Positions 1 through 34,445 of a stretch of 34,445 nt of DNA are shown here, in pieces. Each line of letters opens with the position of its first letter. Position 1 is the first letter of the stretch. The DNA is from Acidobacteriota bacterium. GTDB taxonomy: Bacteria > Acidobacteriota > Terriglobia > Bryobacterales > Bryobacteraceae. The stretch is taken from assembly GCA_016213725.1 (NCBI GenBank), contig JACQZS010000006.1, positions 1 to 34,445 of the forward strand, written 5' to 3'. The translations under genes were made by a program, and so were the position numbers. The notes under the pieces were generated by a model, which was not told where the DNA came from, did not search any database, and worked only from the letters and a program-made list of their open reading frames with translations.

Positions 1-1
1 C

Positions 2-1720
2 GGCCACGGCGTCGAACGCGGCGTCGAGTCCCTGCTGATTCGCAACGCATCGAGCGGCCGCTCGCGCAACTCTTACTGGCCCATGCCCTTCCGCAAGCGG
101 TGCCGCATCACCGTCACCAACGAAGGCCGCCGCCGCAGCTCCAACCTCGACTTCCACGTCGACTACCGCAAGCTCCCCTCGCTCCCCCAGGACGTCGCCT
201 ACTTCCACGCCTGGTACCGCCAGGAACTCCCCGCCACCATGGGCCGCCACTACCCCATCCTCGACATCCAGGGCCGCGGCCACTACGTCGGCACCGTCTT
301 CAGCGTCGTCCAGAATCAGCCCGGCTGGTTCGGCGAAGGCGACGAGTTCTTCTACGTCGATGGCAATCCCAAAGCCTCCATCGAAGGCACCGGCACCGAA
401 GACTACTTCAACGACGCCTGGAGCCTCCGCGTCGCCAACGGCCCCTACACCGGCGTTCCCGTCGCCGAAGGCACCGGCGAAGCCTCCCGCATGACCGCCT
501 ACCGCTGGCACGTCCCAGACCCCGTCCCCTTCCGCTCCTCCCTCCGTCTCGACATCGAGCACGCCGGCTGGACCTACAACCCCGACGGCTCCGTCCGCTC
601 CGGCTTCGAAGAGCGCGCCGATCTCTTCTCCACCGTCGCCTTCTGGTATCAGCAGGGCATCGCCCGGAACCTGGCCACGCCGCCCTACGGCATTGCCCGC
701 CTGCCCCATGGCAACGCCACTCAAATCGAAATCGAGAACGCCGCCGCCCAGGTCAAGGCCCAGCGCGGCAAGGTCTCCGTGCAGAAGGAGGTCTTCTGGT
801 CGCGCGACATTCTCTTCCTGCAGGCCGAAGGCCCAGGCGCGCGCTTTGACATCCCCTTCGATGTCGCCGAAGACGGCCGCTACGAACTCCTCGCCCAGGT
901 CGCCCACGCTCCGGACTACGGCACCTACCGCGTCCTGCTCGACGGCAAACCCGTGCAGACCGCTTCCGATCTCGAGCACGAGCCCGGCGCCAACACCGGC
1001 GACGGCACGCTCATCAACGCCTGGCATACCGAACTCTACGTCGCCGAAGACCACGTCCTCGCCTGGACCAGCCTCACCCGCGGCCCTCACACCCTCACCT
1101 TCATCTGCGTCGATAAGGACCAGCGCTCCACCGCCTACCACCTCGGTCTCGACACCCTCGTCCTGGCCCGCATCGCCACGCCCGATCCCGCCGGCGGCGC
1201 CCCCGCTGAGCGCCTCCGCACCGGCGCCATCACCGATCCGCTCTGGCAATCCGGCCTCGCCAGCCCCGACGCCTTCGTCCGCGCCGCCGCCGTCTGGCGC
1301 GCCACCCAGGATCCCGCCCTTGCCGCCCGCGGCCGCGCCCAGTTGTCCCAAGCCCTCGCCGACGCCAGCTATGAAGTGCGCGGCCTCGCCGCCGCCGCCC
1401 TCCGCAATCTCGGCCCCCAAGCCGTCCCGGCCCTCGGCGCCCTCTCCAAGTCCCTCCAGGACCCCGACACCGGCGTCCGCATGATGAGCGCCAAAGCCAT
1501 CGCCGCTCTCGGCTCCGCCGCCGCCCCCGCACTGGAAGCACTCATCGCCGCCGGCAGCCGCGCGGGCGAGCACGTCCAGGTTCTGCGCAGCGTCGCCGAC
1601 GCCCTCGGCGCCATCGGCCCGCCCGCCCGTCCGGCGATCCCCACTCTGCAGACTCTCCGCAAGATCCCGCGCGTCCAGTGGAACGCCGAGGCCGCCATCG
1701 CCCGCATCGGCGCCCAGTAA
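2..1720 (+). CDS. GH172/DUF2961 glycoside hydrolase-like protein with C-terminal HEAT repeats (5' partial)
   Basis: The frame is open at the window's left edge, so the N-terminus is missing; 572 residues are visible. The text around the first visible Met (YWPMPFRKRCRI) and the blocks GEGDEFFYVDG and GTGTEDYF are hallmarks of DUF2961, now GH172, a family that includes alpha-fructofuranosidases and D-arabinan-degrading enzymes. Acidic residues in these blocks match the family's active-site region. A beta-rich carbohydrate-binding-like section follows (about 830-1170). The last ~150 residues are alanine-rich helical HEAT-type repeats (VRGLAAAALRNLG, VRMMSAKAIAALG). HEAT repeats are not part of core GH172, so this is a modular protein. 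Export is likely but the signal peptide would lie outside the window. The substrate cannot be told. Family assignment is firm; activity is inferred. Confidence 0.85.
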   Translation, partial: GHGVERGVESLLIRNASSGRSRNSYWPMPFRKRCRITVTNEGRRRSSNLDFHVDYRKLPSLPQDVAYFHAWYRQELPATMGRHYPILDIQGRGHYVGTVFSVVQNQPGWFGEGDEFFYVDGNPKASIEGTGTEDYFNDAWSLRVANGPYTGVPVAEGTGEASRMTAYRWHVPDPVPFRSSLRLDIEHAGWTYNPDGSVRSGFEERADLFSTVAFWYQQGIARNLATPPYGIARLPHGNATQIEIENAAAQVKAQRGKVSVQKEVFWSRDILFLQAEGPGARFDIPFDVAEDGRYELLAQVAHAPDYGTYRVLLDGKPVQTASDLEHEPGANTGDGTLINAWHTELYVAEDHVLAWTSLTRGPHTLTFICVDKDQRSTAYHLGLDTLVLARIATPDPAGGAPAERLRTGAITDPLWQSGLASPDAFVRAAAVWRATQDPALAARGRAQLSQALADASYEVRGLAAAALRNLGPQAVPALGALSKSLQDPDTGVRMMSAKAIAALGSAAAPALEALIAAGSRAGEHVQVLRSVADALGAIGPPARPAIPTLQTLRKIPRVQWNAEAAIARIGAQ

Positions 1721-1807
1721 CACCGCGCCGCTCAACGCCGCCGGGCAGCCGCTCATCGCCGCCGCCTCGACACCCGCCGCGATCCCTGCTACTCCTAATC
1801 CAGACCC

Positions 1808-2518
1808 ATGCCCTTCCACCTCGTCAAGTGGTACGCCGATGTCGTCGCCCCGGACGGCCGCTACGCCATCGGCTATTGGGCCGAACTCCGGCAGGCGAGC
1901 CTGCGCATCCGCTATGCCTCCCTCATCGAAGGCGCGCCCTCCTCGCCCGCCGCCGCCAGAACCACTCTGCGGCCCGGACCCGAGCCGGGCATCGACCATT
2001 GGCACGAGCCCAAACTCGCAGCCGCGTGGCGCTTCCTTCCTTCCGCGCCGCCCTTCGAGCAAACGCTCCTGACCACCAATCAGGGCCATGTCCGCTGGCA
2101 CTGCCTCGCCCCCGCCGCCCAAGTCGTCATGAATCGCATCGCAGGCCGCGGCTACCTCGAACGCATCGAACTCACCATTCCCCCCTGGCGCCTGCCCATC
2201 CAGACTCTGCTCTGGGGCCGCCTTCTCACCCCCGGCCATTCGCTCGTCTGGATCGAGTGGCACGGTGCGCATCCCCTCCGCCTTACCCTTAGCGACGGCC
2301 AGCCCGTCCCGCAACCGTTTCCTGAGCTGTGCTCCTTCGACAACGCAACCACCATCCGCCAAGGCCCCATCGGGCCAGGCATCCTGCGGGCGATCCCCGG
2401 CCTCCCCGCGCCCGTGCAGCTGCTCCAGATCCACGAACACAAACTGCTCAGCCGCGCGCGGCTCCATCATCCGCCCGGCGAAGGCTGGGCCATTCATGAA
2501 ACGGTGAACTGGCCATGA
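1808..2518 (+). CDS. CrtC/AttH-like (calycin-type) hypothetical protein
   Basis: 236 residues starting MPFHLVKWYADVVAPDG, with no signal peptide or membrane segment. It is rich in Trp and His and has a pattern of short beta strands (IGYWAEL, VRWHCLAP, GYLERIEL, PWRLPIQTLLWGRL, VWIEWHG). This recalls the lipocalin-like hydroxyneurosporene synthase CrtC/AttH group, though the likeness is from memory and no catalytic residue can be named. The stop overlaps the next gene's ATG by 4 nt (ATGA), so it is translationally coupled to the ICMT-Lgt fusion; a role in lipid or membrane modification is an inference from that. Codons are strongly C-ending, like the rest of the first 4.5 kb. It could equally be an uncharacterised beta-barrel family. 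Confidence 0.6.
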   Translation: MPFHLVKWYADVVAPDGRYAIGYWAELRQASLRIRYASLIEGAPSSPAAARTTLRPGPEPGIDHWHEPKLAAAWRFLPSAPPFEQTLLTTNQGHVRWHCLAPAAQVVMNRIAGRGYLERIELTIPPWRLPIQTLLWGRLLTPGHSLVWIEWHGAHPLRLTLSDGQPVPQPFPELCSFDNATTIRQGPIGPGILRAIPGLPAPVQLLQIHEHKLLSRARLHHPPGEGWAIHETVNWP

Positions 2519-3849
2519 AGCAACCCCTCGCCAAACTCGGCTACGCCGTCCTCTTCGTCGTGCTGCTGCCCGCGCTGCTCTACGGCTGGGCCCGGCAAAC
2601 CGAATCCCTCGTTCCACTCCCTCTCCCGGCCTGGCCAGCGCTGCCGTTCGCCGCCGCCGGCGCCATCCTCCTCTGTGGCGGCATGTGGCAGTTGTGGCGC
2701 GATGGCGGCGGCCTGCCCATGAACGCCTTCCCTCCGCCCCGCCTCGTCACCACCGGGCTCTTCCGCCTCCTGCCTCATCCCATCTACACCGGCTTCACGC
2801 TGCTCTGCATCGCAGCCTCTCTGCAACTGCGCAGCGCCAGCGGCCTCTACCTTGTCACACCCGTCGTCGCGCTCGGCGCCGCCGCCCTCGCCCTCGGCTA
2901 TGAGCGACCCGATCTCATCGCCCGCTTCGGCCCCGCCGCCCGCCGCCCCATCGCGCTGCTTCGCCCTCTCGCTCCGCTGTGGCCTCCGCTGCGCAATGCC
3001 GCCCAGCGCATCGCCAACTCCTGGCGCGAGTGGCGCATCGGCCCTGTCCGCGTCATCAACCACGGATTCTATGCCGGCCTCGGCACGTTGCTCGGCCTCT
3101 GCCTCATCACCGCCGCCACGCCGCCGGCGCTCGCCTGGCCTGTCTTCTTCACCGTTCTTGCCGGCATCGCCGGCGCCGGCCTCTGGGCTCAACTCGTCGA
3201 AGGCTCGCCGCGCCTTCTGCGCCCCTACGGCTTCTACGGCGGCTTGCTCGGCGTCACACTCGCCTGCGCGCTCTTCGACGCGCGCTTCCTCCTGTGGGGC
3301 GCACACTCCCTCGCCGGCCCCGTCGTCCAGGCTTGCGGCCGGCTCCGCTGCCTGGTCCAAGGCTGCTGCCACGGCGCGCCCTGCGGCGCCGCTGCCGGCA
3401 TCGTTTACCGCCGGCCCGAATCCCGCGTCACCCGCATCGCCCATCTCGACGGCGTCCCTTTGCACGCCACCCAGCTCTACTCCATCCTTTGGAACGCCGC
3501 TACTTTCTTCGTCCTCGCCTCGCTCTGGCGCGCCGCCGCGCCGCTCCAGCTGATCTCCGCGCTCTGGCTCATCCTCAACGGCATCGGCCGCTTCGTCGAA
3601 GAGGCGTACCGCGGCGAACCGCAGACAAAGTCCTTCGCCGGCCTCCACCTCTATCAATGGCTCGCCATCGCCTCCGTGCTCGGCGGCATCCTCGTCTCCT
3701 GCGCTTCGCGCGTCCCCGCCGCGCCGCCTCTGTCGCTCGCGCAGGTGAACCTGCCTCTCGCGCTGGCCGGCTTCCTGGTTACCTCCTTCGCGCTCGGCGT
3801 CGACTTCCCCGCCAGCAACCGCCGCTTCGCCCGCCTCACTTCCGCCTGA
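2515..3849 (+). CDS. Fusion membrane protein: ICMT/PEMT-like methyltransferase plus Lgt-like prolipoprotein diacylglyceryl transferase domain
   Basis: 444 residues, polytopic. Residues ~1-150 carry an isoprenylcysteine carboxyl-methyltransferase/phospholipid methyltransferase-like unit: two hydrophobic helices, then LVTTGLFRLLPHPIYTGF (79-94), the SAM-binding 'R-x-x-HP-x-Y-x-G' motif of the family. Residues ~175-395 resemble Lgt, which transfers diacylglycerol to lipobox cysteines in the inner membrane: PYGFYGGLLG (237-246), GRLRCLVQGCCHG (275-287) and GRFVEEAYRGE (358-368), the last resembling the Lgt 'GRF.VE..R' block. A fused arrangement is unusual because Lgt is normally a stand-alone ~270-residue enzyme. 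The gene is coupled to the CrtC-like gene by a 4-nt overlap. It may be a paralogue acting on a different lipid acceptor; genuine Lgt activity is not proven. Confidence 0.75.
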   Translation: MKQPLAKLGYAVLFVVLLPALLYGWARQTESLVPLPLPAWPALPFAAAGAILLCGGMWQLWRDGGGLPMNAFPPPRLVTTGLFRLLPHPIYTGFTLLCIAASLQLRSASGLYLVTPVVALGAAALALGYERPDLIARFGPAARRPIALLRPLAPLWPPLRNAAQRIANSWREWRIGPVRVINHGFYAGLGTLLGLCLITAATPPALAWPVFFTVLAGIAGAGLWAQLVEGSPRLLRPYGFYGGLLGVTLACALFDARFLLWGAHSLAGPVVQACGRLRCLVQGCCHGAPCGAAAGIVYRRPESRVTRIAHLDGVPLHATQLYSILWNAATFFVLASLWRAAAPLQLISALWLILNGIGRFVEEAYRGEPQTKSFAGLHLYQWLAIASVLGGILVSCASRVPAAPPLSLAQVNLPLALAGFLVTSFALGVDFPASNRRFARLTSA

Positions 3850-3891
3850 GGCCTGAAACCAAATTCCCTCCTCGCTCCTCCTACAAATGCG

Positions 3892-4179
3892 ATGGAGTTT
3901 GAAATCACCACAGCCGAAGTCAAAGACATGCTCCGCCGCGGCATCGACCTGCTGCTCATCGATGTTCGTGAGCCGTTCGAACACAGCGCCCGGAACATCC
4001 CGCAGGCCGTTCTCATTCCCATGGCCGAGGTGCCCGGCCGCCTGGACGAAATCAATTCCGGACGCACTGTTGTCGTCCATTGCACGTCTGGCGCCCGCTC
4101 CGCGGCCGTCTGTAAGTTCCTCCGCCGGCGGGGCGTCCAGAACGTCTTCAGCATGGCTGGCGGCCTCAACGCCTGGTAG
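3892..4179 (+). CDS. Single-domain rhodanese (sulfurtransferase), copy 1
   Basis: 95 residues, a single-domain rhodanese of the GlpE/PspE size class. It has LLIDVREPFEHSARNIPQAV, the invariant DVRE strand-turn, and the catalytic cysteine loop VVHCTSGARSA (CxxGxRS), where Cys forms the persulfide intermediate. The C-terminal MAGGLNAW closes the domain. There is no signal peptide, so it is presumably cytoplasmic. It lies 42 bp after the ICMT-Lgt gene and 36 bp before a second rhodanese that aligns along its whole length, so the two are a tandem duplication. No clear Shine-Dalgarno precedes the ATG at 3892. The physiological acceptor is unknown. Confidence 0.9.
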   Translation: MEFEITTAEVKDMLRRGIDLLLIDVREPFEHSARNIPQAVLIPMAEVPGRLDEINSGRTVVVHCTSGARSAAVCKFLRRRGVQNVFSMAGGLNAW

Positions 4180-4215
4180 CCTGTCACCAATCGCACCGCC
4201 GCCGCATCAGACAGA

Positions 4216-4506
4216 ATGATGCCCACTGAGATCACTCCCGCCGACGTCAAAGCCATGCTCCAGCGCGGAGACGACTTCCTCCTGATCGATGTCCGCGAGA
4301 CCTTCGAACACAAAGTCCGCAACATCCCTCAGGCCATGCTCATCCCCATGAATGATGTGCCGCGCCGGCTCAGCGAGATCGATCCCGCCCGCCGCATTGT
4401 CGTCCACTGCAAGGCCGGCGGCCGCTCCGCCCGCGTCTGCGATTTTCTCCGCCAGAACGGTTACAAAAACGTGCTCAACATGAGCGGCGGAATCGACTGC
4501 TGGTAG
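4216..4506 (+). CDS. Single-domain rhodanese (sulfurtransferase), copy 2
   Basis: 96 residues, a tandem paralogue of the gene just upstream. Shared blocks include FLLIDVRETFEHKVRNIPQA, LIPM-x-(D/E)-VP-RL and the active-site loop HCKAGGRSARVC (CxxGxRS intact). It ends MSGGIDCW. Adjacent ATGs at 4216 and 4219 are both possible starts; neither has a strong Shine-Dalgarno. The active-site loop differs (CKAGGRS against CTSGARS), which could change substrate preference or redox potential. Sulfane-sulfur transfer is known for the family; the separate roles of the two copies are not visible from sequence. Confidence 0.9.
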   Translation: MMPTEITPADVKAMLQRGDDFLLIDVRETFEHKVRNIPQAMLIPMNDVPRRLSEIDPARRIVVHCKAGGRSARVCDFLRQNGYKNVLNMSGGIDCW

Positions 4507-4550
4507 GCGTTTCGGCTCGTCCCTCCCGGTGCTATCCTTGGGAGGTTCTC

Positions 4551-5219
4551 ATGGAGACCAGCCCTCTCATTCAGGCCGCTGAACCCGCGGCCGTCGCGCC
4601 CCTCTCGCTCGAACCCGTCCTGCGCCATCTCTCGCATGAGCTGCGTCAGCCGCTCTCCGGCATCGAGGCCATCGCCTACTACCTGGACATGGTGCTGAAC
4701 GATGCCGATCCCGAGATCACCCAGAACTGCGTGCGCCTGCGCCGCATGGTGCAGCAGGCCAACTGGGTGCTGAACGACGCCGCGCTGACCGTAGCTCTGC
4801 TCTCCGCTCCGTCCACGCCTTTTTGCCTGGCCACCTTCTTCACCGCCCTCGGCGCCCGCATGGCGGCGCACGAAGAGTACACCCTGGATCTGCACGTGGC
4901 TGAGCCTCTGCCCGCCGCCTGCCTGCCCACGCCCGCTCCGCGATTCTTTGAACATCTCATCGCCTTCCTGCGCGATGTCGGCTCGGCGCTCGATCCCATC
5001 TACATCCTCGCCGTTCCGGAAGACGACTCCATCCGCGTCACCATTCAGGCCGAGACCACGGCGGATGGCGCCGATCTGCTGCGCATCATCGGAGATCCGT
5101 CGCCGGCCGGCGGAGTGCATGCCTTCATCGCCGCCTGCGCCGGCCGCTTCAGCGCCAGCGCCTCCGATTCTCAGCTAACGCTCAGCATGCTCCTGCCCAC
5201 CGTTTCGCAGAAGGTCTAG
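4551..5219 (+). CDS. Degenerate histidine-kinase-like protein with an intact H-box
   Basis: 222 residues with a good Shine-Dalgarno (GGAGG at 4541-4545, 5 nt before the ATG). Residues ~25-90 match a HisKA dimerisation domain: LRHLSHELRQPLSGIEAIAYYL, with the phosphorylatable His followed by Glu. The rest has the length and strand pattern of a HATPase domain, but no N-box, G1 or G2 glycine motif can be found; FFEHLIAFLRDVGSAL sits where the N-box helix should be. It has no sensor domain and no membrane segment. It may be a phosphotransfer or scaffold protein of the ChpT type, in which a degenerate ATPase fold accepts phosphate from a receiver. The 3' end overlaps the convergent MobB-like gene by 45 bp. 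Confidence 0.65.
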   Translation: METSPLIQAAEPAAVAPLSLEPVLRHLSHELRQPLSGIEAIAYYLDMVLNDADPEITQNCVRLRRMVQQANWVLNDAALTVALLSAPSTPFCLATFFTALGARMAAHEEYTLDLHVAEPLPAACLPTPAPRFFEHLIAFLRDVGSALDPIYILAVPEDDSIRVTIQAETTADGADLLRIIGDPSPAGGVHAFIAACAGRFSASASDSQLTLSMLLPTVSQKV

Positions 5220-5594
5220 CAGCTCCGCGTCTTTCATCTGGCCCGGCGCCTGGACCACCAGCGACAGATCGCTCTCCAGCAGCCACCCGGCGCGCGTCGA
5301 TTCGACGATCCAGTTCTCCGCGCCCGCCAATAAGGCCCGCAGTTCGGGCAGGCCCGCCGCCAGGTCTCCGCGCAGCCAGTAGGAGCGCGCCGCGCCGCTG
5401 GCCAGATAGCGGCGCGTGTCCCCGCTTTCGCCAGGCTGAGTCTCCTCCAGCAGTTGATAGGCGGCGCCGTTGTCCGGCTCGTGATGCGAGACCTTCACGG
5501 CCAACCAGCGCCGCTCCGGCGCCAGCTCGATGAGCCGGCACACCAGTGACGTCTTGCCACACTTGCGCGACACGCCGCCGACGACGATCCTCAT
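5175..5594 (-). CDS. MobB-like P-loop NTPase
   Basis: 139 residues. The N-terminus [18 protein letters not shown] is a Walker A-type loop ending GKTS, as in MobB (molybdopterin-guanine dinucleotide biosynthesis) and related small P-loop proteins. The strand [20 protein letters not shown] resembles the MobB region where a Glu follows the strand. It is shorter than typical MobB (~170 residues). The start is fixed by a 4-nt ATGA overlap with the lpxD stop (5591-5594), so it is translationally coupled to lpxD. Partner enzymes of molybdenum cofactor synthesis are not adjacent, although a molybdopterin-type operon lies at 33 kb. It could be another small nucleotide-binding protein. Confidence 0.6.
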
Positions 5595-6574
5595 TCGCCC
5601 TGGGCCTTTTCGAGTTCGGCCAACCGCCGCACCAACGCTTCCACTTCCTTCTTCAATTGCGGCAGCCGGGCCACGCTCGCCAGCGCTTCCAGATACTCCT
5701 TCAGCGGCCGCGCCGGCGTGCCCCAGTAAACCTCGCCGCCGCCCTTCAGCACCTTGTTGCTGAGGATGCCCGCGCCGGAGCCGACGATGGCGCCGCTCTT
5801 GATGGTCACGTTGTCGCCCATGCCCACCTGCCCGCCGATCACGGCGTAGTCTTCTATCACCGTGCCGCCGGCGAGGCCGGTCTGCGCGGCGATCACCACG
5901 TGCTTGCCGATGCGGCAGTTGTGGCCGATGTGCACCATGTTGTCGAACTTGCAGCCGTCGCCGATCGAGGTGACGCCCAGCGCCGCGCGGTCGATGGTGG
6001 TGTTGGCGCCGATCTCCACGTCGTCGCCGATGGAGACGCGGCCCACCTGCGGGAACTTGTCGTAGCGGCCGTTCTGGAAGACCATGCCGAAGCCGTCGGC
6101 GCCGATCACCGCGCCGGAGTGGATGACGGCGCGCGCGCCGATCTTGACGTCGTGGTAGACAGTGACGTTGGCGTGCAGCACGCTGCCCGCGCCGATGGCG
6201 ACGTTGTCGCCGATGGAGCAGTGTGGGCCGATGGAGGCGTCTTCGGCGATGCGGCAGTTGGCGCCGATCACCGCGCTGGGATGTATGCCGGCCGCGGCCG
6301 CCGGCGGCGGCTGCACCCAGTTGATCACCGCCGCGCAGGCCGCGCGCGGATCCTTGATGCGCACGATGGTGCGGCCGCCGGAGTTGTCGAAGTCCACGCA
6401 AACCAGCAGGCATCCGGCGGCCGAGGCGTGGGCTTCGCGCAGGGCGCGCCGGTTGTTGACGAAGGCGAGGTGCGAGGCGCCGGCGGCCTCCAAAGTGGCG
6501 ACGCCGGAGACCTGGCGCTCACCGTCGCCTTCAAACGTCGTGCCGAGTCGTTCAGCGATTTCGCGCACGGTCAT
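5591..6574 (-). CDS. lpxD: UDP-3-O-acyl-glucosamine N-acyltransferase LpxD
   Basis: 327 residues. It adds the N-linked hydroxyacyl chain to UDP-3-O-acyl-GlcN, the third step of lipid A synthesis, in the cytoplasm. The N-terminal uridine-binding domain (~1-95) starts [11 protein letters not shown]; residues ~98-290 are left-handed beta-helix hexapeptide repeats (IGANCRI, IGPHCSI, IGDNVAI). [15 protein letters not shown] (211-225) contains the catalytic His (H218, aligning with E. coli H239), followed by AAQTGLAGG. The start at 6574 is chosen because GAGAGGAG sits 7 nt upstream. Its stop overlaps the MobB-like gene. It is divergent from lpxA with only 39 bp between start codons, unlike the usual co-directional lpxD-fabZ-lpxA order. 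Confidence 0.93.
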
Positions 6575-6601
6575 GGTGTTCGCTCCTCTCAAGCCCGGTA
6601 T

Positions 6602-6616
6602 CATACACAGTGTATG
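6602..6616. promoter_or_regulatory. Perfect 15-nt palindrome in the lpxD/lpxA divergent region
   Basis: CATACACAGTGTATG reads the same on both strands about a central A (6609), with 7-bp arms. The right arm ends on the lpxA start codon, and the whole dyad lies in the 39-bp gap between the two divergent lpx starts. Symmetry and position fit an operator that could control both genes, or at least block lpxA initiation. No regulator is identified, and a chance palindrome or an effect of overlapping promoter elements remains possible. Confidence 0.45.
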
Positions 6617-7402
6617 CCGGTTGACCCTTCCGCCTACGTCGCGCCGACCGCACGCGTCCATCCCGACGCCGTGATCGGCCCGCAATGCCGCATCGGCGAG
6701 TACTGCATTATCGAGCAGGACGTGATTCTCGGATCGCACAACGTGCTGGAGCCTTACGTCTACGTCAAGCCCTACACCACCATCGGCGACCGCAACGAGA
6801 TCGGCGCGCACACCGTGCTCGGCGTGCTGCCGCTCGACAAGAACTTCGGCGGCGAGCGCAGCTACCTCGTCATGGGCAACGGCAACCGCGTCCGCGAGCA
6901 GAACACGCTCTCGCGCGGTACCGGCGAAGACAGCCGCACCATCATCGGCGACGACCTCTTCCTGATGACCTGCTGCCATATCGCGCACAACTGCATTCTC
7001 GGCAATTCCATCATCTTCGCCAGCTGCTCGAACGCCTCGGGCTATTGCGAGATCGGCGACCAGGCTTACATCAGCGCCTGCATCGGCATCCACCAGTTCA
7101 CGCGCATCGGACGCAACGTGATGGTGGGCGCAGTGGGCCGTGTGAACATGGACCTCCCGCCCTACTTCCTCTACAACGGGCATGACGTGAAGCCGCACGG
7201 GCTGAACGTGGTGGGCCTGCGGCGCGCGGGCTTTACCTCATCCGACATCGGCGCGATCAAGACGGCGTACCGCCTGCTCTACCGTTCGGGCTTGAAGCTG
7301 GAAGAGGCGCTGGAGCGCATCGAAACGGAAGTTCCGACGCCGCACACGAAGCATCTGGTGGAGTTCATCCGCGCGTCGAAGCGCGGCATCCGGCGCGAGT
7401 AG
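6614..7402 (+). CDS. lpxA: Acyl-ACP--UDP-N-acetylglucosamine O-acyltransferase LpxA
   Basis: 262 residues, the same length as E. coli LpxA, which catalyses the first step of lipid A synthesis. Residues 1-190 are hexapeptide repeats ([25 protein letters not shown]); [11 protein letters not shown] holds H122 and H125, and H125 aligns with the catalytic base. The C-terminal helical part ([21 protein letters not shown]) is typical. The start is the ATG at 6614; the longer open frame upstream is only the antisense of lpxD. There is no clear Shine-Dalgarno, and the start codon overlaps the palindrome. It ends exactly stop-to-stop with the convergent hpnI. lpxC, lpxB and fabZ are not in the window. 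Confidence 0.93.
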
Positions 7403-8530
7403 CTACCTGGTCTCCTGAATGCGCCCGTCGCTGGAGAGGGTGATGCGGCGGCCGCGCCACCAGGCGGTGCGCGAGAAGTAGCCGGCCAGCCAGACGGCGA
7501 AGGCCCACAGATCCCACAGCGGCAGGAACGGCGCGGCGAGCAGCGAAGGCCAGTGGCGCAGCACGAGGAAGCCGGAGACGGCGCCCATGGTGGAGCGCGC
7601 CAGCCAGAGCGCGGTGGCGGCGCCGACGTTGCCGGCGGCGAGGTTCGCCACGGCCCACACGCCGGCATGCGTAACGGGCAGGCCGAGATAGCCGCCGGGA
7701 CGCGAGACGCGGATGGTGCGCGCCCAGCGGAGCTGATGGCGCCACACGTCTTTCCAGCCTGGATCGGCCATGTGCGTATCGACCACTACCTCGCTCATGA
7801 TGCAGGAGCGGCCCAGCGCATGGATGCGTTTGGCGAGCTGGTAGTCGTCGGCGATGTATTCCTGGATGGCGGCGAAGCCGCCGATCGAGTCGAGGTCTGC
7901 GCGGCGGAAGCCGAGCGTGGAGCCGAGGCCGAACTCGTCGATGCCGACGAGCGGCGCGACGAGCGTGGAAGGAATGAAGTCCGTGGCGATGACGATGGAC
8001 TCGAAGAGGCCGGCAGAGGTGGACGAGGAAGCGCGGTAGAGGCAGGTGACCAAGCCGTTCTTGGGATTGGCGAGCTTCGCGGCAACGCGGCGCACGTAGT
8101 CCGCGGGGACTTTGATGTCGGCGTCGTTGACGATGAGGATCTCGCCGCGCGCTTCCCGGGCGAGATCGATGAGCGTGCCCACTTTGGCGTTGGGCGATTT
8201 GGTGGAGCAGACGACGAGGCGCGCCTGCGCGGCGGGATAGGCGGCGAAGGCCGCGCGGATGACGGGAAGGGCCGGGTCGTCCGAGTCCTGCACGCCGATG
8301 AGGAGTTCGTAGCCGGGGTAGTCCTGCGCGAGGTGCGAGCGGATGGCGGCGTCGAGCGCCTCATCGAGTCCGTGCACCGGCTTCAGGATGGAGACCGAAG
8401 GAGTGCAGGCGGCCAGGGGCTTGGCGCGGCGCATGCGCGAGCGCTCAACAAAGACGAGCGACGCCAGCAGCGCGATGGCCTGGTAGGCCAGGGCGGCGGC
8501 GGCGGGCAAGAGTAAGAGCAGCGGCAACAT
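7403..8530 (-). CDS. hpnI: HpnI-type (GT21, ceramide glucosyltransferase-like) hopanoid glycosyltransferase
   Basis: 375 residues. An N-terminal membrane helix (MLPLLLLLPAAAALAYQ) is followed by a GT-A domain: SVSILKPVHGLDEAL, VNDADIKVP (D136/D138, the metal-binding region), GFRRADLDSIGGF, IADDYQLAKRI (catalytic-type Asp) and HQLRWARTIR, close to the GT21 (Q/R)xxRW motif. Two or three hydrophobic helices close the protein. In other bacteria HpnI transfers N-acetylglucosamine to bacteriohopanetetrol. The identification is strengthened by hpnJ as first gene of the same operon. The start overlaps the stop of the small EamA-like gene by one base (TGATG). HpnK, the deacetylase that normally acts next, is not in this window. 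Confidence 0.82.
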   Translation of the reverse strand: MLPLLLLLPAAAALAYQAIALLASLVFVERSRMRRAKPLAACTPSVSILKPVHGLDEALDAAIRSHLAQDYPGYELLIGVQDSDDPALPVIRAAFAAYPAAQARLVVCSTKSPNAKVGTLIDLAREARGEILIVNDADIKVPADYVRRVAAKLANPKNGLVTCLYRASSSTSAGLFESIVIATDFIPSTLVAPLVGIDEFGLGSTLGFRRADLDSIGGFAAIQEYIADDYQLAKRIHALGRSCIMSEVVVDTHMADPGWKDVWRHQLRWARTIRVSRPGGYLGLPVTHAGVWAVANLAAGNVGAATALWLARSTMGAVSGFLVLRHWPSLLAAPFLPLWDLWAFAVWLAGYFSRTAWWRGRRITLSSDGRIQETR

Positions 8531-8844
8531 CAGTGCGAAAGGAGTGCGACGCCGGCGGCGACCAGAAGGGCGCCTGTCCAGCGTCGCTGAGTGACTCGTT
8601 CTTTTAGAGCAACCTTGGCGAGAAAGGTTTCCAGTACGAAGCTGGCGGCGGTGGCGGGGACGGCGAAGCTGAGGTCGGCGATTCTGAGCAGCTGCGTGAA
8701 GCAGAAGAACGACACGGCCATGAAGACGAAGGAGAAGGGGACCTTCCAGGAGGCGCCGCCGCGGCGCATGCCGTGGGATTGCAGCAGATCGGCGCAGGCG
8801 GTGGAGAGGACGATGCCGGCGACCAGCCACCATTGGAGCATCAT
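8530..8844 (-). CDS. Small EamA/SMR-like four-helix membrane protein, subunit B
   Basis: 104 residues, four hydrophobic segments: MMLQWWLVAGIVLSTACADL, PFSFVFMAVSFFCFTQLL, DLSFAVPATAASFVLETFLA and WTGALLVAAGVALL. This is the half-size drug/metabolite-transporter fold seen in SMR pumps and in the ArnE/ArnF flippase pair. It is coupled by ATGA overlap to the paralogous gene upstream and by TGATG to hpnI downstream, so the pair is embedded in the hopanoid operon. The two halves probably form a heterodimer. Moving a hopanoid precursor or glycosyl donor across the inner membrane is an inference from context. Confidence 0.75.
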   Translation of the reverse strand: MMLQWWLVAGIVLSTACADLLQSHGMRRGGASWKVPFSFVFMAVSFFCFTQLLRIADLSFAVPATAASFVLETFLAKVALKERVTQRRWTGALLVAAGVALLSH

Positions 8845-9209
8845 GATTCGGACTCCGGCGTGGAGGTGGTGGCGGTGAGCGCGGCGCCGGCGACGATCAG
8901 GATGGTGCCGGACCAGCGCGAGAGCGAGATCTGTTCGTGAAGGAAGACGGCGCCCATGACGGCGTTGAGCACGTAGCCGACGGCGGTGATGGGCAGCACG
9001 TAAGAGAGGTCTGCGCGGCCGAGCAGGCGGATGCGCAGCAGCGTCCAGGCGATCAACAGCACGATGCCGAGGATCACGAAAGGCTCGAGCAAGGACGAGA
9101 TGGGACCGGAGCCGGCGGGGGCGTGCTTCATGCCCCAACTGAGAGCGAAGTTGCCGATGACGTTGGCCAGCACCACCGCGGCAGTGAGAAGCAGGGTGGC
9201 CGGTTTCAT
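8841..9209 (-). CDS. Small EamA/SMR-like four-helix membrane protein, subunit A
   Basis: 122 residues with four hydrophobic helices (TLLLTAAVVLANVIGNFALSW, LEPFVILGIVLLIAWTLL, DLSYVLPITAVGYVLNAVMGAVFL, WSGTILIVAGAAL) and the conserved DLSY-x-LP-x-TA motif near helix 3 typical of EamA half-transporters; its partner has DLSF-x-VP-x-TA at the same place. It starts 7 bp after the hpnJ stop and overlaps subunit B by 4 nt. The C-terminal tail STPESES is hydrophilic. Because both members keep the motif and are strictly coupled, a heterodimeric transporter resembling ArnE/ArnF is likely. Its substrate is not visible from sequence. Confidence 0.77.
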   Translation of the reverse strand: MKPATLLLTAAVVLANVIGNFALSWGMKHAPAGSGPISSLLEPFVILGIVLLIAWTLLRIRLLGRADLSYVLPITAVGYVLNAVMGAVFLHEQISLSRWSGTILIVAGAALTATTSTPESES

Positions 9210-9216
9210 TGCGAGA

Positions 9217-10671
9217 CTAATCTCCGCTGACGGCGGCAGTGCGGCCGGCCTGCTGATCGGCGACGAACTGCTTGCGTTTGGAGCGGAGAGAGAGATACTC
9301 GCGGGCTTCCTTGTAGAGGCGCTTGACGTCGCCGTTCATGATGGCCTTGGAGACGACGCGGAAGGCGGCCTTGGGGCGGTAGTAGTACTCGTCGTAGAAG
9401 GTCTGGACGGCGTCGACGAGTTCGGCGCGGTCGAGGCCGGGGTGGATGATGTTGGGGAGCTGGTGTCCGCCCTCGTCGGTCATGGAGACGCCGAGCTGGA
9501 TGAGGCCGTTCTTCTGGGCGTGGTCGTAGAACTCGGTGCCGGGGTAGGGGTGGGCGATGGAGACCTGGATGGTCTCGCAGTCGAGTTCCTTGGCGAAGTT
9601 GATGGTGTTGCGGATGGACTGCTTGGATTCGCCGGGGAGGCCGACGATGAAGTCGGCGTGGATGGTGAGGCCGAGCTTGTGGGCGTCGCGGGTGAAGCGG
9701 CGGGCCATGTCGAGCGTGGCGCCCTTCTTGATGTTCTTGAGGATCTGGGCGTCGCCGGATTCATAGCCGACGATCATGAGGCGTCCGCCGGCGTCCTTCA
9801 TGGCGGAGAGGGTGTCGTAATCGGTGGTGACGCGCGAAGTGCAGGACCAGGTGACGCCGAGGGGGGCGAGCTTCTTGCACAGCTCGATGGTGCGGGCGCC
9901 CTTGTAGTTGAAGGTATCGTCGTCGAAGAAGATCTCTTTGAGGCCGGGGAAGTTCTCCTTGGCCCAGGCGACTTCGGCGACGACGTCGTCGACGGAGCGC
10001 AGGCGCCAACGGTGGCCGGAGTGGGTTTGGGGCCAGAGGCAGAAGGTGCACATGGCCGGGCAACCGCGGGAGGTATAGAGCGCGATGGCGGGGTTGAGGA
10101 GGAAGGGGACGTTGTAGCGGGTGAAGTCGAGGTCGCGCTTGTAGACCTTGGTGACCCAGGGGAGGGCGTCGAGGTTCTCGATGTAGGGAGCGTCGGGGTT
10201 GTGGACGAACTCGCCGTTGCGGCGGTAGGAGACGCCGGGGATTTCGGAGAGGGGCTTGCCGTTGGCGAAGTCGACGATCTGGTGGTCGAACTCTCGGCGG
10301 ACGACGAAGTCGATGGCGGAGTGCTGGAGGGCCTTTTCAGGCTCGACGGTGACGGGCGGGCCGACGAAGCAGACCTTGAGCTTGGGGTTGGAGTCCTTCA
10401 TCATCTCGGCCATCTTCACGTCGACGTGGAAGCCGGGGGTGGAGGTGAAGAGGACGAGGAGTTCGAACTGCTTGGCCATCTCGACGGTCTGCTCGATGGT
10501 GATCTTGTGCGGGGGCGCGTCGACCACCTTGGAGTCCGGCAACATGCCGGCGGGATAGCAAAGCCAGACGGGATACCAGTAGGATTCGATTTCGCGGGTG
10601 GCGGGCCAGCGCGAGCTCGCGCCGCCGTCAAAGCCCTCGAAGGAGGGTGGATTCAGAAAGAGAGTTCGCAT
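9217..10671 (-). CDS. hpnJ: HpnJ, B12-binding-type radical SAM protein of hopanoid side-chain modification
   Basis: 484 residues, typical HpnJ length. It opens with MRTLFLNPPSFEGFDGGASSR, characteristic of HpnJ. The N-terminal ~170 residues form the cobalamin-binding-like domain; the radical SAM cluster motif is CPAMCTFC (C204, C208, C211), followed by DDDTFNYKG and a TIM-barrel. HpnJ is implicated in contracting the hopanoid-bound amino sugar to a cyclopentane (the bacteriohopanetetrol cyclitol ether). GGAGG lies 8 nt before the ATG. It heads a four-gene operon (hpnJ, two EamA halves, hpnI). The presence of hpnI and hpnJ without hpnK suggests the deacetylase is encoded elsewhere. Confidence 0.9.
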   Translation of the reverse strand: MRTLFLNPPSFEGFDGGASSRWPATREIESYWYPVWLCYPAGMLPDSKVVDAPPHKITIEQTVEMAKQFELLVLFTSTPGFHVDVKMAEMMKDSNPKLKVCFVGPPVTVEPEKALQHSAIDFVVRREFDHQIVDFANGKPLSEIPGVSYRRNGEFVHNPDAPYIENLDALPWVTKVYKRDLDFTRYNVPFLLNPAIALYTSRGCPAMCTFCLWPQTHSGHRWRLRSVDDVVAEVAWAKENFPGLKEIFFDDDTFNYKGARTIELCKKLAPLGVTWSCTSRVTTDYDTLSAMKDAGGRLMIVGYESGDAQILKNIKKGATLDMARRFTRDAHKLGLTIHADFIVGLPGESKQSIRNTINFAKELDCETIQVSIAHPYPGTEFYDHAQKNGLIQLGVSMTDEGGHQLPNIIHPGLDRAELVDAVQTFYDEYYYRPKAAFRVVSKAIMNGDVKRLYKEAREYLSLRSKRKQFVADQQAGRTAAVSGD

Positions 10672-10710
10672 TCCCAGGGCCTCCGCCCTTGTTTCAGGGA
10701 CGGAACTTCC

Positions 10711-10732
10711 ATTGTATCAGGCGCATTAATGC
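10711..10732 (-). promoter_or_regulatory. Candidate hpnJ promoter -10 with adjacent 10-bp palindrome
   Basis: On the minus strand TACAAT (10716-10711) is a five-of-six match to a sigma70 -10 box, about 40 nt before the hpnJ ATG. Immediately upstream is the perfect palindrome GCATTAATGC (10732-10723), lying in the spacer. No good -35 box is seen at 17 nt, so the promoter may need an activator or the palindrome may be an operator. Assignment is by pattern only. Confidence 0.4.
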
Positions 10733-10745
10733 AGGCGCGCCGGAA

Positions 10746-11273
10746 TTAGTGGATGGTGCCAGGGCCGTAGAGCGTGACGAGGGTGGAGATGACGGCGACG
10801 GCGGCGACGCCGGCGGCGATCCAGAGCCAGGGAATGCGGCGGGTTTGAGGAGCCGCGGCGGAGACGGGCTCGGGCGCCGGCGCAGCGGCGGGATCGATGT
10901 CGGCGGCGTGCTGGATGTCCGCGGCAGCGGTGAAGACCGGGGCGTAGCCGCCGGAGGGGATGGAGATGCGGAAAGCGTGCTGGGCGCCGTCGGTCTCGTA
11001 GAACTGCTGGAGCCGTTTGCGGAGGCGGTGGACCTCGACGCGGACGATGGCGTCTTTCTTCTGGTCGAAAGAGTCGGGGCGGCCGAGGGCGTGGATGGCG
11101 ATGTCATACTCGCGGATGCGATCAGTCTCTCCAGCGAAGTGGCGCTCACAAACGTAAGCGAGGAAGCGGGAGAGAGAAGGCGCGCGGCTGAAGAGGGGAG
11201 AGGCGAGCAGGGCCTGGACTTCGGCCTGCTGTGCGGCGGTTTCAGGAGAAGTAGGAATGCTAACGGTATCCAT
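10746..11273 (-). CDS. Short acidobacterial winged-helix membrane protein (possibly C-terminally truncated regulator)
   Basis: 175 residues. Residues ~25-115 match a DNA-binding-like domain common in Acidobacteria: SPLFSRAPSLSRFLAYVCE, IREYDIAIHALGRPDSFDQKKDAIVRVEVHRLRKRL and FRISIPSGGYAPVF. After an Ala/Pro-rich linker comes one membrane helix (PWLWIAAGVAAVAVISTLVTLY) and then only GPGTIH before the stop. Family members usually continue into a larger periplasmic or tetratricopeptide region, as in CadC-like one-component regulators, so this copy is either a minimal form or truncated. The target genes are unknown; hpnJ lies 74 bp downstream on the same strand. The 200-bp upstream region holds several small dyads. 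Confidence 0.7.
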   Translation of the reverse strand: MDTVSIPTSPETAAQQAEVQALLASPLFSRAPSLSRFLAYVCERHFAGETDRIREYDIAIHALGRPDSFDQKKDAIVRVEVHRLRKRLQQFYETDGAQHAFRISIPSGGYAPVFTAAADIQHAADIDPAAAPAPEPVSAAAPQTRRIPWLWIAAGVAAVAVISTLVTLYGPGTIH

Positions 11274-11364
11274 GACAATTACTGGGTCTGGCCTGCCGCC
11301 GCGTACGGGGCGACGGGGTACCGGCTGGAATCATATAACATTTTGGGGTCTGAGTGTAACCGGC

Positions 11365-11414
11365 CTTTGCAAAGACGTAACGCGAGCTAACCTGTTAGAC
11401 CCACTAATAAGTGG
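11365..11414. promoter_or_regulatory. AT-richer upstream region with three short dyads
   Basis: The gap 11274-11473 separates the winged-helix gene from the JAMM-aminotransferase gene and is AT-richer than its surroundings. It holds CTTTGCAAAG (perfect, 11365-11374), CTAAC-CT-GTTAG (11387-11398) and CCACT-AATA-AGTGG (11401-11414). The clustering of three symmetric sites in 50 bp suggests regulator binding upstream of the winged-helix gene, perhaps autoregulation. No convincing -35/-10 pair was identified. Confidence 0.3.
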
Positions 11415-11473
11415 TGTATATAGATCCAGGATAGGAGAGTAGGGCTGCGCCCACCGTGGGAAGAGGCGGGGGG

Positions 11474-13093
11474 CTAGGTGGTGAGGATGGAGAGAGCCTG
11501 GGCGAGGATAGGGCGTTCGACGGCGTAGCAGAGGCGAATGGCGGACTCGCCGCCGGGGCCGAAGGCGATGCCGGGGGCGAGGCCCAGTTTGGTTTCGAGG
11601 AGGAGGCGGCGGCAGTATTCGAAGGAATCCTGGAGGCCTGCGACCTGGGGGAAGAGATAGCCGGCGCCGTCGGGCTGGGGGACCTGGATGTCGGGGCGGC
11701 GGCGGAGGGCTTCGAGGCTGAAATCGCGGTTGGATTTGTAGAGGGCGAGCATTTCGCGGACGGCGGGTTCGCCGTCGCGGAGGGCGGTTTCGGCGGCGCG
11801 CTGGGCGAAGGCGGGGGCGGAGGAGATGATGAATTCGTTGAGTTTGGTGGCGCGGTCAGCGAAGTCGGCGCGGGCGACGATCCAACCGACGCGCCAGCCG
11901 GTCATGCAGTAGGCCTTGGAAAACGACTGGACGACGAAGACGCTGTCTTCGCGGGTGGCGAGGCGGAGGATGGAGGGGGCGGGTGTGCCGAGGGGCGCGG
12001 AATCGGGGTAGTAGAGGCGTTCGTAGACTTCGTCGGCGAGGAGCCAGAGGCGGTGGCGGCGGGCGAACACGAGGAGCGCCTGCTGATCGGCGGGGGTGGC
12101 GACCCAGCCGGTGGGGTTGGACGGCGAGGTGTAGATGAGGAGGCGGGTGCGAGGGGTGAGGAGGGAATCGAGGAGGTCGAAGTCGATGTGGTACCGTCCT
12201 TCGGAGAGGGTGAGGGGTGCGAGGCGCACCGCGGCGTTACACATGGCGGGGATGGAGATTTGATTCTGCCAGGCGGGGGTGAGGACGATGGCCTCGTCGC
12301 CGGGATCGAGGGCGCAGCGGATGCCGAGCTGGAGGGCCTGGACTCCGGAGGCGGTGACGACGATTTCGCGGCTGGGGTCGATGGTAACGCCGTGGAGTTC
12401 GGCGTACTTGGCGGCGATAGCCTGGCGGAGGGAGGGGAGGCCGGCGTTCTCGGTGTAATACGTGAAGCCGTCGGCGAGGGCTTTCTGGGCCGCGTCCTTG
12501 ATGAAGGCGGGGGTGGGGAGATTGGATTCGCCGAAGTACAAACGGAGGACGCCGTCCATGGCCATGGCGATGTCGGCAATCTCGCGGATGCGGGAGTGGG
12601 GGACGGCGAGGGCGGTGGCTGCGACCTTGGCCGATATCTCTGGCGCCTGCATCTTCTCAGGGTAGCTGAGGGAGATTTCGCGGGCTTGCGTTTCGTCCAC
12701 GCGGAAGGCTTTGGCGTGCTGGAATGCGCCGTTTTGGAGGGAGAGAACGAGGTGGGTGGAGTGGGCGTGCGCGTGGGCGAGATCGGTGGGAGAGAAGTAG
12801 GCGGAGCGATTGGGATGGGAGTGGAAGTAGGCGAGGACGTGGAGGCCGCGGGCGCGGGCGCCACGTTGGGTATCGAAGAGGAGCTGGGTGCCGATTTCGT
12901 AGCGTTTAGTTTGGTCGCCCTGGTGGACATTGGGGGCCAGGACGGCCTCGGTGATGTGGAGGTTGGGGCCGAGCGGGGGTGGGCCGAGGAGGATGCCGCA
13001 GGCTTCGTTCGGAAAACAGGCACACGTATGGCGCAGCACGTCATGCCAGGGTGTGGGGTCGAGGTGGAGCATGGGGTTTTTGGGTATTGTCAC
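11474..13093 (-). CDS. Fusion of JAMM/MPN+ metalloprotease (M67) and class I PLP aminotransferase
   Basis: 539 residues. Residues ~12-140 form a JAB1/MPN+ peptidase: E30 in NEACGILLG and the full zinc motif H91-S-H93-x7-S101-x2-D104 (FHSHPNRSAYFSPTD). Bacterial relatives such as Mec+ cleave C-terminal adducts from sulfur-carrier proteins. Residues ~150-539 are a fold-type I aminotransferase: YTSPSNPTGW (N326), LLADEVYERL (D354) and SFSKAYCMTGWRVGW with the PLP lysine K393. The frame is continuous, with no stop or shift at the junction. The GTG start at 13093 is chosen because it overlaps the upstream stop as GTGA; an ATG at 13072 is an alternative, and an internal ATG at 12652 could yield the aminotransferase alone. 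Both active sites look intact. Confidence 0.88.
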   Translation of the reverse strand: MTIPKNPMLHLDPTPWHDVLRHTCACFPNEACGILLGPPPLGPNLHITEAVLAPNVHQGDQTKRYEIGTQLLFDTQRGARARGLHVLAYFHSHPNRSAYFSPTDLAHAHAHSTHLVLSLQNGAFQHAKAFRVDETQAREISLSYPEKMQAPEISAKVAATALAVPHSRIREIADIAMAMDGVLRLYFGESNLPTPAFIKDAAQKALADGFTYYTENAGLPSLRQAIAAKYAELHGVTIDPSREIVVTASGVQALQLGIRCALDPGDEAIVLTPAWQNQISIPAMCNAAVRLAPLTLSEGRYHIDFDLLDSLLTPRTRLLIYTSPSNPTGWVATPADQQALLVFARRHRLWLLADEVYERLYYPDSAPLGTPAPSILRLATREDSVFVVQSFSKAYCMTGWRVGWIVARADFADRATKLNEFIISSAPAFAQRAAETALRDGEPAVREMLALYKSNRDFSLEALRRRPDIQVPQPDGAGYLFPQVAGLQDSFEYCRRLLLETKLGLAPGIAFGPGGESAIRLCYAVERPILAQALSILTT

Positions 13094-13776
13094 AGAGGTT
13101 CACGGGTGCGGTCCAGGGGGCGCTTGGTGCGAATGAGGGGCCGGGGATGCGCCGCGAGCTGGCGAGGCGGGGGGAAGTTGGGTTCGTTTTGCAGCGGGCC
13201 GGCGATCATCGCGTGGATGGTGTTGATGGCGGCGCGGGTTTCGGCGGCAGCCTGTTGCTGGGCCTGGGCGGCCTGCTGTTTCTGCCGGGCGGCGGCGCGG
13301 TCGCGGTGCTCCCAGAGGAGGTGGAGGGCGCGCTCGTACTGGCGGCGGAACATGGTTTCGTAGCGCTGCAGGAGCGGCAGGACGGTGGACTTGTCGGAGA
13401 GCGTGCGGACGGCCTCGGCCTGGAGTTCGAAGTTGCCGAGGCCGGGGGAGCCGAGGTCGTGGACGATTAGTTTCTGGACCAGGTCGGCTTCCATGCCGCG
13501 GACGCGGCGGAGCCGGTGTTGGGCGTTGGCCATTTCCATGATGAAGTGCATCTCGGTGGGGCCCTGGGGGTTGTATTCGGCGACGTAGTCGTCGCGGAGT
13601 TCGGTGAACTCATCAGGAGATTCGAAGTAGAGAAGCGCCGTTTGGGTGAAGAAGTCGTGCTTGCGGGCGTTCTGGGAAGAGTTCTGTTTGCCCGAGGCTG
13701 TTTTGGGGCCGCGGGATTTCGAGCCGTTCAGGCGCGCCTGTTCGGACCGGGAAAGTTTCGAGTTGAATTCGGGCAT
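13090..13776 (-). CDS. Acidobacterial conserved hypothetical protein ('NGSKSRGPKT' family)
   Basis: 228 residues, no signal peptide or membrane segment. The basic N-terminus LSRSEQARLNGSKSRGPKTASGK plus SSQNARKHDFF is a hallmark of a family found in many copies in Acidobacteria and Planctomycetes. The middle is helical and charged (DDYVAEYNPQGPTEMHFIMEMANAQHRLRRVRG), with a Gln/Ala-rich coiled-coil region (~165-195). The tail NEPNFPPPRQ...IRTKRPLDRT is the low-complexity ending often seen in the family. Function is unknown; the basic head suggests nucleic-acid binding, but nothing proves it. Its stop overlaps the JAMM-aminotransferase GTG by 4 nt. Confidence 0.75.
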   Translation of the reverse strand: MPEFNSKLSRSEQARLNGSKSRGPKTASGKQNSSQNARKHDFFTQTALLYFESPDEFTELRDDYVAEYNPQGPTEMHFIMEMANAQHRLRRVRGMEADLVQKLIVHDLGSPGLGNFELQAEAVRTLSDKSTVLPLLQRYETMFRRQYERALHLLWEHRDRAAARQKQQAAQAQQQAAAETRAAINTIHAMIAGPLQNEPNFPPPRQLAAHPRPLIRTKRPLDRTREPL

Positions 13777-13954
13777 AATGCTGCTCCTCGGACACCAAGT
13801 ATAGAGTGGCGGGAAAAGCGAATGTTGGTATGTTGTTGATTCTACTTATGAATAGAGCTGTGACTGGGGCTGTTGTGGGGGGCGATTTGTTGGGGGGGCT
13901 CGCTGGGGAAGCCCAAACCTACGGTCGGGGACTGGTGGGGGCTGGAGAGCGGCG

Positions 13955-15871
13955 CTAAGTCGTGGTGGTGGTGGCGCGGGCGATGGCGTCGAGGTCGTAG
14001 ACGGAGCCGGCCCAGGTGCCTCCGCTGAGGTGCTGGAGGAGAGCCCAGAGGCGGGTGTCGTCGGGGAGCTGGGGGTCGGGGGCGAGGTCGGCGCGGGGTT
14101 GGCGGGCGTCGAGATCGACGTTGAGGACGTTGATGGCGCCTTCGAGGGTGTTGCGGTCGATGGTGATTTCGATGGTGTCGCCGTCAAGGAGTCTGCCGGT
14201 GGGGCCTCCGGCCAAGGCTTCGGGGGTGACGTGGCCGATGCAGGCTCCGGTGGATACGCCGGAGAAGCGGGCGTCGGTGATGAGGGCGATGTGTTTGCCG
14301 TAGGAGATGTGTTTCAGCGCCGATGTCAGTTGGTAGACCTCTTCCATGCCGGAGCCTAGGGGGCCGCGGCAGATGAGGACGATGATGTCGCCGGGTTGGA
14401 TGGCGCCGGATTTGACGGCTTCGATGGCGTCGAGTTCGCGGGTGAAGACGCGGGCGGGACCCTTCTTTCTGTAGACGCCGTCGGGGTCGATGACGGACGG
14501 GTCGATGGAGGTGGATTTGATGACGGAGCCGCCGGGGGCGAGGTTGCCGGTGGGGAAGCAGACGGTGGCGGTGAGTCCTTTGGCCTGGGCGGCGGCGGGG
14601 GTCATGATGACGTGGTCGGGGTGGATGCCGTCGCGTTCGCTGAGAGTTTTGCGGAGGGCGGCGCGGCGTTCGGATTGTTCCCACCAATTGAGGTTTTCGT
14701 CGAGGGTGGCGCCGGAGGCGGTGAGGACCTTGGTGTTGAGGAGGCCGGCGCGGCGGAGGTGGAGCATGACTTCGGGGACGCCGCCGGCCATGAAGACCTG
14801 GACGGTGGGGTGGTTGGCGGGGCCGTTGGGGAGGCAGTCGACGAGGCGGGGGATGAGGCGGTTGACGCGGACCCAGTCGGCGACGGCGGGGCGGGAGAGG
14901 CCGGCCGAGAAGGCGACGGCGGCGAGGTGCATGATGAGGTTGGTGGAGCCTCCGAAGGCGGCGTGGAGGACGAGGGCGTTCTCGATGGAGGCCTGGGTGA
15001 GGATTTGGTTGAGGGGAAGGTTTTGTTCGTCGAGGAACTGGAGGGCGCGGGCGGAGCGGCGGGCCATATCGAGCCAGATGGGCTGGCCGGAGGGGGCGAG
15101 GGCGGCGTGGGGGAGGGTGAGTCCGAGGGCTTCGGCGACGACCTGAGAGGTGGCGGCGGTGCCGAGGAACTGGCAGCCTCCGCCGGGGGAGGCGCAGGTG
15201 TGGCAGAGGGCTTCGGCGGCTTCGTCGAGGGTGACTTCGCCGACGGAGAAGCGGGAGTTGATGGATTGGATTTTGCCGGCGTCCTCGCCCTTGGTGGGCA
15301 TGAGGGTGACGCCGCCGGGGACGAGGATGCCGGGGAGGGAGGAGGATCCGGCGAGGGCCATCATCATGGCGGGGAGGCCTTTGTCGCAGGTGGCGACGCC
15401 GAGGACGCCGCGGCGGGTGGGGAGGCAGCGGATGAGGCGGCGGAAGATGGTGGCGGCGTCGTTGCGGAAGGCGAGGGAGTCGAACATGCCGGTGGTGCCT
15501 TGCATGCGGCCGTCGCAGGGGTCGGAACAATAACCGGCGAAGGGGATGGCGTGGAGGGCGTCGAATTCGCGGGCGGCGGCGTCGACGAGGAGGCTGACTT
15601 CCCAGTGGCCGGTGTGATAGCCGAGGGCGATGGGGGAGCCGTCGGGGGCGCGGAGGCCGCCGTGGGTGGAGAGGATGAGGTATTCGGGGGCGCCGAGCTT
15701 TTCGGGGGGGAGGCCCATGCCGGCGTTGAGGGCCCAGCCGAAGAGGTGGCCGGAGGGCCAGTGGCGGAGCTGGTCGGCGGTGATGGGGAGGGCGCCGGCG
15801 GGTCCGGGTGTGTGGGAGGGGAAGGAGAAGAGGGAGGGGTCGGCGGAATCGAAGATGTTGGAGGCGGGCAT
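13955..15871 (-). CDS. YjhG/YagF-family (IlvD/Edd) dehydratase, probable D-xylonate dehydratase
   Basis: 638 residues. It shares long blocks with E. coli YjhG/Yag[99 protein letters not shown] and [13 protein letters not shown]. Cysteines in CSDPC, TCDKG and the CHTC/GGGC region serve the Fe-S cluster of the family. The reaction is dehydration of an aldonate such as D-xylonate to the 2-keto-3-deoxy acid. The start at 15871 ([12 protein letters not shown]) is preferred because it aligns with the YjhG N-terminus; the frame extends upstream to 15967, but that part translates the inverted repeat and low-complexity DNA. No other pentose genes are adjacent. Confidence 0.9.
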
Positions 15872-15945
15872 TTGGGGAGACGATATCGAAGGGGAGGCGG
15901 GCGGGTCAATGGGGTGAGTGGGCGGGGAGGGGGAAGAAACAGTGT

Positions 15946-16062
15946 ATTTCGGGGACGGTGCACTCAATTCCCGAATTATTGGGCCGGTGGGGCTGGTAAG
16001 TGATTGATTTCAGGTGGAAGCGGGGTTAGGAATTTGGGGATTTAGTGCACCGTCCCCGAAAT
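15946..16062. repeat. REPIN-like inverted repeat (two 19-bp arms, 79-bp spacer)
   Basis: ATTTCGGGGACGGTGCACT (15946-15964) is exactly complementary to 16044-16062. The similarity extends inward about 13 nt more with three mismatches, each side ending near AATT. The arms hold GGGGACGGTGCAC, a sequence type typical of REP elements mobilised by RAYT transposases (TnpA_REP) and abundant in some Acidobacteria. It lies between divergent genes, a usual extragenic position. No RAYT gene is present in the window. Genome-wide copy number cannot be judged here. Confidence 0.7.
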
Positions 16063-16160
16063 TGGCCCTGGGGGATTTGGGGGTAGGTGGTGGGTGAGTG
16101 TGACTGGAGTCATGGTGGGAGGTGGGGGCGGGGCTGTATGGTGGGCGTAGGAGATTCATT

Positions 16161-17387
16161 GTGAGCGAACTGATTGACAACAGGGCGAATCGGATTCGGA
16201 CGCTGCGGGAGATTATTGAGCGGCTGCATGGCGGGGAGTCTCCGGATGCGGTGCGGGAGAGTTTGCGGGCGATCGTCAAGGAGACGGATTACAGCGAGAT
16301 TGTGGCGATGGAGCAGCAGCTGATCGCCGATGGGATGGCGGTGGAGAAGATCATGTCGATGTGCGACCTGCATTCGCAGGTGACGCGCGACGTGCTGGTG
16401 CAGCTGCCGCCGAAGGCGGTGGCGCCAGGACATCCGGTGGACACGATGCGGCGGGAGAATGCGGCGCTGAGCGGGGCGCTGCTGGCGATGAAGGTGGCGA
16501 TGCGGGGGTTGGCCGCGGAAGGCGCGCTGTTTGAATGGCGGAAGGCGTTCAACGATGTGATGGACGTGGAGAAGCACTACCAGCGGAAAGAGAACCTGCT
16601 GTTTACGGCGCTGGAGAAGCATGAGATCACGGGGCCGTCGAAGGTGATGTGGGGCAAGGACGATGAGATCCGGGGGGTGCTCAAAGACCTGGGTGTGGCG
16701 CTGCACCAGCAGGCGACGGTGGAAGAGTGGCAGATCGTGGCGGCGACGCTGGGCGAGACGGTGGTGACGCTGATGGAGGAGATGATCTACAAGGAGGAGA
16801 ACATTCTCCTGCCGTTGTGTCTGGATCATCTGACCGACGACGAGTGGGGGCAGATCTGGCTGGATTCGCCGCGCTATGGATGGTGCCTGGTGGAGCCGCA
16901 AAAAGGGTATGCGCCGCCGGAGGCGGTGGTGCGGGCGGGCGTGAAGCTGGCGACGTCGGAGGCGGTGCAACTGCCGACGGGGAATCTGACGGTGGACCAG
17001 TTGGTGGCGCTGTTCAATGCGCTGCCGGTGGATCTCACGTTCGTGGATGCAGATGACCGGGTGGCGTTCTTCAGCGAAGGACCGGACCGGATTTTTGCGC
17101 GGACGAAGGCCATCATCGGGCGGAAGGTGCAGCACTGCCATCCGCCGCGGAGCGTGGAAGTGGTGGACCGGATTCTGGAGGATTTTCGCGGCGGGCGGCA
17201 GAGCGTGGCGGAGTTCTGGATCAGCCTGCACGGCAAGTTCGTGCACATCCGGTATTTTGCGGTGCGAGGCGAGGGCGGCGAGTATCTGGGGACGCTGGAG
17301 GTGACGCAGGAAGTTTCGCGGATCCGGGCGCTGGAGGGCGAGCGGCGGCTGTTGGCGTATGACGAAGTGAGAGGAGGCGCGCAATGA
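16161..17387 (+). CDS. DUF438 protein with hemerythrin-like HHE and PAS domains
   Basis: 408 residues from the GTG at 16161, chosen because TAGGAG sits 7 nt upstream; a longer frame to 16122 has no such site. The N-terminal ~75 residues (IRTLREIIERLHGGESPDAVRESLRAIV) are DUF438; ~95-240 form a helical HHE hemerythrin-like region with His/Glu pairs (VEKHYQRKENLLFTALEKHEI, MEEMIYKEENILLPL); ~290-395 resemble a PAS domain (LPVDLTFVDADDRVAFFSEGPDRIFAR). Family members are thought to bind a diiron centre and sense or respond to oxygen or NO, but that is not shown here. It overlaps the next gene by 4 nt (ATGA). Confidence 0.85.
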   Translation: MSELIDNRANRIRTLREIIERLHGGESPDAVRESLRAIVKETDYSEIVAMEQQLIADGMAVEKIMSMCDLHSQVTRDVLVQLPPKAVAPGHPVDTMRRENAALSGALLAMKVAMRGLAAEGALFEWRKAFNDVMDVEKHYQRKENLLFTALEKHEITGPSKVMWGKDDEIRGVLKDLGVALHQQATVEEWQIVAATLGETVVTLMEEMIYKEENILLPLCLDHLTDDEWGQIWLDSPRYGWCLVEPQKGYAPPEAVVRAGVKLATSEAVQLPTGNLTVDQLVALFNALPVDLTFVDADDRVAFFSEGPDRIFARTKAIIGRKVQHCHPPRSVEVVDRILEDFRGGRQSVAEFWISLHGKFVHIRYFAVRGEGGEYLGTLEVTQEVSRIRALEGERRLLAYDEVRGGAQ

Positions 17388-17920
17388 GCATGATCGAGAA
17401 AGAGACGAAGCTGATGGAGATGTTCGCGGAGTTCCCGCAGGTGGAGGAGCCGCTGCTGGCGGCGATTCCGGGGCTCGGGAAGATGGCGAACCCGGTGCTG
17501 CGGGAGACGGTGCTGAAGTCGGCGACGGTGGAGCAGGCGGCGCGGCTGGCGGGGGTCGGGGCCGGGGAGCTGGTGACGGCGCTGAGGAAGATGGTGGGGC
17601 AGGCGGTGGAGGCGGCCTCGTGCGGCGGGGGGTGCGCGCATGACTACGGCCCGGCGCGGGTGGGGGTGGGGCCGGAGCCGGAGTGGGCGAAGACGTTTGT
17701 GGTGAAGCATGCGATCGACGCGGATCTGATGTTGTCGACGGGCGTGCATCCGATTGGGAAGGTGCGGGAGTGCGCGGCGACGCTGGGGGCGGGGGAGATG
17801 GTGGAGATGCGGGTGTCGTTCCGGCCGGAGCCGCTGCTGGAGAATCTGCGGCAGGCGGGATTCGAGGTGTGGTGCGGGGAGGAGGGGGGGCGCTTTCGGG
17901 CGTGTTTTGCGCGGGGGTGA
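17384..17920 (+). CDS. DUF1858-DUF2249 two-domain protein
   Basis: 178 residues, coupled to the DUF438/hemerythrin gene by ATGA. The N-terminal half (LMEMFAEFPQVEEPLLAAIPGLGKMANPVLRETVLKSATVEQAARLAGV) is a DUF1858-type helical domain related to the ScdA/YtfE N-terminus. After a Cys-rich linker (SCGGGCAHDYG) comes a DUF2249-like domain (GVHPIGKVRECAATLGAGEMVEMRVSFRPEPLLENLRQAGFEVW). Such proteins are often found with hemerythrin or iron-sulfur repair genes, so a role with its upstream partner in diiron or NO/O2 response is plausible but inferred. It ends exactly stop-to-stop with higA (TGA|TCA). Confidence 0.8.
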   Translation: MSMIEKETKLMEMFAEFPQVEEPLLAAIPGLGKMANPVLRETVLKSATVEQAARLAGVGAGELVTALRKMVGQAVEAASCGGGCAHDYGPARVGVGPEPEWAKTFVVKHAIDADLMLSTGVHPIGKVRECAATLGAGEMVEMRVSFRPEPLLENLRQAGFEVWCGEEGGRFRACFARG

Positions 17921-18226
17921 TCAGGCGGCTGGACGAGGAAGGACTTCGCGCTGAATGGCTTCGCCGGCGAGATCCTCAGCGAGTTCGAGTTCGTAGCTGG
18001 CCTGGAGGTTGAGCCAGAACTTGGGTGTTGTGCCGAAGTAGCGGGCGAGGCGCAGCGCGGTGTCGGCGGAGATGCCGCGCTTGCCGTTCAGGATTTCGTG
18101 GATGCGAGTGGCGGGGACGCGGAGCGACAAGGCGAGCTGGTTGGCGGTGAGCCCCATGGGGATCAGGCATTCTTCACGGAGGATCTCTCCGGGATGGATG
18201 GGAGGGAGTCGGCGAGTGCGGGACAT
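17921..18226 (-). CDS. higA: HigA-family antitoxin (Xre-type HTH)
   Basis: 101 residues: PPIHPGEILREECLIPMGLTANQLALSLRVPATRIHEILNGKRGISADTALRLARYFGTTPKFWLNLQ. This is the HigA/VapI antitoxin signature, with a helix-turn-helix and the conserved FGTTPKFWLNLQ tail. The start at 18226 follows a GAGGAG ribosome-binding site. It lies 10 bp after higB, in the toxin-first order typical of higBA. HigA neutralises HigB and represses the operon. The C-terminal residues EAIQREVLPRPAA are unremarkable. Confidence 0.9.
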   Translation of the reverse strand: MSRTRRLPPIHPGEILREECLIPMGLTANQLALSLRVPATRIHEILNGKRGISADTALRLARYFGTTPKFWLNLQASYELELAEDLAGEAIQREVLPRPAA

Positions 18227-18236
18227 GTGAGGCTCC

Positions 18237-18518
18237 TCAGGCATGGTAATCGACGATTTCGACGTTGTGAGCGGCGTTGGAGCGCCACTCGAAACAGATG
18301 CGCCACTGGTCGTTGACGCGGATGCTCCATTGGCCGTCGCGGTCGCCCCGGAGGCGTTCGAGGCGGTTGCCGGGGAGAGCGGCGACATCGTCGAGAGAGG
18401 CGGCATCGTCCAGCATACGAAGCTTCCGGCGGGCTACCAGTTCGATGCTTCCGAAAAGGCGGCTCCGTTGGCGGTGGTACAGGGCAGCGGTTTCCTTGCA
18501 GCGCAAGGACCGGATCAC
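18237..18518 (-). CDS. higB: HigB-family toxin (RelE-like mRNA interferase)
   Basis: 93 residues from a GTG start: MIRSLRCKETAALYHRQRS, VARRKLRMLDDAASLDDVAALPGNRLERLRGDRDGQWSIRVNDQWRICFEW and VEIVDYHA. The block GDR-x-GQ-x-SIR-x-NDQWRICF is the hallmark of HigB/'plasmid maintenance killer' proteins, ribosome-dependent mRNA nucleases. Length matches the family (92-100) and the conserved residues are intact, so the module is probably functional. It is the first gene of the toxin-antitoxin operon, with higA directly after it. Confidence 0.9.
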   Translation of the reverse strand: MIRSLRCKETAALYHRQRSRLFGSIELVARRKLRMLDDAASLDDVAALPGNRLERLRGDRDGQWSIRVNDQWRICFEWRSNAAHNVEIVDYHA

Positions 18519-18590
18519 ACGGGTAGGATAACACGGGGAGCGTAATACGGGAGTCAGGACGAAGTACGCCTGGACAGCGGGAGCTGCCGG

Positions 18591-19244
18591 CTACAGGGAC
18601 TTGAGCCAGGCGTGGGTGGCGGGGAGGTCGGGGGCGTTGCAGAGGAGGGAGCCGGGGACGATGGCGGTGGCGCCGGAGGCGCGGAGGAGGGGGGCGGTGT
18701 GGGTGCGGATGGCGCCGTCGGCGATGAGGTCGATTTCGTAGTGATCGAGGATGGCGTGCATTTCGGAGAGGCGGTCGCAGGCGCGGTCGTCGAGGGCGGC
18801 GCCTTTGATGCCCATGGCGGTGCCCATGAGGGTGACGGAAGCGATATGGGGGCGGAAGGGGGTGACGGCCTGGATGGGGGTTTCGAGTTCGAGGGAGACG
18901 CCGGCGAGTTTACCGGCCTCTTTGACGCGGTCGATGGCGTGATTGATGCGTTTGCCGGCTTCGACGGGGAAGGTGACGCGATCGACGCCGGCTTGGAGGA
19001 AGGCGGGGAGGAGGTCCATGGGGCGGGTGGCGAGGAGGTGGAGGTGGAAGGGGACCTTGGTAAGCGGGCGGAGGCGGGCGACGAGATCGGGGAAAAAGAG
19101 CAGGGTCGGGACGTAATGGCCGTCGGCCGCGTCTAAGTGAAAAGAGTCGGCGAAAGGTTCGAGGCGTTTGATTTCGCTTTCGAGATTAGCGAGGTCGGCA
19201 GACCAGAGAGATACGTCGAGCCAGAGAGGAAGAGATGGATTCAC
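18591..19244 (-). CDS. Ribulose-phosphate 3-epimerase-like TIM-barrel protein
   Basis: 217 residues from a GTG start. Rpe-family blocks are visible: LDVSLWSADLANLESEI, FHLDAADGHYVPTLLFFPDLVARLRP (His/Asp metal ligands in the HLDAADGHYVP strand), PFHLHLLATRP, LIADGAIR (the second catalytic Asp region, normally DGG-x) and ATAIVPGSLL. The canonical 'DVMDGxFVPN' reads DAADGHYVPT and 'DGG' reads DGA, so it may be a divergent paralogue acting on another ketose phosphate rather than housekeeping Rpe. It is divergent from the ppi gene with a 56-bp gap. Confidence 0.75.
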   Translation of the reverse strand: MNPSLPLWLDVSLWSADLANLESEIKRLEPFADSFHLDAADGHYVPTLLFFPDLVARLRPLTKVPFHLHLLATRPMDLLPAFLQAGVDRVTFPVEAGKRINHAIDRVKEAGKLAGVSLELETPIQAVTPFRPHIASVTLMGTAMGIKGAALDDRACDRLSEMHAILDHYEIDLIADGAIRTHTAPLLRASGATAIVPGSLLCNAPDLPATHAWLKSL

Positions 19245-19300
19245 AGCAGGTACCCGCCGCGAGCCCGGAAAAGGGCGCGTGCTACATTCAAATTATCACG

Positions 19301-20206
19301 ATGAAGAGACTGGTATTGAGCATACTTCTAGCGGCCGGCCTGGCCGCGGCGCAGGCGCCGGCAGCGTCGGTAGCGGATGATCCGGTAGTGGCGGTGCTGG
19401 ATGGGAAGGCGTGGAAGCGGTCAGAGGTAGAGCGGCTGGCGCGATCGTTGCCGCAGAGGGTGCAGCAGAATTTCTTTGCGGACAAGAAGGCGTTTCTGAA
19501 GACGCTGGCGCTGATGACGAAGCTATCGGCGATGGCGGAGCAGGAAGGGCTGGACAAACAGGATCCGCACTATTACACGCTGCTGTACAACCGGAATCTG
19601 TACCTGGCGCAGGCGCGGATTGCGGCGGAGGCGACGAGGCGGCCGGTGATGCCGGAGGAGCAGCAGAAGTTCTACGACGAGCACAAGCAGGAGTATGCGG
19701 AAGCCAAGGTGAAGGTGATCTTCCTGGGCTACAACGACAATCCGCTGCAGGGCGCCGAGAAGAAGCCGATGACGGGGGCGGAGGCCGAGGCGTTGGCGAC
19801 GGAGATCGTGAAGCAGGCGCGGGGCGGGACGGATTTCGTGGCGCTGGTGAAGAAGCATTCGATGGACGAGGATTCGAAGGCGAAGGACGGGGACTTTCCG
19901 CTGATGAAGCCGGGCGACGCGACGGTGCCGGAGCAGATCAAGGCGGCGGTGTTTTCCATGAAGCCGGGGCAGGTGACGGATCCGCTGCGGCAGCCGGGCG
20001 GGTTCTGGGTGATCAAGATGGTGGATTTCGTGACGCCGGCATTTGAGCAGGTGAAGGACCAGATCTTCACGGCGATTCAGGATCAGCGGGTGAAAGCATG
20101 GCTGCAAAAGATGCAGGAAAGCACGGTGGTGGAGTACAAGGACGCGGCGTATTTGGACACCAAGGCGCCGGTCACGCAGCCTCCGGCCGCTCCGCGGGTG
20201 AAGTAA
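19301..20206 (+). CDS. Exported peptidyl-prolyl cis-trans isomerase (parvulin/SurA-PpiC type)
   Basis: 301 residues starting MKRLVLSILLAAGLAAAQA, a clear signal peptide; the longer frame to 19235 lacks one, so the ATG at 19301 is chosen. An N-terminal helical chaperone part is followed by a parvulin domain (~135-245: AKVKVIFLGYNDN, DFVALVKKHSMDEDSKAKDGDFPLMKPGD, VPEQIKAAVFSMKPGQVTDPLRQPGGFWVIKMVDF). The role is folding of outer-membrane or periplasmic proteins. The short tail is Pro-rich. The HExxH gene follows directly. Confidence 0.87.
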   Translation: MKRLVLSILLAAGLAAAQAPAASVADDPVVAVLDGKAWKRSEVERLARSLPQRVQQNFFADKKAFLKTLALMTKLSAMAEQEGLDKQDPHYYTLLYNRNLYLAQARIAAEATRRPVMPEEQQKFYDEHKQEYAEAKVKVIFLGYNDNPLQGAEKKPMTGAEAEALATEIVKQARGGTDFVALVKKHSMDEDSKAKDGDFPLMKPGDATVPEQIKAAVFSMKPGQVTDPLRQPGGFWVIKMVDFVTPAFEQVKDQIFTAIQDQRVKAWLQKMQESTVVEYKDAAYLDTKAPVTQPPAAPRVK

Positions 20207-20214
20207 GGCAGGCG

Positions 20215-20745
20215 TTGCGCGGGCTGCCGGCGCTGCGCGGCGAGGAGATCCGGCTGGAGTGGGCGGTAGAGATGCGGGCCCACCGCGGACGTCTTTGGAC
20301 GGGCGCGGGCGCGGGGATGGAAGTGCATGCGGCGAGCTTCCTGCGGGAGCGGCGGATGGTGCTGGACCGTTGTTTGTTGAAACAGAAGGGTGAATTGCGG
20401 CGGATTGTGTGTCATGAGCTGATGCATTTTGTGTGGATGCGGCTGGGGAATGGCGCGCGGCGGGCGTGGGAGGGTGTGCTGGCGGCGGAGTGGAAGGCGC
20501 GGGCGCGGGGGGAGTTGGGGTGGAGCGCGGAATGGCGGAAGGCGGGGTTGGGCGAGAGGGATGTGGCGGGGCGGAGCAGGAAGTGGCGGGAGTATGCGTG
20601 CGAGAGCTTCTGCGCCACGGGGGCGGGGCTGTTTGCGGGGGGGGGGGAGCACGAGGAGTACACGCTGGGGGCGAGGTTCCGGAAGCGGCGAGGGGGATGG
20701 ATGGAGGAGCTGGTTGGTCACCAGCGGGGCGGTTTGCGCATCTGA
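20215..20745 (+). CDS. HExxH zinc metallopeptidase-like hypothetical protein
   Basis: About 176 residues from a TTG at 20215, chosen because TAAGG lies 6 nt upstream and right after the preceding stop; the frame continues upstream to 20098, but that part only shadows the isomerase gene. The core RRIVCHELMHFVWMRLGN contains HELMH, a zinc-protease motif, and the downstream REYACESFCATGA could supply a third ligand Glu as in gluzincins. No signal peptide or membrane segment. Conserved ends (EEYTLGARFRKRRGGW) suggest a real family, but its function is unknown. The coding region includes an 11-G run at 20637-20647, prone to frameshift. Confidence 0.6.
   Translation: MRGLPALRGEEIRLEWAVEMRAHRGRLWTGAGAGMEVHAASFLRERRMVLDRCLLKQKGELRRIVCHELMHFVWMRLGNGARRAWEGVLAAEWKARARGELGWSAEWRKAGLGERDVAGRSRKWREYACESFCATGAGLFAGGGEHEEYTLGARFRKRRGGWMEELVGHQRGGLRI
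20637..20647 (+). repeat. G11 homopolymer inside the HExxH gene
   Basis: Eleven consecutive G residues encode Ala-Gly-Gly-Gly-Glu in the metallopeptidase-like gene. It is the longest homopolymer noticed in the window. Such tracts slip during replication, so the last ~30 codons could be switched out of frame; a sequencing or assembly length error is also possible. Confidence 0.8.
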
Positions 20746-20777
20746 CTTGATAGACTTTAACTTAGGATTCCACAAGA

Positions 20778-21326
20778 ATGCGTTCACTTTCGATTCGGCT
20801 GGGCGGCGTACTGTGCGCGTTGGCGCTAGGGTTGGGAGGGTGCGCGCCGAAGGCGGCGAGCGCACCGCAGGAGCAGGACCAGGCGGCGCCGTCGGTGAAA
20901 GAGAAGGGCAAGCGGAACCAGGCGGCGGAGTTCGAGTTGAAAGACGCTTCGGGCAAAGTGGTGAAGCTGTCGGATTACAGGGGCAAGGTGGTGCTGCTGA
21001 ATTTCTGGGCGACGTGGTGCGGGCCGTGCAAGATCGAGATTCCGTGGTTCAAGGATTTCCAGAAGACGTACAAGGACCGGGGTTTTACGGTGCTTGGGGT
21101 GTCGATGGACGAAGACGGATGGGAGGCGGTGAAGCCGTACATCGCGGAGAAGGAATTGAACTATCCGGTGGTGCTGGGCACGGAAGAGGTGGACCAGAAG
21201 TACGGCGGGATTGAAGGCCTGCCGACGACGTTCATCCTGGACCGGGACGGGAAGATCGCGGCGGTGCATGTGGGACTGGTGAGCAAAAAACAGTATGCAG
21301 ACGACATTGAGCAACTTCTTCAATAG
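20778..21326 (+). CDS. TlpA/ResA-like thioredoxin-fold lipoprotein
   Basis: 182 residues. A lipoprotein signal peptide (MRSLSIRLGGVLCALALGLGGC) has lipobox LGGC, so it is anchored in the periplasm. The thioredoxin fold follows: FELKDASGKVVKLSDYRGKVVLLNFWATWCGPCKIEIPWF with the redox pair WCGPC, then VLGVSMDEDGWEAV and the cis-Pro region GLPTTFILDRDGKI. The family reduces periplasmic disulfides, for example in cytochrome c maturation; a c-haem protein is encoded at 27.3 kb but is not linked. The 3' end overlaps the DsbD-alpha-like gene by 32 bp, so the two are co-expressed. Confidence 0.9.
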   Translation: MRSLSIRLGGVLCALALGLGGCAPKAASAPQEQDQAAPSVKEKGKRNQAAEFELKDASGKVVKLSDYRGKVVLLNFWATWCGPCKIEIPWFKDFQKTYKDRGFTVLGVSMDEDGWEAVKPYIAEKELNYPVVLGTEEVDQKYGGIEGLPTTFILDRDGKIAAVHVGLVSKKQYADDIEQLLQ

Positions 21327-21777
21327 CGCCGCGGCGCTGGTTTTGTTGAGTGCGGGGGCGTTCGGGCAGAGCGCGCCGGTGCTGACGGTGCATGAGCCGG
21401 CGAAGCTGGTGGTGAAGCGGACGGAGAATCCGGTGTTCGCGCTGAAGGTGGCGATTGCGCAGGGGTACCACGCGAATTCGAACACGCCGAGCGAAGAGTA
21501 CCTGATTCCGATGAAACTGACCTGGGATGCGACCGGGCCGCTGACGGCGGGCGAGGTGGTTTTCCCGAAGGCGAAGATGGAGAAGTTTTCGTTCTCGGAC
21601 AAGCCGCTGTCGATTTTCGATGGCGAGTTTGAGATTGTGACGAAGTTCAAGCGGGCGGCGAATCCGCAACTGGGGCCGGGGTTTGTGGCCGGGAAGTTGA
21701 GGTACCAGGCTTGCAACGACAAGATGTGCCTGCCGCCGAAGACGGTGGAAGTGAAGCTGCCGGTGCTGATGCAGTAG
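21295..21777 (+). CDS. Stand-alone DsbD N-terminal (alpha) domain-like periplasmic protein
   Basis: 160 residues with a signal peptide (MQTTLSNFFNSAAALVLLSAGAFGQ). The rest matches the immunoglobulin-like alpha domain of DsbD: FALKVAIAQGYHANSNTPSEEYLIPMKL and RYQACNDKMCLPPKTVEVKLPV, where the pair C-x4-C corresponds to DsbD C103/C109 and the 'PP' motif follows. In full DsbD this domain passes electrons from the membrane domain to periplasmic oxidoreductases. Here neither the membrane nor the gamma domain is present, and the neighbour is a TlpA-like thioredoxin that could be its redox partner. The next gene starts on the last base of its stop. Confidence 0.85.
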   Translation: MQTTLSNFFNSAAALVLLSAGAFGQSAPVLTVHEPAKLVVKRTENPVFALKVAIAQGYHANSNTPSEEYLIPMKLTWDATGPLTAGEVVFPKAKMEKFSFSDKPLSIFDGEFEIVTKFKRAANPQLGPGFVAGKLRYQACNDKMCLPPKTVEVKLPVLMQ

Positions 21778-22538
21778 TGAAGCGGCTGGTGATCCGGCCG
21801 GGGGCGATTGGGGACGCTGTCGTTTCGCTGCCGGCGGTATCGTTTTTGAAGCCGGTGGAGATCTGGTGCCCGGACGTGAATGTTCCGGTTTATGAGCATG
21901 TGGCTCCGGCGCGTTCTTTGGTGGCGATGGGGTTGGATTCGCTCGTGCTGCCGGAGCGGACTTTGGGGCGGCTGGGGGAGTTCACGGAGATTTATAGCTG
22001 GTACGGGAGTGCGCGGGCGGAGTTCCGGGCGCAGGTTTCGGGCTTGCCGTTTCGGTTCTTTGCGGCTTTGCCGGGGGATGGGTGCGGAGTTCATGCTTGT
22101 GATTTCTACTTGGGGCAGGTGGGCGCATCTTTGGGCGGCCTGCCTCGGATCGAGGTGAGGGCTGAGGTGGGTTCTTATGCGGTGATTCAGCCGTTTTCGG
22201 GGAGTTTGCGGAAGAACTGGGGGTTGGAGAAGTTCCGGGCGGTGGCCTCGGGGTTGGGGATGGAGGTGCGTTGCTGCTGCGGGCCGGAGGAGGAGTTGGC
22301 GGGGGCTTTGCGATTTGAGAGTTTGCGGGAGTTGATGCCGTTTCTGGCCGGGGCGCGAGTGTACTTGGGGAACGACTCGGGGATTTCGCACCTGGCGGCG
22401 GCTTTGGGGGCTCCGGTGGTGGCGGTGTTCGGGCCGACGGATGCAAAGATTTGGGCGCCGCGGGGGAATGTGCGGGTGATGCGGTTTGAGGATTCGGTGG
22501 AGGAGGTTATTGCGGCGGCGCGAAGCCTGCTGCGATGA
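21777..22538 (+). CDS. Glycosyltransferase family 9 (heptosyltransferase-like)
   Basis: 253 residues from a GTG at 21777 that overlaps the preceding TAG by one base. VKRLVIRPGAIGDAVVSLPAVSFLK is the GT9 N-terminal motif; the C-terminal donor site reads VYLGNDSGISHLAAALGAPVVAVFGPTDAKIWAPRG. At 253 residues it is clearly shorter than typical heptosyltransferases (~330-350), the reduction lying in the acceptor half. The usual role is adding heptose or another sugar to the LPS core. The 3' end overlaps the convergent ArnT-like gene by 32 bp. Confidence 0.87.
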   Translation: MKRLVIRPGAIGDAVVSLPAVSFLKPVEIWCPDVNVPVYEHVAPARSLVAMGLDSLVLPERTLGRLGEFTEIYSWYGSARAEFRAQVSGLPFRFFAALPGDGCGVHACDFYLGQVGASLGGLPRIEVRAEVGSYAVIQPFSGSLRKNWGLEKFRAVASGLGMEVRCCCGPEEELAGALRFESLRELMPFLAGARVYLGNDSGISHLAAALGAPVVAVFGPTDAKIWAPRGNVRVMRFEDSVEEVIAAARSLLR

Positions 22539-24276
22539 GGACCATGCCGAGATGGCGGTCGTCGCCGGGGGCCTGGAACTCTTTGTCGATGGTTAGGGTG
22601 ATGGTGGCGGTGGGGCCCGCGGGTTGCACTGGAGGGCTGGCGATGCGGAGCTTGTCGCCGGGTTTGACGGACTGGCGGGCGACTTCACGGCCGTCGAGGG
22701 AGAGGATGACGGTGCGGCCGGGGGCCTGGTCGGGGATATAGATATCGGCGGCTAATGGGGTAGCGCTGGGTGGGGACTTCAGGAGAAAGACAGCCTGGGG
22801 CCCCATCCAGCGCCATTCGCTGTTTTCGAGGGTGTAGACGCCGCTGACGAGCTGCCATTCGGTGTCTGGCACGGTCATGGGGAGCCAGGAGAGGGTGGGG
22901 GCGCGCTCAATGAGGACGGAGAGGGTGACGATGTCGATGGGGGTGGTGGAGAGATCGAAGGGGCGGAGGCCGAAGCCGACAGAGGAGTAGCCGGATTTGA
23001 CCCCGAGACCGATGATGCGGAAGGGGAGGCGTGAGGTGATTTCGCGGCGGAGCTGGGGGACGAGTTGGCCGCCGCCGGTGGTGAAGGGGATGCGCTCGGC
23101 GAGGGCGGAGTCGATCAGGTAGTCGCCGGGGCGGAGGACCTGGCCGCGCTGGAGGGGGATGGCGCCTTCTGATTCTGCGTAGTGGCGGAGGCCCCATTCG
23201 CCGTTGATCCAGACGCGATGGTGCTGGGTTCTCTGCAGGGCTTCACGGACGAAGTGGCGGTAGCCGTTCCAGTGGTCGTAGTTGGAGATGGCGAGGCCGA
23301 TGCCGAGGGCGAGCTGAAGGGCGAGGGCCGTGTAGAGGATGACGGGGCGGTTCTGGTAGTAGAGCGCGGTGAGGATGGCGAAGGGGGCGGCGAGGGGGAG
23401 GAGATAGCGGGCGGAGCCGGCGAAGAAGAGCACGAGAGCGGCGGCGAAGAAGACGGCGATCCAAGTTGTGAGGAACCAGTGGCGGCGGCGGAAGAGGGCC
23501 CAGAGTCCGAAGGGGGTGAGCATGACGGCGAGGTGGCCGGAGAGGGCGGCGGCGCTCTTGAGTTTGGCTTCGAGGCGCTGGAGTCCGTAGGTCTGGAAGT
23601 GCTGGTTGAGGACCTGGATGGGGAGGGTAGCGGAGGTGAGGCGTTCGAAGAGGAGCCAGGCGCCGATGGTGATGGGCGGGATGGCGAGGAGCCAGGCTTG
23701 GGATTTGAGGGTCTTTTCGCGGTACATCCACCAGCCGAGGATGGGAATGAGGACGACGCTTTGATAGGCCATGAGGGAGCAGATGGCGATGGCTGGGGCG
23801 GCGAGGAGGGTGCGGCCGGCGATGGTGAGAGAGAAAGAGAGGAGCCAGAAGGCGAGGAAGGGGAGATCGGCTTCGAGGGAGTTGGAGTTGACGACGAAGG
23901 CGGGGACGGCGCAGAAGAGGAGGGTGGCTTCGAGGGCTCGGGCTGGGACGAAGCGGCGGGCGAGGGCGAGGGTGGAAAGCGCCGCAATGACAGAAAGCAG
24001 GAAATACGCCGCGTGGTAGGGGATTTCCTTGATGTCTCCGGTGAGGGCGAGGAGTGAGGCGAGAAGCCAGGCGTTGCCGGGAGGGTGTGGGTGGCCGCGC
24101 ATGTCCATGGGGACGCCAAGGAAGACGTACTGCGCGTGATGGGGGTGGGCGGGGTCGACCTGGGCCCACTGGGCGGCGGAGAGGTAGTAGAAGTCGTCGC
24201 CCTGGATGGGGTGGTTGAGGAAGGGCGCGCGGAGGAGCGTGAGGAAGGCGACGACGATGAGGGCTTGCTTCAGCAA
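22507..24276 (-). CDS. Polytopic PMT/ArnT-like (GT39/GT83) glycosyltransferase
   Basis: 589 residues. Roughly nine to eleven hydrophobic helices occupy residues ~1-350; the first loop has PIQGDDFYYLSAAQWAQ, matching the acidic catalytic loop of GT-C enzymes, then GHPHPPGNAWLLA. The C-terminal ~230 residues are soluble (PFDLSTTPIDIVTLSVL ... VILSLDGREVARQSVKPGD) and probably periplasmic. Relatives transfer sugars from polyprenyl-phosphate donors to lipid A or proteins. The acceptor here is unknown. It is convergent with and overlaps the GT9 gene, and divergent from xseA with 63 bp between starts. Confidence 0.8.
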   Translation of the reverse strand: MLKQALIVVAFLTLLRAPFLNHPIQGDDFYYLSAAQWAQVDPAHPHHAQYVFLGVPMDMRGHPHPPGNAWLLASLLALTGDIKEIPYHAAYFLLSVIAALSTLALARRFVPARALEATLLFCAVPAFVVNSNSLEADLPFLAFWLLSFSLTIAGRTLLAAPAIAICSLMAYQSVVLIPILGWWMYREKTLKSQAWLLAIPPITIGAWLLFERLTSATLPIQVLNQHFQTYGLQRLEAKLKSAAALSGHLAVMLTPFGLWALFRRRHWFLTTWIAVFFAAALVLFFAGSARYLLPLAAPFAILTALYYQNRPVILYTALALQLALGIGLAISNYDHWNGYRHFVREALQRTQHHRVWINGEWGLRHYAESEGAIPLQRGQVLRPGDYLIDSALAERIPFTTGGGQLVPQLRREITSRLPFRIIGLGVKSGYSSVGFGLRPFDLSTTPIDIVTLSVLIERAPTLSWLPMTVPDTEWQLVSGVYTLENSEWRWMGPQAVFLLKSPPSATPLAADIYIPDQAPGRTVILSLDGREVARQSVKPGDKLRIASPPVQPAGPTATITLTIDKEFQAPGDDRHLGMVLIAAGFAPPQ

Positions 24277-24339
24277 GCTCCCAGTTTATGACGGGGGGCA
24301 TTTGCCGGGGGCGGCGTGATTTGAGAGGCTGGACGGGAG

Positions 24340-25677
24340 ATGGAACAGTTGACGTTTGGCGAGGAGCGGGCGGTGCATACGGTGACGAGCCTGACGGCGG
24401 CGATTCACCGGTTGATCTCGCTGAACTTTGAAGACGTGCGGGTGTCGGGAGAGATTTCGGGGTTCAAGGTTTGGTCTTCGGGGCACGCGTATTTCACGTT
24501 GAAAGACGCCGGGGCGCAGATCCGGTGCGTGATGTTCAAGAGCGCGCTGCGGTATTTGAAGTTTAAGCCGGGGGATGGGCTGGCGGTGACGGCGCGGGGA
24601 TCGGTGGAGGTGCGGCAGGAGCGGGGCGAGTATCAACTGCTGATCAGCTCGATGGAGCCGCAGGGGTTGGGCGCGCTGCAACTGGCGTTCGAACAGTTGA
24701 AGCGGAAGCTGGCGGAAGAGGGGCTGTTCGAGAACGAACGGAAGCGGGCGCTGCCTCCGTTCCCTAGGCGGATCGGGATTGTGACCTCGCCGAAGGGGGC
24801 GGTGATCCGGGACATGATTCATGTGCTGGGGCGGCGGTTTCCGGGGCTGCATATTCGGTTGTATCCGACGTTGGTGCAGGGTGAGGGGTCGGTGGAAGGG
24901 GTGTGCGAGGGGCTGCGGTATTTCAGCGAGTCGGGGTGGGCGGATGTGGTGATTGTGGGTCGGGGTGGGGGATCGCTCGAAGATTTGTGGACGTTCAACG
25001 AAGAGGCGGTGGCGCGGGCGATTGCGGAGTGCTCGGTGCCGGTGGTTTCGGCGGTTGGGCACGAGACCGATTTCACGATTGCGGATTTTGTGGCGGACTT
25101 GCGGGCGCCCACGCCTTCGGCGGCGGCGGAGGTGGTGGTGCCGAACCGGGCGGATTTGCTGGAGATGGTGCGGGTGGGGATGGTTCGTGTGGAGCGGGGG
25201 GCTCGGTATCATCTGGCGGCGGCGGGACGGCGGCTGCACGAGAAGGGGATCGACCGGGCGACGATGCTGGTGCGGCGGCAGGCGGGATTGGCCTGGCAGA
25301 AAGTGGATGAACTGGAGCAGAGATTGAGGCGGCTGGACCCGCGGGTGCGGTTGGCGGCGGCGCGGCAGAGGCTGGTGGAGGCGGAGCACGCGATGGGGCG
25401 GCTAGCGGGGGCCCGGGTGCGGGCTGCGGAGCTGAGGGTGGTTCAGTTGGGGGCGCGGAGTGAGAGTTTGGTGCGGGGGCGGGTTTCGGCTGTTGGTAGG
25501 AAGGTGGAGAGTTTGGCGGCGGGGTTGTCGGCTCTGAGTCCGGTGGCGGTTTTGGAGCGGGGGTATTCGGTTTTGAGTGTTGGGGAGAAAGTGGTGCGGG
25601 GGCCGGAGGATGCTCCGGTGGGGACGGAGGTGGAGGCGCGGTTGGCGAGGGGGAAGTTGCGCGCCAGGGTAATCTGA
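24340..25677 (+). CDS. xseA: Exodeoxyribonuclease VII large subunit
   Basis: 445 residues, the family's usual length. The N-terminal OB-fold (VRVSGEISGFKVWSSGHAYFTLKD) is followed by the catalytic core: RRIGIVTSPKGAVIRDMIHVL, VIVGRGGGSLEDLWTFNEE and AVGHETDFTIADFVADLRAPTPSAAAE. A long helical coiled-coil region and the C-terminal segment LERGYSVLSVGEKVV follow. The enzyme, with XseB, trims single-stranded DNA. xseB is not adjacent. The last ~143 codons are nearly duplicated 1,573 bp downstream. This copy ends ARVI-stop, whereas the downstream copy ends ARVTDVSG-stop, so the present C-terminus may have been supplied or altered by the duplication event. Confidence 0.95.
   Translation: MEQLTFGEERAVHTVTSLTAAIHRLISLNFEDVRVSGEISGFKVWSSGHAYFTLKDAGAQIRCVMFKSALRYLKFKPGDGLAVTARGSVEVRQERGEYQLLISSMEPQGLGALQLAFEQLKRKLAEEGLFENERKRALPPFPRRIGIVTSPKGAVIRDMIHVLGRRFPGLHIRLYPTLVQGEGSVEGVCEGLRYFSESGWADVVIVGRGGGSLEDLWTFNEEAVARAIAECSVPVVSAVGHETDFTIADFVADLRAPTPSAAAEVVVPNRADLLEMVRVGMVRVERGARYHLAAAGRRLHEKGIDRATMLVRRQAGLAWQKVDELEQRLRRLDPRVRLAAARQRLVEAEHAMGRLAGARVRAAELRVVQLGARSESLVRGRVSAVGRKVESLAAGLSALSPVAVLERGYSVLSVGEKVVRGPEDAPVGTEVEARLARGKLRARVI
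25241..25677 (+). repeat. xseA 3'-end direct repeat, copy 1 (in the intact gene)
   Basis: This stretch aligns without a gap to 26814-27250 at a constant offset of 1,573 bp, checked at both ends (25248/26821 and 25618/27191). The encoded segments differ at about 19 of 143 residues. Similarity stops abruptly just after the stop codon and fades upstream of about 25241. The two copies flank the lower-GC cargo region. Confidence 0.9.
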
Positions 25678-25987
25678 TTGCTCTGAGAGTGGAAATGCCC
25701 TTCAGCCATTGGCCGGTGCAATCGTGGACCCTTGCCGCATTGGCGCGTCAGCGGAGACAAGAGCGAAGCCAAGAGACTTTGCTCCTGCCGTGGTGGTATC
25801 AAAGGAGGCGTCTAGCAGATCATGAAGATTCTCGGGTGTTGCGCCGAATAGCCGCTGCTTATACGTTGGCATACAGTTAATGCCAATGTGACTAACTGGT
25901 GCATAGTTGCATCAGTGTTAGGACATTGACAGCGTAAGTGGCTCAGCCTAGTATAGAGCCTAGCTTGCAGTTGAAAGGAGTTTTCTT
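25678..25987. other. 310-bp non-coding leader of the inserted segment
   Basis: Directly after the xseA stop, base composition changes to lower GC with no G-excess. I see no convincing gene: a 63-codon frame at 25689-25880 lacks a clear ribosome site and any recognisable family. The region holds an inverted repeat TTGGCAT-N7-ATGCCAA (25866-25886), the direct repeat GCCTAG (25946-25951 and 25958-25963), and a sigma70-like promoter (25926-25954) in front of the cysteine-rich protein gene. Confidence 0.6.
25926..25954 (+). promoter_or_regulatory. Sigma70-like promoter of the cysteine-rich protein gene
   Basis: A perfect -35 TTGACA (25926-25931) is followed after exactly 17 nt by TAGTAT (25949-25954, four of six). 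Transcription would start near 25961, and GAAAGGAG (25973-25980) lies 7 nt before the GTG at 25988. This gives the inserted gene its own complete expression signals. Further upstream lies a 7-bp-arm inverted repeat that could be an operator. Confidence 0.55.
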
Positions 25988-26686
25988 GTGATAAATAGAT
26001 GTTCGCGTGCGATGTTTTTCGCCGCGCTGGCAATGGCGACGTGTGGGACATTGTGTGGACAAGTAGCCGGCTCGCGGCCTGAGAAATCGGTAGAGGGATA
26101 TTCCGGCAAGATTGAGATCTCCAGGAATCGGCTGAATTCAGCATTCAGCGTATTGATCGAGCACAACACAGCGCAGACTGGCGTTCCAACGGCATTTGTA
26201 TTGCAATACATAGCATCGTCAAGAGCGAATGAAGTTATCGATTGGAAGGGAAGTGGCCGGCTTTTGGTCTCAAATGGTCTCGTGGCGGTGGTTGGAGATG
26301 ATGGGTATCGAGGTCTCTTCATGTTTGAAAGCCGAGAAGTGCCCGCGTCCTTGGGGGGATTTTTCAAGAGGGATCAGGCGGTAGAGATTTACGGCATAGC
26401 CACCTATGGCCAGGCCTCACCATTGAGCGCGGCCCAACTTGCGATGCTGAAGTCGAATGGGACGTGCACCCGAGCAGTTAAGAGTGCAGGCTTCAGTACG
26501 ACTGGGACGTCGCCAGAGGTGCTGTTGAATGCTCCGGCCTGCGCGGGTACCAATTGCACATCAGGCGGAGAGGGGGCCTCATCGTGCAGTTCCGGATACC
26601 CTCTGAATTGCAGCGTTAGTTGCTCACAACCGAAGTACTCGGCTTGCTGCAACAACACCGTTGGTTGTACCTGCTGCACGAATTGA
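25988..26686 (+). CDS. Secreted protein with cysteine-rich C-terminus, function unknown
   Basis: 232 residues from a GTG with an excellent Shine-Dalgarno (GAAAGGAG, 7 nt). The N-terminus MINRCSRAMFFAALAMATCGTLCGQ is a signal peptide. Residues ~35-150 look globular and non-repetitive. The last ~75 residues hold about 11 cysteines, ending CSVSCSQPKYSACCNNTVGCTCCTN, which suggests a disulfide-rich or metal-binding tail. No known family is recognised. GC content and codon use differ from neighbours (many A/T-ending codons), and the gene sits between duplicated xseA ends, so it was probably acquired by transfer. It could be a surface or secreted effector, or a precursor cleaved near the tail; both are guesses. 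Confidence 0.75.
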   Translation: MINRCSRAMFFAALAMATCGTLCGQVAGSRPEKSVEGYSGKIEISRNRLNSAFSVLIEHNTAQTGVPTAFVLQYIASSRANEVIDWKGSGRLLVSNGLVAVVGDDGYRGLFMFESREVPASLGGFFKRDQAVEIYGIATYGQASPLSAAQLAMLKSNGTCTRAVKSAGFSTTGTSPEVLLNAPACAGTNCTSGGEGASSCSSGYPLNCSVSCSQPKYSACCNNTVGCTCCTN

Positions 26687-26714
26687 GCATTAGGCTATTC
26701 GGGGTGGAAAAGGT

Positions 26715-26733
26715 CGAATACGAGCGGTATTCG
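26715..26733. repeat. Hairpin-forming inverted repeat downstream of the cysteine-rich gene
   Basis: CGAATAC-GAGCG-GTATTCG forms a perfect 7-bp stem with a 5-nt loop, 29 nt after the cysteine-rich gene's stop. No run of T follows, so a Rho-independent terminator is doubtful, but transcript-end stabilisation or a Rho-dependent pause is possible. It lies within the inserted segment just before the second xseA copy. Confidence 0.4.
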
Positions 26734-26812
26734 TACAATGTCTGGCCGGGCGAGCATCAGTCCGCCGCTCCTTGCTACTGGCAAGTGAGTGACGGGCTGG
26801 TGCACTTTTTGT

Positions 26813-27262
26813 GACAAGAGGATAGACCGGGCGGCGATGCTGGTGCGGCGGCAGGCGGGGTTGGCCTGGCAGAAGGTGGATGAGTTGGAGCAGAGGTTGA
26901 GGCGGATGGATCCTCGGGTGCGGCTGACTGCTGTGCGGGAGAGGCTGGTGGAGGCGGAGCACGCGATGGGGCGGCTGGCGGGGGCTCGGGTGCGGGTGAC
27001 GGAGCTGAGGGTGGTTCAGTTGGAGGCGCGGAGTGAGAGTTTGGTGCGGGGGCGGGTTTCGGCCGTGAGTATGAGGGTGGAGCGGCTGGCGGCGGGGTTG
27101 TCGGCTTTGAGTCCGGTGGCGGTGTTGGAGCGGGGGTATTCGGTGTTGAGCGTTGGGGAGAATGTGGTGCGGGGTGTGGAGGACGCTCCGGTGGCGACGG
27201 AGGTGGAGGCAAGGTTGGCGAAGGGGCGGCTGCGGGCGCGGGTGACGGACGTGAGCGGATAG
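26813..27262 (+). pseudogene. xseA: Duplicated 3' fragment of xseA (direct-repeat copy 2)
   Basis: Encodes IDRAAMLVRRQAGLAWQKV through LERGYSVLSVGENVV to ARVTDVSG, matching the last ~143 residues of XseA at roughly 87% identity with no gaps. It lacks the OB-fold and catalytic core, so it cannot make exonuclease VII. The frame has stayed open, which may reflect recent origin, or selection on a coiled-coil/C-terminal piece made from an internal start such as ATG 26837. Neutral strand and codon signals match the intact gene rather than the insert. It is followed after 54 bp by the haem-kinase operon, so this may be the original xseA end. Confidence 0.88.
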
Positions 27263-27264
27263 CA

Positions 27265-27293
27265 GGGACACGCGCGGCGCAAAACAATATAAT
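27265..27293 (+). promoter_or_regulatory. Sigma70-like promoter of the haem-kinase operon
   Basis: GGGACA (27265-27270, four of six) is separated by exactly 17 nt from a perfect TATAAT (27288-27293). It begins 3 nt after the xseA-fragment stop and would start transcription near 27300, about 17 nt before the kinase ATG. A consensus -10 box is conspicuous in this GC-rich genome. It makes the three-gene kinase operon independent of xseA. Confidence 0.6.
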
Positions 27294-27316
27294 CAGAGCG
27301 GAAAGTCCGGTTACAT

Positions 27317-28933
27317 ATGCAGCTGGTGACGAAGCTGATGTTGGCGCTGGTCGGCATTGTGGTGCTGATCGCGGTGGCGTCGGGGATCACGATCTACAAG
27401 TCGGAAGAGCGGCAATTGCTGAATGTGGTGATTCAGGGCGCGGACCAGCTGTCGGGATCGATCAGCAGCGCGACGTGGCATGCGATGCTGGCGGACCGGC
27501 GGAGCGACGCGTACCAGGTGATGGAGACGATTGCGTACAAGCAGGGGATCGACCGGCTGCGGATGTATAACCGGGAGGGGGAGATCACGTTTTCGACGCG
27601 GCGCGCGGACTTGGGGCAGCGGCAGGATCCGAACAGCGCGCAGTGCAGGGGATGTCACGCACAGGGGCGGAGGCTGGAGAAGCTGTCGTTGCAGGATCGG
27701 GTGCGAGTGGCGGAGATGACGGACGGGCAGCGGCGGTTGTCGGTGATCACGCCGATTGCGAACGAGCCGCAGTGCAGCACGGGGGAGTGCCACGCGCATC
27801 CGAAGGAGATGCGGGTGCTGGGATTGCTGGAAGTGAGCCTGAAGTTGGAAGAGGTGGACCGGGAACTGCGGGAAATGCAGGAGCGGATTGCGCTGAGGGC
27901 GCTGGCGGAGATTGCGCTGATCTGCCCGATTATCTACTTCTTTGCGCGGCGGATGATCCGGGACCCGATTGAGTCTTTGATTCAGAGCGCGGTTTCGATT
28001 TCGCGGATGGACCTGGAGCGGCCGGTGGAGGTGCCGGCTCATGCGGGCGAGGTGACGGAGCTGGCGAAGAGTTTCGATCTGATGCGCGTGCGATTGAGAG
28101 ACGCGATGGCGGAGATCAATCAATTCACGCAGCGGCTGGAGACGAAGGTGGCGGAGCGGACGCAGGAGTTGAAGGCGGCGCATCAGAAGCTGATGCAGAC
28201 GGACCGGCTGGCGTCGCTGGGGCAGCTTTCGGCGAGTGTGGCGCACGAGATCAACAACCCGGTGGCGGGTGTGTTGAACCTGGCGATGCTGATGCAGAGG
28301 GTGTTGAAGGACGACGGGATTCCGCCGGAGCGGGTGAAGGACTACCGGCGGTACCTGTCGCAGATCGTGCATGAGACATCGAGGGTGGGGCGGATAGTGA
28401 GCGATCTGCTGTCGTTTTCGCGGCGGCCGAGCCCGCACCGCTCCGAGGCGGATTTGAATTCCGTGATTGCGCACACCGTTTCGCTGACCACGCACAAGTT
28501 GAAGCTGGCGGGGCTCGAGACGGAGCTGGAGCTGCAGGAGGGGCTGCCGGCGATTCTGTGCGACAAGTCGCAGATCCAGCAGGTGGTGTTGAACCTGGTT
28601 TTGAACGCAGCGGAGGCGATGCAGGGCAAGCAAGGCGGAAAGGTGCGAGTGACGAGCGGGCGCGGGGACGGGACGCATGTGTGGTTTGCGGTGAGCGATG
28701 AAGGGGAGGGGATTGCGCCGGAGGTGCTGCCGAGGATCTTCGATCCGTTCTTCACGACGAAGCCGGAGGGGAAGGGCGTGGGGCTGGGGTTGGCGGTGAC
28801 GTATGGGATTGTGCAGGCGCATGGGGGGGAGATCGATGTGGAGAGTGCGCGGGGCAAGGGCGCGAAGTTCGTGGTGAGGCTGCCGCTGAAGCCGCCGGAG
28901 GAGCGGGTTGCGGGTCAGGAGAGCGCGGGGTGA
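27317..28933 (+). CDS. Membrane sensor histidine kinase with c-type haem-binding periplasmic domain
   Basis: 538 residues. One N-terminal helix (LMLALVGIVVLIAVASGITIY), a periplasmic domain (~30-190), a second helix (~193-211), HAMP (~212-265), coiled coil, HisKA with H310 (LSASVAHEINNPVAGVLNL) and HATPase (LVLNAAEAM, DEGEGIAPEV, GKGVGLGLAVTYG). The periplasmic part contains CRGCH (110-114), a classical c-haem site, and a second CSTGECH (153-159) that fits the rarer CX4CH form. Such domains sense redox state, O2 or NO. The gene overlaps the archaemetzincin gene by GTGA, and the NtrC-type regulator two genes on is its likely partner. The expected phosphorelay is inferred from order. Confidence 0.92.
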   Translation: MQLVTKLMLALVGIVVLIAVASGITIYKSEERQLLNVVIQGADQLSGSISSATWHAMLADRRSDAYQVMETIAYKQGIDRLRMYNREGEITFSTRRADLGQRQDPNSAQCRGCHAQGRRLEKLSLQDRVRVAEMTDGQRRLSVITPIANEPQCSTGECHAHPKEMRVLGLLEVSLKLEEVDRELREMQERIALRALAEIALICPIIYFFARRMIRDPIESLIQSAVSISRMDLERPVEVPAHAGEVTELAKSFDLMRVRLRDAMAEINQFTQRLETKVAERTQELKAAHQKLMQTDRLASLGQLSASVAHEINNPVAGVLNLAMLMQRVLKDDGIPPERVKDYRRYLSQIVHETSRVGRIVSDLLSFSRRPSPHRSEADLNSVIAHTVSLTTHKLKLAGLETELELQEGLPAILCDKSQIQQVVLNLVLNAAEAMQGKQGGKVRVTSGRGDGTHVWFAVSDEGEGIAPEVLPRIFDPFFTTKPEGKGVGLGLAVTYGIVQAHGGEIDVESARGKGAKFVVRLPLKPPEERVAGQESAG

Positions 28934-29478
28934 CTGAGATTGCGCTGGCGCGGCTGGCAGGCGGGATGGAGCCGCCGGCGGCAGGAGTGATGGAAGAGAT
29001 GAGGCAGGCGCTGGAAGACGTCTTCGCGGCCCGGGTGCGAGTGGCGGAGGTGCGGGTGCGCGTGCCGGAGGCGAGCCTGGACGGGGCGCGCGGGCAGTAC
29101 AGCGCTCCGCTGGTGCTGAAGGCGCTGCTGGAGGGGACGGCGGGGATGGGAGAGAAGGTGCTGGGGGTGACGTCGGAGGATCTGTTCATTCCGATGTTGA
29201 GCTTTGTGTACGGACAGGCGCAGTTGGGGGGGCGGGGCGGAGTGGTTTCGCTGGCGAGATTGAAGCAGGAGTATTACGGGCTGCCGGGCGATGGAGAGTT
29301 GCTGGCGGCGCGGGCGAGAAAAGAAGCGGTGCACGAGGCGGGCCACCTGTTTGGCCTGGTGCACTGCGAACAGCCGGAGTGCGCGATGCGGTTATCGACG
29401 AACATCCGGCAGTTGGATTTGAAGGGCGATGCGCTGTGTCTGGGTTGCGCGGCCCTGGCGATGGAGCATGGACGATGA
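28930..29478 (+). CDS. Archaemetzincin-family zinc metalloprotease (AmzA-like)
   Basis: 182 residues. HEAGHLFGLVHC (H135, E136, H139, H145, C146), then CAMRLS (C151, M153) and CLGC (C170, C173) reproduce the archaemetzincin signature HExxHxxGxxHC-x4-CxM...CxxC, including the Met-turn and the extra structural-zinc cysteines. No signal peptide, so it is probably cytoplasmic. It is encoded between a sensor kinase and its response regulator with GTGA and ATGA overlaps on both sides. A proteolytic step in the signalling pathway is possible, but no substrate is known for bacterial members. Confidence 0.92.
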   Translation: MTEIALARLAGGMEPPAAGVMEEMRQALEDVFAARVRVAEVRVRVPEASLDGARGQYSAPLVLKALLEGTAGMGEKVLGVTSEDLFIPMLSFVYGQAQLGGRGGVVSLARLKQEYYGLPGDGELLAARARKEAVHEAGHLFGLVHCEQPECAMRLSTNIRQLDLKGDALCLGCAALAMEHGR

Positions 29479-30830
29479 AGATGAACTGGCAGATTCTGGT
29501 GGTGGACGACGAAGAGATCATGTGCGAGTCGATGGCGGCGTGGCTGCGGGAAGACGGGTATGCGGTGGACACGGCGTCGTCGGGGCGGGAAGCGATCGAG
29601 ATGGCGCGGCGGCAGGACTATGCGATCTATTTTGTCGATCTGAAGATGCCGGGGGGGATCGACGGGATCGAGACGCTGATGGAGGTGCGGCGGATCCGGC
29701 CGGAGGCGGCGATCATTATCATCACGGCATATGCGACGGTGGACACGGCGATTTCGGCGATGAAGGAGGGGGCGCAGGAGTACATCGTCAAGCCGTGCAA
29801 TCCGGAAGAGATTTCGTTGCTGGTCAGCCGGATCATCAAGGTGAAGAACCTGCAGCGGGAGAACGCGATTCTGCGCAAGAAGCTGGCGAAGCAGTACCAG
29901 TTCCACGACATCATCAGCAAGAACGCGCGGATGCAGGAGATTCTGACGCTGTGCCAGGAGGTGGCGAGCCTGAGGAGCACGGTGATGATCCGCGGGGAGA
30001 GCGGGACTGGGAAAGAGCTGGTGGCGCGGGCGGTGCATTTTTCGGGCGACCGGGCGCAGAAGCCGTTCGTGGCGGTGTCGTGCGCGGCGCTGGCGGAGAC
30101 GCTGCTGGAGAGCGAGCTGTTCGGGTATGAGAAGGGCGCGTTTACGGGGGCGGCGGAGCGGAAGAAGGGCAAGTTCGAGCTGGCGGACGGGGGGACGATC
30201 TTCCTGGATGAGATCGGGGACATCTCGCCGAAGCTGCAGGCGGACCTGCTGCGCGTGCGGCATGAGAGGTCGTTCGACCGGCTGGGGGGATCTGAAGAGG
30301 TGAAGGTGGACGTGCGGGTGATTGCGGCGACGCACAAGGATTTGCGGGCGGCGGTGGAGGATGGACATTTCCGCGAGGATTTGTTTTACAGGCTGAACGT
30401 GATCGAAGTGCAGTTGCCGCCGCTGCGCGAGCGGCGGGAGGATATTCCGCTGCTGGCGGGACACTTCCTGGACCGGATTTCGCGCGAGGTGGGGAAAGAA
30501 GTGGCGGCGATCTCCGATGGGGCGATGCGGATTCTGCTGGACCACGACTGGCCGGGGAACGTGCGGGAGCTGGAGAACGCGATGGAGCGGGCGATTGTGG
30601 CTTCCAAGGAAGGCGTGCTGGGGGAGGAGGACTTCCGGTTCCTGCAAGGGAATGGGAGCGGGCGGCAGTTCCGGGCTCCGGCGGCGATGACGCTGGCGGA
30701 GATGGAGAAGCTGATGATCGAGGCGACGCTGAGAAGGACGGGGGGCAATATCAAAGAGGCGGCGGCGTCGCTGGGGATCGACCGGTCGACGCTGTACGAG
30801 AAGTTGAAGAAGTTCGGGATTGAGCGGTAA
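29475..30830 (+). CDS. NtrC-family sigma54-dependent response regulator
   Basis: 451 residues. Receiver domain with D11/D12, phosphoacceptor D55 (FVDLKMPG) and K106; AAA+ domain with Walker A GESGTGKE (174-181), the sigma54-contacting GAFTGA (221-226) and TIFLDEIGD (Walker B); C-terminal Fis-type HTH (GGNIKEAAASLGIDRSTLYEKLKKFGI). All hallmarks are intact, so it should activate sigma54 promoters. The start at 29475 overlaps the archaemetzincin stop (ATGA); ATG 29481 is an alternative. It ends stop-to-stop with the convergent redox operon. That operon is a plausible target, but its promoter lies outside the window. Confidence 0.95.
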   Translation: MKMNWQILVVDDEEIMCESMAAWLREDGYAVDTASSGREAIEMARRQDYAIYFVDLKMPGGIDGIETLMEVRRIRPEAAIIIITAYATVDTAISAMKEGAQEYIVKPCNPEEISLLVSRIIKVKNLQRENAILRKKLAKQYQFHDIISKNARMQEILTLCQEVASLRSTVMIRGESGTGKELVARAVHFSGDRAQKPFVAVSCAALAETLLESELFGYEKGAFTGAAERKKGKFELADGGTIFLDEIGDISPKLQADLLRVRHERSFDRLGGSEEVKVDVRVIAATHKDLRAAVEDGHFREDLFYRLNVIEVQLPPLRERREDIPLLAGHFLDRISREVGKEVAAISDGAMRILLDHDWPGNVRELENAMERAIVASKEGVLGEEDFRFLQGNGSGRQFRAPAAMTLAEMEKLMIEATLRRTGGNIKEAAASLGIDRSTLYEKLKKFGIER

Positions 30831-31655
30831 CTATTCGTCGAGGAAGATGGCGCCGCAGAGGGTGTCGAGCTGAGCGGGGGTGCAGCCGGCGGCGAGATCG
30901 TCGACGAGGACACCGCCGTCGGCGAGGGAGGGTGCTCCTTCGCCGGCGGAGAGGGCGAGCTGGAGGCGGTCGAGTTCGCGGGCGAACCAGGCGCGGAGTT
31001 CGGAGCCGGAGAGGAGATGGCGGGTGCTGAGGAAAGGGCTGGGCTTGAGGCGGAGGAGCCAGTTTGAGTTGGGGGGCGCGGTTTCGAGAACGATGCCGTC
31101 GATGGGGGCGAGGATGCGGGCTTCGGCGCCGGGGCGGTGGAGAGAGAGGGCGGGGCTATTGGCGATGATCGGGGTGCCGGGCGTGGGGAGGGTGAAGGTG
31201 GGGTTGGCGCCGGCGAGGCGGCGGCCGATCAAGTCGAGGCCGATGAGATAAGAGCCGTCGGGCTGGAGTTGGGCCCAGGTGTGGCCGCGGTGGTAGAGAC
31301 GGTCAGTGGGAATGGCGAGGCCGGAGACTTCGATGAGATCGGGGGCGGGTTCGGGGGGATGAACTTGTAGCAGCTTGGCGTGGGTGGCGCACTCGCGGCA
31401 GTCGAAGCCGCGTTCGCAGACACGGCCGGAGAGTTCGCCGGTGAAATCGTGGCGGCAGGCGCGCTCCTGGGGTGGGAGGTCATGGAAGGCGGAGTCCCAT
31501 TGGATGAGGGGGACACGGCCGCGGCGGAAAGCGGAGAAGCTGCGCCAGGCGGCGAGGATGAGGGTGGAGACGACGACGGCGGCGACGGCGAAGAAGATGC
31601 CGAGGAAGAGGACGTAGCCGAAGCTCCATTGGAAGCCGTAAACCCAGGGAAACAT
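30831..31655 (-). CDS. Membrane-anchored GcvH-like protein lacking the lipoyl lysine
   Basis: 274 residues with a GGAG ribosome site 6 nt before the ATG at 31655. One N-terminal helix (~12-37) is followed by a Cys-containing segment (C67, C80, C86, C89 in CRHDFTGELSGRVCERGFDCREC), then a region like glycine-cleavage H protein (LYHRGHTWAQLQPDGSYLIGLDLIGRRLAG ... ILAPIDGIVLE). No lysine occurs at ~160-200, so it cannot be lipoylated in the usual way. The C-terminal ~65 residues are unrelated to GcvH. It is the last gene of the redox operon, 2 bp after the NrfD-like gene. The cysteines may bind a metal or cluster. Role unknown. Confidence 0.72.
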   Translation of the reverse strand: MFPWVYGFQWSFGYVLFLGIFFAVAAVVVSTLILAAWRSFSAFRRGRVPLIQWDSAFHDLPPQERACRHDFTGELSGRVCERGFDCRECATHAKLLQVHPPEPAPDLIEVSGLAIPTDRLYHRGHTWAQLQPDGSYLIGLDLIGRRLAGANPTFTLPTPGTPIIANSPALSLHRPGAEARILAPIDGIVLETAPPNSNWLLRLKPSPFLSTRHLLSGSELRAWFARELDRLQLALSAGEGAPSLADGGVLVDDLAAGCTPAQLDTLCGAIFLDE

Positions 31656-31657
31656 AG

Positions 31658-32938
31658 TTAGCTCCTTTTGCTGGACAGGGCGAGTTCGCGCTCCTGCGGG
31701 AAGAGGGTGAGGTAGCGGTAAGAGAACGAGTAGACGAGGACGGCGTAGGCGATGATGGCGCCGAAGGCGGCGTATTCCTGCCAACTGGGCGAGTAGTAGA
31801 GGAAGCGGTCGAAGGGGAGAGTGGGGAGAGCCATGGTCTGGATGGTGAGGACGAAGCGGTTGAGAGTGACGCCGAGGCAGGCGAGGATGGCGCCGGTGAT
31901 GAGTGCTCCGCGGCGGGCGCGCCAGGAGGGGCGGATGAGAATGGCGGCGGGCAGCAGGCCGAAGAGGACGATTTCGGCGAAGAGCATCCAGGTGCCGAAG
32001 GCGGATTCGAGGTAGAAGCGATGGGCGGGGAAGCCGCGGCCGGGGGCGGTCTGGTTGATCCAGAGGAGGGTGTCGATGGTTTTGAGGAAGACGTAGGCGA
32101 GGAGGAGCTTGCCGGAGATGCGGCCGAGGGTGTCGTAGACAGCGGCTTGGATGAGGCGGCGGCGGGCGAGCTTCTCGACGAGCCAGGTGGTGAGGGCGAC
32201 GAAGGAGGGTCCGGCGGCCATGGCGGAGAGGATGAAGAGGAAGAAGGTGGAGGGCCAGATGGCGAAGCCTTCGCGGAAGACAAATGGGCGGCCACGGAGA
32301 ACTCCGAAGAGGCCGCCCAGAGAGCCCTGGTGAAAGAAGGAAAGCAAAGTACCAACCAGGGCAAAGACGACCATCAGCTTGTGCAGCTCCCACTCGAAGA
32401 CGAGGAACGAGGGGCGGAGCTTGAGCTGACGGTTTTTGAGAACCAGAGGGACGTACTCGATGGCGAGGACGGCGAGGTAGCAGGTGATGCAGAAGGTGAC
32501 CTCAGTGAGCATCGAGTGGACATTGGGGTGGTAGTAAGTGAACCAGGCGCGGAGGGGCTGGCCGACGTCGACGGCGAGGACGACCATGGCGCCGGAGTAG
32601 CAGGTGAGGCCGATGACGACGGCGGAGTTGATGACGGCCTTGAGTTCCTTGTTGCGGAGGACGTAGAGGAGGAAGCCGGTGAAGAAGGCGCCGGCGCCGA
32701 GGGCGATGATGGTGAGGTCGAGGAAGATCCAGAGGCCGAAGGCGTAGCGATTGTCCATGTTGGTATGGAAGAGGCCCTGGCTGAGGCAGAGGTACATGGC
32801 GTAAGCGCCGAGGGCGAGGAGGCCGAACCAGGGGAGGAGCCAGAGAGAGAAGCGCGCGAGGGTGGAGCGGGAGGCGCCGCGATTGATGAAGCGGCGGTCA
32901 ATGGATGCGGCTGGGGCGGAGGCGAGAGCGCTAGGCAT
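31658..32938 (-). CDS. NrfD/PsrC-family integral membrane subunit (quinone-interacting)
   Basis: 426 residues with about ten hydrophobic helices. The start at 32938 (MPSALASAPAASIDRRF) is chosen because the ribosome-proximal region overlaps the Fe-S gene by 8 bp; the longer frame is Pro/Ser-rich shadow translation. Typical features are NMDNRYAFGLWIFLDLTIIALGAGAFFTGFLLYVL, WELHKLMVVFALVGTLLSFFHQGSLGGLFGVL and NRFVLTIQTM, close to HybB/DsrP-like members of the family. These subunits exchange electrons with quinones through a Fe-S partner. Here the partner is the four-cluster protein encoded upstream. Confidence 0.9.
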   Translation of the reverse strand: MPSALASAPAASIDRRFINRGASRSTLARFSLWLLPWFGLLALGAYAMYLCLSQGLFHTNMDNRYAFGLWIFLDLTIIALGAGAFFTGFLLYVLRNKELKAVINSAVVIGLTCYSGAMVVLAVDVGQPLRAWFTYYHPNVHSMLTEVTFCITCYLAVLAIEYVPLVLKNRQLKLRPSFLVFEWELHKLMVVFALVGTLLSFFHQGSLGGLFGVLRGRPFVFREGFAIWPSTFFLFILSAMAAGPSFVALTTWLVEKLARRRLIQAAVYDTLGRISGKLLLAYVFLKTIDTLLWINQTAPGRGFPAHRFYLESAFGTWMLFAEIVLFGLLPAAILIRPSWRARRGALITGAILACLGVTLNRFVLTIQTMALPTLPFDRFLYYSPSWQEYAAFGAIIAYAVLVYSFSYRYLTLFPQERELALSSKRS

Positions 32939-33659
32939 GGCGGGACTCCTGGAGGGCGTTGCGGAGGGAGGCGCTGGAGGTTTTGTAGACGATCTTGGGG
33001 CCGGTGCGGAGGGAGTCGAGCAGGCGGAAGCAGGCGTGTCCGGCGGCTTTGGCGGCGAACTCGGATTGGTTGAGATCGCCGAAGGCGATGGCCTGGGCGG
33101 GGCAGGCCTCGGCGCAGGCGGGCTGGTAGGAGACGGGGCCATTTTCGCCATTGGCGGCGGCCTGCTGGCGGGCGGCGTGCCAGCGGCCGTGGCAGAAGTT
33201 GCACTTTTCGACGGTGCCGCGCTGGCGGACGCCGACTTCGGGGTTGAGGGTGAGTTCGAAGCCGGCGGGCCACTGGGGATCCCACCAGTTGAAGGCGCGG
33301 GCCTGGTAGGGGCAGGCGGCCATGCAGTAACGGCAGCCCAGGCAGCGTTCGGGGATCTGGCCGACGATGCCGGTGGCCGGATCGATGGCGACGGCGTTCT
33401 GGGGGCAGACGCTCTGGCAGGGGGTTTCCTCGCCGCACTGCATACAGGAGATGGGGATGAAGGCGTCGCGGCCTTCGTGCTCGACGCGGAATACGCGGAG
33501 CCAGTTGAGGCCGGTGCGCGTGGTGGCCTTGGGGTGAGGCGGGGGGACGTTGTTTTCGACGGCGCAGGCGACGGAGCAGCTGCCGCAGCCGTTGCAGCGG
33601 TCGAGGTCGATGATCATGCCGTAGCGGGCGGCGGGAGCGGGTTTGCGGGTGTCGATCAT
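32931..33659 (-). CDS. Four-[4Fe-4S] ferredoxin-like electron-transfer subunit (NrfC/HybA/PsrB type)
   Basis: 242 residues. Four cluster motifs are visible: CNGCGSCSVAC, CMQCGEETPCQSVCP, CLGCRYCMAACPYQ, and the split set CNFCHGRW with CAEACPAQA. No Tat signal is seen; MIDTRKPAPAARYGM precedes the first cluster, so export may depend on the large subunit. It carries electrons between the molybdopterin-type subunit and the NrfD-like membrane protein. The start overlaps the upstream stop (ATGA, 33656-33659). Confidence 0.93.
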   Translation of the reverse strand: MIDTRKPAPAARYGMIIDLDRCNGCGSCSVACAVENNVPPPHPKATTRTGLNWLRVFRVEHEGRDAFIPISCMQCGEETPCQSVCPQNAVAIDPATGIVGQIPERCLGCRYCMAACPYQARAFNWWDPQWPAGFELTLNPEVGVRQRGTVEKCNFCHGRWHAARQQAAANGENGPVSYQPACAEACPAQAIAFGDLNQSEFAAKAAGHACFRLLDSLRTGPKIVYKTSSASLRNALQESRHA

Positions 33660-34445
33660 GCGGGGACCACCTTTGAGCCGGGGACGATCCAGGAACCGCT
33701 GGCGTTGACGCGGCAGAGCTGAGAGAAAGAGGGGCCGGTGGAGAGAGAGACGAGGCCGGGAGGGAGATTGGGGTCAGAAGCGACCTTGATGGGGAGGCGG
33801 CCTTGGGGGGATTCGAGGAGAGCGGAGCGGCCTTCGGCGAGGTTGAGGCTGCGGAGGGTTTCGGGGTGGAGGGCGGCGCTGCGGGGCGCGGGGCGGAGGT
33901 CGGACTCCTGCCAGAGCTTGCCGAGCATGGGGGAGACGGAGGCGGCGCGCCAGCCGTAGGCGGCGAGTTGGAGGGGCTCGGCGGGTCGGTTGGCGGCGGC
34001 GATGAGTTGCTCTGGGGTGAGATTGGCAGGCAGGAAGCGGGCGGGTGGACCGGCGGCGGGGGGCGCGGCGGAGGCGGACCAGGAACCGCCGCTTTCGAGG
34101 AGCTCTTTTTCGCCGGCGTTGAGGGCTTTGATGCGTTCCTTGATGCGATCCGCAAAGGGGGTTTCGTCGCCGGCGAGTTGAGCGATGAAGTCCGCGGCGT
34201 GGATGGCGTCTTTGGGGGGAGCGAGGAGGGCGGGGGAGAGGGCGAAGCGGGGGGTGGGATCGTCGTAGGCCGGAGGAGCGTCGGCGAGGGTTTCGAGGAA
34301 AACGGGGATGGGGAGGATCCACTGGGCGTACTGGGTCCAGGGGCTCTGGCTCCAGGCGAGGGCGATGATGGCGGCGCGGGGGGTGAGCTTGGGTTCGATG
34401 AGGGACCAGGGGATGGAGCAGCCGGGCTGGGGATCGTCGATGACG
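33656..34445 (-). CDS. Molybdopterin oxidoreductase-like large subunit (C-terminal part; 5' end beyond window)
   Basis: The frame is open from the right window edge to the stop at 33656, giving about 262 residues of C-terminus. No initiation codon is needed inside the window; the internal ATG at 33928 is not the start. The sequence has TPRAAIIALAWSQSPWTQYAQWILPIPVFLETLAD, then GWRAASVSPMLGKLWQ and a terminal domain SAALHPETLRSLNLAEGRSALLESPQGRLPIKVASDPNLPPGLVSLSTGP, typical of the molybdopterin dinucleotide-binding C-domain of DMSO-reductase-family or related ACIII subunits. Whether it binds molybdenum cannot be judged without the N-terminal part. It is the first visible gene of the redox operon. 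Confidence 0.8.
   Translation of the reverse strand, partial: VIDDPQPGCSIPWSLIEPKLTPRAAIIALAWSQSPWTQYAQWILPIPVFLETLADAPPAYDDPTPRFALSPALLAPPKDAIHAADFIAQLAGDETPFADRIKERIKALNAGEKELLESGGSWSASAAPPAAGPPARFLPANLTPEQLIAAANRPAEPLQLAAYGWRAASVSPMLGKLWQESDLRPAPRSAALHPETLRSLNLAEGRSALLESPQGRLPIKVASDPNLPPGLVSLSTGPSFSQLCRVNASGSWIVPGSKVVPA

Follow-up and report, generated by a model that had tools for sequence, protein, structure and literature searches.

What does an archaemetzincin do between a sensor kinase with c-haem-type motifs and an NtrC-type regulator? This question is raised by the window (that is, the whole stretch of 34,445 nucleotides analysed here, contig JACQZS010000006.1 of Acidobacteriota assembly GCA_016213725.1). 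Archaemetzincins range from archaea to humans, and their biological importance is described as very little known. The archaeal members are reported to show no activity on the substrates tested, and one divergent archaemetzincin degraded casein. The features of the locus are as follows:

27265–27293 (+): sigma70-like promoter candidate GGGACA-17-TATAAT, 10/12 match, at chance level
27317–28933 (+): membrane sensor histidine kinase, 538 aa, with TM, periplasmic Cache-like domain with two c-haem-type motifs, TM, HAMP, HisKA and HATPase_c
27644–27658 (+): first haem-type motif CxxCH (CRGCH, residues 110–114), read from sequence
27773–27793 (+): second haem-type motif C-x4-CH (CSTGECH, residues 153–159), read from sequence
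28930–29478 (+): archaemetzincin (M54), 182 aa, with the full set of zinc and catalytic residues
29332–29367 (+): catalytic motif HEAGHLFGLVHC (residues 135–146), read from sequence
29475–30830 (+): NtrC-type sigma54-dependent response regulator, 451 aa, with receiver, AAA+ domain with GAFTGA, and Fis-type HTH

First of all, kinase, archaemetzincin and regulator are read in the window as three open frames with successive 4-nt overlaps: the protease frame has a GTG start and a GTGA overlap with the kinase, and the regulator is joined via an ATGA overlap, which bears out the three-gene set described in the first-pass annotation. The "consensus promoter" proposed with it is not above chance: 5.9 kb contain two such sites, and shuffled sequence yields 1.0 ± 1.1. 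Pfam matches are HAMP, HisKA and HATPase_c in the kinase and Response_reg, Sigma54_activat and HTH_8 in the regulator; that is to say, a HisKA/HATPase kinase stands with a receiver-AAA(GAFTGA)-Fis HTH regulator, as an NtrC-type two-component system. The domain order of both proteins is that of NtrC-family systems (AtoSC, ZraSR type), whereas the cassette of the window adds a conserved metalloprotease gene and a c-haem-type sensor. The claim that all motifs are intact stands for the motifs named and is limited to them, because the window regulator departs from its relatives in a conserved stretch, reading LRVRHERSFDR where the 11 compared relatives read LRVL(Q/E)(E/D).... The three genes are taken as a signalling cassette with the archaemetzincin as third member, as part of a best explanation to which, as a whole, slightly better than an even chance is given.

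The arrangement recurs far beyond this contig. In a survey of archaemetzincin loci from named genomes of 14 NCBI phyla, an NtrC-type gene (sigma54-activator match within 1 kb) adjoins the protease gene in 78 of the 80 loci, and in the remaining two the kinase–regulator pair lies at the opposite end of the same cluster. The three genes recur in two orders, type A (kinase-protease-regulator, as in the window) and type B (kinase-regulator-protease), and the genome of the window carries one cassette of each. Linkage was found in 51/51 distinct loci examined in the host family and in 61/90 of the host phylum, where 59 are of type A or B and two have an extra kinase-like match in between; unlinked archaemetzincins account for the other 29 of the host-phylum loci and, among the 30 loci found on the Desulfobacterota side, for 23. 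Both the kinase tree and the regulator tree show a single A/B split, and the type A path distances of the protease correlate with those of the regulator (rho 0.81) and of the kinase (rho 0.84). The suggestion that the protease is built into a two-component operon is supported by linkage in 14 phyla and by the second arrangement, and the outcome that would have made the link accidental, a neighbourhood confined to one strain, was not seen. Chance adjacency, for which the frequency of NtrC-type genes is the sole support, was rejected and is regarded as extremely improbable, since the more distant flank holds 8 sigma54-activator matches in 635 kb and two arrangements occur within one genome. No fusion of the protease to a regulator or kinase was found among 316 archaemetzincin frames (some contigs may count twice). 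When 69 unlinked loci were clustered by neighbours, many of them over ±1.5 kb, the largest common group comprised 4 loci. No printed report of an association of archaemetzincin, haem kinase and NtrC was found in the literature search.

Is the protease itself intact? It matches Peptidase_M54 (PF07998) with 72.3 bits against a cut-off of 24.4, and reaches 142.7 bits with NCBIfam NF033823, of which the cut-off is 145. The archaemetzincin motif (MEROPS M54) is given in the literature as HExxHxxGxxHC-x4-CxM-x17-CxxC, and the window protease reads HEAGHLFGLVHC-EQPE-CAM-16 residues-CLGC, with the last spacer one residue shorter. Its model (pLDDT 95.8) has the AmzA fold, with archaemetzincin 2x7m as best structural match (Foldseek E 1.3e-19, TM 0.82). 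Fold and motif are common with the AmzA archaemetzincins of archaea (PDB 2x7m, 3zvs, 4axq, 3lmc); the window protease differs from these in sitting in a signalling operon, and ahead of its active-site helix lies a short stretch with YGLP that 2x7m and 4axq do not have. This YGLP stretch is also present in one unlinked archaemetzincin (L034). Zinc ligands and catalytic Glu are retained in 189 of the 189 linked locus records checked. From these residues, a catalytically complete metalloprotease is predicted, probably located in the cytoplasm.

The earlier statement that no role is known for bacterial archaemetzincins leaves out CarG of Myxococcus xanthus. CarG is described as an archaemetzincin-like, inactive protein that partners the transcription factor CarD and is itself a transcription factor that does not bind DNA. 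According to the same description, CarG, the closest precedent, has an archaemetzincin-type His/Cys motif, binds two zinc atoms and is encoded by a gene translationally coupled to that of the transcription factor, likewise the window protease gene to that of the regulator. The archaemetzincin could act with bound zinc as a co-regulator, cutting nothing and binding the regulator in the way that CarG binds CarD, a reading that also draws on the archaeal relatives inactive in the reported tests. However, CarG has HQ for HE, whereas HExxH is kept throughout the linked records; the window protease scores 92.4 bits with the CarG model NF033824, far under the cut-off of 250, and has a kinase and an NtrC-type regulator next door in place of CarD. 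Such a role is considered rather unlikely. Proteolytic control is what the active-site conservation fits, and neither a substrate nor a cleavage site was found.

As for the signal, the kinase sensor domain resembles sCache_heme / DUF3365-type sensors (GSU0935, GSU0582) in its Cache-like fold and in the haem-type motif before the last strand, where these have CxxCH and the window kinase has C-x4-CH; the kinase also adds the upstream CxxCH. In a profile match, C-x4-CH falls on the haem motif of PDB 3b42; the Pfam match to Mcp40H-20_sensor is under cut-off. The CxxCH at residue 110 is conserved at ≥90% among the 61 kinases of alignment A3, which were chosen for having C-x4-CH. Both motifs are present in 42/68 type A and 35/40 type B kinases. 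The kinase would accordingly carry c-type haem in the periplasm, with redox state or NO as candidate signals. The haem-sensed redox response proposed at first is supported, as a respiratory response, by the c-haem-type motifs, by homology of the sensor domain to those of c-haem sensors from Geobacter and by the co-inheritance of a Qrc-like complex, whose genes converge on the cassette:

30831–31655 (−): GcvH-like protein with N-terminal hydrophobic stretch, weak GcvH scores under cut-off; closes the convergent Qrc-like operon, with its stop directly adjoining that of the regulator
31658–32938 (−): QrcD/NrfD-like quinone-reactive membrane subunit (NF041784, 566.5 bits, cut-off 570; start taken from frame)
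32931–33659 (−): QrcC-like 4Fe-4S subunit (NF041782, 274 bits, cut-off 400)
33656–34445 (−): QrcB-like molybdopterin-oxidoreductase-type subunit, C-terminal part, truncated by the contig end

The partner of type A is such a Qrc-like quinone reductase with GcvH-like proteins, and that of type B is an FeS-NrfD-GcvH module. Compared with the QrcABCD menaquinone reductase of sulfate reducers, homologues of QrcD, QrcC, QrcB and QrcA stand in order in relatives, and the window holds D, C and part of B, but the operon here adds GcvH-like proteins and a small membrane protein, and several subunits, the QrcD and QrcC of the window included, score under the curated cut-offs. In one relative (L063), QrcD (570.3) and QrcA (199, cut-off 180) pass and QrcB (169 of 440) fails. 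A 2021 review places QrcD in Deltaproteobacteria only, and a search of the literature on GcvH with NrfD and regulators returned no paper naming GcvH. Among 150 host-family genomes, regulator A occurs in 47, QrcD in 46 and both in 45. Moreover, sigma54-type sites lie upstream of 11/48 partner operons against 2/438 control genes, while the other 37 have none at the threshold used. In L257 and L258 such a site stands ahead of the small-protein gene of the qrc operon. The window has no strong site (≥10/11), and the upstream end of its Qrc-like operon is off the contig. Co-inheritance for type A, together with promoter-type sites at some operons of each type, supports a predicted link from regulator to partner operon. 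A sigma54-type site also precedes the cassette in several operons of type B and at some loci of type A, which suggests autoregulation.

The same neighbourhood admits a peptidase for processing or quality control of the Qrc-like/NrfD complex or of GcvH-like proteins, merely co-regulated with the signalling genes. At two loci (L092, L100) the protease gene heads a GcvH-FeS-NrfD cluster, apart from kinase and regulator, and QrcD accompanies 45 of the 47 type A regulators, two of the four type A genomes without the protease being also without QrcD. Against this, the protease tracks signalling genes (78 of 80 loci) more closely than GcvH-like (48) or NrfD-like genes (39, with the window counted), though contig ends hide some neighbours, and two genomes (G076, G063) keep Qrc without an A-locus protease, though another M54 copy could substitute. 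This role is judged unlikely.

The protease is absent at 4/47 type A regulator loci. Two of the four losses may accompany a decay of the circuit, because those genomes are without QrcD and one of them has a regulator (L252) whose GAFTGA loop is altered. Another M54 match is kept in all four genomes, which is uninformative because nearly all type A genomes have one. When the four protease-less sequences were compared with 47 regulators and 44 kinases that have the protease, no well-conserved column was found to differ in at least two of the four. The archaemetzincin is read as a modulator, in that a few lineages retain kinase and regulator in its absence.

The preferred reading is a haem-sensor circuit acting on a respiratory operon via sigma54 and tuned by the archaemetzincin through probable proteolysis, which is held with a confidence just above even. 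The kinase, with c-type haem on its periplasmic Cache-like domain, would read periplasmic redox state or NO and, judging from its domains, phosphorylate the NtrC-type regulator, which would open sigma54 promoters of the partner respiratory operon, Qrc-like for A and FeS-NrfD-GcvH for B. The archaemetzincin, made together with the pair, would cut one component of the circuit as feedback; candidate substrates are the regulator, the cytoplasmic part of the kinase or the GcvH-like protein. The circuit of haem kinase, regulator and respiratory operon is well supported, and the proteolytic step and its substrate are what we infer from sequence. It is an even call whether the archaemetzincins of this clade, in a dozen or more phyla, belong to haem-sensing NtrC systems as a dedicated third component, signal-linked and cutting a component of their own circuit, and twice paralogous, with each copy serving its own NrfD/GcvH complex.

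If true, a bacterial archaemetzincin with an intact active site would for the first time have a physiological pathway, as far as the literature searched shows. Because the operon partner is conserved, the regulon predicted and the candidate substrates few, the role of an archaemetzincin becomes testable at the bench. The survey also shows a form of two-component system in which a metalloprotease recurs as a member, and ties it to the quinone-reactive respiratory complexes of Acidobacteriota and further phyla.

The kinase, archaemetzincin and NtrC-type response regulator genes lie head to tail with a 4-nt overlap at both junctions, and open frames and Pfam matches agree on the three-gene operon (27317-30830, + strand) described in the first-pass annotation:

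27317-28933, + strand, membrane histidine kinase (open frame and Pfam)
28930-29478, + strand, archaemetzincin (open frame and Pfam)
29475-30830, + strand, NtrC-type response regulator (open frame and Pfam)

The consensus promoter that had been proposed upstream of the kinase does not hold up: the string is present, yet its frequency is no higher than chance. Of the claim that all signalling motifs are intact, the GAFTGA of the regulator stands, while a conserved stretch of its AAA+ part is altered, reading LRVRHERSFDR (30249-30281, residues about 259-269) against LRVL(Q/E)(E/D)... in the 11 relatives compared; this reflects either unusual biological changes or an assembly error. The window is the complete contig C47 of a 6.05-Mb draft genome, whose second archaemetzincin is located on contig C199. 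Directly before the kinase gene, xseA (exonuclease VII large subunit) has its 3' part duplicated (25240-25539 and 26813-27112, 89% over 300 nt), the second copy being a 157-aa fragment frame. Between the two copies lies an orphan 232-aa frame (25988-26686) with a cysteine-rich C-terminus, for which a Pfam search gave no match.

The cassette occurs in two arrangements, kinase-protease-regulator (type A, as in the window) and kinase-regulator-protease (type B, as in the second copy of the same genome). With gene starts chosen by script and loci with unresolved genes excluded, a 4-nt overlap was found at 28/40 kinase-protease and 25/44 protease-regulator junctions of type A, and 83/85 regulator-protease junctions of type B were 40 nt or less. 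The association of the protease gene with the kinase/sigma54-activator pair extends beyond one strain: from named genomes, the 80 loci out of 569 that were most similar to the archaemetzincin alignment A1 were taken, and 78 of them were linked. These 80 loci span 14 NCBI phyla according to record titles. In this count a few records have no assignment, the assignment of single MAGs to Actinomycetota or Bacillota could reflect misbinning, and Myxococcota stands for titles reading Deltaproteobacteria. At the other two loci (L092, L100) the kinase and regulator are at the opposite end of the same gene cluster as the protease.

Within the same family, a profile search found Peptidase_M54 in 76/150 genomes, and an NtrC-type gene adjoins the protease in all 51 distinct loci examined (52 records, L001 and L203 being the same place; 2 of the own genome, 30 returned and 19 picked without the weakest matches). 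Phylum-wide, 102/396 genomes gave an M54 match in 122 rows, 2 of them from the own genome. Among the best 90 of the other 120, 59 were type A or B, 2 had the pair with an additional kinase-like match between, and 29 were unlinked, 14 of these being viewed only within 1.5 kb and some lying at contig ends (L053). In L148 and L152 the order is kinase-regulator, a second kinase-like match, then archaemetzincin. On the Bacteroidota side (M54 in 24/198 genomes), the linked places were the 16 top-scoring of 30 (L242 among them), the 14 weaker matches being unlinked or of unconfirmed linkage; on the Desulfobacterota side (76/198 genomes), linkage was found in 7/30 among the loci listed. A neighbour comparison found no common neighbour of the unlinked archaemetzincins. 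Since many archaemetzincins are unlinked, the linkage is the mark of a large group and not of the entire family. There is also a divergent M54 group (L279-L285, L192, L193, L199, L201), mostly open frames of about 300 aa, with no signalling-gene linkage.

Mapped onto a protease tree (248 sequences), the labels A, B and none require 14 changes, versus 111 for shuffled labels. Among 132 cassettes, A and B split once in the regulator tree (support 68) and once in the kinase tree (support 92), and three times in the protease tree, which is still compatible with a single split; path-distance correlations are 0.81 (protease-regulator) and 0.84 (protease-kinase) within A, and 0.63 and 0.64 within B, splits and correlations alike partly reflecting shared species history. 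In one Bacteroidetes contig (L078), cassettes of types B and A are arranged in tandem.

As for the protease itself, a PDB profile search returned four distinct archaemetzincin sequences (2x7m, 4axq, 3zvs, 3lmc; E 1.9e-36 or better) and beyond them only weak metalloproteinase matches (1kug, 1kuf; E 0.004-0.005); the predicted structure (pLDDT 95.8) is closest to 2x7m. The NCBIfam scores are 142.7 for archaemetzincin (cut-off 145) and 92 for CarG (cut-off 250). The active site is intact: among the 189 linked records of L001-L222, which may include contigs fetched twice, the full motif is found in 172 and altered in 17, mostly at the glycine following the second histidine, and HExxH-x5-HC-x4-C is retained in all. 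Because a strongly hydrophobic stretch is absent (best 19-residue hydropathy 1.21), the window protein is taken as cytoplasmic; 72/132 relatives exceed 1.6 somewhere, and hydropathy alone does not settle the location of the group.

Many kinases of both types contain CxxCH and, about 43 residues downstream, C-x4-CH. Among script-extractable kinases, some cut by locus ends, two haem-type motifs occur in 42/68 (type A) and 35/40 (type B), one in 23/68 and 5/40, and none in 3/68 and 0/40. In A3, an alignment of the window kinase with 60 relatives, C-x4-CH is invariant by construction, because the relatives were chosen for it; M57, which was not a selection criterion, is also invariant, and at least 90% of the sequences retain CxxCH. 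The kinases of L075, L076, L085, L099 and L102, from records titled Acidobacteria, Acidobacteriia or Bryobacterales, keep C-x4-CH and lack the first CxxCH. With a whole-sequence E of 1.6e-5, the kinase profile hits 3b42, the c-haem sensor GSU0935 of Geobacter; C153-H159 aligns with the haem motif of that protein, and the predicted structure resembles WalK and 3b42. It has been reported, in a 2026 preprint (PMC12889525), that c-haem Cache domains fused to signalling modules have NO-sensor-like properties; the signal may therefore be NO rather than redox.

Clustering of neighbours (80 loci and the window, flanks up to 10 kb) placed GcvH-like proteins at 48 loci, NrfD-like proteins at 39 and FeS proteins at 32. 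The type A partner is a Qrc-like (quinone reductase) complex: L063 exceeds the curated cut-offs for QrcD and QrcA, the window QrcD is 3.5 bits under its cut-off, and the shortfall of the window QrcC is larger. The window's Qrc-like genes point towards the regulator gene, and the set is cut by the contig end. GcvH-like proteins accompany NrfD complexes, some with a Cys-rich N-terminal part; that of the window (30831-31655) appears, on reading by eye, to be without the lipoyl lysine. The type A regulator occurs in 47/150 family genomes (E 1e-150) and QrcD in 46/150 (E 1e-60), together in 45, including cases on different contigs (Fisher 1e-34, ignoring kinship, with genome lists compared by hand). 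A 2021 review (PMC8076601) places QrcD in Deltaproteobacteria only; a term search of it and PMC6303296 found neither GcvH nor histidine kinase named.

The qrc operon is headed by a small membrane-protein gene, with a sigma54-type -24/-12 site upstream in 11/13 loci (score reached by at most 2/50 shuffles), 8 of the 11 lying 54-85 nt ahead of the gene start. At the same level, sites precede GcvHb in 20/42 places and the B-type GcvH in 18/68, a weaker signal because many of those genes are internal. Another scan covered 200 nt and required a score of at least 13, a threshold fixed after the first result; it found sites in 11/48 partner operons, 8/63 cassette-only runs and 2/438 other genes, and these counts may be too low where the first gene of a run was misplaced. 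Both scans count one contig twice (L063 and L259) and use a generic consensus and weights set by hand.

By hand comparison of coordinates, the protease gene adjoins the type A regulator in 41/47 loci, and 2 more are at contig ends. Archaemetzincin was not found at the remaining four (G076, G037, G063, G027), where the end of the kinase frame ranges from a 35-nt overlap with the regulator to a 111-nt gap ahead of it; all four genomes have another M54 gene, as do nearly all type A genomes. The QrcD search of the 150 family genomes gave no match in G037 and G027, and the G037 regulator reads GSSTGA instead of GAFTGA. Therefore, the circuit may be decaying in these two, and in the other two the kinase-regulator pair and Qrc persist without the protease at the locus.

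The gene layout, the broadly conserved linkage, the co-inheritance, the intact active site and promoter-type sites ahead of some of the operons are observed. In the circuit proposed here, haem would be loaded on the sensor domain of the kinase, the sensor would read the signal, phosphate would pass from kinase to regulator, and the archaemetzincin would cleave a component of the circuit. A literature search, with subscription papers mostly outside it, found no report of archaemetzincin paired with two-component systems, and novelty is thus unproven. CarG of Myxococcus xanthus, the inactive partner of CarD, is the only archaemetzincin-type protein with a known bacterial role met in the literature surveyed (PMC8156234, PMC3427221; PMC4681839 and PMC4374960 were also drawn on). 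Whereas CarG has lost the catalytic glutamate, every linked cassette record checked keeps it; for this reason proteolysis is favoured over a scaffold role for the cassette archaemetzincin, at roughly even confidence.
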